In this document: piece by piece, positions 1 to 64,000 of the stretch
Position numbering within the stretch: position 1 is the first letter of the stretch
Layout: each line of letters begins with the position of its first letter
Origin: Pseudomonadota bacterium
GTDB lineage: Bacteria; Desulfobacterota; Desulfobacteria; Desulfobacterales; RPRI01
Reading direction: 5' to 3'
DNA: 64,000 nucleotides
Assembly (NCBI GenBank): GCA_018817425.1
Contig: JAHITX010000100.1
Location: forward strand, 1 to 64,000
The notes under the pieces: model-generated
Told to the model about the DNA's origin: nothing
The model's database searches: none
What the model saw: only the letters and a program-made list of their open reading frames with translations
Program-made: the position numbers and the translations under genes

Positions 1-102
1 CGAATTCGAAGCTATTTGTCGACTTGCCGTAAGCATGGAGTTAAGGCAAGTCAGGCGTTGGAGCTATTGTTTAAAGGCAAATTGCCCGACTTTCTTATGT
101 GA
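1..102 (+). CDS. Transposase C-terminal end (IS66-like), cut by window edge
   Basis: The frame is open from base 1 to a TGA at 100-102 and gives 33 residues containing YLSTCRKHG and ALELLF. I associate this pattern with the C-termini of IS66-type DDE transposases. Only the tail is inside the window, so neither catalytic residues nor intactness can be judged. It marks the left border of an accessory patch. The family assignment is from memory of the motif; the reading frame itself is seen directly. Confidence 0.5.
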   Translation, partial: RIRSYLSTCRKHGVKASQALELLFKGKLPDFLM

Positions 103-284
103 ACGGGAGTATATATTAAAATGACGCTGAATAATTACAATCCCGCTTGTTTTTCGATAACTCCAAAAGGCAGAGAGTATGTCATAAAAAATCTCCTAAT
201 CAGCGGGTGAACTTGACGGCAAATAGCACCGCAAGTTACCCTTATCGTTGGGTCAATTAATTCGGAAGTTCTTTTTGAGGGTAT

Positions 285-1097
285 ATGGATAAGAAAGAAT
301 TATTCAAATTTCATGAAAAGCTGTATTTTCATGAAATAGAATACAGAGACAAAATTACCTCTCGGTTGCAATTGCCCTTAGCTATTTACATTACTTTTTT
401 AAGCCTCCTTGGTTTTATGGTCAGGAACATTAACTTCGCATGTAATAAGGGTTACCTTATTTCATTTCTCCTTTTGTTTACTGTAAGTTCGATTTTGATG
501 ATCGTTGGAATCACCTATTTTATTAAATCATTTTATGGGCATACATATGAGTTTATTCCTACGGCAAATGCAACTGAAGCTTACCGCAAAACATTGAATT
601 CGACCTATGAAGAATACGAGAATAGTGATGAATTATCAAAAACTTATTTAGAAGATTATATGTATACGTATTACCAAGAATGTTCTTCAAAAAATGCAGT
701 TGTGAACGATAAAAAATCTGAAAATTTGCATAAAGCTAATAGTTTTATCGTCTTTGCCGCTATCCCTTTGGTCTTAACATTCCTATCCTTTCATTTTGGT
801 AATATTGACAAAAATATGTCAGAACATGTTGAGGTTATCGAAATAAAGAAGCCGCTTGAAATTAACTTTTCTAAAAATCCACTAGGAGTCGTGATTGTCA
901 ATGGTGAGAAAGGCCAACGGTCTTCAAACATAATAACATTAAATGGAGAATTAAAAATAATGCCTGAAGAAAAAGAAGAGAAGGTGCAACCACCACCACC
1001 ACCACCTCCTCCTCCGCCACCCCCAAAAAGGCTTATCAGAGAAGATGTAAAAATAGGAGACATGATTAGCCGAGATAAAAAAGAAAGGAGTAAATAA
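285..1097 (+). CDS. Three-TM membrane protein with polyproline tail
   Basis: The 270-residue product has two close hydrophobic segments (about residues 29-48 and 57-82), a charged acidic stretch (about 90-150), a third hydrophobic segment (about 155-172) and a C-terminal domain with 12 consecutive prolines near residue 240, followed by a basic tail. A GAGGG ribosome site lies 5-6 bases before the ATG. The stop overlaps the next start (TAATG), so the two are probably translationally coupled. The two-TM-plus-one layout resembles small membrane effectors on genomic islands, but I do not recognise the family and assign no function. The proline run implies a need for EF-P during translation. Confidence 0.8.
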   Translation: MDKKELFKFHEKLYFHEIEYRDKITSRLQLPLAIYITFLSLLGFMVRNINFACNKGYLISFLLLFTVSSILMIVGITYFIKSFYGHTYEFIPTANATEAYRKTLNSTYEEYENSDELSKTYLEDYMYTYYQECSSKNAVVNDKKSENLHKANSFIVFAAIPLVLTFLSFHFGNIDKNMSEHVEVIEIKKPLEINFSKNPLGVVIVNGEKGQRSSNIITLNGELKIMPEEKEEKVQPPPPPPPPPPPPKRLIREDVKIGDMISRDKKERSK

Positions 1098-1213
1098 TGT
1101 CAGAAAAGGATAAAAAAACTACGCCCCCCCCACCCCCACCACCGCCAAAAACAAGATCAGTTAAAGGCGGCGTTGACAAACCAAAGCCCACAGCATCAAA
1201 GGACGATAAATGA
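1097..1213 (+). CDS. Small proline-rich protein, coupled to upstream membrane gene
   Basis: This 38-residue ORF starts in the TAATG overlap with the preceding gene. It reads MSEKDKKTT, then eight prolines, then a lysine-rich hydrophilic tail ending SKDDK. It has no membrane segment. An AAGGAG site sits 6-7 bases before the start, inside the end of the upstream gene. The polyproline tract echoes the one at the C-terminus of its partner, which argues that it is a real gene and suggests that both bind the same kind of partner or arose by duplication of a tail. The function is unknown. Confidence 0.6.
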   Translation: MSEKDKKTTPPPPPPPPKTRSVKGGVDKPKPTASKDDK

Positions 1214-1295
1214 GACTGCTAACAGGCTGGCTGCAAAAGTAATGTATTTCAGACCCACTCAGTTGACAGTCTGTTCCTTTGAAAATGTTTATCCC

Positions 1296-1341
1296 AACCA
1301 CCGCATTCACCAGATGAACTGGTGATGCGGAATGTTATGCC
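1296..1341 (+). other. Bulged hairpin, weakly attC-like
   Basis: CCGCATTCACCAG (1301-1313) pairs with CTGGTGATGCGG (1319-1330) across a 5-base loop, leaving one unpaired T in the left arm. AAC (1296-1298) and GTTATGCC (1334-1341) flank the stem. A single extrahelical base and AAC/GTT ends recall integron attC sites. The outer boxes, however, do not pair beyond AAC/GTT and the spacers are short, so this may be only an ordinary hairpin behind the upstream gene pair. Confidence 0.3.
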
Positions 1342-1422
1342 TTTGGAGGCTCTTAAGCGCCTGAATGTAAATTATGTCTAAACAAGCGGGATTTATGCAA
1401 ATCACACATATTTCCTGAGTAC

Positions 1423-2097
1423 ATGTATGCACATTGTTATGACGTCAATCATTCCTACATTGAGTTTGATGCTGAAAAAGGAAAATATAATAAAAAACGC
1501 AGGAAGGGAGTTTATGAAAAACTTCTATGCAAAAAATGCGAAGAAATAATTCAAGAGTATGAAGATTATGGAAAGTTCATACTGTATGACGATGCTAAAC
1601 CAACAATAGGCGCCACCCCAAAGCCATATACTAATGAAAAATATGACTATAGGCTTTTTAAATTATTTGTATTAAGCCTACTGTGGCGTGCATCTATAAG
1701 CACCCAAAACAGCTTTAAATTTGTATCACTTGGAAAGTATGAGGAAGAACTAAGGGTGATGTTGTTAAACGGTTTGGAGACGCCAATAAACAACTACCCT
1801 ATATGTATGTATCAAACACACATTAATAAAAATCCTTCAAATGGTGTGTTTATGGAAATATATCCATCGAAATCGAAGTATGATGGGAGAACTGTATACC
1901 AGTTTATTGCTGATGGTGTGTTTTTCTTTGTGGGAGTAAGGTTTCATTCATTAAAAATATTTAAACATGGTTCCTGGGTTAATCAAAAAAGAATACAAAT
2001 AGGCTACGATGAGCTAACGAAACTTTTGTCCTTGGTTGACGTTTTTGTAAGATTGCATCGCCAGGGTAAATTTAGTGTATATGAAAAACAGACATAA
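1423..2097 (+). CDS. Zinc-finger/HNH-like hypothetical protein, N-terminus probably lost
   Basis: From the first ATG the product has 224 residues. The same frame stays open upstream from 1357 and encodes ECKLC and CKSHIFPE directly before this ATG; with LLCKKCEEI further on they make the C-x2-C / SHI-PE / C-x2-C pattern of a common HNH-like hypothetical family. No ATG, GTG or TTG occurs in frame between the TAA at 1354 and 1423. A GGAGG at 1346-1350 sits at correct spacing from the GCG at 1357, where a GTG or ATG would be expected. The gene may therefore be inactive, or it may make a shortened protein from 1423. The function is not known. Confidence 0.55.
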   Translation: MYAHCYDVNHSYIEFDAEKGKYNKKRRKGVYEKLLCKKCEEIIQEYEDYGKFILYDDAKPTIGATPKPYTNEKYDYRLFKLFVLSLLWRASISTQNSFKFVSLGKYEEELRVMLLNGLETPINNYPICMYQTHINKNPSNGVFMEIYPSKSKYDGRTVYQFIADGVFFFVGVRFHSLKIFKHGSWVNQKRIQIGYDELTKLLSLVDVFVRLHRQGKFSVYEKQT

Positions 2098-2171
2098 CGT
2101 GGCTGCTGTCGGGCGTTTACTTCCTTTCCAACCGTAATTCTCAATTCCGGCAACTACTCGCCACTAAGGCT

Positions 2172-2462
2172 TTGTATGTGTACTATGAGATGAAAGGGGC
2201 GGTCATGGAATATTCCACATACATAGTGAGAACCGCCAGTGATGTGCTGGAGATCAAACAGTCTATCCTTGACAAGCTTATTTGCATTCAGAGCCACTTT
2301 GCTCCCGTTGCATCTAAAAATGACTATTATCTTGCTGTAGCCTATTTGATCCGCGACAAGATATTGGTGCCATTGGCGAGAACAGCTCGTATCTACTATC
2401 AGAAAGATAGCAGAACTATATATTGTCATGATATTCTGACTATGGAGATGAATTATATATGA
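2172..2462 (+). pseudogene. Glycogen phosphorylase N-terminal remnant
   Basis: The 96-residue frame contains IKQSILDKL, DYYLAVAYLIRD and YYQKDSRTIY, which align in order with the N-terminal region of glycogen phosphorylase (compare the ALKHSIAYKL, FAVRDRLVERW and RQVYYLSMEF blocks of E. coli GlgP). The family is about 800 residues long, so the catalytic and PLP-binding parts are entirely missing. The frame ends in an ATGA overlap with the following START-domain gene, so the remnant now acts at most as a short leader for it. The homology is a recollection of the family motif. Confidence 0.6.
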
Positions 2463-3139
2463 ATCCTGGTTTAGTAAGTAACTCGGTAATCAAAAGAACT
2501 TCTTGGGCTATCTTAATAGCGGCTATGCTTTTTATGTTTTCCACAGTTAATGCTTATGCTTCTGATTCTTTGAATGAAGATGAGAAAAAACTTGTTGATC
2601 AGGGTGAAGTAATTGTGCGTGATGTTAGTATAGATGCTCAACCGGGTAAAACATTTGAGGCAATTGGTTTTATTAATACTTCACGAGAGACTGTTTTGAA
2701 GGTTTTGACAGCGTATGAAAAATACCCGGAATTTATGCCCAATGTCAGTCGGGTCGATATTATTGAAAAGAGAAAGCCTGATGTAGTTCTTCAATACACA
2801 TTGAGTCTGCCTCTTAGAAAAATAAAAAAGTATCGGCTCAAAATGTTAATGACAGAGCCTGATAATCAAACTTTAATATTAAAATGGCAATTACAAAAAT
2901 GGCCCGGCATAAATCCAGCAGAGACCATCAAGGATACAACCGGATATTGGCGTATAGAAGAAGGAACGGAAAATACTTCACTTGTGTTCTACCATGTATA
3001 TACTGATCCTGGCCCTATACCATTCGGTTTGGAATGGATAGTTGATATTTTAAGTGAAAAGAGTGTGCCGGAAGCATTTTTGCAGACAAAAGCCAGAGCT
3101 GAGAAAATTGCTTTGAATAATGGTATAAATGATAAATAA
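2459..3139 (+). CDS. Secreted START/SRPBCC-domain protein
   Basis: The 226-residue product begins with a hydrophobic segment (about 18-32, AILIAAMLFMFSTVNAYA) that looks like a signal peptide or anchor. Residues about 45-215 resemble the RatA/Coq10-type START (polyketide cyclase) fold, including TAYEKYPEFMPNVSRVDII and the late FYHVYTDPGPIPFGLEW. START domains bind lipids or other hydrophobic ligands. Its place ahead of phospholipid-synthesis genes suggests a lipid ligand at the envelope; that role is inference. It overlaps the upstream remnant by four bases. Confidence 0.7.
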   Translation: MNPGLVSNSVIKRTSWAILIAAMLFMFSTVNAYASDSLNEDEKKLVDQGEVIVRDVSIDAQPGKTFEAIGFINTSRETVLKVLTAYEKYPEFMPNVSRVDIIEKRKPDVVLQYTLSLPLRKIKKYRLKMLMTEPDNQTLILKWQLQKWPGINPAETIKDTTGYWRIEEGTENTSLVFYHVYTDPGPIPFGLEWIVDILSEKSVPEAFLQTKARAEKIALNNGINDK

Positions 3140-3201
3140 GAAAATAGCAGCAGAACAGACGTGTTGAGATCCACATAATACTAGTGCAGGGTTAAAAACA
3201 G

Positions 3202-3822
3202 ATGGGGATTACAGGTGGTGATGTCAAAATGAATGGAAGTGAATTTTTCCCGACAATTGATGAAATTGTCGTAGATTGTAAAGCTTTAACATCTATCAAT
3301 CATTCTTGCATGACCAGCAATTGTAAAATTTCGCAAAGCTGTTGTTCTAATTATGAAGTATGTATTAACAGTATTGAATTATCTAATATTATCGGTTTAT
3401 TGCCATATGCATCAAAATACGCAAGAGTTTTAAAATCAGATAAGAGTTTCGGTAATATTTTTGAAGATGAAGGAAGTGATATATATTCAATTGATAAAAA
3501 CAATAAGGAATTTTGTGTTTTTGGATATCGAGGTAAAGGGGCAAAGGTTTTATGCTCTTTGCATAAAGTGGCAATAGATATGAAAATTCCCTTAAAATCA
3601 GTAAAACCATTGGCGTGTATTCTTTGGCCGTTAGCACTGGTAGAATCTGACCCGTTAATTTTATCTATACAAGAAGATGCCTTGCTGTTTCCTTGCAATA
3701 AAAAAAGAACATCTCAGTCTATTGACTTGGATAATAATATAGCTCAAATTATTGAAAATGCTTTTGGCAGTTCTTTTCTTTATCAATTAGAAAAGAGTAT
3801 TGAAGGTCTTTTTGGTACATGA
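3202..3822 (+). CDS. DUF3109-like cysteine-cluster protein
   Basis: The 206-residue protein carries CKISQSCCSNYEVC near residues 34-47, and later GKGAKVLCSLHKVA and KPLACILWPLAL. Together these resemble the metal-chelating cysteine pattern of DUF3109/YkgJ-type proteins, which probably bind zinc or an iron-sulfur cluster; the biochemical role of the family is not established. A second ATG at 3229, preceded by AGGTGGTG, is an equally plausible start. It lies between the START protein and the lipid-enzyme genes on the same strand, with a 140-base gap after it. Confidence 0.6.
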   Translation: MGITGGDVKMNGSEFFPTIDEIVVDCKALTSINHSCMTSNCKISQSCCSNYEVCINSIELSNIIGLLPYASKYARVLKSDKSFGNIFEDEGSDIYSIDKNNKEFCVFGYRGKGAKVLCSLHKVAIDMKIPLKSVKPLACILWPLALVESDPLILSIQEDALLFPCNKKRTSQSIDLDNNIAQIIENAFGSSFLYQLEKSIEGLFGT

Positions 3823-3962
3823 AACGATATTAATACCGGGAATAATACGGCAGGATTTTTTGGAAGTATTATTGTGACCTGATTGAGGAATGAAAAAGAA
3901 GTTCAGATTTAGCACATAAAAATATTAATGTCTGGAATATATAAATTTATAAAGGAAACACT

Positions 3963-4601
3963 ATGCTGTATCTCCAAAAAGGAAACTTTCAGAAAATTAC
4001 ACGTTGGATGGCAGGGCAATGGATGTCTGCAAATCAAGCTACATTTTTTGGTTGTATCTGTATTGTTCTTGTTTCTTTGTCTTTTTATGTCGGGTTAACT
4101 AACGGTAAATTTAGATGGACTTTACTTCTTGTTCCGCTTTTTTTAATTCTTCGTTTGATGATGAACACACTAGATGGAATGCTTGCAAGAGAATATAAAA
4201 CAGGTTCGGTTTTTGGAGAAATATGTAATGAGGGCCTGGATATAATAGGAGATAATATCTGCTATGGAATCCTTTTCTTTGTGCCTGATATTTCAAAAGT
4301 ACCGGTAGTGCTTTTTATTATATTAACGTGGTCAGCAGAATATTGGGGAGTTTTTGGCAACAGTATGCCAGGTGGGGTTCGAAGACATGAGACATTTTTG
4401 GGCGGAAAACCGGACAGAGCGGTCTGGATGGGGCTTATGGCTTTAGTTTTGTACTTTAAACCTGATTTGATTGAATTTGCCGGGTACTATATTTCAGGAG
4501 TTTGTTTTTTTGTGTTCATGACCAGCGTGATTCGAATCAAAAAAATTATTTCTGACTCAAAAGGGAAGAAATATGAATCATATACATGGATAGGAAGATA
4601 A
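3963..4601 (+). CDS. CDP-alcohol phosphotransferase family protein, variant motif
   Basis: The 212-residue multi-pass membrane protein carries the CDP-alcohol phosphotransferase motif as NTLDGMLAR, then G-x3-N-x3-D (GEICNEGLD) at about residues 63-87. The family consensus is D-x2-DG-x2-AR-x8-G-x3-D-x3-D. Two of the four aspartates are therefore Asn here (first and third), while the DG-x2-AR core and the final Asp (the proposed base) remain. The enzyme would transfer a phosphatidyl group from a CDP-lipid to an alcohol. It is followed one base later by a CdsA-like gene, matching the E. coli ynbA-ynbB order. The acceptor alcohol cannot be told from sequence. Confidence 0.8.
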   Translation: MLYLQKGNFQKITRWMAGQWMSANQATFFGCICIVLVSLSFYVGLTNGKFRWTLLLVPLFLILRLMMNTLDGMLAREYKTGSVFGEICNEGLDIIGDNICYGILFFVPDISKVPVVLFIILTWSAEYWGVFGNSMPGGVRRHETFLGGKPDRAVWMGLMALVLYFKPDLIEFAGYYISGVCFFVFMTSVIRIKKIISDSKGKKYESYTWIGR

Positions 4602-4602
4602 A

Positions 4603-5655
4603 ATGAACTTTTATAAAAAAGTACTGCTTGCGTTAATTATTATGGTCTCGTTTTATTTGCTTGCCAGAAAAGATGATGTGGCTATGCTTTATGTAATGAT
4701 CGGCATTGTGGGACTTTTAATGATTTTTTCGATAGTATACAGGTTGCTTGAAAGAAAAAAGTCACATATGGCTGAAGAAATAAAAAACCGAACGATAACA
4801 TGGTGGTGGATGGTTGCGGTGTTCATGCTCGCATTAGCTTTTAACCGGATAGTATCTTTCGTGTTCTTAGGGTTTTTATGTTTCGCTGCATTGAGAGAAT
4901 ATTTTTCTCTTATACCTATGTCAGAGATTGTTGATTCAAAAACACTTTCATTTAAAGACCGTCCTTCAATACTGCTATGCTATATTTCTATTCCTCTAAT
5001 GATATACCTTGCATATATTAAATGGTACGGCCTTTTCATAGTTGCAATTCCTGTGTATGTTTTTCTTTTAATACCAACACTTTTTGTGCTTCAAAACAGA
5101 ACGGAAGGCAGTTTAAAGTCTATAGGGATAATAACGCTCGGCCTTATGTTTTTTGCGCATAACCTGGGCCATTGTCTGTTTATGATAAACATCGGGCCGC
5201 TTTTGATAATGTATTGTTTCGTTCTCACAGAAGTAAGGGATTTATTGTCTTATTGGTTAGGAAAATATTTTGAATCGTTTACTACCAAACTTTCTGATGG
5301 AACGATTAAAAGGTTTTTGGAATGTCGGGTAGCGAAAGATATAAGCCCAAACAAAACCTGGGCAGTAGGATTGTTTTCGTCTTTATTAGTTTCTTTGCTT
5401 TCACTTGTTTTTGTTCCGATAATGCCGGAGTTTAACAATGGCAAATTGAGTTTTGAATATTCTCTTATTATCGGATTTAGTATCGGGATTTTCGGTTTGA
5501 TTGGAGATCTAGTATTTTCAATGGTTAAGAGAGATTTGAAAAGCAAGGACTCAGGAACAATACTGCCAGGTCATGGCGGAATAATAGATCGTGTTGATAG
5601 TCTTGTTTTTACTATACCGATTACCTTTCATCTGATATTTTGGATGTACTTTTAA
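4603..5655 (+). CDS. Phosphatidate cytidylyltransferase (CdsA/YnbB-like)
   Basis: The 350-residue polytopic membrane protein has about eight hydrophobic segments. It ends with the CdsA signature: SMVKRDLKSKDSG, LPGHGGIIDRVDSL (about residues 304-336), where the paired acidic residues bind magnesium. It would make CDP-diacylglycerol from CTP and phosphatidate, the substrate of the preceding CDP-alcohol enzyme. An AGGA ribosome site lies before the ATG, only one base separates it from the upstream stop, and three bases from the next start. A second, housekeeping cdsA is expected elsewhere; this copy looks pathway-specific. Confidence 0.87.
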   Translation: MNFYKKVLLALIIMVSFYLLARKDDVAMLYVMIGIVGLLMIFSIVYRLLERKKSHMAEEIKNRTITWWWMVAVFMLALAFNRIVSFVFLGFLCFAALREYFSLIPMSEIVDSKTLSFKDRPSILLCYISIPLMIYLAYIKWYGLFIVAIPVYVFLLIPTLFVLQNRTEGSLKSIGIITLGLMFFAHNLGHCLFMINIGPLLIMYCFVLTEVRDLLSYWLGKYFESFTTKLSDGTIKRFLECRVAKDISPNKTWAVGLFSSLLVSLLSLVFVPIMPEFNNGKLSFEYSLIIGFSIGIFGLIGDLVFSMVKRDLKSKDSGTILPGHGGIIDRVDSLVFTIPITFHLIFWMYF

Positions 5656-5658
5656 ATT

Positions 5659-6279
5659 ATGTTGAAAAAACTTTTACACGTATTAGGAAGAGCTTTTATT
5701 ACACTATTTCTTGGAGTTGAGAATTCTCCTAAGATAATGGATGAGCAGTTCATTATCGCAGCAAATCATAATTCTCATATAGATGTAATGGTTCTTTTTA
5801 GATTAATTAATATATCAAGAGTGAATAAAGTAAAAACAATCGTGGCAAAAGATTATTTTAACAAAGGGCTTAAAGGTTACATAGCTAAAATTCTTTTTAA
5901 TGCGGTTTTAGTGGACAGAAGCGCATCGGCCATAACGACATTCAAGATATTAAAAAAAGAGCTTGAAGATGGATATTCGCTGATAATATTTCCCGAAGGA
6001 ACAAGGGGAGAGCCGGGTATAATAAATGAATTTAAATCGGGTATCGGCCAGATGTCTTTAGATTTTCCGAATATACCAATATACCCGGTTTATCTATCCG
6101 GTGCTGAAAAAACTCTTCCAAGAGGGACGCGTATTCCTGTTCCTTTCAATATAAAAATGAGCATTCTTAAGCCTATTTACGGAAAAGATTATTTAAGTTT
6201 TCATTCTAAAGAAGGCAGGAAAAAAATAACATCAGAGATTGAACGCAGGATTAATGAAGAAATGGGCCACAGGTCATAA
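5659..6279 (+). CDS. 1-acylglycerol-3-phosphate acyltransferase (PlsC family)
   Basis: The 206-residue protein carries NHNSHIDV (about 37-44, the H-x4-D catalytic motif) and FPEGTRGEPG (about 113-122, glycerophosphate binding), the two diagnostic PlsC blocks. It would acylate lysophosphatidate, or a related acceptor, at the membrane surface to make the phosphatidate consumed by the neighbouring CdsA-like enzyme. It is packed tightly between the cytidylyltransferase and the DUF2867 protein. The length is short but normal for a single-domain PlsC. Confidence 0.88.
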   Translation: MLKKLLHVLGRAFITLFLGVENSPKIMDEQFIIAANHNSHIDVMVLFRLINISRVNKVKTIVAKDYFNKGLKGYIAKILFNAVLVDRSASAITTFKILKKELEDGYSLIIFPEGTRGEPGIINEFKSGIGQMSLDFPNIPIYPVYLSGAEKTLPRGTRIPVPFNIKMSILKPIYGKDYLSFHSKEGRKKITSEIERRINEEMGHRS

Positions 6280-6282
6280 ATA

Positions 6283-7779
6283 TTGGAACCAATAAAAGAT
6301 AGCGAATATCATTTTTGCCGGGACTTGCCCACTATACCCCAGCCTGAAATGGGAAGAATTCTGGTTACCGGAGCCACCGGGTATATTGGCGGAAGACTGG
6401 TGCCGGAACTCATTGAACGGGGGTATCAAGTCAGAATTATGGTCAGGGTTTTGTCTCCAGTCCATCAGGAGCGCTGGCCGGATGCCGAGATAGTTGTAGC
6501 GGATGTGTTAGATGTTGTCGGTCTGAAAAATGCATTTAAAGGAATCCATACAGCCTATTATCTGATCCATTCACTATTGCTTGGAAAAAAATATTTTGAG
6601 TCAGCGGATGTCCAGGGGGCAATTAATTTCAGAAATGCAGCAGAAGAGATGGGTGTTCAAAGGATCATCTATCTGGGAGGGCTTGGAGATCTGCGTTCAA
6701 CCCTTTCACCACATCTAAGAAGCCGTATTGAAGTAGGACGGGAGCTGGAAAAGGGCAAGGTTCCCACCACAATCCTTCGGGCCGCCATTATACTTGGGTC
6801 AGGAAGTGCTTCCTATGAAATTTTAATAAATACAGCCAAAAAAATGCCGATCATACCAATCCCTTTCTGGATGAAGGCCCAGTGCCAGCCTATAGCAATT
6901 AGGGATGTCATAAAATACCTTGTAGGAGCTCTTGAATGTTTTGAAACCACCGGTAAATCATTTGATATCGGTGGTATGGATGTGTTGACTTATGATGAAA
7001 TGCTCCAAATCCTTGCAAAAATGTTTGGAAAGAAAACAATTAGTTTGCCCAGCTTTTTTTCGGGGTTGCGATTTTTCGCCATCCTTGCCAACCTTTTTGC
7101 ACCGGTGCCATGGCCAATCATTCTTGCGCTTTTGGAAGGGCTTAGGAATAATGTGGTGTGCCAGGACAATGCAATTATGAAATTGATTCCATTTAAACCC
7201 TTAACATACAAAGAGTCCATTATCAGGGCCATGAGCCGGGAAGAACAGGATAATGTACACACCCGATGGTCCGATGCCTATCCCCCGGCCCACAGCCTGG
7301 CGATTAAACTAAATGAGTTGAAAATACCCCCTGAATTTATCAAGACATATTCATTGGTAAACACTAAAAATGCAGCGGACATCTTTAGTGCGGTATGCAG
7401 GATTGGCGGTAAGGAAGGATGGTTTCAAAACAACTGGATGTGGCGTTTAAGGGGAATGGCGGACAGCATGCTGGGTGGTGTTGGCATGGTCCGTGGGAGA
7501 CGAAGTTCATCCGAATTGAGAATCAATGACGTTATTGACTTCTGGCGCGTGGAAGACATGAAGCCTGCACGTAAACTTCTTCTGAGGGCAGAGATGAAAC
7601 TGCCCGGAAAGGCCTGGCTTGAATTTGATATTGATCAGAGGGGGTACAGCAATCAATTGTCCATTACCGCCTATTATATTCCCAGTGGTGTTTTAGGAAA
7701 TATTTACTGGTATATGTTTCTACCTTTTCATGGTATTATTTTCAAAGATCTGTTAAAGCAGATAGTAATGAAAGGGTGA
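6283..7779 (+). CDS. NAD(P)-binding SDR-type protein with C-terminal DUF2867
   Basis: The 498-residue product has an N-terminal Rossmann dinucleotide motif GATGYIGGRL (about 28-37) typical of extended/atypical SDR proteins of the YbjT kind. Its C-terminal third (about 350-498, with EGWFQNNWMWRLRG and YWYMFLPFHGIIF) matches my memory of DUF2867. The listed start is TTG at 6283, three bases after plsC; an ATG at 6349 (MGRILVTG) would begin just before the nucleotide fold but has no visible ribosome site. The substrate is unknown. The setting in a lipid operon suggests oxidation or reduction of a lipid-linked group; this is inference. Confidence 0.75.
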   Translation: MEPIKDSEYHFCRDLPTIPQPEMGRILVTGATGYIGGRLVPELIERGYQVRIMVRVLSPVHQERWPDAEIVVADVLDVVGLKNAFKGIHTAYYLIHSLLLGKKYFESADVQGAINFRNAAEEMGVQRIIYLGGLGDLRSTLSPHLRSRIEVGRELEKGKVPTTILRAAIILGSGSASYEILINTAKKMPIIPIPFWMKAQCQPIAIRDVIKYLVGALECFETTGKSFDIGGMDVLTYDEMLQILAKMFGKKTISLPSFFSGLRFFAILANLFAPVPWPIILALLEGLRNNVVCQDNAIMKLIPFKPLTYKESIIRAMSREEQDNVHTRWSDAYPPAHSLAIKLNELKIPPEFIKTYSLVNTKNAADIFSAVCRIGGKEGWFQNNWMWRLRGMADSMLGGVGMVRGRRSSSELRINDVIDFWRVEDMKPARKLLLRAEMKLPGKAWLEFDIDQRGYSNQLSITAYYIPSGVLGNIYWYMFLPFHGIIFKDLLKQIVMKG

Positions 7780-7785
7780 GATACG

Positions 7786-9954
7786 ATGGCAAATATCAGC
7801 CGCTTGGCTTTTTCTTTAAGCAAGCTGTCTATACAGGCGCTAAGACGTTGGTCTAAGGCATCAGTACATATTCATGGTGCCGAAAACATTCCGGATGGTG
7901 TAATTATCTTTGCAGTAAACCATTTTACACGCTTGGAAACCCTGATTCTACCCTACGAATTTTACAGACTAACCGGCAAACCAATTATGTCTCTTGCCTA
8001 CCATGGTCTATTCACCGGAGCTTTGGGCAAATATTTGGATAAAATGGGTGTGGTATCTACCAATGATCCCAACCGTGATGAAATTATTATTCGCTCTTTA
8101 CTAATCGGAGATAATCCCTGGCTGATTTTTCCGGAAGGCCAGATGGTAAAAGATAAAAAGATTGTTGAAAGCGGTAAGTTTCTCATATACAGCGCTACGG
8201 GCAAACGGCGACCACCTCATACAGGTGCTGCAGCACTGGCATTACGTACGGAGTTTTATAGGCAAAGACTACAGTATCTGCAGGAAACTGACAGCGATTT
8301 GCTTAATCAGCAGCTAAATATTTTTGATCTTTCTTCCATGGAACAGGTGAGCAAAAAAGAAACCTTTCTGGTGCCGGTTAATATTAGTTATTATCCTATC
8401 CGTTCACGTCAAAACGCCATTGAAAAAATGGCTTCATATCTTGTGAAGGATATGCCTGATTATATAGCTGAAGAACTGCAAACCGAAGGTACCATGCTTC
8501 TTTCAGGAGTAGATATTGATATCACTATCGGAAAGCCAATGGCTATAAGGCCCTTCCTTAATAAAGGGATTATCCAAAAAGACATACACACGCCAAAGTC
8601 TTTAATGCCGGATGATCTGCTGCATTCAAGGCCTGTGATAAGAATGATGGCCAGTAAACTTACCATGGAAGTAATGGCTTGTATTTACCAAAATACTACG
8701 GTGAATTATGATCATCTACTTGCCTATATTATAAAATATTATCCCGGAAAAAAGCTAAGCTTATTTAACCTTGCACAGCGGCTTTTCCTGGCTGTGGAAG
8801 CAGTTACCAGGCTTAAATCCATAAGGTTACATAATGGATTACAACAAAACCAATGCGTACAACTCTGTCGCAATTATAAAACATTTCTTGCCGATTTCCT
8901 CGAGGTAGCAAAACGAAGCGGTGCTGTAGAAATAGATGCTGATATAATCCATCTGAAGGGTCCGGCAATTAACACACTTTTTGATTTTAACAGCATCAGA
9001 AGAGAAAATCCATACCAGGTTATTCTAAACGAGGTAGAATATCTTAGACCGCTTACTTTTAGATTGCAATTAATTGCCCAGCAGCCTTTCTGGTCAGTGT
9101 GCCGGAGCCTGCGGCTCAAATTTCTTCAAATGGCCAAACAGGAGTTTGACTCCGACTATGAAACTTATCAGAGCGAGGGTGAGTCAAAACCTAAAAATAT
9201 TGGTGCTCCGATTTTTTATAAAAGATTTTCCCCGAAAGCCGGAATATTACTAGTTCATGGTTATTTGGCTGCTCCAGAGGAAGTAAGACCTCTTGCAGAG
9301 TATCTCTATCAGCAGGGCTATACCGTTTTTGCTCCACGTCTTAGGGGACACGGCACCAGCCCTGAAGATCTATCTCTTAGAACCTGGGAGGATTGGTTGC
9401 AATCAGTTGAACTTGGTTATATGCTTTTAGCAAATAGCGCTAAGGATGTTATTGTGGGTGGAATAAGTATGGGAGCCGGCTTGGCCCTTTTTGCGGCTGC
9501 AAACATGCCATATAAAATTAAAGCAGTTTTTGCAGTTAACTGTGCTATGAGATTAAGGAGACAAAGCGCCAAATTTGCCCCGGCTATTGTTTTGTGGAAC
9601 AAGCTTGCAGATAAAATGGTTAATGATGAAGGGCGCAGGCACTTTGTGCCAAATGAACCTGAGAATCCGCATATCAACTATCTGCGCAATCCAATTAATG
9701 GTGTTAAAGAGTTAATGGAGTTAATGGATCAGCTCTCACCCAGGCTTGAGCATATAAAAGTTCCTGCTCTTTTGATACAATCATCCGGGGATCTTGTTGT
9801 TGATCCTGATGGAAGTAAATTTGTATTCGAGAAACTTGGCTCCGAGGATAAGGAGTTGGTTATGCTCAATTCTGACCGACACGGTATTTTCAGAGGCGAT
9901 ATTTCAAAAAGTGTTTTCAGCAAGATAAAAGAATTTCTTAATACGAGAATCTGA
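7786..9954 (+). CDS. Fusion: PlsC-like acyltransferase plus alpha/beta hydrolase
   Basis: The 722-residue protein joins two enzymes. The N-terminal domain (about 1-300) shows acyltransferase motifs NHFTRLETL (H-x4-E in place of H-x4-D) and FPEGQMVK. A linker of about 170 residues follows. The C-terminal domain (about 480-720) is an alpha/beta hydrolase: LLVHGYLAAPEEVRPL, RGHGTSPEDL, nucleophile elbow GGISMGA, acid in GDLVVDPDG and base in SDRHGIF. It could both add and remove acyl groups on the lipid made by this locus. A GGGTGAG site precedes the ATG six bases after the DUF2867 gene. E. coli ynbC also encodes a hydrolase-type protein in a similar neighbourhood. Confidence 0.82.
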   Translation: MANISRLAFSLSKLSIQALRRWSKASVHIHGAENIPDGVIIFAVNHFTRLETLILPYEFYRLTGKPIMSLAYHGLFTGALGKYLDKMGVVSTNDPNRDEIIIRSLLIGDNPWLIFPEGQMVKDKKIVESGKFLIYSATGKRRPPHTGAAALALRTEFYRQRLQYLQETDSDLLNQQLNIFDLSSMEQVSKKETFLVPVNISYYPIRSRQNAIEKMASYLVKDMPDYIAEELQTEGTMLLSGVDIDITIGKPMAIRPFLNKGIIQKDIHTPKSLMPDDLLHSRPVIRMMASKLTMEVMACIYQNTTVNYDHLLAYIIKYYPGKKLSLFNLAQRLFLAVEAVTRLKSIRLHNGLQQNQCVQLCRNYKTFLADFLEVAKRSGAVEIDADIIHLKGPAINTLFDFNSIRRENPYQVILNEVEYLRPLTFRLQLIAQQPFWSVCRSLRLKFLQMAKQEFDSDYETYQSEGESKPKNIGAPIFYKRFSPKAGILLVHGYLAAPEEVRPLAEYLYQQGYTVFAPRLRGHGTSPEDLSLRTWEDWLQSVELGYMLLANSAKDVIVGGISMGAGLALFAAANMPYKIKAVFAVNCAMRLRRQSAKFAPAIVLWNKLADKMVNDEGRRHFVPNEPENPHINYLRNPINGVKELMELMDQLSPRLEHIKVPALLIQSSGDLVVDPDGSKFVFEKLGSEDKELVMLNSDRHGIFRGDISKSVFSKIKEFLNTRI

Positions 9955-10179
9955 CCTGATTTATTCCCAATTTATCTTCAATATTTCATTTCATTTTAAT
10001 TTAGCATACATAAAGAGCTACGCCCCATATAAATTATCAATACTTCATCTCTTATGGTATCAGGATTATCGATTTGACAATATACGCTTCAATTAATTAA
10101 TAGTATAAAAACAATATCTTTTGTTTTATAAAATAAATAATTAAATACTGCTGTATCGTAACCTGTAACGGAGAATGCC

Positions 10180-10512
10180 ATGAAAGTTGCTTATATTTTT
10201 TCAAGCTCCAATTCACATTATATTTTGAGCAATATGATTGTACCGCAATTGGAATCAGGGAAACACGGATTTGAAGTATGCGGAATGTTCTTTTTTTTAG
10301 ACAATACATTTATTCTGGTAAAAGACAATGATGTAGGTGAGCGTCTTTCAAAGATTGCTTCAGAAAAAGGGATGCTGCTCATGGGATGTGACAAATGTGT
10401 GATTGATCGCAGAATACAAGATAGCCTGGTGGAATCGGCAACAATAGGCTGTTTCCCGGACTTGCACAAAGCTCTGGCCGGATCGGGCGTTGAGCAGGTA
10501 ATTACACTTTAA
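10180..10512 (+). CDS. DsrE-like small protein (SaoD-type)
   Basis: The 110-residue soluble protein starts MKVAYIFSSSN and carries MLLMGCDKCVIDR (cysteines near residues 69 and 72) and IGCFPDLHKAL (Cys near 90), in keeping with the DsrE/DsrF fold where conserved cysteines relay sulfur. It closely recalls the DsrE-related family named SaoD in annotation systems, tied to a putative sulfur/selenium-linked cluster; that link is memory, not a search. A GGAG ribosome site precedes the ATG. It opens a four-gene + strand cluster with Fe-S/VTT and YdjY-like proteins, supporting a redox or chalcogen-handling role. Confidence 0.65.
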   Translation: MKVAYIFSSSNSHYILSNMIVPQLESGKHGFEVCGMFFFLDNTFILVKDNDVGERLSKIASEKGMLLMGCDKCVIDRRIQDSLVESATIGCFPDLHKALAGSGVEQVITL

Positions 10513-10531
10513 AAATTCGAGCATACTCTAA

Positions 10532-12385
10532 ATGAATGATAATAGTTATTTGCAAATAGCCGAATCATATACAAAGAAGTCTTATTCCGCCTTACAGGAA
10601 GAATTGCAGGCTAACTCTGAAAAATGTATTAACTGTAAACTTTGTCAAAAGGAATGTGAATTTTTAAGAAAATATGGCAAGCCCAAGGAAATTGCCGATT
10701 CTTTTGACCTTACGGATAAGACTTTTAAGACAATGGCTTTCGAATGCAGCCTTTGCGGGTTATGTGCAGCTGTGTGTCCGTTGGGTTTGAATCCGGCAGA
10801 CATGTTTCTTGAAATGCGACGGGAAGCTGTAAAGCAAGGTGGCGGGATATTTGCCGAACACAACGGCATTTTAGCTTATGAGAAAAAAGGCACTTCAAAG
10901 CTTTTTTCATGGTATGGTCTGCCTGAAGGCTGCGATACCGTATTTTTTCCAGGTTGTTCTTTGCCCGGTACCAGGCCGGACAAAACCCTTGGGCTTTTCA
11001 AACTCATTCAAAAAAAATTCCCATCGGCCGGAATCGTTTTTGACTGCTGTACAAAACCATCGCATGATCTTGGGAGAAATGCCTTTTTCACTGCCATGTT
11101 TGGAGAAATGAAAGAATTTTTGATTCAAAACAAAATCAAAAAAGTACTGGTGGCTTGCCCCAATTGTTACAAAATCTTTGATCAATACGGCGGTGATATT
11201 TCCGTTATTAGTATCTATGAGTTTCTTGCCGATCTGGATATTCCTGTTGAAAAAAAAATGTCTTATAGTGTTACTGTGCATGACCCTTGTGCTCTGCGTT
11301 ATAAGGAACCTGTGCAGAAATCAGTGAGAAAGCTTATTGAAAAACTGGGAATCAGTATTTATGAAATGCCGCATTCCGGTATAAATACTCTGTGTTGCGG
11401 TGAAGGCGGATCTGTAAGTTTCTTGTCTCCCGGACTTGCTGAAAAATGGATAGGTATCCGAAAACAGGAACATAAAGGAAACCGGGTTATCACTTATTGC
11501 GCCGGATGTGCGAATCACCTGAATCAGGCCATGCCCACTGATCATATTATAGATCTTTATTTTGAACCGGAAGCCACATTGGCAGGAAACGCCAAAATTT
11601 ACAAGGCTCCGGTTACCTACTTAAACCGCTTAAAACTTAAACGGCATCTGAAAAACAGTTTAAATACAGCCGTATCAAGGGAAAGAACATTTACAGGTCA
11701 GGAAAAATCATCCAAAGCAGCAATGTTTAAACGTATAGTTATTCTTCTTGCCATTATATCCATTATTATACTAGTTCGTGCTGGGGGTTTGGAAAATTAT
11801 TTTGAAACCGGGGCGTTAAGAGAACTGATAGCATCAAAAGGGGCACTTGCCCCTATCCTCTACATGCTGATTTATATTATAGCACCAGCCCTTTTTTTGC
11901 CGGGACTTCCAATTACTATTGCAGGAGGCATTCTTTTCGGTCCTTTATGGGGTGTTATCTATACTATTACCAGTTCCACAATAGGCGCCGGTGCGGCATT
12001 TTTAATATCCCGTTACGTTGCAAGGGACTGGATTGCTGCAAAACTTACAAGCCCCAGATGGCAAAGGCTGGATGAAGGAGTTGAAAAACATGGGTGGAAA
12101 GTAGTCGCTTTTACACGGCTAATCCCTTTGTTTCCTTTTAACCTCTTAAATTATGCCTTTGGTTTAACCAAAATAAAATTTACACATTACATACTGGCCA
12201 CTTTCATTTGTATGCTTCCTGCCTGCATAGCATTTATTGTGTTTTCAAGTTCGCTTCTTGATCTGTTTAAGGGGAAAATATCTGGAAATCTGTTAGCCGG
12301 AATAATACTTATTATCATAGTTTCTCTTATTCCGATTTTTCACAAAAAATATAAAACCAAAAAAGGGACATCGGATCCTTTATAG
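10532..12385 (+). CDS. Fusion: HdrD-like 4Fe-4S/CCG protein plus VTT membrane domain
   Basis: The 617-residue protein has two ferredoxin motifs (CINCKLCQKEC about 33-43; CSLCGLCAAVC about 73-83) and two CCG-type cysteine domains. The first has CC followed by Thr (FDCCTKPS) and ends CPNC; the second is canonical (LCCGEGG, ending CAGC). This is the HdrD/GlpC/LutA plan that binds 4Fe-4S clusters and handles disulfides or feeds electrons. From about residue 395 the protein becomes a VTT/TVP38 (YdjX-type) membrane domain with LPGLPITIAGGILFGPLWG and RYVARDW. The fusion places a cytoplasmic Fe-S reductase directly on a membrane protein. I do not recall a characterised protein with this layout. Confidence 0.82.
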   Translation: MNDNSYLQIAESYTKKSYSALQEELQANSEKCINCKLCQKECEFLRKYGKPKEIADSFDLTDKTFKTMAFECSLCGLCAAVCPLGLNPADMFLEMRREAVKQGGGIFAEHNGILAYEKKGTSKLFSWYGLPEGCDTVFFPGCSLPGTRPDKTLGLFKLIQKKFPSAGIVFDCCTKPSHDLGRNAFFTAMFGEMKEFLIQNKIKKVLVACPNCYKIFDQYGGDISVISIYEFLADLDIPVEKKMSYSVTVHDPCALRYKEPVQKSVRKLIEKLGISIYEMPHSGINTLCCGEGGSVSFLSPGLAEKWIGIRKQEHKGNRVITYCAGCANHLNQAMPTDHIIDLYFEPEATLAGNAKIYKAPVTYLNRLKLKRHLKNSLNTAVSRERTFTGQEKSSKAAMFKRIVILLAIISIIILVRAGGLENYFETGALRELIASKGALAPILYMLIYIIAPALFLPGLPITIAGGILFGPLWGVIYTITSSTIGAGAAFLISRYVARDWIAAKLTSPRWQRLDEGVEKHGWKVVAFTRLIPLFPFNLLNYAFGLTKIKFTHYILATFICMLPACIAFIVFSSSLLDLFKGKISGNLLAGIILIIIVSLIPIFHKKYKTKKGTSDPL

Positions 12386-12406
12386 TAAAGTTTACATTAG
12401 GTTTTT

Positions 12407-13012
12407 ATGCCTCAAGACATCATACCCATACTGAAAATAAAAGCCTTAATACTATGCGCAATACTATCGATTTGTACAACAATCTATTTTTTAATTCTCC
12501 ATTATTTCTATATGCTGAACAGTTATGTTTATACAGCCGAATTTCACTGGTTATTTCTGACAGGTAATCTTAAATCGGCAAACATATCCTTGCTTTCAGA
12601 ATACTTTAAGGCTTTAGGACCGCTTGATTGTCTTCCCAATCTTTTACTATCTCAAGTGATCAGCACCTTTATAAATCCTTTTTCATGGCCTGTGCTGGCT
12701 TTTTCAATAGTAAATGCATTCGGACCCGGCACCGCAATATTGCTTAACCTGATAAGTGCCTCAAGTATAGGGTTATGTACATATGGATTAGGATTATTTT
12801 TTTCAGGAGATATTCTTGCGCTAACATGCAAGAAATATATTTCTCCTCCACGTTGGATGATGCCGGCTCTTTTTATATTGTTTTGTATACCCTATATAAC
12901 AATTTTGCTACCGGCAATTTTAGCGGCATTTTTTCAAGTAAAATTAAAATACTTTTTTATGCTTATGATTACTGGTTTATTAATTCGAATAGCTTTCGGT
13001 TTTATTCATTGA
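12407..13012 (+). CDS. Divergent VTT/YdjZ-like membrane protein
   Basis: The 201-residue protein has about five hydrophobic segments. Around residues 100-130 it reads FSIVNAFGPGTAILLNLISA and GLGLFFSGDI, which parallels the FGPxxG...YxxGR segment of VTT/DedA-like proteins, but the usual arginine is replaced. It sits between the Fe-S/VTT fusion and a YdjY-like gene, and so recalls the E. coli ydjX-ydjY-ydjZ arrangement of two VTT proteins plus one periplasmic protein. The VTT assignment is tentative; the membrane character is clear. It starts 21 bases after the fusion gene. Confidence 0.5.
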   Translation: MPQDIIPILKIKALILCAILSICTTIYFLILHYFYMLNSYVYTAEFHWLFLTGNLKSANISLLSEYFKALGPLDCLPNLLLSQVISTFINPFSWPVLAFSIVNAFGPGTAILLNLISASSIGLCTYGLGLFFSGDILALTCKKYISPPRWMMPALFILFCIPYITILLPAILAAFFQVKLKYFFMLMITGLLIRIAFGFIH

Positions 13013-13061
13013 AGTTTAATCAACAACTAAATGGGATTTTTAAAGTCCGGGGAGGTTTGAA

Positions 13062-13955
13062 ATGGATTCAAAAAACAATAAAAACTGCGGCTGCTCCTGC
13101 TGCGATAATACATCCGGCGGAGTGCTTTTAGGCGGTGAAACAGGAGCAAAGGAAATTGCAAAACCCGGTGAAATGACTCGGTCGATCTTTTTAAAAACTG
13201 TGGCCGCAGGTGTTATAGGCATGAGTACACTTGCCGGAACCAAAGCCTTTGCAGAAGTTGTGAAAAACCCTGATATTAAAATTTTCAAAGGTTCTTCAGG
13301 CGACATGATGATTATGGATACTGCAAACAAGGAATTACGTATTTCAGCAACCGTTACCAAGGACGTAACCAAGCCTTCCGTGGCTGACTGGGGCAGGCGA
13401 TTTCAGGCATTTTTCGGTGCGAAAGGCGGCAAAATGGAAAGCTTTTTCGTATTTACCACGGATGTTTCCCGCACTGATATCGATAAATCCATTCGGGAAA
13501 TCGGCATTCAATCCAGAAGAATTATCCCGTTTGAGGAGGTGGCCGCCCGCACCGGTCTTAAACCGACCACTACCATTGAGGATTATCTGGACGGCGATCC
13601 CGTTATCGTGACTATCCGCTTTGAAAAAACCGGTAATATCGTTGAAGGCGCTTTGGAAGATTTTATTCAGGAAAAGATCATCGTGGAAGGAAAAGATGTA
13701 ATTAAGCCCTATACGCCACATTTTGTTTATCACGGTTCAGGCGAGGCTTTAAATTTTCCTTCAGGTTGTATTGTCTGCCCTTCCGACTGTAACGGCGGCA
13801 TTATTACCGACAATGTTCTGCCTTTAAAAACTACGGTAAACTATTACAAGATCAACTGGGATCGTATGCCGCCTGTCGGGTCTAAAGTGGAGGTGGTAAT
13901 TAAATCAATTTATGGGCCCCATCGTTTGTCATCTACAAAAGATGCAAGCGCATAA
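13062..13955 (+). CDS. YdjY-like cysteine protein with CxCC head and Tat-like anchor
   Basis: The 297-residue protein begins with NCGCSCCDN (about residues 8-16), then a Tat-like segment at about 38-62 (MTRSIFLKTVAAG followed by GVIGMSTLAG). Compared with the Tat consensus S/T-R-R-x-F-L-K the second arginine is Ser, so export by Tat is doubtful and the segment may be an uncleaved anchor. The mature part has a YdjY-type domain and a late CIVCPSDC motif (about 240-250) able to hold a metal or disulfide. A strong GGGGAGG site precedes the ATG. It ends the DsrE/Fe-S/VTT cluster and may be its membrane or periplasmic electron or thiol partner (inference). Confidence 0.65.
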   Translation: MDSKNNKNCGCSCCDNTSGGVLLGGETGAKEIAKPGEMTRSIFLKTVAAGVIGMSTLAGTKAFAEVVKNPDIKIFKGSSGDMMIMDTANKELRISATVTKDVTKPSVADWGRRFQAFFGAKGGKMESFFVFTTDVSRTDIDKSIREIGIQSRRIIPFEEVAARTGLKPTTTIEDYLDGDPVIVTIRFEKTGNIVEGALEDFIQEKIIVEGKDVIKPYTPHFVYHGSGEALNFPSGCIVCPSDCNGGIITDNVLPLKTTVNYYKINWDRMPPVGSKVEVVIKSIYGPHRLSSTKDASA

Positions 13956-13988
13956 ATATTTCGGATCAAAGGAGCTATAAAACAAAGC

Positions 13989-14140
13989 ATGAAAAAAATA
14001 TAACAAAAATCGGGTAAATAACATTAATTTTTATTACCAGTGTCGGTGTATCGTACGGAGACATCACTCTTACGGAGTTTGCAAACGGTCAGGGCAGCTT
14101 GAAGGCAGACGGACAGGTAACCGGTAGCTCTATGGTATAA
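13989..14140 (+). pseudogene. Decayed small gene remnant
   Basis: An ATG with a good AAAGGAG site opens MKKI and stops at once. A second frame then runs from about 14018 to a TAA at 14138-14140 and reads ITSVGVSYGDITLTEFANG and GSLKADGQVTGSSMV, a plausible C-terminal beta-rich segment. The two pieces are in different frames and no start serves the second. The remnant overlaps the 3' end of the convergent methyltransferase gene by 11 bases. The protein family is not recognised. Confidence 0.3.
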
Positions 14141-14852
14141 ACATATTTTCTACTTCATCAGTATAAGAACCATCATCCTTATATATTACAAGAGGTGAGG
14201 CGACCTTTGCTCCTGCTTTACCACCTTTAATGCCTTCGACAATTACAAGTTTGGATTCCGAATTGTTTTTCGAGTAAATAAATCTAAAATACTTTGGTTC
14301 TATTCCTGAAAAACGCATATGTTCAATTATATCGGCTATGCGCTCTGAAGGATAAATCATTATGAATTTACCTGAAATATCCAAAAGACTTTTTGCCGAT
14401 TCAAAGATTCCGGGAAGAGAAATCATGATTTCATGTCTAGCCAGCGCGCGCTGATTATCGGGATTTACCCTTCCTGAATTTGCCTTTCTGTATGGCGGGT
14501 TACATACAATAATATCAGGTGATCCAAAGATCATACTTTTTTTTAAATTTTTCAGGTCAGTGCAAATGATTCCAATTTGTTCTTCCATGCCGTTGTTTTT
14601 CACATTCATGACGGCAATATCTGCAAGACTTTTCTGTACTTCGATCCCGTATATTTTAATTTCCGGATTTTGGTATGCGAGTATAAGAGAAATTATGCCG
14701 CACCCTGTTCCTATATCAAGAATTTTATTTCCCGCAGATGCTTTAACATGTGAGGCAAGTAAAACTGAATCGATTGAAAAGCGATATCCTGACTTATTTT
14801 GTTTAATAGATAATTTACCTTTGAAAAAATAGTCGTCTGTAAGCAAATCCAT
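14130..14852 (-). CDS. trmN6: tRNA1(Val) adenine-N6 methyltransferase (TrmN6/YfiC family)
   Basis: The 240-residue protein has the class I SAM-binding motif ILDIGTGCGIISL (about residues 45-57) and the N6-adenine/N-methyltransferase motif CNPPYR (about 115-120), followed by the NPDNQRALARHE segment that is characteristic of the YfiC/TrmN6 group. It would methylate A37 of tRNA1(Val). It lies two bases downstream of the dciA-like gene on the minus strand, so the two are probably co-transcribed. Its 3' end faces the remnant of the YdjY-like cluster. Confidence 0.8.
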   Translation of the reverse strand: MDLLTDDYFFKGKLSIKQNKSGYRFSIDSVLLASHVKASAGNKILDIGTGCGIISLILAYQNPEIKIYGIEVQKSLADIAVMNVKNNGMEEQIGIICTDLKNLKKSMIFGSPDIIVCNPPYRKANSGRVNPDNQRALARHEIMISLPGIFESAKSLLDISGKFIMIYPSERIADIIEHMRFSGIEPKYFRFIYSKNNSESKLVIVEGIKGGKAGAKVASPLVIYKDDGSYTDEVENMFIP

Positions 14853-14854
14853 AT

Positions 14855-15184
14855 TCAGACAGCCCCGATCTTAAATTTGATATCACTGATAAGTTCTTTT
14901 CCAATCTCATTATTTAGTCTTGATATTATATCTTCTTTGTAATATTGGAGTTCCTGCATCCATACTGAACTGCTTACATACACAAGAAGTATCTGTCCTT
15001 TGAAACCGGCAGGCCTTGTATTTTTGCAAACGGCTTCTCCTACTATGTTTTTCCATATGCTGGAAATATTAGCAGATTCAAAACCCAGTTCCAGGCGGAA
15101 TTTGTTTAATACATTGCCGATAATATTGCCGATTGGTTCAAAATCAGCTTCTTTTTTTTTAGGGTCTTTCATTTGCTGTTCCAT
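14855..15184 (-). CDS. DUF721 / DciA-like protein
   Basis: The 109-residue basic protein matches the DUF721 core: IWKNIVGEAVCKNTRPAGF, then ILLVYVSSSVWMQEL and the closing LNNEIGKELISDIKFKIG. Related DciA proteins interact with the replicative helicase and assist its loading where DnaC is absent; applying that here is by family only. It is the first gene of a minus-strand pair with trmN6, divergent from the Trm112 gene across 217 bases. An internal ATG at residue 5 is an alternative start. Confidence 0.75.
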   Translation of the reverse strand: MEQQMKDPKKKEADFEPIGNIIGNVLNKFRLELGFESANISSIWKNIVGEAVCKNTRPAGFKGQILLVYVSSSVWMQELQYYKEDIISRLNNEIGKELISDIKFKIGAV

Positions 15185-15401
15185 AAAAATAGTATATAAA
15201 ACACATTTTTAAAAAAGATAAAAGTGTTATGCCACAAGAAATTATATCATTCAAGTGCGATTGCTTTTTATGATGAAAATATAAAGGCATTATAAAATAA
15301 CAACATGCAAAAAATAAAATTTTGCTTGCTTGAAATATATTTGCTATAGATTATATAAAATGTTTATGCGGGCCTTAAAAATTACCGGAGAAATTAAAAT
15401 A

Positions 15402-15569
15402 ATGGCTATAAGTAAAGAACTGCTTGAAATTCTTGCCTGCCCAAAGTGCAAAGGGGATATTTATCTTACTGATGCGGGTGATGGCCTTATCTGCAAAAAT
15501 TGTAAACTTGTATATGAAATAAGGGATGATATCCCCATAATGTTGATAGATGAGGCAAAGCCGTTGTAA
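15402..15569 (+). CDS. Trm112 family protein
   Basis: The 55-residue protein reads MAISKELLEILACPKCKG near its start and LICKNCKLVYEIRDDIP later, the usual Trm112/YcaR pattern with a C-x2-C...C-x2-C zinc site and an invariant RDDIP. A longer frame begins at 15330, but a GGAG site 8-10 bases before 15402 and family length fix this start. Bacterial members are small zinc proteins, often near lipid A or translation genes. It is followed 12 bases later by DUF4416. Confidence 0.85.
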   Translation: MAISKELLEILACPKCKGDIYLTDAGDGLICKNCKLVYEIRDDIPIMLIDEAKPL

Positions 15570-15581
15570 GCAGAGGCATTA

Positions 15582-16118
15582 ATGAGCATTCCCCGACCGC
15601 CCAATCCGGCAAAGCTTGTGATCGGAGTTTATTTAAAAGATAAGAACCTTATTGAGTTACTGGAAAATGAGCTAATTGCTGAATTTGGTCCGGTCGATAT
15701 CATAAGTCAATGGTTCTTATTTGATTATACCTCTTACTATGCCCATGAGATGGGTTCGCCTCTTTTCAGGAGGATGTTTGTTTTCGAAAAACTTATTAAA
15801 CAGGCAAGCCTTTCACAAATAAAAAATTTTACAAATGAACTTGAAGCAAGATACTCAAAAAACGGTAAAAGAACCGTTAACATTGATCCGGGATACATGC
15901 TTCATGAAAAGTTTGTTCTTGCAACAGGCAAAAACTTTAGTCACAGAATATATATCGGAAATAATATTTACGCAGATTTGACTTTAATTTATCAGAATAG
16001 GGAATTTAGAACATTGCCCTGGACATATCCTGATTATGCGGATGAAAAAATGCTGACTTTTCTAATAAATGTCCGTGATAAATATGTTGCCGATATGAAA
16101 CGAGGCCACGATAAATGA
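15582..16118 (+). CDS. DUF4416 family protein
   Basis: The 178-residue protein begins MSIPRPPNPAKLVIGVY and contains FDYTSYYAHEMG and IDPGYMLHEKFVLATGK, which I recognise as DUF4416. The family is common in Desulfobacterota and has no established function. It overlaps the next gene (yicC family) by four bases (ATGA), and Trm112, DUF4416, YicC, RemA-like and Gmk run in one direction as a probable operon. Confidence 0.8.
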   Translation: MSIPRPPNPAKLVIGVYLKDKNLIELLENELIAEFGPVDIISQWFLFDYTSYYAHEMGSPLFRRMFVFEKLIKQASLSQIKNFTNELEARYSKNGKRTVNIDPGYMLHEKFVLATGKNFSHRIYIGNNIYADLTLIYQNREFRTLPWTYPDYADEKMLTFLINVRDKYVADMKRGHDK

Positions 16119-16996
16119 TAAAAAGCATGACCGGATATGCAAGGTCTGAAAAAACAGAAGCAGGTTTTGAAATTGTAACTGAAATTCGTACATACAACAG
16201 CAAGCACCTTGATATAAATCTTCGTTTTCCCCATGAATATAATGCGTTTGAAGATAAAATAAGAGGCTTGATCGGTTCAAGAGTATCAAGGGGCCGTATC
16301 GAGATTAAAATTACTATAAAAGAAAATAATGGTAATTTAATTGAATTTGAAATCGATGAAAAAAAAGCGAGCGCATACTATAATATACTTTTGAGTTTAA
16401 GAGATAAATTAGGTATGGATGCACAAATACCCCTTGATATGATAGCAGGTGCTGAAGGAGTAATAAAAGTTGCGGAAACTAAAAAAGATATTGAGGCTCA
16501 GTGGCTTTTGATAAAAGATTCTTTGGATGAGGCTTTAAGTATTTTAGATGATATGAGGAAAAAAGAGGGTAAGTTTATTGCCGGTGATTTTGTTAAGAGG
16601 GTTGAAACCATTGAACAATTATTAAACAGTATTGAGTTTGAATCCCGTGACATGCTTCTTTACTACACGCAACGTTTAAAAGACCGGATATCAATATTGA
16701 CAAAAGATACTATTGAGCTTGATGCCGGAAGAATTGCTCAGGAAGCGGCGTTTCTTGCAGACAGATGTGATATATCGGAAGAAGTAGTCAGGGTAAAAAG
16801 CCATTTAAACCAGTTTAATCTTATAATGAGTTTGGATGAGCCTGCCGGAAGAAAACTTAATTTTTTATTGCAGGAATTGAACCGTGAATTTAATACAATT
16901 GGTTCAAAAACTGAAAAAGCAATAGTTTCTCATACAATTGTAAATGTTAAATCCGAGATTGAAAAGTTAAGGGAGCAGGTGCAAAATATCGAATAA
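16115..16996 (+). CDS. YicC family endoribonuclease-like protein
   Basis: The 293-residue protein starts MIKSMTGYARSE and ends with RKLNFLLQELNREFNTIGSK, the two conserved blocks of the YicC family (N-terminal YicC and C-terminal DUF1732). E. coli YicC has been described as an endoribonuclease acting on small RNA. The start overlaps the DUF4416 stop. Its usual partners gmk and a RemA-like gene follow, so the assignment has good context support. Confidence 0.9.
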   Translation: MIKSMTGYARSEKTEAGFEIVTEIRTYNSKHLDINLRFPHEYNAFEDKIRGLIGSRVSRGRIEIKITIKENNGNLIEFEIDEKKASAYYNILLSLRDKLGMDAQIPLDMIAGAEGVIKVAETKKDIEAQWLLIKDSLDEALSILDDMRKKEGKFIAGDFVKRVETIEQLLNSIEFESRDMLLYYTQRLKDRISILTKDTIELDAGRIAQEAAFLADRCDISEEVVRVKSHLNQFNLIMSLDEPAGRKLNFLLQELNREFNTIGSKTEKAIVSHTIVNVKSEIEKLREQVQNIE

Positions 16997-17091
16997 TTAT
17001 ATGAAAAAATATAGAGTATAGTGTTTTAATCCGTTTATGTTATTTGCTCTATGAAAACTATTTACACAAATTTGTTTGAAAAAGGAGGAAA

Positions 17092-17349
17092 ATGGAACAG
17101 ACTCTTTTAAACATTGGACATGGAAGTTCTGTAGTAGCAGAACGGGTTGTTGCAATTGTATCTCCCAATTCAGCTCCAATGAAACGCTTAAAGGATGATG
17201 CAAAAGATGAAAAACGACTAGTTGATGCAACCCATGGACGCAAAACAAGAGCAATAATTGTTTTGGACAGTAATCATATAATTCTTTCCAGTTATACTCC
17301 TGAAACGATATCCCAGCGTTATACAAAGAATTTAAATAAAGAGATATGA
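17092..17349 (+). CDS. RemA-like (DUF370) DNA-binding protein
   Basis: The 85-residue protein has [19 protein letters not shown] and [15 protein letters not shown], the DUF370/RemA pattern. In Bacillus RemA is a DNA-binding activator of matrix and osmoprotection genes; in Desulfobacterota the same family sits between yicC and gmk, as here, and its role there is not known. A very strong AAAGGAGGAAA site precedes the ATG. Its stop overlaps the gmk start by four bases. Confidence 0.85.
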
Positions 17350-17963
17350 CTTTACGATCAGTTACCAAAAAAGATACGGATACCACCAATACTTTAAAAC
17401 CTGGCCGTCTTTTTATAGTTTCCGCACCTTCCGGAGCAGGCAAAACTACTCTTTGCAGGAGATTGCTGGCACGCTTTACTGACATGATTTATTCAATATC
17501 TTATACCACAAGAGCCCCCCGCATAGATGAAAAAAACGGTGTTGATTACTTTTTTATATCAAAAAAAGATTTTGAAAAAAAAATCATAGAAGGCAAATGG
17601 GCTGAGTGGGCAAAAGTACACGGAAATTTCTATGGCACATCTGCCGAATATATAAATGACGCTATTTTATCCGGAAAAGATATACTGCTTGATATAGATG
17701 TAAAAGGCACCATGCAGATAATTAAGCGCTATTTTGAAAGCATTACAATCTTTATTATGCCTCCATCATTTGAGGAGCTGAAGATACGAATGGAATCAAG
17801 GGGCACAGATACCAGGGAAGTAATAGAAAAGCGTTTGAAGAATGCAAAAGAAGAGATGGCTCAAAAAAATCTGTATAAACACGAGATAATTAATGATAGC
17901 CTTGATAAAGCAACATCTGAACTTTTCGCACTGATTGAACAATACCGGACAGGCAGCTTGTAA
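17346..17963 (+). CDS. gmk: Guanylate kinase
   Basis: The 205-residue protein has the P-loop PSGAGKTTL (about residues 30-38), [19 protein letters not shown] for GMP binding, and the [10 protein letters not shown] segment, all standard for guanylate kinase, which converts GMP and ATP to GDP and ADP. The length is normal with a short N-terminal extension. It is coupled to the RemA-like gene by an ATGA overlap and abuts the YhcH gene with no gap. Confidence 0.95.
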
Positions 17964-18410
17964 ATGATAATTGACAGCATTGATAATATTGAAACATATG
18001 CCGGAGCAGGAGATAAGATAACTACTGCATTAAGATATATAGCAGCAGCCGACTTTAAAAATGTTGAACCGGGAAAGTATGATATTGATGGTGATAACAT
18101 ATTTGCCATTGTCAGTGATTATATCACAAAGCACAGCAATCAGTGTTTTTTAGAAGCCCATCGGAAATATATAGATGTGCAGTATATGGTAAATGGAGTT
18201 GAATGGGTAGGGTATGCACCCTTAAAAGACCATGCGATTGTAAAGGAATATGATGAAAAAAAAGATTGTGTTTTTTTTGGCGGAACCCCTTCTTTTATAA
18301 AATTGGAAAAAGCAATGTTTGCAATATTTTTTCCAACAGATCTGCATATGCCGGGTACAGGAGATATGCCGGGCCCTGTAAGAAAAGTAGTAGTAAAGGT
18401 CAGGATATAA
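17964..18410 (+). CDS. YhcH/YjgK/YiaL family protein
   Basis: The 148-residue protein contains SDYITKHSNQCFLEAHRKYIDVQYMVNG and ends with MPGTGDMPGPVRKVVVKV, the cupin-like YhcH/YjgK/YiaL (DUF386) pattern that ends in a conserved K-V-V-V-K-V strand. Family members are linked to sugar or sialic-acid metabolism, but no sugar genes are near, so the substrate is unknown. It starts directly after the gmk stop. Its end overlaps that of the convergent hslO by 11 bases. Confidence 0.8.
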   Translation: MIIDSIDNIETYAGAGDKITTALRYIAAADFKNVEPGKYDIDGDNIFAIVSDYITKHSNQCFLEAHRKYIDVQYMVNGVEWVGYAPLKDHAIVKEYDEKKDCVFFGGTPSFIKLEKAMFAIFFPTDLHMPGTGDMPGPVRKVVVKVRI

Positions 18411-19320
18411 GCTTTTCTAAATCCTTTTTTGAAAATTCGTATAATGAATTACAATTATGACATGTTATCTGAAGCGGAAAAGGTCCGTTTTCTAAAATAT
18501 CTTTTTTCTCGTTTTTATCAAACATGGAAATATAATGCAGCATAAGCTTCTCATTACATCTGCAAAAAAACTCTATTCTGTAGTCATCTAAAATTTTAGG
18601 GTTCAGTTTTTTAAATGATTCACAAATAATGTTATCCGGCTCTTTTCCTTCTTCAATAAGAATACCGATTGATGGAAGATCGTTTATAATACTTTCAAGG
18701 TTTTTTGCCAAATCATCTGATGCATTCGGCATTAACTGTAGAAACAGCCCACCGGCGCCGACAACTTCCCCTTGTGTATCAAACTTGACACTTAAATTAA
18801 AAACGCTTGGTATTTGTTCGGAAGAGTAAAAGTAATTTGCCAGATCTTTTGCTATAGAGCCGTAAAGCAGTGCTATATGGCCTGCGTAGGGTTGCTTTGC
18901 ATCTTCGAGATATTTTGTAACTGTCAGCAAACCTGCACCAAGAAAAGGTGATATATTAAAATCTTCAAGAGGTTTATCTATTGGAATTGGCGTCTGTTTT
19001 AAATATCCTCTTATTTCTCCATAAGCATTGGTTTCAACACTAATCCCTTTTATAGGCCCCGAACAGTCGATTTTTAAAGCGATTCTGTCATTTCCTTTCA
19101 GATTGGAAGATAATAAACCACAACCCAGATAGGCCTGGCCTAAGACAAGTGTTTCCAATATGCCAAGATCAAAATTTGCACGCATTTCCTTTATCATTCG
19201 AGTCCCATAGATAAAAGCACCACGTATAGACCCGTTTGCAAGAAGAAACCTGTGAATTTTGTCTTTTGATTTTTCTTTAAAACCGTTTTTAACAGAATCG
19301 TTTAATTGTTTTTTAATCAT
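18400..19320 (-). CDS. hslO: Hsp33 redox-regulated chaperone
   Basis: The 306-residue protein follows the Hsp33 plan: an N-terminal chaperone domain with GSIRGAFIYGTRMI near the start and a C-terminal zinc/redox switch with C-x-C (FFCRCNEK) and C-x2-C (ITCHNCNSLYEF) near residues 246-290. Oxidation of these cysteines releases zinc and activates holdase activity. A long intergenic region (273 bases) separates it from the divergent MscS gene. Confidence 0.92.
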   Translation of the reverse strand: MIKKQLNDSVKNGFKEKSKDKIHRFLLANGSIRGAFIYGTRMIKEMRANFDLGILETLVLGQAYLGCGLLSSNLKGNDRIALKIDCSGPIKGISVETNAYGEIRGYLKQTPIPIDKPLEDFNISPFLGAGLLTVTKYLEDAKQPYAGHIALLYGSIAKDLANYFYSSEQIPSVFNLSVKFDTQGEVVGAGGLFLQLMPNASDDLAKNLESIINDLPSIGILIEEGKEPDNIICESFKKLNPKILDDYRIEFFCRCNEKLMLHYISMFDKNEKKDILENGPFPLQITCHNCNSLYEFSKKDLEKLIS

Positions 19321-19593
19321 CTCTACCTTCTTAAATTAAGCTCATTTCTTACAACTTTCCAAGTGTAATGCCCTGTTGATATATGTATATTATTTAAGGG
19401 CTTTTTGCTTTTTTAAACTATATTGATATCAGTTTTATGTGTCAAGTTCTAAACCAATAGCTCATAATAAGAATATCCTATATATAAATCAGGCAACAGA
19501 TTAATATCTTGTTCAAAATTCTTAAAATTGTTATATGAAAAAAGCTAAACCCAATATAGTCGGTATTATTACAAATCATAAAGAGTAAATATC

Positions 19594-20688
19594 ATGGAAA
19601 ATTACATAAACTTATTTTTTTCACACCTATTTTCTGACAATAAATCATTAGAAAATTATATCATCAGTATTTTAGCCATTGTAATTACAGCTTTTGCAGC
19701 GTGGTGGATTTTAAATGCCATTATGGGAAGTTTGAAAAAAAGATATAATAAATCTTCTCTAAATGGAAAAAAAGGTGCTTTCTTACCCATTATAAAGCAG
19801 GGCGGGCATTATGCCATCTTCATTATTGTTGTTATTGCATTAGTTCGTCTTTTTAAAGCGCCGCTTCTGGAAAAAACGGCATATGCCTTAATGATTTTGC
19901 TGTTTACCATAATTATCAGTAAATTTGTAAGCTTATTGATCCCTTTCCTAAGAGATAAGATTGCTTTAAAAACACATACAAAAATAGATGATGTGATTTT
20001 TGAGCTTATGTCGAAATTTTCAAACGTAGTTGTTTATGCTGCAGGAATTATTCTGGCTCTTGATATACTTGGATTAAACATAATGCCGTTTGTTGCCGGA
20101 GCCGGTATTGCCGGTATAGCAATTGGTTTTGCAGCTAAAGATACGTTATCAAATCTGATTGCCGGAATTTTATTGATTATTGACAGGCCTTTTGAAGTCG
20201 GAGACCGGATTGAAGTCTGGACAGCTCCACAAAACAGCGCCACATGGGGAGATGTTGTAGATATAGGCCTAAGAGCAACCAAGATCAGAACCACGGATAA
20301 CATTGTTATAATAATCCCAAATAATGAGATTATGAAACGCGATATTATCAACTATACAACAATTACAAAAGAAATACGGGTTAGAATCCCCATCGGCGTT
20401 GCTTATGATTCGGATATAAAAAAGGCAAAGGAATCTATTATAAAGGTTTCACTTGAGCTTGACTGGGTAATGAAAGAACCTGAACCTAAGGTGGTTGTTC
20501 ACAGTTTCGGAGATTCGGCTGTCAACTTGCAGGCAAGAGTATGGATTAGTGATCCACGGCGCAGGATAGATACAGTTTCATATATTACAGACAGGGTAAA
20601 AGAAGTTTTTGATAAAGAAAATATTGAGATTCCATACCCGAAGCGTGATATCTATATAAAAAGTGAAAAAAACTTTAATAACTCGTAA
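19594..20688 (+). CDS. MscS family mechanosensitive channel
   Basis: The 364-residue protein has four or five membrane segments; the last, glycine/alanine-rich helix (VAGAGIAGIAIGFAAKDTLSNLIAG) is the MscS pore-lining TM3, followed by the beta domain with DRPFEVGDRIEV and the C-terminal alpha/beta domain. It would form a heptameric channel relieving osmotic pressure in the inner membrane. It precedes an FNT channel gene with 30 bases between. Confidence 0.9.
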   Translation: MENYINLFFSHLFSDNKSLENYIISILAIVITAFAAWWILNAIMGSLKKRYNKSSLNGKKGAFLPIIKQGGHYAIFIIVVIALVRLFKAPLLEKTAYALMILLFTIIISKFVSLLIPFLRDKIALKTHTKIDDVIFELMSKFSNVVVYAAGIILALDILGLNIMPFVAGAGIAGIAIGFAAKDTLSNLIAGILLIIDRPFEVGDRIEVWTAPQNSATWGDVVDIGLRATKIRTTDNIVIIIPNNEIMKRDIINYTTITKEIRVRIPIGVAYDSDIKKAKESIIKVSLELDWVMKEPEPKVVVHSFGDSAVNLQARVWISDPRRRIDTVSYITDRVKEVFDKENIEIPYPKRDIYIKSEKNFNNS

Positions 20689-20718
20689 CATTTGTAAAGT
20701 TAATCATTGGAGACTAAT

Positions 20719-21588
20719 ATGGATGACATAACATCCCGTATAGATATGTTGCTTCCTGTAGAGATGGCCAAAAAAGCGGAAGAACTTGGTGTAAAAAAAG
20801 CTACTATCGGATGGCGTAATTTATTTCTTCTTTCAATCCTTGCCGGTGCATTTATCTCCTTAGGAGCAATATTCAGCACATCAGTAACCTCTGGTGCTGC
20901 TGGAACTATTCCTTTTGGAATTATAAAACTTTTAGGCGGTCTTGTTTTTTGCTTAGGACTTATACTTGTAGTTGTTGGCGGAGCGGAATTGTTTACTGGC
21001 AATAACCTCATTGTGATGGCATGGGCCAGTGGTAAAGTATCATTATGGCAATTACTAAGAAACTGGATTATAGTCTATATCGGAAATTTTGCCGGTTCAT
21101 TTTTAACTGCAATTATTATGTTTTTTACCAATCAATATATGTTTGGTAAAGGAGCAATCGGACTCAATGCTTTAAATATAGCAACAACAAAATGTAATCT
21201 TGGATTCATTGAAGCATTGTTTCTTGGAATTATGTGTAATGCTTTGGTATGCCTTGCCGTATGGTTGTGCTTTAGCGCAAAAACTACTACCGATAAAATT
21301 TTATCTATAATATTTCCAATAACCGCTTTTGTTGCTTGTGGTTTTGAACACTGTGTAGCAAATATGTACTTTGTTCCCATTGGTATGTTTATAAAATCTT
21401 TTGCCAAGCCTCTTTTTTGGGAAAATATCGGCAAAACGGCCGCTGACTATGTTGCTCTTACATGGGGTGGTTTCTTTTATGCAAATCTTCTTCCTGTAAC
21501 AATAGGAAATATTATAGGCGGGTCGGTTTTAGTAGGTTTGGTATACTGGTTTATATATATCAGAAAATCAAAGGTTCCTATTTTTTAA
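20719..21588 (+). CDS. Formate/nitrite transporter (FNT/FocA family)
   Basis: The 289-residue protein has six membrane segments with the FNT hallmarks LAGAFISLGAIF, GAELFTGNNLI (the omega-loop region), LGIMCNALVCLAVWL and FEHCVANMYFVPIGM. It would pass formate, nitrite or hydrosulfide. An upstream in-frame TTG exists at 20707, but GGAG at 20709-20712 positions the ATG at 20719. In a sulfate reducer an HSC-type hydrosulfide exit or formate uptake are both possible; sequence alone does not decide. Confidence 0.88.
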   Translation: MDDITSRIDMLLPVEMAKKAEELGVKKATIGWRNLFLLSILAGAFISLGAIFSTSVTSGAAGTIPFGIIKLLGGLVFCLGLILVVVGGAELFTGNNLIVMAWASGKVSLWQLLRNWIIVYIGNFAGSFLTAIIMFFTNQYMFGKGAIGLNALNIATTKCNLGFIEALFLGIMCNALVCLAVWLCFSAKTTTDKILSIIFPITAFVACGFEHCVANMYFVPIGMFIKSFAKPLFWENIGKTAADYVALTWGGFFYANLLPVTIGNIIGGSVLVGLVYWFIYIRKSKVPIF

Positions 21589-21654
21589 AAGATTGATAAT
21601 AACTGCTCAAGATACTATAAAGAATACTATGACTTTAGCCAAATAAAATAAACT

Positions 21655-22635
21655 ATGATTGAAGAAATATTACCTCATATATACAGGATTAAAATTCCGC
21701 TTCCCAAGAATCCGCTTGGAGCTTTAAACTCCTATATAATAAAAAATAGTGAGCGAAGCATAATTATTGATACCGGTTTTGCTCAGGATGAATGCATGAA
21801 TGTAATGCTTTCCGGTTTAAAAGAACTGGAAATTGATATAAAAAAAACTGACTTTTTTATTACTCACATGCATCCTGATCATCTTGGCCTTGCTTTAAGA
21901 ATTGCTCCGGATACCTCCAGAATATATTTTAATCAGATAGAAGCAGATATGCTCAGATCGGGATATTTCCTGGATGAATATACTGACGCTGCATGCCAAA
22001 ACGGTTTTCCGGAAAAAGAGCTTAAAGCCCTTTACAATCATCCCGGATTTAAATCTTATAAATATGCTTCAGAAGGATTGGCAAACTTTCATATTATAAA
22101 TGATGGCACTATATTTGGCATATCCGGTTATCAGTTCAAGTGCATTCAAACTCCCGGCCATACAAAAGGACATATGTGCCTATATGAACCGGACAAAAAA
22201 ATATTGATAGCAGGAGACCATATCCTTAATGATATTACTGCTACAATTCAATTATGGTCTGATGAGCAAAATCCTTTAAATGACTATATGACAAGTCTTG
22301 ATAATATTTATGGGCTTGATATTAAATTAACACTTCCAGGCCATAGATCTTTAATAACAAATACCAGAAAAAGGATTCTGGAAATAAAGGATCACCATCA
22401 AAAAAGGCTTGAAAATATTATTTCTATACTGAAAACTGGGAAGAAAAATGCATTTCAAATAGCCTCACAGATGAGCTGGGACACAAATTATGAGAGTTGG
22501 GATTCATTTCCCGGTGCGCAAAAATGGATTGCTACAGGTGAAGCTATTGCCCATTTAAAATATCTTGAACAAGATCAAGTGCAAAAAGAAAAGCTTGAAA
22601 AGAATATCATATACTCGTTGAAAAAGGGCATATGA
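21655..22635 (+). CDS. MBL-fold metallo-hydrolase
   Basis: The 326-residue protein carries the metallo-beta-lactamase metal site FITHMHPDHLG (H-x-H-x-D-H, about residues 66-76), CIQTPGHTKGHM (second His), IAGDHIL (bridging Asp) and LPGHRS (last His), all four motifs in order. A helical C-terminal tail follows. Members include glyoxalase II-like and many thioester or lactone hydrolases; the substrate is not evident. A small cysteine protein gene follows after 13 bases. Confidence 0.88.
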   Translation: MIEEILPHIYRIKIPLPKNPLGALNSYIIKNSERSIIIDTGFAQDECMNVMLSGLKELEIDIKKTDFFITHMHPDHLGLALRIAPDTSRIYFNQIEADMLRSGYFLDEYTDAACQNGFPEKELKALYNHPGFKSYKYASEGLANFHIINDGTIFGISGYQFKCIQTPGHTKGHMCLYEPDKKILIAGDHILNDITATIQLWSDEQNPLNDYMTSLDNIYGLDIKLTLPGHRSLITNTRKRILEIKDHHQKRLENIISILKTGKKNAFQIASQMSWDTNYESWDSFPGAQKWIATGEAIAHLKYLEQDQVQKEKLEKNIIYSLKKGI

Positions 22636-22648
22636 AAAAGGAGAGAAA

Positions 22649-22834
22649 ATGCTTAAAATTCTTGTATTGCTTATTACGGTTTTTGTAATTTTTATAATTG
22701 TCAGAAAACCAGCTTCGGAAGAAAAAGAAGAAATAGAAAAAGAGTCAAAAGATATAGCAGTAACTTATGTATGTACAGAATGCGGCGAAAAAAATTGCAA
22801 TTGCTACAAAGAAGATATAACACATAAACATTAA
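22649..22834 (+). CDS. Small membrane-anchored cysteine protein
   Basis: The 61-residue protein has one N-terminal membrane helix (residues about 2-20), an acidic linker and a terminal cysteine cluster VCTECGEKNCNCYKED with C-x2-C...C-x-C spacing, followed by HKH. The pattern suggests zinc or iron-sulfur binding at the membrane. A strong AAAGGAGAG ribosome site precedes it. It sits between the MBL hydrolase and a nitroreductase. No family is recognised. Confidence 0.65.
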   Translation: MLKILVLLITVFVIFIIVRKPASEEKEEIEKESKDIAVTYVCTECGEKNCNCYKEDITHKH

Positions 22835-22885
22835 CCAGCCACATGTGAAGATATAACTAATTTCATTTGTTATAGGAGGGTATTC

Positions 22886-23428
22886 ATGTCGGATATTATG
22901 GAAGTTATAAAAGAAAGAAGAAGTATAAGAACATATGATGTAAAAGATGTTTCTGATGAAAAATTAAATACTATATTTGAAGCAGTAAGATGGTCGCCTT
23001 CCTGGGCAAATACGCAGTGTTGGGAAATAGTTGTAATAAGAGATAAGGTCATAAAAGAAAATCTGAGAGAAACAATTTTGCCAAAAAATCCTGCTACAAA
23101 TGCAATTACCCAGGCACCTGTTCTTCTTGCAGTTTGCGGCAAATTAAATTCATCGGGATTTTACAATAATGAGGCTCCGACAAAATTTAAAGACTGGTTC
23201 ATGTTTGATCTTGGTATATTTACCCAGACGCTTTGTCTTGCAGCGCAAGACCTTGGGATAGGTACAGTTGTAGTTGGGCTTTTAGATCATGACAAGGCAA
23301 AAAAGCATATAAACGTGCCGGAAGGGTATGAGCTTGTAGCCCTTATTCCGCTTGGGTATTCTGCAAAATCAAGCTCTGTTCCTAAACGAAGAGAAATTAA
23401 GGATTTTATTCATTATAATACTTTTTAG
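22886..23428 (+). CDS. Nitroreductase family protein
   Basis: The 180-residue flavoprotein begins VIKERRSIRTYDVKDVSD and contains VRWSPSWANTQCWEIVV and LGIGTVVVGLLD, the FMN-binding pattern of nitroreductases. It would reduce nitro groups, quinones or act as a dehydrogenase with FMN; the physiological substrate is unknown. A TAGGAGGG ribosome site lies 6-8 bases before the ATG. A palindromic repeat lies in the gap after it. Confidence 0.88.
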   Translation: MSDIMEVIKERRSIRTYDVKDVSDEKLNTIFEAVRWSPSWANTQCWEIVVIRDKVIKENLRETILPKNPATNAITQAPVLLAVCGKLNSSGFYNNEAPTKFKDWFMFDLGIFTQTLCLAAQDLGIGTVVVGLLDHDKAKKHINVPEGYELVALIPLGYSAKSSSVPKRREIKDFIHYNTF

Positions 23429-23489
23429 GGCAAAGCTACCCACTTATGAGTAATAACAATATTGATGAATTCGTAAAAACACCTCAAAT

Positions 23490-23560
23490 CGTCATACGGG
23501 CGAAACCGGTATCCAGAACCTATTTAAATTGCTGGATGCCGGATTGGGTCCGGCATGACG
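23490..23560. repeat. REP-like intergenic palindrome
   Basis: The left arm (23490-23516, beginning CGTCATACGGGCG and ending GGTATCCAG) and the right arm (23532-23560, beginning CTGGATGCCGG and ending CCGGCATGACG) form an imperfect hairpin with a 15-base AT-rich loop. A second small hairpin, GGACTT/AAGTCC at 23575-23591, follows. The type CGTCAT-CCGG-TATCCAG resembles scattered palindromic repeats in many proteobacterial genomes. It lies between the ends of two convergent genes. Confidence 0.6.
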
Positions 23561-23615
23561 AAACAGGAATTCCCGGACTTTAAAAAAGTCCAGCAATATA
23601 AAAACCCGAATAAAG

Positions 23616-24065
23616 TTATTTATTTGTTTCTTTTCTGAGTAAATATCTTGCTTTTGAGCCGCTTCCATCTTCAAAAGTAAGTTCTTGGTTGTTGTAGTGT
23701 GTAACTTCCCACCCATTTATGCTCAATGCGTTTAATATACTCATTTCCGATATTTTGGGAGTGTTTGGTTTTTTATTAGTGTATTTTTGAATAAAATCTT
23801 TAAATGCTTCGTGTTTCGCATCTTTCTGAGCGATTATACTCTCTTTGCTGTAAGATGAAATTTCTTTTCCTGAACCGTCATTTAAAAATACGGTTGTTGA
23901 CATTTCCGCTATTCCGCCATTCTCATCATAAAATCTGTTAACTATAACAAGTTCTGCATACTTGTAATATGTATTTTGAGATTGTTCTCCGGCATATGAA
24001 GAAACCGAGATTAACAGAATAGCTACACATAAAATATAATTCATATTGTTTTTCAAACTGGACAT
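23616..24065 (-). CDS. Secreted hypothetical protein
   Basis: From the ATG at 24065 the product has 149 residues, with a signal peptide (NYILCVAILLISVSSYA, cleavage near residue 26) and a soluble domain with YYKYAELVIVNRFYDENGG and LNALSINGWEVTHYNNQ. The longer frame reaches 24116, but a TTGGAGG site six bases before 24065 fixes this start. I do not recognise the family. It lies 29 bases downstream of the acyl-CoA ligase and may be co-transcribed. Confidence 0.65.
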   Translation of the reverse strand: MSSLKNNMNYILCVAILLISVSSYAGEQSQNTYYKYAELVIVNRFYDENGGIAEMSTTVFLNDGSGKEISSYSKESIIAQKDAKHEAFKDFIQKYTNKKPNTPKISEMSILNALSINGWEVTHYNNQELTFEDGSGSKARYLLRKETNK

Positions 24066-24094
24066 ATCTTGCCTCCAAAACTTTGTTTGATTAT

Positions 24095-25669
24095 TTACGT
24101 TTTTGTGCGAAAACATCGTATCTTTTCCTTAAGCCCCTTCTTAAATATCTTACCCGAACCCGTCTTCGGAAGCTCGGCAATAAATTCAACAGACTTAGGG
24201 GCTTTATAATGGGCAATTTGCTCCTTGCAGTGTTTTATGATTTCATCTTCAGTTGCACTGCACCCGGGCTTCAGCACAACAAATGCCTTTACAGCCTCAC
24301 CCCACTTGCTGTCAAAAACTCCTATGACAGCTGCTTCCAGCACTGCCTGATGGTTATAGAGTGAGTTCTCAACTTCGATACTGTAGACATTTTCCCCCCC
24401 TGTTATGATCATGTCCTTTTTACGGTCCACAATATTAACATAACCTTCACGATCTATAACTGCTATATCGCCGGTATACAGCCAGCCATTACGAATGGCC
24501 TTGGCGGTTTCATCAGGTTGGTTCCAATAACCCTGGGTAACTGTGTCACCCTTTACAATTATCTCGCCCACTTCTTTTGCGTCGCGCGCCACCTCTTTTC
24601 CGTTATCCCTTACAACCTTTAAGAGCACACCCATAATGGGCCTGCCTGTCTTTGCCTTGAATACAAATTGCTCTTTTGGGGGAAGTACTGAAAGGTTTTC
24701 CTTTAATAATGAAAGTGTAAGATAGGGGCTTGTCTCTGTCATGCCGTATGTCTGGATGTAATCACATTTAAACGTGTCCATAATGTTTTTTACAACTTCA
24801 GGGGCAATGGGTGCACCGCCGCTCAGAATTGCCCGGAGACTTGTCAGATCATAACTCTCAACACCCGGAGTGTTTACCAGCATGTTGAGCATGGTAGGAA
24901 TCATGTTTGTTATGGTAACCATTTCTTTCTGGATGGAAGAAAGGACAACTGATGGTTCAAACTCCGGGACGATCACATGTTTGCCCCCTATCCAGGTTAT
25001 TGCAAATGTTGCCCAGGCGTCCGCCAGATGAAAAAGAGGGGCCGCGTGTATCCAGTTGTCATGATCTGAAAGACTCAATTCAGCGATTGCTGCAAGGGCG
25101 TGGGTGCACACATTTTTGTGTGACAGTATAACTCCTTTCGGCCTCCCGGTGGTTCCGCTTGTGTAATAAAGGTGGGCGGTGTCTTCATCCTTGATGTCAG
25201 GTGGGGAAATATAGTCAGGGCTTTCCCCTGCAATTGCATTTTCATATTTCACTGACTCGAATGTGTCGGGGACATCCCCTGACCCTGTCCATATTACCTT
25301 ACCTATATTACTTTTAAGTCCCTTGAGGGCATCTACTGTTTCGCTGAAAATGTCTTCTGCTAATAAAATCTTTGCGCCTGAATCTTTAAGGATGAAATCA
25401 AGCTCTCTTGCCGAAAGCCTGTAGTTCAATGGATTGAGTATTGCGCCAAGCTGTGCCGCCGCAAAATATACCTCAAGATATTGATGAGCGTTTCTGTGAA
25501 TTATTGCAACTCTATCTCCCCTCTTAAGCCCAAGGGCCTTTAGAAGACGCGATAGCCTGAAAACACGTTGGCCGAATTGGCCATAGGAAAAACGCTTGCC
25601 GCTGCAAACAACTGCTTCCTTTTCTTCATAAAGGCCGATGGCCTTTTCCAGTATAAATGGTATATTCAA
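24095..25669 (-). CDS. Long-chain acyl-CoA ligase (AMP-binding)
   Basis: The 524-residue enzyme carries the AMP-binding motif YYTSGTTGRPKGV (about residues 168-180), YGMTETSP, and the hinge/C-terminal motifs WLYTGDIAVID and RKKDMIITGGENV, with the catalytic lysine in TGSGKIFKK. It would activate a fatty or related carboxylic acid with CoA via an acyl-adenylate. The length is typical of the FadD-like group. Chain-length preference cannot be read from sequence. Confidence 0.92.
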   Translation of the reverse strand: MNIPFILEKAIGLYEEKEAVVCSGKRFSYGQFGQRVFRLSRLLKALGLKRGDRVAIIHRNAHQYLEVYFAAAQLGAILNPLNYRLSARELDFILKDSGAKILLAEDIFSETVDALKGLKSNIGKVIWTGSGDVPDTFESVKYENAIAGESPDYISPPDIKDEDTAHLYYTSGTTGRPKGVILSHKNVCTHALAAIAELSLSDHDNWIHAAPLFHLADAWATFAITWIGGKHVIVPEFEPSVVLSSIQKEMVTITNMIPTMLNMLVNTPGVESYDLTSLRAILSGGAPIAPEVVKNIMDTFKCDYIQTYGMTETSPYLTLSLLKENLSVLPPKEQFVFKAKTGRPIMGVLLKVVRDNGKEVARDAKEVGEIIVKGDTVTQGYWNQPDETAKAIRNGWLYTGDIAVIDREGYVNIVDRKKDMIITGGENVYSIEVENSLYNHQAVLEAAVIGVFDSKWGEAVKAFVVLKPGCSATEDEIIKHCKEQIAHYKAPKSVEFIAELPKTGSGKIFKKGLKEKIRCFRTKT

Positions 25670-25796
25670 CTTATGCTCTCCTCTTTTCCTTGATCTTCCT
25701 TTTCAGTTTATCCGGAGGGTTGAAAATGGCTATACTCCCTCTATTCAGCTTTTATTAGAGAGTAAAGTACAGATTTACACATTATGCAACAGATAA

Positions 25797-28598
25797 TCAG
25801 AATGTGTATCCAACTGAAAAGTGAACCTGACCGGAACTTTCTCCTTTTTCCCTGTCAAGCTTATGTCCGTATAGAATTCCGATAGGCCCTATCGGGGTAA
25901 TATATCTAAGCCCCAGTCCGACCGAAGATCGGAATTTATCGGAACCGGCATCAACAAATGTTTTTGACACACTGCCAGTGTCGTAAAATGCAGTCATCTC
26001 AAAATGAGCACCAAGGTCTATCCTTGCTTCAACACTGCCTAAAATTGCACAACGTCCTCCAACAGCATTTCCCTCACTGTCGAACCTGAGCAGGTTTTCT
26101 TCAAATCCTCGAACATCAAGAGCTCCGCCAAGAAAAAAGAGCTGATCCTGGGAAACCTTCCCTTTATTGCCATAAGCTTTGATATATCCGACCCGTCCAC
26201 GTAAAGCCAATGTCAAGGGGGCAAGCGGAGTATAATAATAACGCAGATCATACCGGGATTTAATAAAATCATCAAAAGAGTTTTTCAGGCCTTTTGAAAT
26301 ATCAACATGAAGAGAAGAAAAAATCCCTTTTTTCGGGCGGATAAAAGAATCTCTCGTATTATATATTAAAGAAGGTGTAATAATGAGTATACTGCGCTGA
26401 TCGTATTCATTTTCCGTTATTGAATTTCCAAAAGGAAGAGAGGTGTCTATCCGATACTGGTCTCTTCTCTCCAGGCTGAAATTAAGCCCTGGAGTAATGT
26501 TCTTAAATGGTTTTGGGGAAAAACCCAAAGACGCTCCGATAGCATTGTAACCAAAGTTCTGGTTAAAATCTTCCACTTTTTCCGTGTATAGATTGCTGGA
26601 AGCAGATATGTGTGTGTCAAGAAATCGTGGTTCACTCATACCGATTTCTGCCCTGTAACCGATCTGACTGATTTCTCCGGACATCCACCCGTGTTTGTTC
26701 AATCCAAAAAGATTATGATCTCCCATTGCTGTGCGTGTATAAAATTCTTTTGATGAGTCATAACCGCCGCCCAACTCGATGAAATAGGGTTTCTGTTCTT
26801 CAAGATCTACCATAAGATTGATCAGGTCTTTTTCCTCTTTAAGTCCAAGACTCTTAAAACGTACATCATTGAAGATATCCATATTTCTAATGTTTCTCTG
26901 GCTCAATAGCATTTTTTCCAGGGAGAAGGGTTCGCCAGAACGGATTTCCATTTCTTTTTTGATTATCCGATCCTTTGTTCGAAGATTGCCTGTTAAATAA
27001 ACATCTCCCATTGATACGAATATCCCGTCTGTTATACGGTATGTAATTTGAATTTGCGTTTTGTTATTAGTGAAATTAAGTTCCGTTTTTACTTTTACAT
27101 ATGGGTATCCCTTTTGGGAAATCAACCGGGATAAAGCATTTTCATCTCCTTTGATCATATATTTCTTAAAGGGCTGCTTTTCCTTTAGAGCAATTACTTT
27201 TAAAGCATCATCAGATGACAGTACTCTTGAACCGGTTATCTTAACAGAAGAAACTATGGTTCTAACACCCTCATTGATGAGAATACGGATTTTTACCCGA
27301 CTTTTATTTTGGTCCCATTCCAGCTCGTGTTTAATCTCAGGGCTAATAAAGCCCTCACTGACATAAAACGCCTGTATGCTGGCAATGTCTTCTTCAAAGG
27401 TTTTTGGCATGAAAATTTTTTTTTGTAATATTTCATAGGCTCCGGTAAGCATTTGTTTTCTGATTCTGCTTTCAGTATATGAGGAGTTTCCTTTGATTTC
27501 GATTGAATCGACAATAGCTTGGGGATTTTCTTCAATTAATATACGAATATTCCGGATGGCATTTTCCTTGCCGGATAGTGCTTGTTCTTTTATTTTCACT
27601 TTAGTGGAAAGATAGCCTGAAGATAGGTATCTTTCTTTGATTTTTCTTATACTTCGTTTCAGACCTAAACCATTTCGATTTCCATCACTAAAAATTATCA
27701 GATCCTTTTTTAATGTAAGATCCCAAAAGGCATTGTTTCCATCAAAGAGAATCCGGTAACAGCGCCCTTCATTGATTACCAATTTAACAGCAACTGTTCG
27801 GTTTTTAGTATCCTTGTCAATAACCGGCTGTATTTCTACATCTGCAAAACCATTACTTCTGTAAAACTTTGTCAGTTCATCAACATCTTTTTTAAAATCG
27901 GCTTCAATAAATCTGCCGGAGCTGCCGGGGTACAATGAAGCACGCCATGTTTTCATATTCCATTTGAGTCTTGTAGCGGAAAAATTTTTGTTTCCGGTAA
28001 AGATAAGTTTCTTGAGATTGTAAAAAGGGCCTTTATTAATTCTGACTTTAATTGTGTAGTTAGAATCAACCGGATCTTGTTTTGCAGTAACATTGATCTG
28101 CGGTGCTATATAGCCTTCTTTTTCAAAAAGTTTAACGATTCCTGATTCCTGTTTTTTTAGTTCTTCTTCCACATAAGCATTTCCGGGATATATCGTCATA
28201 GCACCAAGCACATCGCGCTCAAATACAGGGTAACGTCCGTAAATACTGATGTCGTTGATCCAGTCGTAGGGGATAAGATGAAAGAAAAGAATGATATTTC
28301 CATCTTCTTCTTTTGAATCAACACTGATTTCTTTAAAATTTCCGGTCTGTTGTAAAAAACGAATAGATTCATCCAGCAGAACAGGAGAGAATTTATCTCC
28401 CTTTTTAAGTGAAATAAGATTGGCAGCCATTTTCTGAAGACCGGTATCTGTTTTGTTTTCAACCGTAATTCTTATATCTGAAATATTAAGGATATTCTCC
28501 TTTACTAGCTTTGTATCAGAGCAATGAGCAGGAAAAGAAAAAATAACTCCGCTAATCAAACAGATCAAAACTCCATATATTGTACATATTTTTTTCAT
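25797..28598 (-). CDS. Omp85-family outer-membrane protein with multiple POTRA domains (TamA-like)
   Basis: The 933-residue protein has a signal peptide, a long N-terminal part (about 30-590) made of repeated POTRA units (for example FTGNKNFSATRLK, IKGNSSYTESRIRKQML, ITGSRVLSSDDALK, LTGNLRTKDRIIKKEM) and a C-terminal 16-strand barrel with FFLGGALDVRGFEENL and a terminal aromatic residue. It is longer than E. coli TamA (three POTRA) or BamA (five) and may carry six or seven. Its place directly downstream of tamB suggests a TamA-type partner for inserting outer-membrane proteins or moving lipids. Confidence 0.87.
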   Translation of the reverse strand: MKKICTIYGVLICLISGVIFSFPAHCSDTKLVKENILNISDIRITVENKTDTGLQKMAANLISLKKGDKFSPVLLDESIRFLQQTGNFKEISVDSKEEDGNIILFFHLIPYDWINDISIYGRYPVFERDVLGAMTIYPGNAYVEEELKKQESGIVKLFEKEGYIAPQINVTAKQDPVDSNYTIKVRINKGPFYNLKKLIFTGNKNFSATRLKWNMKTWRASLYPGSSGRFIEADFKKDVDELTKFYRSNGFADVEIQPVIDKDTKNRTVAVKLVINEGRCYRILFDGNNAFWDLTLKKDLIIFSDGNRNGLGLKRSIRKIKERYLSSGYLSTKVKIKEQALSGKENAIRNIRILIEENPQAIVDSIEIKGNSSYTESRIRKQMLTGAYEILQKKIFMPKTFEEDIASIQAFYVSEGFISPEIKHELEWDQNKSRVKIRILINEGVRTIVSSVKITGSRVLSSDDALKVIALKEKQPFKKYMIKGDENALSRLISQKGYPYVKVKTELNFTNNKTQIQITYRITDGIFVSMGDVYLTGNLRTKDRIIKKEMEIRSGEPFSLEKMLLSQRNIRNMDIFNDVRFKSLGLKEEKDLINLMVDLEEQKPYFIELGGGYDSSKEFYTRTAMGDHNLFGLNKHGWMSGEISQIGYRAEIGMSEPRFLDTHISASSNLYTEKVEDFNQNFGYNAIGASLGFSPKPFKNITPGLNFSLERRDQYRIDTSLPFGNSITENEYDQRSILIITPSLIYNTRDSFIRPKKGIFSSLHVDISKGLKNSFDDFIKSRYDLRYYYTPLAPLTLALRGRVGYIKAYGNKGKVSQDQLFFLGGALDVRGFEENLLRFDSEGNAVGGRCAILGSVEARIDLGAHFEMTAFYDTGSVSKTFVDAGSDKFRSSVGLGLRYITPIGPIGILYGHKLDREKGESSGQVHFSVGYTF

Positions 28599-28654
28599 AT
28601 AATTTTTATAAGATCTCAGATGGCTATATTAATAGAATGAACTGCTGTTTCTAA

Positions 28655-31600
28655 TTATCGGAATTCCATCCTGTACTTAAGCTCTCCACCGTAGAGTCCA
28701 CTTGTATTCTGGTATCCGCTCAAACGAAGGTTTTGCAAAAGTTTATATTCTGCTATTGCACGCTGGATGAATTCTCCTTTTTCCGATGCTACCGCATATT
28801 TAATTGTCAATCGTTTGGAAAGATCCTTACCTATTGTTACCTTGACATAGCCCTTGGCTTCATCGTTTTTATTATCTGTAGTTTCAACTTCCAGGTAATC
28901 AAGATTTGTGGTTTTTTTTATATCATTACCCAGAGTTGATGCTATCATTTCCGCAAGTACTTGTTCCGTTGATTGGGTAACACCACCCCCGCTTTTAATC
29001 AACTCGCGGCTTGTCTTACCGACCAGCAAGAGAGACAGGATATCTTCACTTTCTTCAGCCGGTTCGGATGTAAGCTTGAGCAATATCGCTTCTCTGGTGC
29101 CTGAAATTTCAAGAAAAATTTTCCATTGCCGTACCTGAACCACACTTTTTATATCAAAGGTAGGATCATTTTCATATGGATTTAAAAAGTCGATAGTTCC
29201 TTTTTTAACCACAAAGACCTTTCGCAGATAATCTACTGTTCCTGATTCGACGGAAGTTCTACCTCTTATCAAAGGGCTATCAGCTGTACCCTGAATTTTA
29301 ATATTTGGTGCAATTTCAAGTTTTGCCAGATTATTTTCAACCCGGAAGAGATTTCTGTGTTTTATATCTACATCAACAGCCATATTTTTTAATAAAGAAG
29401 ATGTGTTTTTCTTCCCCATCATCACTTTTTCACGCTTTTTTTCCGTAAGTTCTTCAAGCAGATTCAGTTTCACATCTTTGTAATACAAGCCATCAATTAG
29501 CACAATTTCACCTTCAACAAGAGATTTATCTTTACTGCCGGAAAGCCTTAGATTTGTATCTATAACTATATCCATCGTATCGGGAATCTGGATTGGAAGA
29601 GCACTGGCTTTAAAGTTGATCTGCCCTTTTCCCGGTTTGAGGTCTTTTAATTCTATTTTGCCATTTATGTTAAATGTCCCGTCATCTAACTTGCCATCAA
29701 TATTTTCAATAAAGATGTCTTTGTGATTAACACGAATAGACCCATTTAAATTATGCAGTTTCTGGAAAAGATAAGGAATAGTAAAAGAAATGTTTTTAAG
29801 ATCTGCTTTGGCGCTGATTTGAGGATTTTTAAATGATCCGCCAAGATCTGCAGAAATATTCAGACCTCCTTTTATATCGGCAAGGTCTTCAATGAATGAA
29901 CCGACAATTGATACCGGGATATCACCACGGGCATGTACATCTAAAGGTCCGTTTAGCCTGCCTGTTCCGTTAATGGTAACTTTCGCATTATCCATAAAAA
30001 ATAAATTGAAAGCAGGAATCAATAACTTGCCGTTTTGATATGACAGGTTTGCATCCTTTGCATTAACTGCTTTATTGTTTCCAAAGGATAGTTCCATATC
30101 TGAAATATTTGCACGAGCGCTTATGTTTTCAAGGTTTTTTGCATTTCCTTGTGCTTCAAAGCTACCGGTAAGTTTTCCCGACCAGTCCGGATATCCGGCC
30201 ATGCTAAGATAAGGTAAAAGATCGGAATGATCAAAAACTGCGTTTATATCAAAAGTACTGCTTTTAAGATTCATTTTGCCATTTGCCTGAAAACCAAGAT
30301 CGGTGTTGCAACGGATAATATTTTGGTTCAGATTAAAATTTATTATAGAATCTTTAAAGTCTTGCCCCTTCAAATTTAACCGGGTTATAAATATTTTGCC
30401 TGAAAGCATGGGATGATCTAAAGACCCTTCACCGGAAATATCAATACGAAGTCTTCCTTCGACAAGGTCTTGCTTGCGGATAGCTTCAATTGAACTTAAG
30501 GAAATATTTTCCGATATAAGATTTATCTGGTATTTCTTATCGAAAGAAATCCAGGCTTCTCCTGTGATGCTTTCTCCGGGTGCAATCTGGATAGTAAGAG
30601 GCTTAACCTTAATGGTATCTCCGTCCAGTTCAGGATTCAGTTTAACCTCATGTATAGGTTGTCCTGCAATTATGAGATCTTGGCCCAGGATATTAAACCT
30701 TCCGCGAAGTTCTTTCCACGCACCTTCTACTTGACCTTTTATAAATAAAGACCCCTTAAAATCTTTATGGAAATCACTTAGAAAAATTGAAGCTTTTTCT
30801 ATATTAAGGTTTGTGCCTAAAGACGTATCAAGTGATTTTGGTTTAAACACATGAACTGTACCTGAAGCATTTAAAAAAGAATTTTTGTTAACTAACTTAA
30901 GCTCACTGATATGAAGAATTCCGGAGTTGTCCATGCCGCCCTTAAGCCAGACATCGCCAATAGATATACCTCGAATATAAAGTGCTTCCGATTTTGCATC
31001 ACAGACAAATACCGGTGCTTTTGCAAATCCGGAAACCGCTGCATCCAGCCAAATACTGCCTTTAATATCTTTAATACCCAATGGAGATAATGCTGGCAAG
31101 AGATCAGGGGCAGTGAGTAACACCTTACCGTCAAGAGCCTGGGAAATTATATTGTATTGACCGTCTGCCCGAAATTCCGTTTTACCGGAACTAAACTGTA
31201 CCTGTTTAAGAGTTGCTATGCCCTGACTCAGATCGGCCTTTCCTGAAAAAAGCAGGTTAACAGGTGCTGCAAGCCTATCAATTGTAACCCCTTGTCCCTG
31301 AACTTTCCAGTCGGCAAAGGCTTTGGCAGACCGAGGTTCAATTCCTTTGCCTCGGATTGAAATATTAGATTGAATCAAACCTCGCATCTTTTTGCCATCA
31401 AGGCTTATTTTTTCCAGGTTTATCTTTTTCCCGTCAAGAACAATGTCGTAAGTAAGCTCATCGGGATAGCTTTTATCAGATATAAAGCCTTCAGGAAAAA
31501 CCTTCATAAGATCAATTGTCCCGCTAAGATCTATCTGACCACCACCTGCCCTTAAGCTGCATGGTTTAAACATTACAAGACGATTCTTTAATGAAAACAA

Positions 31601-32542
31601 AATATCCGCTCGTTCAATTTTATGCCCGGCAACAATACCGCCATAATAATTTACTTTTCCCGAAACTTCAGGATTGTTTATATATCCTTTTGCCTCAAGA
31701 TGGGAACGGATTTGGCCGTTATATAAACCTTCGATTCCAAGGACATTTTGCAATTTGGACAAAGCTATGTCAAAATCCCCGGCAAGATCTATTGACGGCT
31801 TATCAAATACATTAGTTATGTGTCCGGCTATATCTATATGAGAATTGCCGGAAGTAACTTGCAGATTCAAAGAAGAAATTATTTCTTTAGCAAACGATGC
31901 TTCAAGATTGATGGGACCAAATGTAAGATTGGAGGACTTGCGAACCATATTTCCGGTTTTTATTTTCAGGTCAAAGGAGCCTGTCTTTTGAGGCCAATCA
32001 CCGTTTGCTATAAGATCTATGCCATTTGCAGTAATTGACATAGCCGAATCCGGAAATTCGAACTGAAATTTTCCATTTATCAGGTTGGAATTTTCCAGAC
32101 GAATTTTATATTCTACCGGTTTTTCAGGTTCAGCCGCTTTTGGATTTTTGACAGATGATAGGGCGTTTGTCAGATTAAGATTGCCGCTTTTATCCGGACG
32201 AAGCAAAACCCAAGGATTTTCTATTGTGAGTTGTCTTACAATCAGGCAGCCTTTTAAAAAAGAGTCCCATGAGATATCTATAAAAAGCCTTTTTATACCT
32301 GCAATATCTTTTAAGCTGTAATCCTTTAAATTAACATGATCTATTTCGAGTTGTCCCTTAAACAAAGAAAGCCGCAGATTATCGAAACTGATAGAGCCTT
32401 TAATCTGTTTATCTATTTGTGATTCAATAAAACGTTTGCCGAAATCCGTTTGAATAGAAAAAATCAATCCTGCAATTCCTATTATTAATAGAAAAAATAA
32501 GGCAGCAATACTGATCAATATAATTTTAAATTTCTTTGGCAT
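28655..32542 (-). CDS. tamB: TamB-like AsmA-family translocation/assembly protein
   Basis: From the ATG at 32542 the product has 1295 residues: an N-terminal membrane helix (KIILISIAALFFLLIIGIAGL), a very long repetitive beta-rich body typical of bridge-like lipid transfer proteins, and a C-terminal DUF490/TamB domain with SGTREAILLKLTSEP and LLVGKTSRELI. It would span the periplasm between the inner membrane and the Omp85 partner encoded 56 bases downstream. A longer start at 32587 adds 15 residues and lacks a better ribosome site; the later start gives the usual short basic head before the helix. Confidence 0.9.
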   Translation of the reverse strand: MPKKFKIILISIAALFFLLIIGIAGLIFSIQTDFGKRFIESQIDKQIKGSISFDNLRLSLFKGQLEIDHVNLKDYSLKDIAGIKRLFIDISWDSFLKGCLIVRQLTIENPWVLLRPDKSGNLNLTNALSSVKNPKAAEPEKPVEYKIRLENSNLINGKFQFEFPDSAMSITANGIDLIANGDWPQKTGSFDLKIKTGNMVRKSSNLTFGPINLEASFAKEIISSLNLQVTSGNSHIDIAGHITNVFDKPSIDLAGDFDIALSKLQNVLGIEGLYNGQIRSHLEAKGYINNPEVSGKVNYYGGIVAGHKIERADILFSLKNRLVMFKPCSLRAGGGQIDLSGTIDLMKVFPEGFISDKSYPDELTYDIVLDGKKINLEKISLDGKKMRGLIQSNISIRGKGIEPRSAKAFADWKVQGQGVTIDRLAAPVNLLFSGKADLSQGIATLKQVQFSSGKTEFRADGQYNIISQALDGKVLLTAPDLLPALSPLGIKDIKGSIWLDAAVSGFAKAPVFVCDAKSEALYIRGISIGDVWLKGGMDNSGILHISELKLVNKNSFLNASGTVHVFKPKSLDTSLGTNLNIEKASIFLSDFHKDFKGSLFIKGQVEGAWKELRGRFNILGQDLIIAGQPIHEVKLNPELDGDTIKVKPLTIQIAPGESITGEAWISFDKKYQINLISENISLSSIEAIRKQDLVEGRLRIDISGEGSLDHPMLSGKIFITRLNLKGQDFKDSIINFNLNQNIIRCNTDLGFQANGKMNLKSSTFDINAVFDHSDLLPYLSMAGYPDWSGKLTGSFEAQGNAKNLENISARANISDMELSFGNNKAVNAKDANLSYQNGKLLIPAFNLFFMDNAKVTINGTGRLNGPLDVHARGDIPVSIVGSFIEDLADIKGGLNISADLGGSFKNPQISAKADLKNISFTIPYLFQKLHNLNGSIRVNHKDIFIENIDGKLDDGTFNINGKIELKDLKPGKGQINFKASALPIQIPDTMDIVIDTNLRLSGSKDKSLVEGEIVLIDGLYYKDVKLNLLEELTEKKREKVMMGKKNTSSLLKNMAVDVDIKHRNLFRVENNLAKLEIAPNIKIQGTADSPLIRGRTSVESGTVDYLRKVFVVKKGTIDFLNPYENDPTFDIKSVVQVRQWKIFLEISGTREAILLKLTSEPAEESEDILSLLLVGKTSRELIKSGGGVTQSTEQVLAEMIASTLGNDIKKTTNLDYLEVETTDNKNDEAKGYVKVTIGKDLSKRLTIKYAVASEKGEFIQRAIAEYKLLQNLRLSGYQNTSGLYGGELKYRMEFR

Positions 32543-32567
32543 ATATGTTTCTATGAAATAAATTACA

Positions 32568-32602
32568 AAGCCTGATGAACTTGTCAAATGTCCATCAGGC
32601 TT
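32568..32602 (-). terminator. Hairpin before tamB, possible terminator
   Basis: AAGCCTGATG (32568-32577) pairs with CATCAGGCTT (32593-32602). Read leftward it is followed by a T-rich stretch (TTTGTAATTTATTT), so it could end transcription from the lipoprotein genes. It lies just upstream of and partly under the longest tamB frame, which favours the shorter tamB start. Confidence 0.35.
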
Positions 32603-32939
32603 AAAAAGATTAATTAATCGAATCCTTTGAACATGTTAGTTGCTGGCACTATATTTATGGATATTAGGTAGTTATTAATAGTACTAATAATTGTGCCAAT
32701 GTCAAGCAGCAATTTGAATAGAATGGAATCGAAAATCTTCGCTTAGCAAAACGCACGAACATATCTTGCTGAAGACATATATTGACATTAGGAAGTCATA
32801 TCCGACAAAGCTGGAGGTATAAATTTATGAACCGCTCAAAGCGGATTAAAATTGTTGAACCACCTGCAAATCTTATGCAGGCAATGCTAAGATAGGAAAG
32901 TTGTTAATGTGATGGATTTTGATCTTTCTAATAGCTTAA

Positions 32940-32983
32940 AGCAATCTTATTCCCCGCTGCAAGTAACGGGGAATAAGATTGCT
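32940..32983. repeat. Perfect 17-bp inverted repeat
   Basis: AGCAATCTTATTCCCCG (32940-32956) and its exact complement (32967-32983) flank a 10-base loop. It lies 44 bases beyond the end of the minus-strand lipoprotein gene. There is no clear T run on either side, so it is not a textbook terminator. Confidence 0.7.
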
Positions 32984-33026
32984 GTTGTGATTCAAAATAT
33001 GAGAGTCTTTCTGTTGCCATAGGTTA

Positions 33027-33380
33027 CTAATTGGCTTTTAAAATATCCGTTCCTTTGTTGTAACCAAAAAAGAAGATGTCAAATGCAAAAGGGATATTAA
33101 ACCTGATATCTGCATCGGTTAAAATTTCCCCTGAACCTTGTTGTTGTGCTTGTTGCAGGTAAACATCAATTTCCGGTGCAGGGCGAAAATTATAATTGCC
33201 AAAATACCAACCACCTCTAGGGAATTCTTTTGCCAAATTTCGATGTTCGGGGGTGGTTATTTTTCCTTCAGGCCTTTCCAAAGCAAGGTATTTTAATGGT
33301 AGTGGGTCAGTAGAGGCACAACTGTAAAATAAACAGGAACTCAAGAATAAAGCACCACAGATAGTTAAAAATCTTTTCAT
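33027..33380 (-). CDS. Small lipoprotein, family unknown
   Basis: The 117-residue protein has a lipoprotein-type signal peptide (MKRFLTICGALFLSSCLFYSCAS; a lipobox cysteine at about residue 16 or 21). The mature part is rich in aromatic and charged residues (GGWYFGNYNFRPAPE) and ends with FDIFFFGYNKGTDILKAN. Its start overlaps the stop of the upstream lipoprotein gene by one base (TAATG), so the two are coupled. Function unknown; probably envelope. Confidence 0.65.
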   Translation of the reverse strand: MKRFLTICGALFLSSCLFYSCASTDPLPLKYLALERPEGKITTPEHRNLAKEFPRGGWYFGNYNFRPAPEIDVYLQQAQQQGSGEILTDADIRFNIPFAFDIFFFGYNKGTDILKAN

Positions 33381-33760
33381 TATTCACCCCCTGAGCTATA
33401 TTGCGTTTGAAGGTTTTCATCTTCTGAAGATGAAAGCATTTTACTACTCAAAGCTGTACCACTGACTTTAATATAATTTGATCTCACAAAGAGCCCGGTT
33501 TCGGTGGTTACCTGGGCATCAATAATAGTATCGTATGTTGTACCCTTCAAAGCATTCCGAACTGCTTCAGATAGATAATAAGGATCTGCCCCAATTTTAC
33601 ATTGATCAGTTCCGGTAACGGTGGGGCCCGATATGTTTTGGGGAATTATTTTACCTTCCAAATCTCCAAATGACATCAATCCCACTTGGCATGTTTTCTG
33701 ATGCCCACATCCAACAAATAAAATTGCCAACAGAATTAGTAAGCCGCCTCTTATTTTCAC
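33380..33760 (-). CDS. Small lipoprotein, family unknown
   Basis: The 126-residue protein has a signal peptide with lipobox AILFVGCG (Cys about residue 18). It contains YYLSEAVRNALKGTTYDTIIDAQVTTETGLFVRSNYIKVSGTAL, which looks like a compact alpha/beta domain often seen in small outer-membrane-linked lipoproteins. A GAGGAGG-type site precedes the ATG. It is the first gene of a two-gene unit. Confidence 0.65.
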   Translation of the reverse strand: MKIRGGLLILLAILFVGCGHQKTCQVGLMSFGDLEGKIIPQNISGPTVTGTDQCKIGADPYYLSEAVRNALKGTTYDTIIDAQVTTETGLFVRSNYIKVSGTALSSKMLSSSEDENLQTQYSSGGE

Positions 33761-34681
33761 TCATTCCTCCTCATTCATAAGTGTTCTTTTAAATTACTCT
33801 GTGTTCCTTATCCAGAATATGCCCTTAACTCTACAACAAATATATTGAACAACTACTCCTCATAGCGGCAAAACTTGAGGTTGTCAATATTGAAACTTAA
33901 GCGGTGTCCGAGTTAGCAAGTGTAGACTGACATGTCATTAAAAAAGAGACCATTTTTAATAAGGGGATGTTTTTTCTCTTGACGAGCCCTATAATAGTTG
34001 ACCCCAATCCCCCACTTTTTTTGCAAACATAATTGACTTATAGCCCTGCTTTAGACATTATTTAGAGCTCCCAGGATTTTAGAATTGAAAGAAAAATCTC
34101 TGGCAAATTCCTTTCAGGGCATTTTTTACTGCATTCTGATAGGAACTCTTAATATTCAGATTAAATGGAACTTGATAGGTTGTATTGGTCGTTTCTGAAA
34201 GGAGCACGCATCATCTCCTTTAGCCTTTATAAGATCAATGTCAGCAATAATTGTACTGATTAATGCTGTTTTAGGAGCAAGTGAGCCAATGTCTGGGAGA
34301 ACATGGCTATAGATCCAGAATTTCTTGAGTTGCACTTTGATAAGGATATCATAAGCATCGGACTCGCTAATAGATATTTATATTGTTTGGCTACTTCAAG
34401 TTTCTGAGCAATTTTGAAGACAACATGGCTTCTTGTGTTTTTTAGAAGAGGTCTTGCAAGACTTTCTGATAGATCTTATCCCAATTCAGTGTATCCCAAG
34501 GCCCTGATCCTTCACCTTTTACTGTTTCCACCCAATAGGTTTTTTAAAACAAAAGCATGCGGGCAACCATTGAATAAAGAGCTTTGATAAAAGAAGCCGG
34601 GGTGGAATGTCCTTTGTCAGATATTCCTGCGAAAAATGGCAAAAGGGGCCGGATAAGAAGTCAAATAAATTATATCTTTTC
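33761..34681. other. Degenerate non-genic region
   Basis: No intact gene is seen. On the minus strand between about 34590 and 34170, stretches read like decayed coding sequence: SGPWDTLNWDKIYQKVLQDLF, closed by TAA and continuing in frame after it, and in another frame SDAYDILIKVQLKKFWIYSH. Stops and frame changes break all of them. The original gene is not recognised. Confidence 0.4.
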
Positions 34682-34823
34682 GAGCCAGTTTCAAAACGCC
34701 CCATTTTGGCCGATCTCTGCGTTGGGCTCAAATTTCAATCCTCGAAATACTCAATGTATTCCTGTGGTTGAAATTTTCGCCCGCCTTGAGCTTGACCAAA
34801 CTGAAACATTTTGAAAGTGGCTC
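34682..34823 (+). repeat. 142-bp MITE-like element, copy 1
   Basis: The element starts GAGCCAGTTTCAAAACG and ends with the near-complement (CATTTTGAAAGTGGCTC), giving terminal inverted repeats of about 17 bases. A second copy in reverse orientation at 45147-45288 has the same length and differs at only about four positions by eye. It contains no transposase. A small minus-strand frame across it (ending QPQEYIEYFED) is a by-product of the repeat. Confidence 0.8.
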
Positions 34824-34918
34824 TTTTTATTTGAAATTTTCCACATATATGTGTACATATAATTATTAGCAATAAAATTATTCTTGGAGGAATAATATGG
34901 GACAAGTCACAATATAAA

Positions 34919-35110
34919 GGATGCCAAAAGCATCGAAATTCTTTCCTCTGCAATCAGAATTATCATTTTGCGCATGGCATCAAACAACAGATTTGTGTCA
35001 TTCGGATAATGTACATCTGTTTCCACGACAAAAGAATCACAGCTGCCTCAAGGTTCCTAAAACCAGTATCTTCCACAGATCCATACCCGTTCTTCCAATT
35101 TTATGACATG
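34919..35110 (-). pseudogene. ISNCY-like transposase remnant
   Basis: On the minus strand, GMDLWKILVLGTLRQL (35087-35040) and, in another frame, VVETDVHYPNDTNLLFDAM (35029 downward) match my memory of ISNCY-family transposases, where a DLW-ILVLG block and a TDVH-P-D-NLL catalytic block are conserved. The segment between them is missing and frames shift, so the gene is dead. Confidence 0.6.
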
Positions 35111-35260
35111 CTTTCGGTACAATCCGTATTTATCTTCCAAATCAATCGATTACTATTTGCCGGTCAAACACTAAATATACAATCTGTTGTGACGGTTTGC
35201 CAAAGATACGCAATATAAAGTATCTATCCATAACTATATATAAATTATATATAATTTTGC

Positions 35261-35288
35261 TTGACTAATATAAATTAAACTGTAGATT
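35261..35288 (+). promoter_or_regulatory. Candidate sigma70-type promoter for the XRE-pil operon
   Basis: TTGACT (35261-35266) and TAGATT (35283-35288) are 16 bases apart, with TG just before the -10 box. An AT-only near-palindrome lies immediately upstream (about 35233-35255). The first gene starts at 35309. No other promoter-like pair stands out here. Confidence 0.4.
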
Positions 35289-35308
35289 TTAAATAAAGGT
35301 GAACTAAA

Positions 35309-35527
35309 ATGTATCAGGATGTACGATCAATGGCAAAGAATTCATTAAAAAAAATCAGGGAATCTCTTATGATGAGTAAAGCGGAACTTGCCAGAAAGGC
35401 AAATGTTTCTTCTATTACAATTTCCCGTATTGAAGAAGGTATGCCTTGTCGTATGGAGACAAAACGAAAAATAATACTGGCAATGGGCTTTAGTCTTTCC
35501 GATAAAAACAAAATATTTGACGATTGA
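35309..35527 (+). CDS. Small XRE/Cro-type HTH regulator
   Basis: The 72-residue protein is almost only a helix-turn-helix: SLKKIRESLMMSKAELARKANVSS followed by ITISRIEEG. It has no ligand domain. AGGTGA lies 6-7 bases before the ATG. It is 14 bases upstream of pilM and so appears to be the first gene of the pilus operon, which suggests it regulates it; this is inference from position. Confidence 0.8.
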   Translation: MYQDVRSMAKNSLKKIRESLMMSKAELARKANVSSITISRIEEGMPCRMETKRKIILAMGFSLSDKNKIFDD

Positions 35528-35541
35528 GATGAGAGTGTCTT

Positions 35542-36594
35542 ATGGCATTCGGTAATAAAAATAATCTTGTTGGCTTGGATATTGGATCAAGAATCCTTAA
35601 AGCCGCTGAAATTGTTGAGACTAAGAAAGGATATCGCCTCAGAAAGTTTTGTACTATTGATATTCCGCCAGGGCTTATAGAAGACGGAACTATCAATGAT
35701 AGTGAAAAAATAGCGGAGTATATCCGCAAATTATTTAAAGATAATAAATTGACAGAAAATAATGTGGCGGTGTCAATAGGCGGATTTTCTGTTATTGTAA
35801 AAAAAATATATGTTCAGAAAATGGATGAGGATAAGCTTCAGGAAACTATCCAGTTTGAGGCTGAACAGTATATTCCTTTCGATATCAGTGATGTTAATCT
35901 TGATTTCCAAATTATTGGAGAAAATGAAAACAATCCTAACCAGATGAGTGTTTTTCTTGTTGCTGCCAAAAAAGAAATGGTGAATGAATACTTAAATCTC
36001 GTCCAGATAGCCGGTCTTAATCCCTGTATAGTTGATGTGGAAGCCTTTGCGCTCCAAAATATATATGAGTTTAATTATGATGAAAATACTGAAAATATAG
36101 CATTAATTGATATAGGTGCAAGTAAGACATCATTAAATATTTTAAAAGGTTTTTCATCACTATTTATGAGAGATGTTTCTCTGGGGTGCGGGCAGATAAA
36201 CCAAAAAATTGTTTCTCTTGCAGGCTGTACTTTAGATGAAGCTGAACAAATAAAATTTGGCGGCCAGAATGATAAAGTTTCTACAGATGATTTAAAAGAA
36301 ATAGTCTCATCGGTTGTATCGGATTGGTGTACGGAAATAAAAAGGGCTCTTGATTTTTTTTATTCTACGTATCCGGATGATTCTATAACAAAAATTATAT
36401 TAAGTGGAGGTGGAGCAAATATAAAAGATTTTCGCCAGCTTTTGTCTATGGAAACCTCAGCTGAAGTAGAGCTTATTGATCCATTTAATAAATTGGAATT
36501 GGCTGACAATATAGATTCAACTTACCTGAAAAAAATTGCTCCTCAAGCTGCTATCAGTATAGGCTTGGCATTAAGAAGGATGGATGATAAATGA
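35542..36594 (+). CDS. pilM: Type IV pilus assembly protein PilM
   Basis: The 350-residue cytoplasmic protein has the actin-like (FtsA-type) fold: LVGLDIGSRILKAAEI at the start, NIALIDIGASKTSLNIL near the middle and IILSGGGANIKDF near residue 290 for nucleotide binding. PilM binds the N-terminal tail of PilN and links the cytoplasmic motor to the alignment complex. Its stop overlaps the pilN start by four bases. Confidence 0.93.
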   Translation: MAFGNKNNLVGLDIGSRILKAAEIVETKKGYRLRKFCTIDIPPGLIEDGTINDSEKIAEYIRKLFKDNKLTENNVAVSIGGFSVIVKKIYVQKMDEDKLQETIQFEAEQYIPFDISDVNLDFQIIGENENNPNQMSVFLVAAKKEMVNEYLNLVQIAGLNPCIVDVEAFALQNIYEFNYDENTENIALIDIGASKTSLNILKGFSSLFMRDVSLGCGQINQKIVSLAGCTLDEAEQIKFGGQNDKVSTDDLKEIVSSVVSDWCTEIKRALDFFYSTYPDDSITKIILSGGGANIKDFRQLLSMETSAEVELIDPFNKLELADNIDSTYLKKIAPQAAISIGLALRRMDDK

Positions 36595-37175
36595 TCAGGA
36601 TTAATCTTCTTCCTTTTCGTACAGCTAGAAAAAAAGAGAATATTCGCCGTCAGATATCAATATTATCTTTGGCATTATTGTTGGTATTTATACTTTTGGC
36701 ATTTCAAAATTTCAGATTAAGCAGCCAAGTTAAAGAGATTAGCAGGAAAGTTGAAAGTAAAAAGAAAGAAATCGCAAAATATGCAAAAATTAATAAAGAA
36801 CTTGCAGAAATCAAAAAGAAACTTGATATTTTAAATAAAAGAATGGGAATTATTAATGGTCTTGAGGCAAATCGTTATGAGCCGGTAATGCTTCTGGATG
36901 CAATGACAAATTTGATTATTCCTAAAAGGATGTGGTTTGTCACTTTTAAGTCAAGTGGAAAAAATATTAATATATCAGGTATAGCCGTTGATAATCAGAC
37001 AGTTGCTGATTTTATGACACGTTTGGAAGGTTCAAAAATATTTTCAACAGTAAATTTAAAAACATTGAAAAAAAGTGGAGCCAAAGGCGAGCGGGCAAGA
37101 TTTAAAAATTTTGAAATTTCGTGTATTAAATATACTCCAGGTGAAAGAGCAAAAATCGGAGCAAAAAAGAAATAA
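36591..37175 (+). CDS. pilN: Type IV pilus assembly protein PilN
   Basis: The 194-residue bitopic protein begins MIRINLLPFR, the exact PilM-binding motif of PilN, followed by one membrane helix (about 25-42), a coiled coil (about 45-85) and a small periplasmic ferredoxin-like domain with MWFVTFKSSGKNINISGIA. It pairs with PilO in the inner-membrane alignment complex. The stop is two bases before pilO. Confidence 0.93.
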   Translation: MIRINLLPFRTARKKENIRRQISILSLALLLVFILLAFQNFRLSSQVKEISRKVESKKKEIAKYAKINKELAEIKKKLDILNKRMGIINGLEANRYEPVMLLDAMTNLIIPKRMWFVTFKSSGKNINISGIAVDNQTVADFMTRLEGSKIFSTVNLKTLKKSGAKGERARFKNFEISCIKYTPGERAKIGAKKK

Positions 37176-37177
37176 TA

Positions 37178-37813
37178 ATGGAAAAGCCTGAACTTTCAAA
37201 ATCATTAGCACCTATCTTTGAAAAGCTGGAAAAACTTTCAAAGATACAAAGAATCCTTATTTTTTGCAGTATATTAATTGCTGCTGTTGGCATATTTGTA
37301 TATGCACTATGGCTTCCGAAATTAGATAAAATAAAAAAGTTTGAGTCTGAAAACCAAGAATTAACAAAAAAGCTTAATATTGCTGAAAAAACGTCAAAAT
37401 CATTACCTGAATTTAAAGCTAAAATGCTTAAAGCTGATATTAAACTAAAAATAGTATTGAAAGCTCTTCCAGAAAAAAAAGAGATACCAACACTTTTAGA
37501 AAGTATTTCATTATGTGGCCAGGATGCCGGACTTGAATTTATTTTATTTCAGCCAAAAGGAGAAAAGCAAAATAATTTTTTTGCAGAAATTCCTGTATCC
37601 ATACAAGTTATCGGCAAGTATCATAATGTTGCAATATTTTTTGATAAAGTAGCGCGGCTTCCCAGAATAGTTAATATCGATAACATAAACATGAAAGTAG
37701 ACAAGGGTAATAATCTTTTTACTTCATGTACCGCAGTGACTTATAGATTTTTAAAAGCTGATGCTTCCAAAAGTAAGAATAAAGGGAAGAAAAAAGGCAG
37801 AAAAAGGCGATAA
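37178..37813 (+). CDS. pilO: Type IV pilus assembly protein PilO
   Basis: The 211-residue protein has one membrane helix (about 27-46), a coiled coil and a periplasmic domain with IPTLLESISLCGQDAGLEFILFQP and EIPVSIQVIGKYHNVAIFFDKVARLPRI, the usual PilO pattern. It ends in a very basic tail (KSKNKGKKKGRKRR), which is unusual for PilO and may contact the cell wall or nucleic acids; that is a guess. It forms the alignment subcomplex with PilN. Confidence 0.92.
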   Translation: MEKPELSKSLAPIFEKLEKLSKIQRILIFCSILIAAVGIFVYALWLPKLDKIKKFESENQELTKKLNIAEKTSKSLPEFKAKMLKADIKLKIVLKALPEKKEIPTLLESISLCGQDAGLEFILFQPKGEKQNNFFAEIPVSIQVIGKYHNVAIFFDKVARLPRIVNIDNINMKVDKGNNLFTSCTAVTYRFLKADASKSKNKGKKKGRKRR

Positions 37814-37824
37814 TAAAACATCAG

Positions 37825-38565
37825 ATGAGAGATAACTTGGTGAGCATGCGAAAAAATCTAACTATAATTTATATCGCAGTATTTATTTTATGTCTGCTTC
37901 ATTTAATGATGGGATGCGACGATAAAAAAAAACCAACTAACAAGGCTGTTGCTATAAGTAAAAAGATAGTATCAAAAAGTAAAGAACCAACTCCAACTCC
38001 CGTGAAGGTTCCGGTTACTGTTTCGAAAAAAAAGAATGATGATGAAAGTAAAATAGAAAATGACATATCTGATAAAAATATAAATACCAAAAATGATAAA
38101 ATTGATACTGATTCTGTTAATCTGGAAAATAGTAATGCAAATGATAAAACATCATCATCAGATATAACTTCTAAAGAAATAGCAAAACTTCTGCCTATAG
38201 GAATTATAACATATAATCCGGAAGGTAAAATAGATCCATTTGCATCTTTGTTTAAACAAGGTCTCAGTAAAAACAAGGGTAAAAAAATGCGTTCTTTGCT
38301 AACGCCTCTGGAAATGGTTGATTTAAGTCAGTTAAAACTTGTAGCAATATTGCGTGCTGAAAGTGGAAATAGGGCTCTTGTTGAAGAATCTTCCGGTAAG
38401 GGATATGTTGTAGTAAAGGGAACTTATATTGGCAATAATTTTGGTAGAATTGTCAAGATACTCAATGATAGAATAATTGTAGAGGAAGAAATTGAAAATA
38501 TTATTGGGGATAAAAAGATCCAAGAAAGAGAACTTAAACTTCAGAAACCTCTTGGAGAAGAATAA
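37825..38565 (+). CDS. pilP: Type IV pilus assembly lipoprotein PilP
   Basis: The 246-residue protein has a lipoprotein signal (IAVFILCLLHLMMGCDD), a long low-complexity K/D/S/N-rich linker (about 37-125) and the PilP beta domain with LTPLEMVDLSQLKLVAIL and KGYVVVKGTYIGNNFGRIVKI. It connects PilN/PilO to the secretin PilQ. A second start at 37846 (MRKNL) gives a more typical signal peptide. It ends two bases before the pilQ start. Confidence 0.92.
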   Translation: MRDNLVSMRKNLTIIYIAVFILCLLHLMMGCDDKKKPTNKAVAISKKIVSKSKEPTPTPVKVPVTVSKKKNDDESKIENDISDKNINTKNDKIDTDSVNLENSNANDKTSSSDITSKEIAKLLPIGIITYNPEGKIDPFASLFKQGLSKNKGKKMRSLLTPLEMVDLSQLKLVAILRAESGNRALVEESSGKGYVVVKGTYIGNNFGRIVKILNDRIIVEEEIENIIGDKKIQERELKLQKPLGEE

Positions 38566-38566
38566 T

Positions 38567-41410
38567 ATGAATTATTATTTGTTGAAAATAATTAAAGCTT
38601 TTTCAGTAGTTATTTTCCTTGCGGTTTTAACTTCTTTTCAAGTTTTATTTCCACTTGAAATTTATGCCCAGGAAGAAGAACAGAATTCAACAGTTGTTAA
38701 TGAATTAGTTGCAAATGAAGATAAACAGTCTGAAGGCACTAATTCCACAGGCAGTGAAATAATAGTTTCTGAAGAACTTGCCGAAGAACCTGATACATCT
38801 ATGATATCAGAAACACAGGATGATGAGAAAGATCAGCCTGAGAATCTCGATACAGAAGAAGAAGTTGAGTCGACTTCTGAAGAACTTGCCACTGAATCTG
38901 ATGCCTCTTCAACCTCTGAAGTAAAGGATGAGACGGGAAAACAGTCTGAGAGTGTGTATACCACAGAAGATGATGAGTTATCGGATTCCAAAGGAATTAC
39001 TGAATCACCCGATGTTCATGTGCCGGGTGTTATTAATGTAAAAGCAATAACTATAAACGAAAATACAAATCGTGGTGAAACTGATCTTAAAAATGCTATA
39101 AATTTCAAGTCAGTTTCTGTTGACAAAGGCAGCAGTGGTTTATCTATTTTAATTGAATCAGATGGTATGATAAAAGATTATAATTCTTTTACGCTTAAAA
39201 AGAATCTTTCTGCTAAACTTCCTGCAAGAATAGTCTTTGATATTTTCAAAATAAAAAGTCCTTTCAGAAAAGAACAAATTGTTTCGGTTAATACTAAATG
39301 GGTTAGCAGAATTCGCCATTATGCATCATCTGATAAATTTCGTTTTGTTTTGGATACAGAAGATGAATTTTTAAATGCTTTTTCGGCTAAACCGATTGCA
39401 AATGGACTTTTAATAAAATTTGGAAATATTGAGCCCGATAAGACTGATGAAGACGGCATTCTTTCCAATGCTGATGGTAAAGAACTAATTGAAGAAGAAG
39501 CAATAGACACAGCAATAAGCGAAAAACCAGAGGAGTTGACAGAGACTAAAACTGAAACAGGTGTATTAGTAGTTGAAAAACAGGAAATAGATTTAAAGCC
39601 TGCATGGGTTGATAGAATAGATTTTTTAAGTGAAGATGGTGGTAGATCCTCAATAACAATCGGTACTACTAAACCTGTTGAATATAGTATTAGCAAAGCA
39701 AGTGACAGATTACTCCATCTTCAGTTAAAAAATACCAATATAGCAAAAAAACAAAAAAGACCTCTTATTACAACGCGTTTTAATAGTGCTGTTGATGGGA
39801 TTTGGCCTGTTCAGATGCCTGAAATGGAGAAAACATCTATAATTGCAATTGAATTAAGAGAAGCAGTTTCTTATGTGCTGGACCAATCGGATAATATAAT
39901 CAATATTCATTTTGAAGCTTCTACAGTTTTACCAAAAACTGAACAAGATAAGGGTATTCCGGTATGGAAAGAAGTTCTTGAAACAGTACCTAAAGAAATA
40001 GAAGCAGAGGAAACAGAGGCGGAAACGCCGATTGTTAGCAAGGCTGTAAGTGATGAAAAAGAAATTTCCGGACTTGAGCAAAAATATACAGGTGAAAAGA
40101 TTGCACTTGATTTCTTTGATACTGATATAAAAAATGTCTTTCGAATTTTGAAGGAAGTTAGTGGGAAAAATTTTGCAATTGATAAAAATGTACTGGGCAA
40201 AGTAACCTTGTCATTGGAAAAGCCGGTTCCCTGGGATCAGGCTATGGATCTTATTCTTAAAATGAATCAACTAGGGATGATTTATGAAGGTGATATTGTA
40301 AGGATTGCACCTCTTGAAACTATAAAAAAAGAGCATGAATTAAGACGAGCCAGTTTAATTGCAGAAAAAAAGGCAATTGCAGAAAAGAAAGCATTGGAAC
40401 CACTTATTGTTGAATATATTCCTATTAATTATGCTAGTGCAAATAAAGATATATTACCTCATTTAAATAAACTATTAACTAAAGACAGGGGAAATGTCAC
40501 TGTTGACGATAGGACAAACCTTATAATTTTAACGGATGTAGCAGATGTAATTAAAAATGCAAAAGATATCGTGAGAGTACTTGACAAAGTTACTCCTCAA
40601 GTTCTTATAGAAGCACGAATAGTTGAAGCTAGTACAAATTTTTCAAGAGATCTTGGTGTAAGCTGGGGAACAGGATATGGCGTACAGTCTACATCTAAAT
40701 TAGATTCATCCGTTACTTCAGCAATGTCTTCGGCAAACGCTACGTCAGTCAATAACATGGTAGGGGATGCTACTCAACAAAGTGGTGCCAGCAGCCTTGG
40801 AGGAACTTACGGGATAACCTCATCTATAAATTTTCCGGCATCTGCAAGTAATGCAGGCAGCATAGGATTTAACTTTGTAAGAATAGCCGGCACTCCCTTT
40901 ATGCTTAGTGCAAAGCTTCAGGCAATGGAAGCCGATGGAGAAGGTAAAATTGTTTCTTCTCCAAAAATAGCCACCCTTGATAATAAAGAAGCTACTATCA
41001 AACAAGGATTGCGTTATCCATATAACAAACTCGATAATTCAGGAAATACAACAACAGTGTTTGAAGATGTTGATCTTGAACTTAAAGTAAAGCCCCATGT
41101 TACTCCTGATAACCGGATTTCAATGGTGATAACAATTAAGAAAAAGGACATCGGAACGCTAGTAAATGATAATTATTCTTTTACGACAAAAGAGGCTGAA
41201 ACGGAGTTACTCGTTAATGATGGAGATACTGTTGTAATAGGAGGCATCATTAAGACAACAAAGAGTACCGGGGGGTCATCAATTCCCGGACTTTCAAAAA
41301 TCCCTATTCTTGGGCCGCTACTCTTCAAATCATCTACAAAAACCGATAACAAGGAAGAACTTCTTATATTTATAACTCCAAAGATAGTTACACTTGATCA
41401 GAAAGTATAA
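38567..41410 (+). CDS. pilQ: Type IV pilus secretin PilQ
   Basis: From the ATG at 38567 (GGAG nine bases upstream) the product has 947 residues; a longer frame from 38492 lies inside pilP. It has a signal peptide, an acidic E/D/S/T-rich stretch (about 40-150), two AMIN-type regions, an STN/N0 domain (ISLDFFDTDIKNVFRILKEVSG-like), a secretin N1 domain and the secretin barrel with VPQVLIEARIVEA-type and DGDTVVIGGIIK motifs, ending PILGPLLFKS. It forms the outer-membrane pilus pore. The long acidic head is larger than in most PilQ proteins. Confidence 0.95.
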   Translation: MNYYLLKIIKAFSVVIFLAVLTSFQVLFPLEIYAQEEEQNSTVVNELVANEDKQSEGTNSTGSEIIVSEELAEEPDTSMISETQDDEKDQPENLDTEEEVESTSEELATESDASSTSEVKDETGKQSESVYTTEDDELSDSKGITESPDVHVPGVINVKAITINENTNRGETDLKNAINFKSVSVDKGSSGLSILIESDGMIKDYNSFTLKKNLSAKLPARIVFDIFKIKSPFRKEQIVSVNTKWVSRIRHYASSDKFRFVLDTEDEFLNAFSAKPIANGLLIKFGNIEPDKTDEDGILSNADGKELIEEEAIDTAISEKPEELTETKTETGVLVVEKQEIDLKPAWVDRIDFLSEDGGRSSITIGTTKPVEYSISKASDRLLHLQLKNTNIAKKQKRPLITTRFNSAVDGIWPVQMPEMEKTSIIAIELREAVSYVLDQSDNIINIHFEASTVLPKTEQDKGIPVWKEVLETVPKEIEAEETEAETPIVSKAVSDEKEISGLEQKYTGEKIALDFFDTDIKNVFRILKEVSGKNFAIDKNVLGKVTLSLEKPVPWDQAMDLILKMNQLGMIYEGDIVRIAPLETIKKEHELRRASLIAEKKAIAEKKALEPLIVEYIPINYASANKDILPHLNKLLTKDRGNVTVDDRTNLIILTDVADVIKNAKDIVRVLDKVTPQVLIEARIVEASTNFSRDLGVSWGTGYGVQSTSKLDSSVTSAMSSANATSVNNMVGDATQQSGASSLGGTYGITSSINFPASASNAGSIGFNFVRIAGTPFMLSAKLQAMEADGEGKIVSSPKIATLDNKEATIKQGLRYPYNKLDNSGNTTTVFEDVDLELKVKPHVTPDNRISMVITIKKKDIGTLVNDNYSFTTKEAETELLVNDGDTVVIGGIIKTTKSTGGSSIPGLSKIPILGPLLFKSSTKTDNKEELLIFITPKIVTLDQKV

Positions 41411-41423
41411 ATAAAAAAAAGTT

Positions 41424-41467
41424 AAAAAGGGCTGTTTTATTATCAAGAATAATTCCGCCCTTTTTTT
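41424..41467. terminator. Bidirectional rho-independent terminator
   Basis: AAAAAGGGC (41424-41432) pairs with GCCC plus a T run (41457-41467), with a 24-base loop. It has a T tract on the + strand and, from the A run, also on the minus strand, so it can serve both pilQ and the convergent TPR gene. Confidence 0.7.
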
Positions 41468-41491
41468 ATTTCAAGTTTGAATTGAATTAAA

Positions 41492-42259
41492 TTATTTATG
41501 ATTTTGTGCTTTTAATCTTGCAATTTCTTTTTGTGCTTTAGCAGATATATCGCTTTCCGGTGATATTTCTATAACTTTATAATAAGATATTATAGCTTTT
41601 TCATATTGTTTTAATTGTATATAAGCTTCGGATAAATTCATATAATATTCAGGAATCCAAGGTGAATATTTTATTGCCTTTTCAAAATAAATTACAGCTT
41701 CTGAAGGGTTTTTCAATTTTACATATGTAATTCCAAGCCCATGCAATGCAATCGGATAATTTGGTTCGATTTTCAACGCTTCCTTGTAGTATTTTTCAGC
41801 TAATGTAAAATCATTTTTATTGTAATATGCCCAGCCCAGGTTAGCTATAGGATAATGTGGAGTGGCATAAAGAAGATCATTAGAAACTTTATTAAAGCTA
41901 TCAATTGCTAAATCCCAATTTTTTAGGGCAAGATATGCGGTTCCAAGATTGTTAATTGCTGGCGCATAATCATGCTTTAAATCAATTGCTTTTTTGAAAT
42001 GTTCAACAGCTGTTTGAAGACGATCTTTTGCCATATAAACAAGACCAAGGTCGTTATGAAGAACTGGGTCATTTGGATATATTTTTTCAGCATCAAGCAG
42101 CTCTTTTAGTGCCATAGTATAATCACTTTGGTACATATATGCTTCACCAACTCCTCTTCTAGCTTCACCTTGTTTTTTTAATACTTTTTGATCAGCACAA
42201 GAAAAATAACCAAAAACAAAAATAATAATTAATGTATAAAAAATATTTTTTATATTCAT
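41492..42259 (-). CDS. TPR lipoprotein, PilF/PilW-like
   Basis: The 255-residue protein has a lipoprotein-like signal peptide (LIIIFVFGYFSCADQ) and about six tetratricopeptide repeats (for example GEAYMYQSDYTMALKELLDAE and LGLVYMAKDRLQTAVEHFKKAI). Size, lipid anchor and location facing pilMNOPQ suggest the PilF/PilW pilotin that helps PilQ assemble; TPR proteins vary widely, so the role is an inference. Confidence 0.75.
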   Translation of the reverse strand: MNIKNIFYTLIIIFVFGYFSCADQKVLKKQGEARRGVGEAYMYQSDYTMALKELLDAEKIYPNDPVLHNDLGLVYMAKDRLQTAVEHFKKAIDLKHDYAPAINNLGTAYLALKNWDLAIDSFNKVSNDLLYATPHYPIANLGWAYYNKNDFTLAEKYYKEALKIEPNYPIALHGLGITYVKLKNPSEAVIYFEKAIKYSPWIPEYYMNLSEAYIQLKQYEKAIISYYKVIEISPESDISAKAQKEIARLKAQNHK

Positions 42260-42328
42260 TGTATTACCTCTATCTATAAATGATAACTGATTAGATAAAA
42301 TGGATTGTTTAGGGTTCTTAAATATTAT

Positions 42329-43831
42329 TTATCTTTTTTGCAGATCAAGAGATTTAGCAATTTCATCTGACACACGGTTAATAAATATTTTTAATTCTTT
42401 TTCATTTAAGGGTTTATCCGAAGTCGGAACTTTGTCAAGATCGTTTAGATGCATTAAAGCAGGAAAGTTTACTAAAGATTTATCTGGTAATACATCATAT
42501 TCGGATGGAAATTTATCTTCAAAATACATATCCTGAAACCCTGAAAATTTAAGAGCATGTGCAGTTGAATCTAAAATGGCAGTATCGGTTTTTGACACCA
42601 GCCCTTTTTTGATTGCTGTAAAAAGGCCGGCAAGACACTCACCGCCATGAGTACATGCAATATGACCGTTTCTGTTTGCTGTAATTTGCCAGTCCATTAT
42701 GGATTGTTCCGTTACTTCAATAAAAGATGTGCTATCATTGCCTGCAAGTCTATTGTATTCTTCAACAAGATGGATAACCCTTGGCATTGATACAGGGTTT
42801 CCAATCATTGCTGCCTGAGCTACGCTTGCTTTTACGTTTACAGGAATGAATCTGCGTTTAATGGCATCCGGTTCGCTATAATAATTGTACACCGGGTTTG
42901 CATGTTTAGATTGAACTCCTATAATTTTTGGCAGTACGTTTATTATACCTGTTTTGTAAAATTTTATAAAACCATTTAATACAGCAGTAATGTTTCCGGC
43001 ATTTCCAATAGGAACAATTATTACTTTATTTCTCATATCATACTCAAAAATTTGTGCAATTTCGTATGAATAAGATTCCTGGCCAAGAATGCGCCAGGCA
43101 TTTTTTGAATTCAGCAAAGCAACATTGTATTTTTCTGATAAGTTTTCAACTATCTTCATGCAATCATCAAAAACACCGGGAATTTCAAAAACAGATGCAC
43201 CGCTGCCTAATGGTTGTGAAAGTTGTTGAGGTGTTACTTTTTTGTGAGGGAGAAGAACCGCAGATTTTATATGAGGTTGCAAATAGGATGCATATAAGGC
43301 TGCTGAAGCCGAAGTGTCTCCTGTAGATGCACAAATTGCAAGAATATCCGAAAAATGGTTTTCCTTAATTAAAAAATTTATATAACTTAATGCGCTTGCC
43401 ATTCCTCTGTCTTTAAAAGAAGCACTTGGATTCTGGCCATCGTTTTTAAAGAAAAATTTTATGCCGACTTTTTCCTGCAATAAAGAATTCGCTTCTATAA
43501 CCGGCGTGTGCCCTTCACCAAGATAAATTATTGAGGAAAGAGGCATTACCGGTCCAATAAATTCGTGGTAGAGATATATGCCTTTTAAAGCCGGAGTTTT
43601 TAACATCTTGCGATAATCAAAAATACTTTGCCATTTTTCTCCAGGAATTTTTTTTAAAAGATCAAAATTTAAATCATAAATCAAAAGAACTTTACCGCAA
43701 TCAGGGCATGTATAAAGAAGATTATCTATCCCGTGTTCTTTGCCGCATCCCAAGCATCTATAAACAAGATTACCTTTGTGCTTAGGTATTATGAAAGGGC
43801 GGATTTCTTCCGGGAAATTATCAAGTTTCAT
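42329..43831 (-). CDS. thrC: Threonine synthase
   Basis: The 500-residue PLP enzyme has an N-terminal zinc-ribbon-like part ([11 protein letters not shown] ... [10 protein letters not shown]), the PLP lysine in [10 protein letters not shown] (about residues 135-144), and [12 protein letters not shown] for phosphate binding. It converts O-phosphohomoserine to threonine. The long form with the zinc ribbon is common outside enterics. The start overlaps the serS stop by four bases, so the two are co-transcribed. Confidence 0.9.
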
Positions 43832-45102
43832 AATGAAATCCTTTCAATATTACCCATATAAGGTTTTAATTTATCCGGAATAATAACTGACCCATCTTTT
43901 TGCTGATAGTTTTCAATAATTGCAGCGACAGTGCGGCCAACAGCAAGGCCTGATCCATTTAAAGTATGTACGTGCTCAGTTTTTTTCCCGCCTTTTCTCT
44001 TAAATCTGATATTGCCGCGTCTTGCCTGAAAATTTTCAAAATTACTGCAAGATGATATTTCTCTATATACACCTTGTGCTGGCATCCATACTTCAATATC
44101 ATATGTTTTTGCAGAAGAAAAACCAAGATCTCCTGCGCAAAGAGCCACAACCTGATATGGGAGTTCCAGGCGCTTTAGAATAGTTTCTGCATTTTGAGTG
44201 AGTTTTTCAAGCTCATCATAGGAATCTTCAGGTTTGCTAAATTTTACCAGCTCTATTTTATTAAATTGATGCTGTCTGATCAAGCCTTTTGTGTCTTTGC
44301 CGTATGAACCGGCTTCTGAACGGAAGCAAGGAGTATAAGCAGTGTAGAAAATTGGCAAAGCGCTTTCATCCAAAATTTCATTCTGGTGAATATTTGTTAC
44401 AGGAACTTCAGCTGTAGGAATCAAGTAATAATCCCAACCCTCTATCTTAAATAGATCATCTTCAAATTTTGGTAATTGACCGGTACTAATCAGGCTCTGT
44501 TTGTTTACGATAAACGGTGGCAGAATCTCAGTATAGCCATGTTCAGTCGTATGTATATCCAACATAAAATTAAGAACAGATCTTTCAAGTTTTGCTCCGG
44601 CTCCGAAATAAAGAGGAAAACGAGCTCCGGTAATTTTTGAAGCCCTTTCAAAGTCGAATATTTTAAGCTTTTCCCCAATTTCCCAGTGGTTTTTTGGCTT
44701 AAAATCAAAATCAGGTATTTTGCCTACGGTTCTTATTAATAAATTATCAGAGCTGTCTTTCCCCTCCGGGACAGAGCTGTCTGGTATATTGGGAATTTCC
44801 ATAAGAATCTTATTAAGCTTTTCTTCATTTTCCAAAAGTTCCGAATTGAGATTCTTTATTTTTTCTGACTCATCCCGCATTTCCAAAACAAGGGCTTTTG
44901 AATCTATTCCTTCTTTTTTCATGGATGCGATTTTTTCTGAAAACATATTACGTCGGTGCCTTAATTCTTCAATTTCTAATAGAATTGTTCTGACTTTTGA
45001 GTCATAAATTTTGAATTCTTCAAGATTAGCGCTTTTACCTCTTTTTATCATTGAGTTTTGCACCAGATCCATATTTTGTCTGACAAATTTGATTTCCAGC
45101 AT
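43828..45102 (-). CDS. serS: Serine-tRNA ligase
   Basis: From the ATG at 45102 the product has 424 residues and starts [15 protein letters not shown], the standard SerRS start; AGGA lies 6-8 bases upstream. A longer frame to 45159 runs into the repeat element and is rejected. The N-terminal coiled-coil arm is followed by the class II core with [21 protein letters not shown] (motif 2) and [19 protein letters not shown] (motif 3). Confidence 0.95.
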
Positions 45103-45480
45103 AGATATTCCTATTTTATTTTTAAGAAAATTATTGATAAATAATCGAGCCACTTTCAAAACGTTTCAGTTTGGTCAAGCTCAAGGCGGGCGAAAATCTC
45201 AACCACAGGAATACATAGAGTATTTCGAGGATTGAAATTTGAGCCCAACGCAGAGATCGGCCAAAATGGGGCATTTTGAAACTGGCTCAATCATATAAAC
45301 AAAAAAAAGCAAGATATAGAGTGCATAGAAATAATGCATATAACACAAAGTAAATTATGATATCCTAATATGTTACTTTTAACCACGTATCATCTTTTTA
45401 GTCAATGATTATTATAAGTTGACTTTTATCAACAATCCTGCTATAAAAAACAAAAATTTCCAAAATCAGGGAGACCATAT
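45103..45480. other. Intergenic region with repeat element
   Basis: This divergent interval between serS and the 5-formyl-THF cyclo-ligase gene contains the second 142-bp element (45147-45288) and then about 190 bases of AT-rich DNA without a recognisable gene. A 6S RNA is sometimes found near this ligase; I see no convincing 6S hairpin here. Confidence 0.5.
45147..45288 (-). repeat. 142-bp MITE-like element, copy 2
   Basis: This is the reverse-oriented copy of the element at 34682-34823, with the same length, the same GAGCCA-TTTCAAAA terminal inverted repeats and about four differences. AATC occurs on both outer flanks (45143-45146 and 45289-45292) and may be a 4-base target duplication. 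It sits 45 bases upstream of the serS start and could affect its promoter. Confidence 0.8.
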
Positions 45481-46068
45481 ATGGAAGAGTTGCGAGTAAA
45501 AAAAATTGAAATACGAAATAATATATCCAAAATTTTCAATAAGCTTTCTTCTAACAATATACCCAAAATAAAAAAAAGTTTAGAACAACGGCTTTTTGAT
45601 TTTGCAAATTTTGTCGAAGCAAAAATATCTTTATTATATATTAATTCTGAATATGAGGTTGCAAGCAAGAATATTATTAATAATTCTATAAAGTATAATA
45701 AGACTGTTGTTCTACCCTCCTATGATAAAGAAACACATGAAATAGTTTTTATGAAGATTGAAAATTTTGCAAAAGATTTAAAGCCTGGAGAAAATGGTGT
45801 TTTGAAGCCTGATGCCAAAAGATGTAAGATAGTTCCAATAGAATTTATTGAAATCGCAATAATCCCCGGCCTTGCTTTTGATGAGAAGGGAGGAAGGATA
45901 GGTTCCGGTGATGGTTTATATGACAGATTGATTCCAAAACTTCCTTCTACTGCAAGAAAAGTAGGTCTGGCATATGAGAGCCAGATTATGCAACAAGTGC
46001 CGATGGAATCTCATGATAAACATGTAGATATAGTAATTACAGAAGATAGGGTAATATACAGGATTTAA
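45481..46068 (+). CDS. 5-formyltetrahydrofolate cyclo-ligase
   Basis: The 195-residue protein has LLYINSEYEVAS in the N-terminal half, KPGENGVLKP, and the signature IIPGLAFDEKGGRIGSGDGLYDR (about residues 127-150) for folate and ATP binding. It converts 5-formyl-THF to methenyl-THF. A GGGAGA site precedes the ATG. Its end faces recC with nine bases between. Confidence 0.92.
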   Translation: MEELRVKKIEIRNNISKIFNKLSSNNIPKIKKSLEQRLFDFANFVEAKISLLYINSEYEVASKNIINNSIKYNKTVVLPSYDKETHEIVFMKIENFAKDLKPGENGVLKPDAKRCKIVPIEFIEIAIIPGLAFDEKGGRIGSGDGLYDRLIPKLPSTARKVGLAYESQIMQQVPMESHDKHVDIVITEDRVIYRI

Positions 46069-46077
46069 GCATATATT

Positions 46078-49000
46078 TTAAAATTCTGACATATGTTCTA
46101 ATAATGGAATAAATACGGATTCCGATATTTTTATGAATGAATCATTAAATATATCAAGAGAGTCTGTTTTCCCGAAGCAAGTTTTGTAATACAGATCATT
46201 AGAAGTCATCCGGTTATAACCGCCTTCCCATTTATTGCAAACATCTTTTATCGCAGCTTTAGTATTTTTATTGCCAATGTGGACTTGCTTTACATAGTCG
46301 TAAGATAAATCAGGAAAAAAATTAAGTGGGGTTAAAAGGCCTTCCCAATACAGGTTCAGAAGCTTCTCAAGAATTTCCCGGCTGTTTGAGGTATGTTTAA
46401 ATCCAACTTCTTTATCCATGCAAATAAGCAATGATTTAAGTTGTTTTTTATTATAATAAGTTGAACATAAGGCCAGATGATATATCCATGATTTGATAAT
46501 ATCTTTTGCTTTCATTGCAGCATACCTTAAGTTGATTATGCCGTCATCATGACAATTATTTAACCTTCCTATTAATGAAAAATTATTTATTGTAATATCA
46601 AGCTCTAAAGAAGATAATATTTTGCCCTCTTTGGCAGCTTCTGTGTTTTTTATAAAATTTATTGCATCAATACTTGATTCGTTTAGCAGTATATCCCCGA
46701 TTCTTTCATGGGGAAGCGTACCTTTCGATTTATATGCACTAAGGCAAAAATCTAAAGATTTGCCTGCCTGTATGTCCGATAAAAGGTTTTGATTAACCAG
46801 ATAATTATCTATACCAGTCAAAGCAAAAATCTCTTTATCCGGTAAAGCGTAATCTGCTTCTTCAAAATATATTCCTAGTCGTTTTTGAAGAAGGTATTTT
46901 GCAGGATTTGCAAAAAAAGTGCTCAAGGAATCAATATGTACTATTTTCCATTCATCAGAAGGAAAAGAAAGTTTGCTTGAAATAAAAGGGATATTGTCTT
47001 TTTCTGTAAGCCTGCTTTCATTTAAGCTGCATGCCGCGAGCATATTATCTTCTGAGTAACTGAAAAGCTTTGAGGCATCTTTAAAATAATCAGGAGAAAA
47101 AGCCTGGAGCTTATGAGAAGTTATCATCTTGTCATGCGTGAACCCAAAGCCTTGTTTAATATAATCAAGAAGCTCACTTACTATTACAGAAGGCGGTATC
47201 AGGCTGTTATCCTGGATGCTTTGCCCGACATAGCTTAAATAAAATATTTTTCTTGCGCTTATTAAACCTTCAAGAAATAGATATTTATCATCATTTTTCT
47301 TTGATCTATCACCCGGTCTGGGATTGCTTGCCATAAGGTCAAAGCTGTATGAATATGAACTTCTTGGGAAAGCATCATTATTCATTCCAAGAATACATAT
47401 AACTGTAAAAGGTATGCTTCTCATTGGAAGCATAGAACAAAATGTTATACCTTTTGTTTTAAATCCGGATACGCTATATTTATTTTCGAGTTTTTTTCTT
47501 AAATAATATTTAATAATATCAAATTCCAGCTCTTTATCAAAACCTGAAAGCCTGGCATTGTTTAGCATGTCTCCTAAAACTTTGCGTATATACTGTATGC
47601 CATGCTGTATCTCATCATTTGTTGTAAAAAAGGTATCAATAATTTCCGAAAGAAGAGTATGCCATTTTTTAATTGTTTGAGATCCTTTCAGCGATTTTCT
47701 TAAATCAAAGATTTTTTCCAAAAACTCAAGAAAGTTTCCCAATATATTTGCATCAGAGCCTTCGATTTCGCTAAAAGGAAGGATGCCCATATACATAGAA
47801 TCGTTATGCTGCGCACCTTTATGGCACATAGTATAGCCCAAGAGCAGTCTTTTTATCCCGGACTTCCATGTGTTGTCAAAAATTTCAGGAAGACCCAAAG
47901 CTGTTTTATGGGCTCCGTCAATACCCCATCTGATTCTGGTATCTTGCAGCCAACCTCTTATGGTTTCGAGTTCGGATTCAACAAGCCCAAAATTTTCTTT
48001 AATTCCCGGATATTCTAAAATCGCCATTACATGTGAAACTTCGAATCTGCTTTTACCCAAATCGAGGATAGATAAAAAGCCATCTATAATTTCGTTTTCT
48101 TTTCTTATGGCTCTATCTGAAATTGAAAAAGGAATATGCGGTTCATCATCATCTCTGTTATCAAATACTGCATTGATAAATGGAGTGTAAACTTCTATAT
48201 CCGGTGCCATTACAAGAATATCATCCGGCAAAATATCAGGATAATCTTCAAACATAGAAAGAAGATTATCATAAAGCACCTCTATTTCCCTTGTTTGGCT
48301 ATGGCATGAATGAAACTGTATGGAATGATCAGGGTCTTTAAGTTTGTAATGATTATCAGAGATATTTCTTTCTTTAAGGTTTAAGATGTCGGATTGTATG
48401 CATGAAAGTATATCAATGCATTTCTGATCCTCAAATTCTTCAATTAATATATGTTCGGCAGAAGTCATATATTCGATAAAAGTTTTACCAAGCTCTCCTA
48501 AAGATGATAATATGCTGTTTCCCTTTTCAATATGTAAATATTCTTCTTTTATGTTTGTTGCATATTTATTCTTTATTTTACCAGCTTCTTTGTCTGTAAG
48601 TATATCTGTCCAGTATTGGTTGCAAGGATTTAAAATAAACATATTAATTTCAACGGTATTTGCTAATTCTTCAATAAGTTGCATATGAAAATGCGGAAGG
48701 GATGATATGCCAAAAACAGATACTCGTTCAAATAACTTTCCTGAATCCAAAGCCATGGCATTAAGTTTTTCAATCAGGGTTTTTTGCAGATAAGGCCTGT
48801 GATATTTTTCATTATCTTTTATGATTTCTTGCCATAAAATTGCCTGCCACTTATGATTTATTTTGTTTTCTTCTTTTTTGTTTTCCCAGGAAAAAATAAA
48901 ATCCGGTCTGAAAACTGTATACTGATCAAAAAGATCGGCAATTTTTTCGGAAATCTCAAAAAGCTTCAAACTGCTTTTATCGTCTTTAAGATATCTTTTT

Positions 49001-49347
49001 AAACCTTCAAAATCTGTCCGGTCTAAAAATTCCGGAAGCATTTTTACAAGTTTTAATGTCATTATATCCGGTGTAAAAAAGTTTGTTCCGGGGATATCTG
49101 CGAAAAAACTCTTAATCAAATAATCAAGAAAAGCATTGGGGAAAGGAAAACGGCAGTTTGCGCAAACACCGTTTTGCTTTGCAATTTGCATCAAGAGCCA
49201 TCGTTCCATTGCTTTGCTCTGGACAATTATAATCTCCTGGGAAAGAGAAGATGATAATGATCCGCAAGCAGGAGCTTTGACAATCTGAGCAAGCTTTTGG
49301 ACAAGAATTTCAAGTTTATTGCTGGTATATATTTTAAGGCCAGGCAT
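46078..49347 (-). CDS. recC: Exodeoxyribonuclease V subunit gamma (RecC)
   Basis: The 1089-residue protein begins LKIYTSNKLEILVQKLAQIV and has IIVQSKAMERWLLMQIAKQNGVCANCRFPFP, the RecC N-terminal signature, and MLPMRSIPFTVICILGMNNDAFPRSSY in the middle. RecC recognises Chi as part of RecBCD. The length is close to the E. coli protein. recB and recD are not in the window. It starts 29 bases after the stop of the cobalt/nickel ATPase gene on the same strand and may be read from that operon. Confidence 0.92.
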   Translation of the reverse strand: MPGLKIYTSNKLEILVQKLAQIVKAPACGSLSSSLSQEIIIVQSKAMERWLLMQIAKQNGVCANCRFPFPNAFLDYLIKSFFADIPGTNFFTPDIMTLKLVKMLPEFLDRTDFEGLKRYLKDDKSSLKLFEISEKIADLFDQYTVFRPDFIFSWENKKEENKINHKWQAILWQEIIKDNEKYHRPYLQKTLIEKLNAMALDSGKLFERVSVFGISSLPHFHMQLIEELANTVEINMFILNPCNQYWTDILTDKEAGKIKNKYATNIKEEYLHIEKGNSILSSLGELGKTFIEYMTSAEHILIEEFEDQKCIDILSCIQSDILNLKERNISDNHYKLKDPDHSIQFHSCHSQTREIEVLYDNLLSMFEDYPDILPDDILVMAPDIEVYTPFINAVFDNRDDDEPHIPFSISDRAIRKENEIIDGFLSILDLGKSRFEVSHVMAILEYPGIKENFGLVESELETIRGWLQDTRIRWGIDGAHKTALGLPEIFDNTWKSGIKRLLLGYTMCHKGAQHNDSMYMGILPFSEIEGSDANILGNFLEFLEKIFDLRKSLKGSQTIKKWHTLLSEIIDTFFTTNDEIQHGIQYIRKVLGDMLNNARLSGFDKELEFDIIKYYLRKKLENKYSVSGFKTKGITFCSMLPMRSIPFTVICILGMNNDAFPRSSYSYSFDLMASNPRPGDRSKKNDDKYLFLEGLISARKIFYLSYVGQSIQDNSLIPPSVIVSELLDYIKQGFGFTHDKMITSHKLQAFSPDYFKDASKLFSYSEDNMLAACSLNESRLTEKDNIPFISSKLSFPSDEWKIVHIDSLSTFFANPAKYLLQKRLGIYFEEADYALPDKEIFALTGIDNYLVNQNLLSDIQAGKSLDFCLSAYKSKGTLPHERIGDILLNESSIDAINFIKNTEAAKEGKILSSLELDITINNFSLIGRLNNCHDDGIINLRYAAMKAKDIIKSWIYHLALCSTYYNKKQLKSLLICMDKEVGFKHTSNSREILEKLLNLYWEGLLTPLNFFPDLSYDYVKQVHIGNKNTKAAIKDVCNKWEGGYNRMTSNDLYYKTCFGKTDSLDIFNDSFIKISESVFIPLLEHMSEF

Positions 49348-49376
49348 ATGATATCTTTTAATAGTATATTTTAAAG

Positions 49377-51167
49377 TTATGAACTGTTTTCTTTATCATG
49401 TTCTATATGGTCGTGGTTGTGATAGCGATGGGGTGTATGGTTATGATCTTTTTCTTCTCCGGGATGGCTGTGTACGAAATGATGGCTATGTTCGTGTATG
49501 TGCTCAAACAGATCGTAATGCCCTGCATCTTCATGCAGATGAGGCTGGATATGGAGATGTTTATGTATGTGCCTGTGTTCATGTTCATGCTGCAATCTGC
49601 TGATGGTGCTGCTGCTTTTCTCACGATATGAGTAGGCCAATCCGTTTAAATTTCCTAAGCGCTTGTCTTCCAGAAAAACTTTTATTGGCATATCTTCTAT
49701 AATCTTTCCCTTGTGCATAACAATGGTGCGTTCTGTCAGCTCCTTGATGAAAAAGATGTCGTGACTTACAAGTAAAAGCGTTGCGTTAAGGTTGGAGAGA
49801 ATTGAAAGCAGCAGCTCTTCTCCCTGTGGATCAAGCCCTGCTGTAGGTTCATCCAAAATAAGAAGTTTTGGTTTCATAGCAAGCACACAGGCGAGCGCAA
49901 GACGTTTGCGTTCTCCTCCTGAAAGATGCAGGGGAACGCGCTCTTCATAACCTTCCATATGAACCATTGCCAGTGCATCTTTTATTCTTCTATCTGCTTC
50001 TGTGCGTGAACAACCAAGCTGAAGCAGTCCAAATTCTATTTCTTCTTTCACACTTGGGCAGAAAAGCTGGTCGGCGCAGTCCTGAAAAACCATGCCGATA
50101 TGACGCCAAAGAGTCTTTTGCTGTTTATGCTTAACAGGATTTCCTGCAAAATAAAAATCTCCGTTTCCATGAAGAAGACCGAGAAGACATGATAAGAGTG
50201 TTGTTTTACCAGCTCCGTTTTCTCCTACAATTGATATCCGTTCGTTTTCACAAATCGAAAAATTGATACCGCAAAGCGCAAGTGTTTTGTCAGGATAACG
50301 GTAATGGTAATCACTAAGAGCCACGAGTTGATTATTATAATTTATTGCGGAAGAAGAAGTTGTCTTATGTGCTGTGTTTGTTTGAACGGTATTTGAGTCT
50401 GTGATGACAAGCCGAAATGAAAAATCAAGTCCGTGTGTTCTAAGAGATTGCCTTTGAGATACTAGTTCGCTCATTGTATAATCGTGATGTATGCGGCCCT
50501 TATCTAAAACCACGGCACGATCGCATAGTTCGTACAAAAAGATCAAATCATGGCTGATACAAATAAGTGTGCCGGAAAAATCCTTTAATAGATCCAGAAA
50601 CACTTGCTCCTGATGAGGGTCCAGATTGGCTGTTGGTTCGTCTAAAAACAGCACATCAGGTTGCATGGCAAGTAAACCGGCTAAAGCAGCACGTTTTTTT
50701 TGACCAAAGCTTAAATTATGTGGAGCTTTATAGGCCATGTCCGTAAGACTTACTTTCTGCAATGCATAAAGAGCGGCTTGATTTGCATCCTGAATCGAAA
50801 GCCCCTGATTGCGGGGGCCGAAAGCTGTATCTTCTATAAGAGTGTGGCAGAACAATTGATCGTCCGGATCCTGAAAAAGCAGACCGATCTTAAGCCTGCT
50901 TTTATCAAGATGGTCACCTTTTAGAAGTTTTTCTTCATAAAAGACTTCTCCTGACGCAGGCGAAAGCAATCCGCATAATTGCTTGACCAGAGTGGTTTTG
51001 CCTGATCCATTCTGACCGACAAGGGCGATTCTTTCTCCTTTAGCTATATCTATGTTGATATCGGATAGGGCAAGTGTTTTGTCAGGGTAGCGGTAAAACA
51101 GATTGCGGGCGGAAAAAAGCGGCGTATTGATAATATGCCTTGTGATATGTTGGTAAGGTTCATGCAT
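49377..51167 (-). CDS. ECF-type Ni/Co transporter ATPase, double CbiO with His-rich tail
   Basis: The 596-residue protein fuses two ABC ATPase domains. The first has GQNGSGKTT, LSFGQKKRAALA and LFLDEPT; the second has GENGAGKTT, LSGGERKRLALA and LILDEPT. The signature of the first domain starts LSFGQ instead of LSGGQ. The C-terminal 75 residues hold 23 histidines in HxH patterns and should bind nickel, cobalt or zinc. It would power the CbiM/CbiQ importer encoded just upstream. Confidence 0.9.
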   Translation of the reverse strand: MHEPYQHITRHIINTPLFSARNLFYRYPDKTLALSDINIDIAKGERIALVGQNGSGKTTLVKQLCGLLSPASGEVFYEEKLLKGDHLDKSRLKIGLLFQDPDDQLFCHTLIEDTAFGPRNQGLSIQDANQAALYALQKVSLTDMAYKAPHNLSFGQKKRAALAGLLAMQPDVLFLDEPTANLDPHQEQVFLDLLKDFSGTLICISHDLIFLYELCDRAVVLDKGRIHHDYTMSELVSQRQSLRTHGLDFSFRLVITDSNTVQTNTAHKTTSSSAINYNNQLVALSDYHYRYPDKTLALCGINFSICENERISIVGENGAGKTTLLSCLLGLLHGNGDFYFAGNPVKHKQQKTLWRHIGMVFQDCADQLFCPSVKEEIEFGLLQLGCSRTEADRRIKDALAMVHMEGYEERVPLHLSGGERKRLALACVLAMKPKLLILDEPTAGLDPQGEELLLSILSNLNATLLLVSHDIFFIKELTERTIVMHKGKIIEDMPIKVFLEDKRLGNLNGLAYSYREKSSSTISRLQHEHEHRHIHKHLHIQPHLHEDAGHYDLFEHIHEHSHHFVHSHPGEEKDHNHTPHRYHNHDHIEHDKENSS

Positions 51168-51181
51168 TTGTATATTTTACC

Positions 51182-52114
51182 TTAATATATTGTATGGCAT
51201 ATAATACGGTCGTAAATGATAAGCGCAATTCCTGCTGCAAGCCAGATTGCTGAAATTACAATATCACTTGTCTTCAGCTTCAACCCGGCAGGTTCGGGAA
51301 AACGTCCCTTGTATCCGCGTGCACGCATTGCATCAAAAACCCGTTCGGTTCTTTCAAAGCTTCGCACTAAAAGCATTCCGAGAAAATTGGACAAAGCTCG
51401 CAAAGTTTGCATGTTGGTATGTTTTTTAAAACCTCTTACATGCATTCCGGAAGACATACGTTTGGCTTCATGACGAAAGACATGTAAATACCGGTAGCTT
51501 AATAAAACCATCTGTCCGGCCATTTCCGGAACGCCCAGCCTGGAGAGCCCGTGCAGGGTTACAGGAAGGGGAGCGGTTGATAAAAGAGGCTCCATTAATA
51601 AAGTAATTGCTATAGCCTTTCCGGCAATAGTAGCAGCAAGCAGCAAACCTCTAAGGTTAAAAACAAGCCAATCAATATTACCAAAAACAACAAGCGTATC
51701 TTTGCTGTGAACTGGCACTGATAAAGGCATTACTATAAAAAACATGCTGATAAAACCTGATATTGCAAGAAGTCTTAGAAGAGTTTTGGAAAAAGAAACC
51801 CTTGCAACAAGAAGTACAAGCGATGAGATACAAATTGCAACAAGTGCCGGTGTCAGATTTTTAAGTGATGCAATAATAAAACTGAAGATAAGTATTGTCA
51901 CAATTTTAAAGCGAACATCCCAGAGATAAAATGGTGATTTTGAAACGGCTTCATCAATTGCCGGTACCGACCAGTCACGTTCTTCTTCAGGCACGCTTTG
52001 CTTGTATGCGATGCGCCTTAAAACAGCTATTGTTACAGCAAGAAGTGCTACCGGAATCAGTATAAAAACCGGCAGCTGCCATAATGGCAGTTCGATATGG
52101 CTTATTTCAATCAT
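51182..52114 (-). CDS. ECF transporter transmembrane protein CbiQ/NikQ
   Basis: From the ATG at 52114 the product has 310 residues with about five membrane helices and the T-component signature MHVRGFK...LLVRSFERTERVFDAMRARGYKG (two A-R-G type coupling helices). It links the substrate-binding CbiM to the CbiO ATPase. A longer frame from 52168 lies inside cbiM; the chosen start overlaps the cbiM stop by eight bases. Confidence 0.87.
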   Translation of the reverse strand: MIEISHIELPLWQLPVFILIPVALLAVTIAVLRRIAYKQSVPEEERDWSVPAIDEAVSKSPFYLWDVRFKIVTILIFSFIIASLKNLTPALVAICISSLVLLVARVSFSKTLLRLLAISGFISMFFIVMPLSVPVHSKDTLVVFGNIDWLVFNLRGLLLAATIAGKAIAITLLMEPLLSTAPLPVTLHGLSRLGVPEMAGQMVLLSYRYLHVFRHEAKRMSSGMHVRGFKKHTNMQTLRALSNFLGMLLVRSFERTERVFDAMRARGYKGRFPEPAGLKLKTSDIVISAIWLAAGIALIIYDRIICHTIY

Positions 52115-52736
52115 TGTTATTTCCGGGCGAATCAGAAAATGATAGTTCGAGTAGCTCCGGTTTGACATGTGCCAGAAATCTTATGGTAAAAGCAGTCACA
52201 ATACCCTCAATAATTATTACCGGTACATGCGCTGCCAGCGCTATTTTTGCAACACCGACAAAATCTTCACCACCGGTAAAAAGCAATCCAGCCAAAATAA
52301 TTGCTGCCAGTACCGTTCCGGCGGCGCCCACCAGTCCTCCTATAACAGTCTGACGCTTTCTGGTGGTGCCTTTATATTTTTGGAATAACCAGCCGCATAT
52401 TATAGCCGGCAGTCCCATCATGAGAGTATTTGCACCAAGTGCAGTCAATCCCCCAAATTGAAACAGCAGACTTTGCAAAAGAAGGCCGAGACCGATTGAA
52501 AGAAAGGCTGCCGGGCCTAGCAGTGCTCCGGTAAGCCCTGGTATAAGTAAATGAACGCTGGTAGGCCCGAAAGGGATATGTATCAGCGAAGCAACAAAAA
52601 AAGCCGCCGTTACTACCGCAAGTTTGGGAAGATCATTGTTTGAGGTACGGCGCGCGCTTAAGGCAGTAAAACCGGCTGCCGCAATATAACCGCCTATTGT
52701 CACGGAAATGGGTAGAACCCCGTCTGATATATGCAT
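52107..52736 (-). CDS. ECF transporter S component CbiM/NikM
   Basis: The 209-residue polytopic protein starts MHISDGVLP, the N-terminal metal-binding sequence of CbiM/NikM in which the second-residue histidine co-ordinates the ion. That fixes the start, although the frame is open to 52817. PFGPTSVHLLIPGLTGALLG supplies further family motifs. It would bind Co(II) or Ni(II); the NikK/NikL-like neighbours favour nickel. Confidence 0.92.
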   Translation of the reverse strand: MHISDGVLPISVTIGGYIAAAGFTALSARRTSNNDLPKLAVVTAAFFVASLIHIPFGPTSVHLLIPGLTGALLGPAAFLSIGLGLLLQSLLFQFGGLTALGANTLMMGLPAIICGWLFQKYKGTTRKRQTVIGGLVGAAGTVLAAIILAGLLFTGGEDFVGVAKIALAAHVPVIIIEGIVTAFTIRFLAHVKPELLELSFSDSPGNNND

Positions 52737-52740
52737 ACTT

Positions 52741-53049
52741 CTATTCCTTTTTGCGTGAAGCAACAAAAGCAGCTGTTCCGAACAGACCGAATATATAGCC
52801 GATACCGGAAAAAACATCTTTTAAACCGGGTTTGTCGAGATCGGCGCGAAGCGCTGCTATTTCCCTCTGGATACGTCTAAGTTCGGAAGATAATTTGCTG
52901 TTTTGCTCTTTTAAAAGCTGCACAACATCATCGCCAGAGTAATTTTGAGGTTTATTCTCCTGTGTAGTCTGCGCCGAAACTTGACCTGTCGTAAAAGTAA
53001 AACAGGCACACAGCAGACCGATCAAAACCGCTCTTTGAACCAGATTCAT
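52741..53049 (-). CDS. Coiled-coil membrane protein of the Ni/Co importer (NikL C-terminal-like)
   Basis: The 102-residue protein has a signal peptide (AVLIGLLCACFTFTTGQVSAQ), a coiled coil (LLKEQNSKLSSELRRIQREIAALRADL-like, about 47-75) and a C-terminal membrane helix (YIFGLFGTAAFVA) with a basic end. Together with the next protein upstream it looks like a NikL-type subunit split in two; the genes overlap by four bases. It ends four bases before cbiM. Confidence 0.65.
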   Translation of the reverse strand: MNLVQRAVLIGLLCACFTFTTGQVSAQTTQENKPQNYSGDDVVQLLKEQNSKLSSELRRIQREIAALRADLDKPGLKDVFSGIGYIFGLFGTAAFVASRKKE

Positions 53050-53381
53050 TTTCCTGCCTCCACTTCGGCCTTTTTCAACTTATAATTATTCTTATGTCCC
53101 ATGGATGCCTCAATAACAATATTTAAATCATCCATTTTAGGTATTGTAAAGCTAAACAGCCCCTTTTCATCTGTAATGCCCTCAAGAAGCTTTTTGTTTT
53201 GACTGTCAAAAACCAATACTTTGCCCTTTTCAACCGGGCGGCCATCCGGAAAATAGCTTTCTGTGAAAACCTTCCCTCCTTCCGCATAGGCGAAAAGATT
53301 AACCTTATGAGCCATTGCGTTTGTGCAAAAAAGCAATAACACAGAAACAAATATTAAAACAAAATGTATTTTTTTCATCAT
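53046..53381 (-). CDS. NikL-like periplasmic protein
   Basis: The 111-residue protein has a signal peptide ending TNAMA-HKVNLFAYAEG; the exported domain starts with a histidine after cleavage. The rest (GKVFTESYFPDGRPVEKGKVLVFD, LLEGITDEKGLFSFTIP) is an Ig-like carboxypeptidase-regulatory-type domain as in NikL/CbiL accessory proteins of nickel ECF importers. A mature N-terminal His is a plausible metal ligand. It precedes its coiled-coil partner gene. Confidence 0.7.
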   Translation of the reverse strand: MMKKIHFVLIFVSVLLLFCTNAMAHKVNLFAYAEGGKVFTESYFPDGRPVEKGKVLVFDSQNKKLLEGITDEKGLFSFTIPKMDDLNIVIEASMGHKNNYKLKKAEVEAGK

Positions 53382-53391
53382 ATCACCCTTT

Positions 53392-54204
53392 TCATTTCAT
53401 ATCTATGGTATGTACCCAGATAACAGCTCCAATTTCAATCCCTTTTTCCTTGCCTTCATATTTGAGCTTCCAGTCGGCTTCATTTAAAGCTGCAAAACCC
53501 CACCAACCAGCTCTGGGCATAGCATAAGTAAAAACGCCGTTGCTATCAGCTTTTACAACCTGGGTTACATAAGGGTCCGATGGCGCGATAACAATGTTTT
53601 TATTTCCGGGAGATTCATTCAGATATTCTACCTCCACTTCGGCAAATGGTACAGGTTTTCCTTTAAGCAATACCTGGCCGGTAAACAAATTTCCGGTCCA
53701 CAGGCCGTATGGCCTTGTAAGCGGGATGATTTCAGTTTCCAGTCCAACAGGTTCATTCCATCCTTCTTCTTTACCTAATGCATTAACACATACTTTGGTG
53801 TAATGAATGATAAAAAGATCTTCCGCCGGTTCCCAGTAGGGGGTGGGCTCTACAAAGAAGGTGTAGTCTCCGGGTCTGCGGATTTTATATTCGGATGTCC
53901 AGAAACTAAAATTTTCGGTTTGATCAGGACTTTTGCCTTTGGCTTGCTTAAGAGTACCAAGCAAATCATATTTTTTGCCGTCATGGATTACACCGAACTG
54001 TTTGGGCTTGACCATTTCCATATAGTGCATTTCCATTGGATGAATAAATTTAATTTGAATATTTATGGTTTTGCTATCATCTTTTGAGATGATGTCATCT
54101 GATGGTATTACAGTTCCGAAATGAGCCGATGCAGGAACACAAGTAAATATAATAGCCGCTGAAACCATAGATATTAATAAGTAAAATAAATATTTTGTAC
54201 GCAT
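53392..54204 (-). CDS. DUF4198 / NikK-like periplasmic protein
   Basis: The 270-residue protein has a signal peptide ending VPASA-HFGTVIPSDD, again leaving a histidine at the mature start, and DUF4198 features (FIHPMEMHYMEMVKPKQFGV; KPVPFAEVEVEYLN; GVFTYAMPRAGWWGFAAL). DUF4198 proteins named NikK accompany NikM/NikL/NikQ/NikO nickel importers. It lies ten bases upstream of the nikL-like gene in the same unit. Confidence 0.8.
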   Translation of the reverse strand: MRTKYLFYLLISMVSAAIIFTCVPASAHFGTVIPSDDIISKDDSKTINIQIKFIHPMEMHYMEMVKPKQFGVIHDGKKYDLLGTLKQAKGKSPDQTENFSFWTSEYKIRRPGDYTFFVEPTPYWEPAEDLFIIHYTKVCVNALGKEEGWNEPVGLETEIIPLTRPYGLWTGNLFTGQVLLKGKPVPFAEVEVEYLNESPGNKNIVIAPSDPYVTQVVKADSNGVFTYAMPRAGWWGFAALNEADWKLKYEGKEKGIEIGAVIWVHTIDMK

Positions 54205-54246
54205 AGTAAATACCCCCTTAATTTTTTATGTTTGTTATTCTGCTAA

Positions 54247-55464
54247 CTAAAATTCTGCTGTCATCCTTATGCCGCTGATCCAGCCTTTAACATCATCGGC
54301 GCCGATTTTATGGTTATCTTTTAAATACTGAAGATCGAGAGTTGTTGAAAATACCTCGTTAAGGCCTATCCGTAAGTAAGCTTCGGCTACCTTGGAGGTT
54401 TCAATTTCCTGATTACCGCCTTTTAAATAGGCGCAGCCGATACCGGCATTGTCCTGTTCGCGGTTCCATAATTTGCCGCTGATATTAATTCCTCCTGAAT
54501 ACAGATCCTGAAAATGTACGATAGCTTTATCATCGCTCCATCCGAATCTGATCCATGCGCCCAGAATATCACCTAACTCCTGGTCGAATGAGATGATAAA
54601 GCACTTTAATGCTTCCGTATCACTTCCGTCCGGATCGCTGAAATCGTCACTGGTTGTATCGAACATAACACGGTAGTTTCCTTCGCCTAAGGGCGTATCG
54701 ATAGTATATCCGATTTGTGCGCCGTAAAATTGATACGCTTTACCCTCGTCGTTTTCACCTAACTGCATGATCACACCCCTTAAGGAAAGCTTTTCCATCT
54801 CCCATTCCATAGCACCGCCGATATCATATGAGGGTAGAAATGTGTTTGGCCCGTTTGTCAGTGCCTCATTCATGAACTGGGTGTATTCATCGTTGGCATA
54901 TTTGTTATCATCCAGATAATCCGTGGCATCTATTATACCTCCGGTGATACCAAGAGTGTGATCTTTGCCAAAGTCAAATGTATGTTTGTACCATGCAGCA
55001 AGCAGATAATCACGGTTGCGTCCGTTTATATCCCTTACATCATCTTCCAGAGATGCAGCCCATGGTGCCAGAGCAAAAGAATGATCATCTGTATTAAGTC
55101 CGTTTCCTGCACCGAACCCGAATTTTAAGAAAACATCGTCATTCTTTGTGGGTTTTATGGATAGCTCCAGTTGAATGGGAACAGCCCCGCGGCCAAAATC
55201 TTTGGCGCCCGGCCTGTCTTTAGCACTTTCATACTGGTAAGCGCCTGCTATTATGCCGTTTAGTGCGATCTTATCACTGATTCTGCCAATTTCTGCCGAT
55301 TCATTTGATTTGTTGGTTTCCGTAATCTTTTCAAGTTCAGCCAGCCTTTGCTTTATCTGGGTCATTTCTTTTTGTATGGCTTCGTTTTTCCCATCATAGG
55401 CAAAAGCGCTTGCCGCAAACATTGTTATAACTGCAATCACAACAATTCTTATGATATTTTTCAT
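54247..55464 (-). CDS. Outer-membrane porin (LbtU/OprB-like) of the metal locus
   Basis: The 405-residue protein has a signal peptide (IVVIAVITMFAASAFA), a short coiled coil (about 28-50, IQKEMTQIKQRLAELEKI) as in trimeric porins anchored to the cell wall, and a long barrel with alternating aromatic strands, ending WISGIRMTAEF. It resembles LbtU-type siderophore or carbohydrate-type porins. Because it heads the Ni/Co import operon, it may carry chelated metal across the outer membrane (inference). Confidence 0.75.
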   Translation of the reverse strand: MKNIIRIVVIAVITMFAASAFAYDGKNEAIQKEMTQIKQRLAELEKITETNKSNESAEIGRISDKIALNGIIAGAYQYESAKDRPGAKDFGRGAVPIQLELSIKPTKNDDVFLKFGFGAGNGLNTDDHSFALAPWAASLEDDVRDINGRNRDYLLAAWYKHTFDFGKDHTLGITGGIIDATDYLDDNKYANDEYTQFMNEALTNGPNTFLPSYDIGGAMEWEMEKLSLRGVIMQLGENDEGKAYQFYGAQIGYTIDTPLGEGNYRVMFDTTSDDFSDPDGSDTEALKCFIISFDQELGDILGAWIRFGWSDDKAIVHFQDLYSGGINISGKLWNREQDNAGIGCAYLKGGNQEIETSKVAEAYLRIGLNEVFSTTLDLQYLKDNHKIGADDVKGWISGIRMTAEF

Positions 55465-55529
55465 CTTTATTTATCTCCTTTCCGTAATGTTCAACTCCGA
55501 TTTCCAAAAAAAAAGCCACAAAGGTTTAA

Positions 55530-55547
55530 CGCATCATATTTGATGCG
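55530..55547. promoter_or_regulatory. Palindromic candidate operator upstream of porin/nik operon
   Basis: CGCATCATATTTGATGCG has 7-base arms (CGCATCA/TGATGCG) around a 4-base centre, 66-83 bases upstream of the porin start. The sequence differs from the znu palindromes, so it may serve another regulator, for example a nickel sensor. No regulator gene for it is in the window. Confidence 0.4.
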
Positions 55548-55592
55548 ATATGCCTTCATGGCCTTATTAAATTTATTTACACGATTCTTTAA

Positions 55593-55610
55593 AGGAAACT
55601 TCTGTTTCCT
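55593..55610 (-). terminator. Possible znu operon terminator
   Basis: AGGAAAC (55593-55599) pairs with GTTTCCT (55604-55610). Read leftward from znuB, the stem is followed by TTTAAAG, a short T run. It lies between znuB and the porin start. Confidence 0.4.
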
Positions 55611-55705
55611 GATTGTTTTAATCTGTATTATAACGAAATATAAAAATCAATAAATAATTTACACTAAAAAAACATATGATCTTTAAAAATATTTCTTATA
55701 TTTTC

Positions 55706-56572
55706 TTATATTGTGGAATCTTTACGTATAAGTAAATAGAAAACACTTATGATAAACCAGAGACAGGCAACAAGAATAATCGTAGCACCGGTTGCAGTGT
55801 TTGCCCAATCCTGTGCTGAAATTATCAGGCCTGCTATTGCTGATGTGATGCTGATAAGAAGTGCCCACCAGAACATGGCACCTGCCGAACGGGCAAAATT
55901 CCGGGCTGCTGCGGCCGGAACTATCATCATTGCTGTAACGAGAAGTACACCAACTGCCCATACTGAAAACATGACAATTAAAGCAAGCAGCCCTGCGAAA
56001 ATATACTGGTAGGTGGCTACATGTATGTTGTGCGCTTTGGCCAGAGTAGGGTTTAGCCCAATATATAGCAGGCGGTTATAGCTAAATGCCTGGAAAATCA
56101 TTAGAGTGATAAACAAAATGAAGAGGTATAAGATATCGTTATTTCCGATGGTTAAAATGTCACCGTATAAAAAGCTTTGCATATCGCGAGCTACAGAGCG
56201 ATCTCTGCTTACCACAGCCAATCCGAATGCAATTACTGCCGAAAAGAATACTCCGATAATAGTATCGGAAGACAACATACTTTTCCTTTGGACAGCCATA
56301 ATACCAAGAGCAACCAGAACACCTAAAACAGGCATGGTCCAGTGAGGATTAACGGAAAATATAAGCCCAAGCGCAACACCGGCAAAAGCCGAATGGCTGA
56401 TGGCATCCGAGAAAAAAGCCATTCGGAAATTTACTACCTGGACACCCATAGCAGCGGCCATTGGTGCAAGTAGTATTAGTCCGACAAGAGCCTGCTGCAT
56501 GAATCCGGCCTGAAGGCAGTCAAAGGGGAGAATCTTGGCAATGATTTGATAAATGGGTAAAAGATCAGGCAT
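55706..56572 (-). CDS. znuB: Zinc ABC transporter permease ZnuB
   Basis: The 288-residue protein has about eight membrane helices and the ABC-3 family pattern (MGVQVVNFRMAFFSDAISHSAFAGVALG; LLVTAMMIVPAAAARNFARS). It forms the channel for zinc uptake with ZnuC and ZnuA. Its start overlaps the end of znuC by eight bases. Confidence 0.9.
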   Translation of the reverse strand: MPDLLPIYQIIAKILPFDCLQAGFMQQALVGLILLAPMAAAMGVQVVNFRMAFFSDAISHSAFAGVALGLIFSVNPHWTMPVLGVLVALGIMAVQRKSMLSSDTIIGVFFSAVIAFGLAVVSRDRSVARDMQSFLYGDILTIGNNDILYLFILFITLMIFQAFSYNRLLYIGLNPTLAKAHNIHVATYQYIFAGLLALIVMFSVWAVGVLLVTAMMIVPAAAARNFARSAGAMFWWALLISITSAIAGLIISAQDWANTATGATIILVACLWFIISVFYLLIRKDSTI

Positions 56573-57383
56573 TTTGATCCTTATTGCAGCATGGTCCGGA
56601 GCAGATAGTGCTGCCGTCCGGCATGGAATTTGAATCTACCATTCCCATATGCATACCGAAAATAGCAGTAAGTGTTTCACTGGTCAATGCATGCTGCGGT
56701 GGGCCTTGTGCGGCAACTTTATGATTGAGACAAATAACATGGCTGGCATGATGTGTTACTGTGGCAAGATCATGGCTGACCATAAGCTGTGTAAAGCCCT
56801 TTGCCTTACGAAGTCCGTCAAGAAGTTCACAAAATATATATTCTCCCTGAAAATCCACGCCTGAAGCCGGTTCATCCAGCACCAGCAGCTCGGGCTCCTG
56901 TTGGAGTGCCAAAGCCAGAAGCACCCGTTGCATTTCGCCACCGGAAAGGGCGCCAAGTTTGCGTTTGGCCAGATGTTCAGACTTTACAGAGGCAAGATAT
57001 TCAAGAGATTGGTTTTTTAAGTCATTTTGAATACCGAACCATAGTGGTTTTCTCTGGATTCCCATTGCAAGAAATTCTACTACAGTGACGGGTATTCCGC
57101 GATCAAAAGCGAACCGTTGGGGGACGTAGCCGATTTTTGAACAACTTCCATTTATATTGCATGTTGTATGTATAAAACCCTTATATGCTACTTCACCTAA
57201 CAGGGCTAAGAGCATTGTTGTTTTACCTGCGCCGTTAGGACCAATAATAGCGGTGCAGCCGCCCCGCGGAACAGCAGCAGTTACATTGTCAAGAATCGAT
57301 ATGCCACCGCGTTCGATAGTTACATTTTCGAATGAGACTGCCGTATCAGCGGATATTTCGACTGTTTTTAATTTATTCATCAA
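56565..57383 (-). CDS. znuC: Zinc ABC transporter ATPase ZnuC
   Basis: The 272-residue ATPase has Walker A GPNGAGKTTML (about residues 51-61), signature LSGGEMQRVLLALAL and Walker B LLVLDEPASGVD, then the H-loop VSHD. The C-terminus ends in a Cys-containing tail (TICSGPCCNKDQNA) with three cysteines, a possible metal site that is not usual for ZnuC. It overlaps znuA by 11 bases and znuB by eight. Confidence 0.92.
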   Translation of the reverse strand: MMNKLKTVEISADTAVSFENVTIERGGISILDNVTAAVPRGGCTAIIGPNGAGKTTMLLALLGEVAYKGFIHTTCNINGSCSKIGYVPQRFAFDRGIPVTVVEFLAMGIQRKPLWFGIQNDLKNQSLEYLASVKSEHLAKRKLGALSGGEMQRVLLALALQQEPELLVLDEPASGVDFQGEYIFCELLDGLRKAKGFTQLMVSHDLATVTHHASHVICLNHKVAAQGPPQHALTSETLTAIFGMHMGMVDSNSMPDGSTICSGPCCNKDQNA

Positions 57384-58293
57384 GTGTTTTTTTAAGAATC
57401 TTTATATTTTTTCGCATGACTGTTTCATAATAATCAAGCGATGCGTTTTTTGGGCCGGTTGCAACCGGGTCTAAGATTTTGGTAACAATACCGGCTTCTG
57501 TGGCTATGACATGGCCGATTTTTTGAGGATATTGAGGTTCGGTAAAAATAGCTTTTGCGTTTTCATTCCGGATGGTTTTTATAATTTTGAGGATTTCCGC
57601 TGCCGAAGGCTCCTGGCCGTCATACTCCTGAAGTACAGCAACAATATTAAGCCCCATATCCCTGGCAAGATAATCAAATACGCTATGCTGTGTTACTATG
57701 TTTTTGTTTTTAAGGTGCTTTCCAAGGGCCGAAAATTCGTCAGCCAGTTTATTCATTTTTTTAGCATAAATACGGGCATTCTCCAAGTAGAATTCTGCCC
57801 CGGATGGGTCTATCCTTGAAAGGTCATTTGCTATGTTTATTGCCAAATGGGCTGCCATACGGGGGCTGGCAAAAAGATGCGGATTTGTTCTGAAATGATG
57901 ATGATCAGCATTGTCAGAATGTTGAAGAATGTCTTTGATTCCCCTGGAGCTGTCAATGGTTTTTAATGATGAATTAATTTTTTTTAGTGGTGCACCAAGA
58001 AACTCCTCCATGCCGAGACCGTTTATAATCAGTACATCAGCCTCCACAAGTTTTTTCATATCCTGCGGTGCAAGAGCATAATCATGCGGACAGCCAACCT
58101 GAGCCGGAATCAGCAGATCTACGTTCATATTGTTTTTGCCGTGAATAATATTTAGAGTGATCAGGCGGATCGGAAAAGTGGATGCCAATATTTGAAATTT
58201 TTTATCAGCCGCTTGAGCATTTGATAAAAATCCGGAAAAAGCAATGCAATAACAAAGTAATGTCATATATAACAAAATAAATTTTTTGTTCAT
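57373..58293 (-). CDS. znuA: Zinc ABC transporter substrate-binding protein ZnuA
   Basis: The 306-residue cluster A-I binding protein has a signal peptide (ILLYMTLLCYCIAFSGFLSNAQA) and the metal ligands of the ZnuA family: CPHDYAL (first His), HSDNADHHHFRTNPHLFASP (His loop and second His) and VTQHSVFDYLA (third His). It would bind zinc or manganese in the periplasm. A TTG at 58299 is an alternative start. It is the first gene of znuACB, downstream of palindromic operators. Confidence 0.9.
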   Translation of the reverse strand: MNKKFILLYMTLLCYCIAFSGFLSNAQAADKKFQILASTFPIRLITLNIIHGKNNMNVDLLIPAQVGCPHDYALAPQDMKKLVEADVLIINGLGMEEFLGAPLKKINSSLKTIDSSRGIKDILQHSDNADHHHFRTNPHLFASPRMAAHLAINIANDLSRIDPSGAEFYLENARIYAKKMNKLADEFSALGKHLKNKNIVTQHSVFDYLARDMGLNIVAVLQEYDGQEPSAAEILKIIKTIRNENAKAIFTEPQYPQKIGHVIATEAGIVTKILDPVATGPKNASLDYYETVMRKNIKILKKTLDE

Positions 58294-58399
58294 AACCAAT
58301 TAAGACGCCTCTGATTTTGTTTTATGTAATAGTAAGAGAGTTTTGCATGGCTTTAGATAGGGTGTTATTAAACAAAGATTAACGCTTCCTATCTCTGCG

Positions 58400-58413
58400 A
58401 ATGCATTTGCATT
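58400..58413. promoter_or_regulatory. Second Zur/Fur-like box
   Basis: AATGCATTTGCATT is a palindrome (AATGCA-TT-TGCATT) that shares the AATGCA half-site with the larger box 35 bases to the right but has a shorter centre. It lies nearer to znuA. Confidence 0.45.
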
Positions 58414-58447
58414 AATGATAGATTTGTTCTTCTTTCAAGTCAACATG

Positions 58448-58469
58448 TAATGCAAATATATTTGCATTA
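58448..58469. promoter_or_regulatory. Perfect 22-bp Zur/Fur-type operator
   Basis: The left half TAATGCAAATA is followed at once by its exact complement TATTTGCATTA. The size and AT-rich Fur-box style fit a zinc-uptake regulator site, and its place between divergent znuA and the fur-family gene predicts control of both and autoregulation. Confidence 0.65.
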
Positions 58470-58509
58470 AAGCGGATAATCATATATGTAATTAAAAAAA
58501 GAGGTATTA

Positions 58510-58884
58510 ATGATAAAGAGAAAAACATCGCAAAGAGATGCAATCGAACAGGTTTTTAGAACTGAAAACAGACCATTGGGTGTTGAGGAAGTTCTGAAAT
58601 CAGGCCGTAAGATTGTTAAATCTTTAAATCAGGCCACAGTCTATCGTAACCTTAAACTGTTGGTCGAAAATGGGAGGCTTAAACCTGTCAGTCACCCGGT
58701 GCTTGGAGTTTTGTATGAGCAAACCGGCAGGGAACACCACCATCACTTTTATTGCCGTATTTGTGACCGAGTTTTTGATCTTCCCGGATGTTTGCTAAGT
58801 GACATTAAAGCAGCTCCTGAAGGATTTGTCATGGAAAAACACGAGATTTTTCTTTCCGGAACATGTCCCTCATGCACAGAATAG
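58510..58884 (+). CDS. Fur-family metal regulator (Zur-like)
   Basis: The 124-residue protein has a winged-helix domain with [25 protein letters not shown] (recognition helix) and a metal domain with [18 protein letters not shown] and a terminal CPSC, giving the two C-x2-C pairs of the structural zinc site. A Fur, Zur or PerR role is possible; the divergent znuACB operon and shared palindrome favour Zur. GAGG lies 6-8 bases before the ATG. Confidence 0.85.
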
Positions 58885-59010
58885 TATTTGCTGATTGCCG
58901 GTTTCAAAAAACCATGCTATACATCTTTGCAATCATTATTTAACAGGTCATACTTTGAGAAACTTCTAACGGAAGTATTATAATAATAATATAACAAGGC
59001 AGTTAATTTT

Positions 59011-60330
59011 ATGAATCCTATAGCAAAACAGCTTAATCAGACTATTGAAAATGAGAATTTGTATATACTCGATATGTTATCTTCTATCGGAAAGAACCTT
59101 TTTTTCCCGAAAGGCATATTAAGCCAGAGCGCCGAAGCAAAACAAAAAGCGTACAAGCTGAATGCAACTATAGGAATCGCAAAAGAAAGCGGTAAAACGA
59201 TGTATTTCCCTTCCGTTATGTCTTTGATAGACGGTATTGAGGCGGAAGATGCTTTGACTTATGCCCCATCATTCGGAATTCCGGAATTAAGAAAAGTGTG
59301 GCAGGACTCTATTTATGAAAAGAACCCTTCCCTTTACGGCAAAAAAATAAGTCTGCCTGTTGTTACCTGCGGTATCACGCATGCGATCAGTGTGGTTGCC
59401 GATGTATTGATTGATCCTGATGATGTTGTTATTCTGCCGGACATGATGTGGGGTAACTACAATATGATTTTAAATGTCAGGAAAGGGGCAAGGATAAGCA
59501 ATTATCCGATCTTTACACAAAATGGTGAATACAATCTTAGTGCATTTGAAAAATTAATTAACACTGAAGCCAAGAAGCATAAAAAAATAACAGTGCTTCT
59601 CAATTTTCCGCATAATCCCACAGGTTATACTGTTTCGGAAAAAGAGGGAGATGGTATTGCCGATATTTTGCTTAATGCCGCCACAAAAGGTACCAATATA
59701 GTTACCATATGTGATGACTCATATTTTGGGCTGTTTTATGATGATAAAACTTTAAAAGAATCTGTTTTTACCCGTATTTGTGATAGATCTCCCAACCTAT
59801 TGGCAGTAAAGGTTGACGGAGCCACCAAGGAAAATTATGTATGGGGTTTAAGGATCGGTTTTATTACTTATGGTTGTAAAATCGATGGTGAAGCCGAAAA
59901 AATATATGATGCACTTGAAAAAAAGACAGCAGGATGCATAAGGGGTAATATTTCCAATGCTTCTCACTTAAGCCAGACCATAGTTTTAAAATCGATGAAA
60001 GATAAAAACTATGCTGATGAAAAAAAACAGAAGTTTGATATCTTGCAAAGAAGAGCAAACAAGGTTAAAGAAGTATTATCAAATCCAAAATATAAAGATG
60101 TCTGGGAAGTTTATCCTTTTAATTCCGGATATTTTATGTGTATAAAATTACATGGTCTCGATGCTGAGACTTTAAGGTTGCATCTTCTTGATAAATACGG
60201 CGTGGGACTTATTTCATTTGGAAAGAGTGATCTTAGAATTGCCTTTTCCTGTCTTGAAGAAACGGATATACAGGAACTTTTTGATATCATATTTCAAGGT
60301 GCCCAGGATATTAAAGGTTGCGGAACATAA
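59011..60330 (+). CDS. PLP-dependent aminotransferase class I/II
   Basis: The 439-residue protein has the fold type I pattern: YAPSFGIPELRKVW, NFPHNPTGYTVS (Asn-Pro binding), ICDDSYFGLFYDD (Asp-x-x-Tyr) and the PLP lysine in KVDGATKENYVWGLRIGF, plus the terminal arginine in DLRIAFS. It would transaminate an amino acid; the substrate is not clear. An internal GAxKxNYVWGLRIG motif is near the aromatic/alanine group. Confidence 0.88.
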   Translation: MNPIAKQLNQTIENENLYILDMLSSIGKNLFFPKGILSQSAEAKQKAYKLNATIGIAKESGKTMYFPSVMSLIDGIEAEDALTYAPSFGIPELRKVWQDSIYEKNPSLYGKKISLPVVTCGITHAISVVADVLIDPDDVVILPDMMWGNYNMILNVRKGARISNYPIFTQNGEYNLSAFEKLINTEAKKHKKITVLLNFPHNPTGYTVSEKEGDGIADILLNAATKGTNIVTICDDSYFGLFYDDKTLKESVFTRICDRSPNLLAVKVDGATKENYVWGLRIGFITYGCKIDGEAEKIYDALEKKTAGCIRGNISNASHLSQTIVLKSMKDKNYADEKKQKFDILQRRANKVKEVLSNPKYKDVWEVYPFNSGYFMCIKLHGLDAETLRLHLLDKYGVGLISFGKSDLRIAFSCLEETDIQELFDIIFQGAQDIKGCGT

Positions 60331-60443
60331 TTTCAATGGTTTCATTGCCAGTTTGATGTTACTCTTAAAACACGGTCAAATTGTTTCATAACATAATAAG
60401 ACCGTCTCCATGAATCCACTCTTATCATATTGAGGTGATCGGT

Positions 60444-63400
60444 ATGTATATGCAGTCCGGCAAGGAGAAGTATCAGGCAGATAAGATCAGATCTCTTGGC
60501 TTGTGCCTCGGTGCATCAACAATTTCTGCGGTTGGAGTTGAGTTTGTGCAGTGTGCTGAAAGTACTGCACCTGATAGTTTTATAAAATCTGATATTATAG
60601 ATTATATAACTCTTCCCCATGAGGGTAATCCAAGACAAACTCTTCTTTCCGTATTTGAAAAGTTAGGCAGTTCTTTTGACAGAATATGCTCGACCGGCCG
60701 CAGATTCCATAAGCTTTTAAACCTGTCGAAGATTTCCGAACCGGAAGCAGTTGAATATGCCTATCGTTATGTAAAACCGCCTGAAATAGAATGTTCCGCA
60801 ATTGTTTCTGCAGGCGGTGAAAGCTTTATGATATATGTATTAAACCGTGAAGGAAGGATTTCAAATGTAATTACCGGTAATAAGTGCGCTTCAGGAACCG
60901 GAGAGTTTTTTTTGCAGCAGCTCAGAAGAATGAATGTTTCGGTTGAAGAAGCAGCCGGTTTTGCAGAATCTGAAGATCCTTATCATGTTTCCGGTCGCTG
61001 CTCTGTTTTCTGTAAATCAGACTGTACCCATGCCACTAATAAAGGAATTCCCAAATCAAAAGTTACTTCCGGATTGTGCAAGATGATGGCAAGCAAGATT
61101 CTGGAGCTTTTGAAAAAAGTAAAAAAAGAAAACATAATGATAACCGGTGGAACTGCTCAAAACAAAATGATGATTGATTTTTTGCGCAAAGAGATTTCCG
61201 GTCTTATAATTCCTAAAGAGGCTCCTTATTTTGAAGCTCTGGGTGCTGCCCTATGGGGGCTTGAACACGAGACGATTGCTTTTGCAGGTGCTGACTCTTT
61301 ATTTAAGAGTGAATTAACTTCTTTTGAAATACTTTCTCCGCTAAAAGAATTTGAAGATCTGGTTGAATTCAAAAGCATGCCGAAATGTGATGTTAAAGCA
61401 GGCGATATATGCACTTTAGGTCTTGATGTGGGTTCTACCACAACAAAAGCAGTACTTCTGAGAAACAGTGATGATTCAATTCTTGAATCGGTTTATCTAA
61501 GAACAAGCGGAGATCCGGTTGGCGCATCCAGAAAGTGTTATGATTATATCTTAAAAGCTGTTTCTGAAAAAACGCCGCTTTCCGGTATAACAATAGAAGG
61601 GCTTGGCGTATGCGGTTCCGGACGTCAGATAGCCGGTCTTCATGCCTTAACAGACGGTATAATAAACGAAATTATTGCTCATGCAACAGCAGCTGTTTAT
61701 TTTGATCCAAAAGTAGATACAATCTTTGAGATAGGGGGCCAGGATGCAAAATATACATACATTGTAAATTCGGTTCCATCGGATTACGCAATGAATGAAG
61801 CCTGTTCTGCCGGAACGGGTTCTTTTCTGGAGGAATCTGCGTTTGAAACACTTGGAATCAAAATGGAGGATATATCAGATATTGCATTAAAGGGAGTAAT
61901 GCCGCCGAATTTCAATGATCAGTGCGCAGCATTTATTTCTTCAGATATAAAAAATGCTATCCATGAAGGGTTGCAGCAGGAAGATATAGTCGCAGGCCTT
62001 GTATATTCCATATGTATGAATTATTCAAACAGAGTTAAAGGAAACCGGCCTGTAGGGGGCAAAGTTTTCATGCAGGGAGGAGTGTGCTACAATCATGCTG
62101 TACCTCTTGCTATGGCGGCTTTAACAGGCAAATCAATAATTGTACCTCCTGAGCCCGGGCTTATGGGTGCATTCGGTGCGGCACTTGAGATTAAAAAAAG
62201 GATAGAGAAAGGTTTGTTGGAAAAGAAATATTTTGATCTTGAAGTGCTGGCTGGCCGTGAGGTTAATTATGGAAAGTCGTTTACATGTCATGGAGTAAAA
62301 AATGATTGTGATCGACGTTGTAATATTGCAATCATTGAACTTGAAGATAATAAATACCCTTTTGGAGGGGCATGCAATCATTATTATAATCTTCGCAACA
62401 ATATAAAAAGCAGTGATGAAAACTTTGATTTTGTACGTATCCGCCAGAAACTTGTTTTTGAAAAATACGCTGCATCAAGGCAGAACATACCGGCAGGCGG
62501 ATTTAAAGGCCGTGTGGGTATTAACAGAAGCTTTCTGGTAAATACATACTATCCTTTATATTCTAATTTTTTCGCAGGGCTTGGGTTCGAGACTGTATTG
62601 CCTGATATTCCTTCTCAGGAAGGCATCGACCAGAAAGGCGCTGCTTTTTGTTATCCGGTTGAGCTTGCTCATGGATTTTTCTGGTCTATGATTTCAGGAG
62701 AAGATATCCCTGAGTATATATTTCTGCCGCATTTTAAAGCTGTTCCTGCTTTAAACGGAAATCAAAATTCACAGGTTTGCCCTGTTGTTCAGGGAGAAAC
62801 ATTTTATCTCCAGACAGCTTTTAAGGACAGACTTGATTATATTAAAAAGAAAGGCACAAAAATATTCAATCCCCTTATTGATCTTGGTAAAGGAATTGAA
62901 TCTGCAAAAAGGCCTCTTTTTGAAACGGCAAAGAAAATGGGCTTTGGTAAAAAAGCTACACAAAAAGCTTTTGCTGCAGCGCTATATGCGCAGAAAAAAT
63001 GTTTTGAAGAGATGAAAACTATCGGGAATCAGGCATTAAAAGAACTCGAAAAAGATCCAAATAAATTTGGTGTAGTAATTTTTGGCAGACCTTACAACGG
63101 GTTTTGCGAAGAAGCCCATATGGGGATACCCCGAAAATTAGCCTCAAGAGGTATCCTGGTGCTGCCTTTTGATTTTCTTGATTTTAACGATGAAAAGAGC
63201 AGACCTAATATGTACTGGGGTATTGGAGAGATGCTGATCAAAGCGGGAAATTTTGTAAAAAGTCATCCACAGCTGTTTGGAACTTTTATAACCAATTTTT
63301 CCTGTGGGCCTGATTCTTTTCTTATCGGGTATTTCAGAGATATTATGGGATTAAAACCGTCTTTAACCCTTGAACTTGACAGCCATACAGCAGATGCAGG

Positions 63401-64000
63401 ACTTGAAACAAGAATTGAAGCTTTTATTGATATTATAAATTCATACAGGCAGCTATTATCCGGAAATAAAATATCTGTAAGAAAAAACGGCTTTAAGCCT
63501 GCAAGAGTTGCCCTGAATAATGGGGTTACAAAAGTAATTACCTCAAACGGCAGAGAGCTTTCCATGACCGATCCTAATGTTAAAGTACTTCTGCCTTCAA
63601 TGGGAAGAATTCCTACCGAATCGCTTGCTGCAGTATTTCGCGCAAACGGGTTTAACGCAGAAGCACATCCTCCTTCAGATATGGCAATTCTGAAACTCGG
63701 TCGTGCCAATACTTCATGCAAGGAATGTCTGCCGTTACAATTAACAACCGGAACTTTGCTGAATTATATCAATAACGGGAAACAAAACGGTGAGGTTCTT
63801 GTCTATTTCATGCCTACTTCCTGCGGACCTTGCAGGTTCGGGCAGTATCATATTTTTATGGAGGATCTTATAAAAAGGTTGGAAATCCCTGATGTAGCCA
63901 TGCTTTCCCTGTCATCTGAGAACGGCTACTGCGGGATGGGAAATGGTTTTCAAAAAAAAGGGTGGTGGGCGGTTGTAATCTCCGATGTTATGGAAGATGT
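60444..64000 (+). CDS. 2-hydroxyacyl-CoA dehydratase activase-type protein (BadF/BcrA, DUF2229), truncated by window end
   Basis: The frame opens at 60444 after GAGGTGATCGG and is still open at 64000 (1185 codons). It contains two ASKHA-type activase domains: a first one starting LGLCLGASTISAVGVEF with GTGEFFLQQL and a cysteine motif GRCSVFCKSDCTHA, and a second starting LGLDVGSTTTKAVLL with GTGSFLEESA and FNDQCAAF. A DUF2229-like region and the start of an HgdB/C-like domain (PTSCGPCRFGQY) follow. Such proteins couple ATP hydrolysis to one-electron transfer onto acyl-CoA dehydratases or benzoyl-CoA reductases. The full size of such proteins is about 1400 residues. Confidence 0.88.
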   Translation, partial: MYMQSGKEKYQADKIRSLGLCLGASTISAVGVEFVQCAESTAPDSFIKSDIIDYITLPHEGNPRQTLLSVFEKLGSSFDRICSTGRRFHKLLNLSKISEPEAVEYAYRYVKPPEIECSAIVSAGGESFMIYVLNREGRISNVITGNKCASGTGEFFLQQLRRMNVSVEEAAGFAESEDPYHVSGRCSVFCKSDCTHATNKGIPKSKVTSGLCKMMASKILELLKKVKKENIMITGGTAQNKMMIDFLRKEISGLIIPKEAPYFEALGAALWGLEHETIAFAGADSLFKSELTSFEILSPLKEFEDLVEFKSMPKCDVKAGDICTLGLDVGSTTTKAVLLRNSDDSILESVYLRTSGDPVGASRKCYDYILKAVSEKTPLSGITIEGLGVCGSGRQIAGLHALTDGIINEIIAHATAAVYFDPKVDTIFEIGGQDAKYTYIVNSVPSDYAMNEACSAGTGSFLEESAFETLGIKMEDISDIALKGVMPPNFNDQCAAFISSDIKNAIHEGLQQEDIVAGLVYSICMNYSNRVKGNRPVGGKVFMQGGVCYNHAVPLAMAALTGKSIIVPPEPGLMGAFGAALEIKKRIEKGLLEKKYFDLEVLAGREVNYGKSFTCHGVKNDCDRRCNIAIIELEDNKYPFGGACNHYYNLRNNIKSSDENFDFVRIRQKLVFEKYAASRQNIPAGGFKGRVGINRSFLVNTYYPLYSNFFAGLGFETVLPDIPSQEGIDQKGAAFCYPVELAHGFFWSMISGEDIPEYIFLPHFKAVPALNGNQNSQVCPVVQGETFYLQTAFKDRLDYIKKKGTKIFNPLIDLGKGIESAKRPLFETAKKMGFGKKATQKAFAAALYAQKKCFEEMKTIGNQALKELEKDPNKFGVVIFGRPYNGFCEEAHMGIPRKLASRGILVLPFDFLDFNDEKSRPNMYWGIGEMLIKAGNFVKSHPQLFGTFITNFSCGPDSFLIGYFRDIMGLKPSLTLELDSHTADAGLETRIEAFIDIINSYRQLLSGNKISVRKNGFKPARVALNNGVTKVITSNGRELSMTDPNVKVLLPSMGRIPTESLAAVFRANGFNAEAHPPSDMAILKLGRANTSCKECLPLQLTTGTLLNYINNGKQNGEVLVYFMPTSCGPCRFGQYHIFMEDLIKRLEIPDVAMLSLSSENGYCGMGNGFQKKGWWAVVISDVMED

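Follow-up and report, generated by a model that had tools for sequence, protein, structure and literature searches.

A gene cluster built around an Fe-S/VTT fusion protein: a possible inner-membrane module for organometal(loid) or selenium compounds

What would a ferredoxin- and CCG-containing reductase gain from being built into a VTT membrane protein, and why is such a gene flanked by a DsrE-like gene, a second VTT-like gene, and a YdjY-like gene? This question is raised by a cluster in the window, by which we mean the whole stretch of 64,000 nucleotides of bacterial DNA that was analysed. A sequence-only reading had described the cluster and proposed that it delivers electrons, or persulfide or selenide, across the inner membrane. 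Among the papers listed, no title or abstract describes the fusion or its cluster; parts of it may be mentioned in Haft and Gwadz 2023 and in Haft and Tolstoy 2025.

Four close-set genes and their protein families

The open reading frames confirm that the four genes follow one another closely on the + strand, with intergenic gaps of 19, 21, and 49 bp (Table 1). Rfam produced no match at gathering scores, and counts of promoter-like sites (7 vs 12.8 expected) and terminator-like sites (5 vs 3.6 expected) were uninformative.

Table 1 Features of the cluster, in window coordinates
Feature	Position	Strand	Size or residues	Description
P0001	10180..10512	+	110 aa	SaoD-like, DsrE family; C70xxC73 and C91 conserved
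P0002 (FUS)	10532..12385	+	617 aa	HdrD-like Fe-S protein fused to VTT membrane domain
P0002, two 4Fe-4S motifs	10622..10792	+	C32,35,38,42 and C72,75,78,82	Fer4_17 aa 31-87 (Pfam)
P0002, two HdrB-type CCG cysteine motifs	10931..11566	+		Assigned by residue
P0002, VTT membrane domain	11897..12250	+	aa 456-573	PF09335, E=2.9e-28
P0003 (memP3)	12407..13012	+	201 aa	Divergent VTT-like membrane protein
P0004	13062..13955	+	297 aa	YdjY-like, signal-like hydrophobic segment
P0004, CxCC motif	13092..13103	+		N-terminal, ahead of signal-like segment
P0004, YdjY-domain motif	13767..13790	+	C236xxC239xxxC243	From alignments

P0001 matches the NCBIfam SaoD model NF040732 over its full length (E=3e-50) with 168.9 bits, 0.1 bit under the cut-off of 169, and is 78% identical to SaoD of locus L044, which belongs to the SAO (Sec-assisted organometallic) system, a name taken from NCBIfam and PMC13188914. 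Its three cysteines (C70, C73, and C91) are invariant across 4 alignment rows. We count P0001 as a probable SaoD despite the shortfall, and the DsrE-like sulfur-relay gene of the sequence-only reading is thus DsrE-related through the SaoD model.

P0002, hereafter FUS, contains Fer4_17, CCG (PF02754), and VTT (PF09335; 99.2 bits against a cut-off of 33.9) domains in Pfam. Pfam shows a single CCG stretch; judged by residue, both copies of the HdrB-type motif are complete (C142/C172C173/C209xxC212 and C253/C288C289/C323xxC326), so that the proposed union of ferredoxin, two CCG, and VTT parts in one protein holds. The cysteines of these motifs and of the two CxxCxxCxxxC ferredoxin motifs are invariant in the six rows of alignment A1. 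Across the family, the 4Fe-4S pattern is found in 70/82 rows, the first HdrB-type motif is complete in 80/82, and the second in 79/82. Among solved structures, EtfD of M. smegmatis (9ojn; Foldseek E=8e-9) is the nearest to FUS in both sequence and fold, followed by LutA and HdrB; the fold comparison used the Fe-S part of homologue L060, and Foldseek matched 9ojn, 9a6l, and 8rvy_b. On the motifs and the fold match we class FUS as an HdrD-like CCG reductase with a predicted enzymatic role. No HdrE-like gene occurs among the four cluster genes. The nearest NCBIfam model is NF045663 (diclust_near_Sec; pyridine nucleotide-disulfide oxidoreductase/dicluster protein), which scores 233.6 bits, under its cut-off of 530; amino acids 13-388 of FUS align with positions 287-672 of 759, leaving the N-terminal third of the profile unmatched. 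The predicted model of the fused form has a pTM of 0.52, too low to establish domain contacts. Selenocysteine was considered for eight FUS loci that are broken or short relative to P0002 and was rejected: L104 has one in-frame stop and L113 two, all TAG, and the other six have none.

P0003 gave no Pfam or NCBIfam family match at E 0.1. Compared as a profile with a VTT alignment, it scored 89.5% in hhalign (E=2e-6) and 39.6% with fewer rows. Against VTT_dom (PF09335, cut-off 33.9 bits), the fused memP3 module of L060 reached 28.5 bits (E 2.3e-6) and the L049 homologue 15.7 bits, and the L064 module had no match. The claim of a second VTT-like protein has support from the profile comparison of P0003 but none from its direct Pfam search.

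The cysteine-rich YdjY-like partner was called correctly: P0004 exceeds the cut-off of the YdjY-domain model NF040466 (87.3 vs 50 bits), and the CxxCxxxC motif is kept in 30/31 neighbour-cluster rows and in 24/24 rows of alignment A3, E. coli YdjY included. Score and motif together lead us to assign P0004 to the YdjY family. Its N-terminus presumably carries a signal-like segment with a Tat-like 'TRSIFLK' that lacks the second arginine. The predicted YdjY model is modest (pLDDT 70), and Foldseek found no match to the fold below 0.001; the best VIA-align match, MTH639/DUF371, was set aside since its Z of 5.1 is too weak to use.

Gene linkage among FUS relatives

Of 200 confirmed stretches, the best 80 were taken and joined by the window, giving 81 loci, and weaker FUS relatives are therefore missing from this set; many of the loci lie on short contigs, and genes of the relatives were called by a simple gene-finding script. 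The relatives among these best 80 are mostly Deltaproteobacteria/Desulfobacterota, with five from Nitrospirota, and in 75/80 the match reaches through the VTT domain (L120, L125, L126, and L127 stop before it and L123 ends at a contig end; all five are within the 59 loci without memP3). ArsS adjoins some members of the family.

A memP3 gene lies near FUS in 22/81 loci, counting L057, where the matches to memP3 and YdjY are both partial, and in 14 homologues memP3 is fused to the FUS C-terminus. Among cultured bacteria, Oryzomonas japonica Red96 (L096) has the fused form, and Malonomonas rubra DSM 5091 (L072) has a FUS without memP3 in its vicinity. The memP3 loci are compared here with the rest of the set, the best 80 of 200 plus the window. 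A YdjY gene is present in 22/22 loci with memP3 vs 13/59 without it (p=4e-11). SaoL occurs in 7 loci and SaoD in 3, all of the memP3 type (10/22 vs 0/59, Fisher 3.4e-7); when only loci with >4 kb on both sides are counted, the figures are 9/16 and 0/34. A neighbour with a CxCC motif accompanies 19/22 memP3 loci vs 0/59 of the others (p=1e-15), or 14/16 vs 0/34 with full flanks. In 11 loci of the memP3 type, the window included, this motif is part of the YdjY N-terminus; in 8 others it belongs to a rhodanese encoded upstream. In a FUS tree of 75/82 rows, those >500 aa, judged by eye, the memP3 rows form roughly seven groups (8 label changes, of which 7 are forced), each with at least one SaoL or SaoD row.

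The order SaoD-FUS-memP3-YdjY recurs in L049 (= G006), from the same genus, and in L115, a member of the Nitrospiraceae and thus of a second phylum. Reverse searches of 395 phylum genomes found relatives of P0004 in 3, with FUS adjacent in 3/3, and 4 SaoD matches >100 bits: one in the window, two in loci resembling SAO, and one at the end of a contig. The sequence-only reading had held that linkage of the fusion to DsrE-like and YdjY genes across distant phyla would support one system. FUS extends well beyond this genome, and the YdjY part of that expectation is borne out in every memP3 locus and by the block in two phyla. The DsrE-like part is narrower, with SaoD beside FUS in only 3/81 loci (best 80 of 200 plus the window) and in one contig-end case, G009. 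In 46/81 FUS loci of the same set, some of them on short contigs, none of memP3, YdjY, SaoD, or SaoL lies within 5 kb, which would agree with a chance grouping of unrelated genes; the block shared with L049 and L115, the memP3 fusions, and the linkage statistics contradict it. We regard chance as exceedingly improbable and rejected it on the neighbour counts. That the cluster is one system is well supported.

Resemblance to known systems

The cluster shares SaoD with SAO loci, SaoL (NF040728) stands beside window-type fusions in 7 relatives (over the cut-off in both of two tested), and the CxCC motif of memP3-type neighbours recalls the SaoT family, itself named CxCC_doxin. In contrast to SAO loci, the window cluster has no ABC transporter and has the Fe-S/VTT fusion, memP3, and YdjY instead. 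NCBIfam identified neither SaoC nor SaoT among the four genes. The window's genome gave no SaoL match with a model that exceeds its cut-off in 2/395 phylum genomes, though the control genomes of an earlier search gave none; its best SaoE match (66.7 bits vs a cut-off of 325) is no full SaoE. Of these three parts, SaoD alone is thus present in that genome.

Escherichia coli ydjXYZ-ynjABCDE likewise has two DedA/VTT proteins flanking YdjY, whose CxxCxxxC aligns with that of P0004, and a sulfurtransferase, YnjE. It differs in having the ABC transporter YnjBCD and YnjA, and no CCG-type reductase or SaoD is annotated there. The earlier description of the cluster as ydjXYZ logic with an added Fe-S part holds for gene content and YdjY homology. 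FUS resembles HdrD, LutA, and EtfD in its ferredoxin and two CCG motifs and departs from them in its membrane part, which is a VTT domain. The selenium-gene candidates YedE, YedF, a LysR regulator, and DUF3343 offer another parallel: YedF and SelD adjoin some FUS genes, and PMC5322559 gives YedF a DsrE-like domain and names YedE a proposed selenium-transport membrane protein.

SaoL, a MerB-related lyase, links some FUS relatives to the mer operon, whereas none of the four window genes matches MerA or MerB in Pfam or NCBIfam. HgcA scored over its cut-off in 31/50 FUS genomes searched (50 of the 80) vs 114/395 phylum genomes (p=8e-6), a comparison in which kinship is not controlled, Nitrospirota are in the FUS set only, and the samples overlap (the genome of L060 is apparently G316, and the window's genome is within the 395). 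Within the FUS genomes, those of the memP3 type do not have HgcA more often (13/21) than the others (18/29). For these reasons a mercury link through HgcA was rejected, and the count is given as context only.

Proposed function and alternatives

The reading that we tentatively favor, at a little below an even chance, is that all four genes belong to a single inner-membrane module, a relative or adjunct of SAO, which deals reductively with a thiophilic organometal(loid) or selenium compound. Its base is the observed gene set, domains, linkage, and fusions; from there we infer a topology, a substrate, a direction of transport, and a series of chemical steps. The substrate would be bound by the exported YdjY-like protein, through CxxCxxxC and a CxCC tail on the cytoplasmic side, or in relatives by the CxCC rhodanese. 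Paired VTT domains (the C-terminal domain of FUS and memP3) may then carry it across the membrane or hold it there. The cytosolic HdrD-like domain could supply electrons by way of a pair of 4Fe-4S clusters and a pair of non-cubane ones, breaking a thiolate-metal, persulfide, or perselenide bond, and the product would be accepted or cleaved in the cytosol by SaoD or, in its place, by the MerB-like lyase SaoL. Several findings count against this module. The window's genome lacks SaoL and a full SaoE; SaoD accompanies FUS in only 3/81 loci, two of the three coming from one genus; 46/81 loci have none of the four partners within 5 kb; HgcA is not more frequent in the memP3 type; the YdjY and fused-form models are of limited confidence; and selenium genes near other FUS members mean that selenium alone may explain the core.

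The delivery of electrons, persulfide, or selenide proposed earlier survives in part. For the FUS family it is plausible, given that other loci have SelD, YedF, or signal-like rhodaneses as neighbours; the genes linked to the window's subtype (SaoD, SaoL, and CxCC proteins) speak no less strongly for organometal(loid) handling, a possibility that the sequence-only reading had not raised. More broadly, the partial sets of relatives in other anaerobic bacteria, beside organometal-lyase or selenium genes, suggest an undescribed inner-membrane route for selenium or toxic metal(loid) compounds. A bolder version, which we consider rather doubtful, is an anaerobic counterpart of mer: the HdrD-like reductase on a VTT pair would couple electrons from the cytosol to the import of organometal(loid) or organoselenium compounds and the breaking of their bonds, with SaoD and SaoL replacing MerA and MerB; many of the bacteria concerned have hgcA, the gene for mercury methylation. 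According to PMC8679861, the molecular function of DedA/VTT proteins is largely unknown, one DedA-family protein is linked to indium efflux, and another, by citation, to selenite uptake; PMC13188914 states that in prokaryotes no high-affinity transport system specific for selenium has been identified. A VTT protein that carries its own redox domain, and that neighbours organometal-lyase genes or selenium genes depending on the relative, makes the roles of VTT, YdjY, and E. coli ydjXYZ directly testable, and SaoD and SaoL gain new partners.

Selenium supply, somewhat unlikely but the nearest alternative, would have the module import or retain selenium as perselenide or selenide; SelD would then receive it from the DsrE-like SaoD or from YedF, to be used in making selenocysteine and selenouridine. 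SelD lies in the flanks of 6/81 FUS loci (best 80 of 200 plus the window), where about 0.35 would be expected at one per genome with kinship ignored, and was confirmed by family in 3/6; YedF lies in 4 loci (2 family-confirmed), and one or the other in 8. In L055 (Nitrospirota) the order is double-cubane protein, activase, SelD, 88-aa protein, YedF, a cysteine-desulfurase/Sec-lyase-like protein, and FUS, and L104 has FUS, a YdjY-rhodanese fusion, and SelD on the opposite strand. The window's genome encodes a SelD with an in-frame TGA, but on a different contig, and in E. coli some 6 kb separate selD from the end of ydjXYZ-ynjABCDE. However, the memP3 subtype accounts for only 1/8 of the SelD/YedF loci (L101), and SaoL and CxCC would be left unexplained.

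It is less probable still that the cluster is a sulfane-sulfur relay, in which persulfide sulfur would be captured by periplasmic rhodanese and YdjY, moved inward by the VTT pair, and then both reduced and delivered by the Fe-S domain and the DsrE-like protein, to serve sulfur metabolism or the synthesis of cofactors. Disulfides are substrates of HdrD-like proteins, many FUS genes adjoin rhodaneses with signal-like N-termini, and L104 has the fusion of YdjY to rhodanese; yet Pfam and NCBIfam find no rhodanese among the window's four genes, and SaoL, SelD, and ArsS neighbours are not predicted by such a relay. We consider quite improbable an EtfD/DsrK-like enzyme that connects a donor in the cytosol with a carrier in the membrane by electron transfer, its neighbours being incidental. 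EtfD as the closest solved structure speaks for it. The partners of EtfD and DsrK have a haem-binding cytochrome b-like membrane domain, unlike the VTT domain of FUS, and the conservation of neighbours around FUS argues against incidental partners.

Four adjacent genes and their products

The tightly spaced plus-strand gene set proposed from the sequence is present as four open reading frames (P0001–P0004) separated, in order, by 19, 21, and 49 bp. The set looks like an operon of its own because the upstream gene stops at 9954 and the downstream gene lies on the opposite strand. The two genes 5' of the set encode an NmrA/DUF2867 protein and an acyltransferase/hydrolase, neither of which has an evident link to it.

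Locations of the gene set and of other genes discussed in the text
Feature	Location	Strand
P0001, SaoD-like	10180-10512	+
P0002, Fe-S/VTT fusion	10532-12385	+
P0003, VTT-like	12407-13012	+
P0004, YdjY-like	13062-13955	+
Downstream neighbor of P0004	14130-14852	−
HgcA, window's genome	G000:C33:42807-43766	
SelD, window's genome	G000:C79:136526-137452	
ArsS joined to arsenosugar glycosyltransferase	L056:6779-8512	
YdjY domain with rhodanese-like part	L104:10947-12434	

P0001 matches SaoD, the DsrE-family part of the Sec-assisted organometallic (SAO) system, over its full length with a score of 168.9 bits, 0.1 bit below the cut-off. It is 78% identical to SaoD of locus L044, which encodes SaoT and SaoE above cut-off together with a MerB-like lyase. 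P0002 (the fusion) combines one VTT domain with a pair of ferredoxin motifs and a pair of complete HdrB-type CCG motifs. Of 82 family rows, 80 have a complete first CCG motif, 79 a complete second one, and 70 the ferredoxin pattern. In a predicted model of the fused homologue from L060, the Fe-S part resembles EtfD, LutA, and HdrB. The family search gave no match for P0003, which could be aligned to a VTT profile at 89.5% (E=2e-6) and at 39.6% when fewer sequences were used. P0004 is YdjY-like and shares an invariant CxxCxxxC with E. coli YdjY.

The fusion family and its partner genes

The sequence-only reading would have taken a fusion unique to its source genome as a chance grouping; the family proved to be much wider. 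Among 59 relatives searched, 11 genomes contain matches at 1e-40. Six (G000, the window's genome, and G002, G006, G021, G025, and G055) encode the full fusion, and in the other five the match is a piece that lacks VTT, consists of VTT only, or lies at a contig end. Of 200 stretches confirmed by a genome scan, the best 80 were analyzed. The match runs through the VTT domain in 75 of these, ends ahead of it in L120, L125, L126, and L127, and is cut by a contig end in L123. Judged from record titles, the best 80 of 200 loci belong mostly to Deltaproteobacteria/Desulfobacterota (Desulfobacterales, Desulfobulbaceae, Geobacteraceae, and Desulfuromonadales), with five from Nitrospirota. Cultured carriers include Malonomonas rubra, Oryzomonas japonica, Desulfuromusa kysingii, and Desulfoluna species.

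Partner genes within 5 kb of the fusion were sought by tblastn in 81 loci (the best 80 of 200 plus the window). P0003 homologues (memP3), YdjY, SaoL (the MerB-like organometallic lyase of SAO), and SaoD were all absent from 46 loci, and YdjY was the only one of the four in 13. The anticipated conservation of neighbors held for YdjY, which occurs with memP3 in 22 of 81 loci, and was limited for the DsrE-like component: SaoD occurs in three, two of which (the window and L049) share one genus. In G009, also of this genus and outside the 81-locus count, SaoD adjoins a fusion truncated at a contig end. The three SaoD loci fall among the 22 memP3-YdjY loci, as do seven with SaoL; two of the seven were identified by NCBIfam (172.5 and 170.1 bits; cut-off 140) and five by similarity to those two. 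In 14 loci, memP3 forms a C-terminal extension of the fusion protein itself.

SaoL or SaoD accompanies 10 of 22 memP3-type loci and 0 of 59 others (p=3.4e-7), or 9 of 16 and 0 of 34 when more than 4 kb is available on each side (p=4.6e-6), counts whose independence is limited by kinship. Even so, memP3 needs eight changes, seven of them forced, on the fusion tree, a tree with several unresolved forks and a bootstrap that had yet to settle. Each of about seven memP3 groups, judged by eye from this tree, includes a SaoL or SaoD row.

Reverse searches covered 395 genomes of the phylum. Relatives of P0004 (1e-10) were found in three, with the fusion gene adjoining in each. SaoD above 100 bits occurs in four: the window's genome, G439 and G567 (SAO-like loci), and G268 (contig end). 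SaoL exceeds its cut-off in G439, beside SaoD, and in G316, on a different contig from the fusion. In the SAO-like loci L044 (G087), L167 (G439), and L168 (G567), 2-hydroxyglutaryl-CoA dehydratase D-like genes adjoin SaoD, one in L044 by Pfam match and the others by similarity.

A CxCC motif and other neighbors

Called plus-strand neighbors within about 4 kb of the fusion contain a CxCC motif in 19 of 22 memP3-type loci compared with 0 of 59 others (p=1e-15); with full flanks, the counts are 14 of 16 and 0 of 34. In 11 loci, including the window, the motif lies in the YdjY N-terminus; in eight, it is C-terminal in a rhodanese-like protein whose N-terminus is signal-like. It was found in both places in no locus. 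L115 has CRRSCC instead, neighbors in L057 and L068 lack CxCC, and L093 has an additional match in the frame of another cluster. We infer that CxCC is a thiophilic metal(loid) site. The family name of SaoT is CxCC_doxin.

Rhodaneses with signal-like N-termini also neighbor other fusion members. L104 encodes YdjY and a 3-mercaptopyruvate sulfurtransferase-like part in one protein, immediately 3' of a broken fusion gene, with SelD nearby on the opposite strand. In L056, a gap of 10 bp separates the ArsS-glycosyltransferase gene, confirmed by family, from the fusion gene downstream of it; by similarity, L070 has such a gene 20 bp upstream. A 280-amino acid protein, perhaps an outer-membrane barrel, occurs in 14 fusion loci (L069, L078, L080–L085, L088, L095, L112, L118, L122, and L128), many of which also encode glycosyltransferase-like proteins and a rhodanese whose N-terminus is signal-like.

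Possible function and relation to known systems

We favor a model in which the four gene products form a membrane-bound system that handles an organometal(loid) or selenium compound reductively. Substrate would bind on the outer side, the VTT pair would hold it or pass it in or out, the Fe-S domain would supply electrons, and SaoD or SaoL would act on the inner side. PMC8679861 connects DedA-family proteins with indium efflux and, citing other work, with selenite uptake. Selenium supply, which resembles the electron or persulfide/selenide delivery first proposed, is the main rival. SelD occurs in six of 81 fusion loci, against about 0.35 expected (L055, L101, and L074 by family, the rest by similarity), and YedF in four (L055 and L058 by family, the rest by similarity); only L101 among these loci is of the memP3 type. 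Metal(loid)-handling and selenium systems may share one chassis and differ in substrate. This would agree with the finding that SAO parts and selenium genes mostly occupy separate loci; L101 holds both.

The window set shares SaoD with SAO and is not classed as an SAO system because searches of its genome gave no match to SaoL and no full SaoE. E. coli ydjXYZ has similar gene content but is not the same system. The component parts are known families; no description of the assembled system was found in the literature searched, a scope outside which key SAO papers lie.

The window's genome also encodes HgcA, the corrinoid protein of mercury methylation (440 bits; cut-off 275), and SelD, whose match is interrupted by a single in-frame TGA, as in selenoprotein SelD. 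Among the MerB/SaoL-like matches listed for the 395 phylum genomes, 41 of 61 hold one in-frame TGA. All 41 score below the SaoL cut-off and are candidate MerB-like selenoproteins; SaoL is already catalogued as one in PMC13188914.
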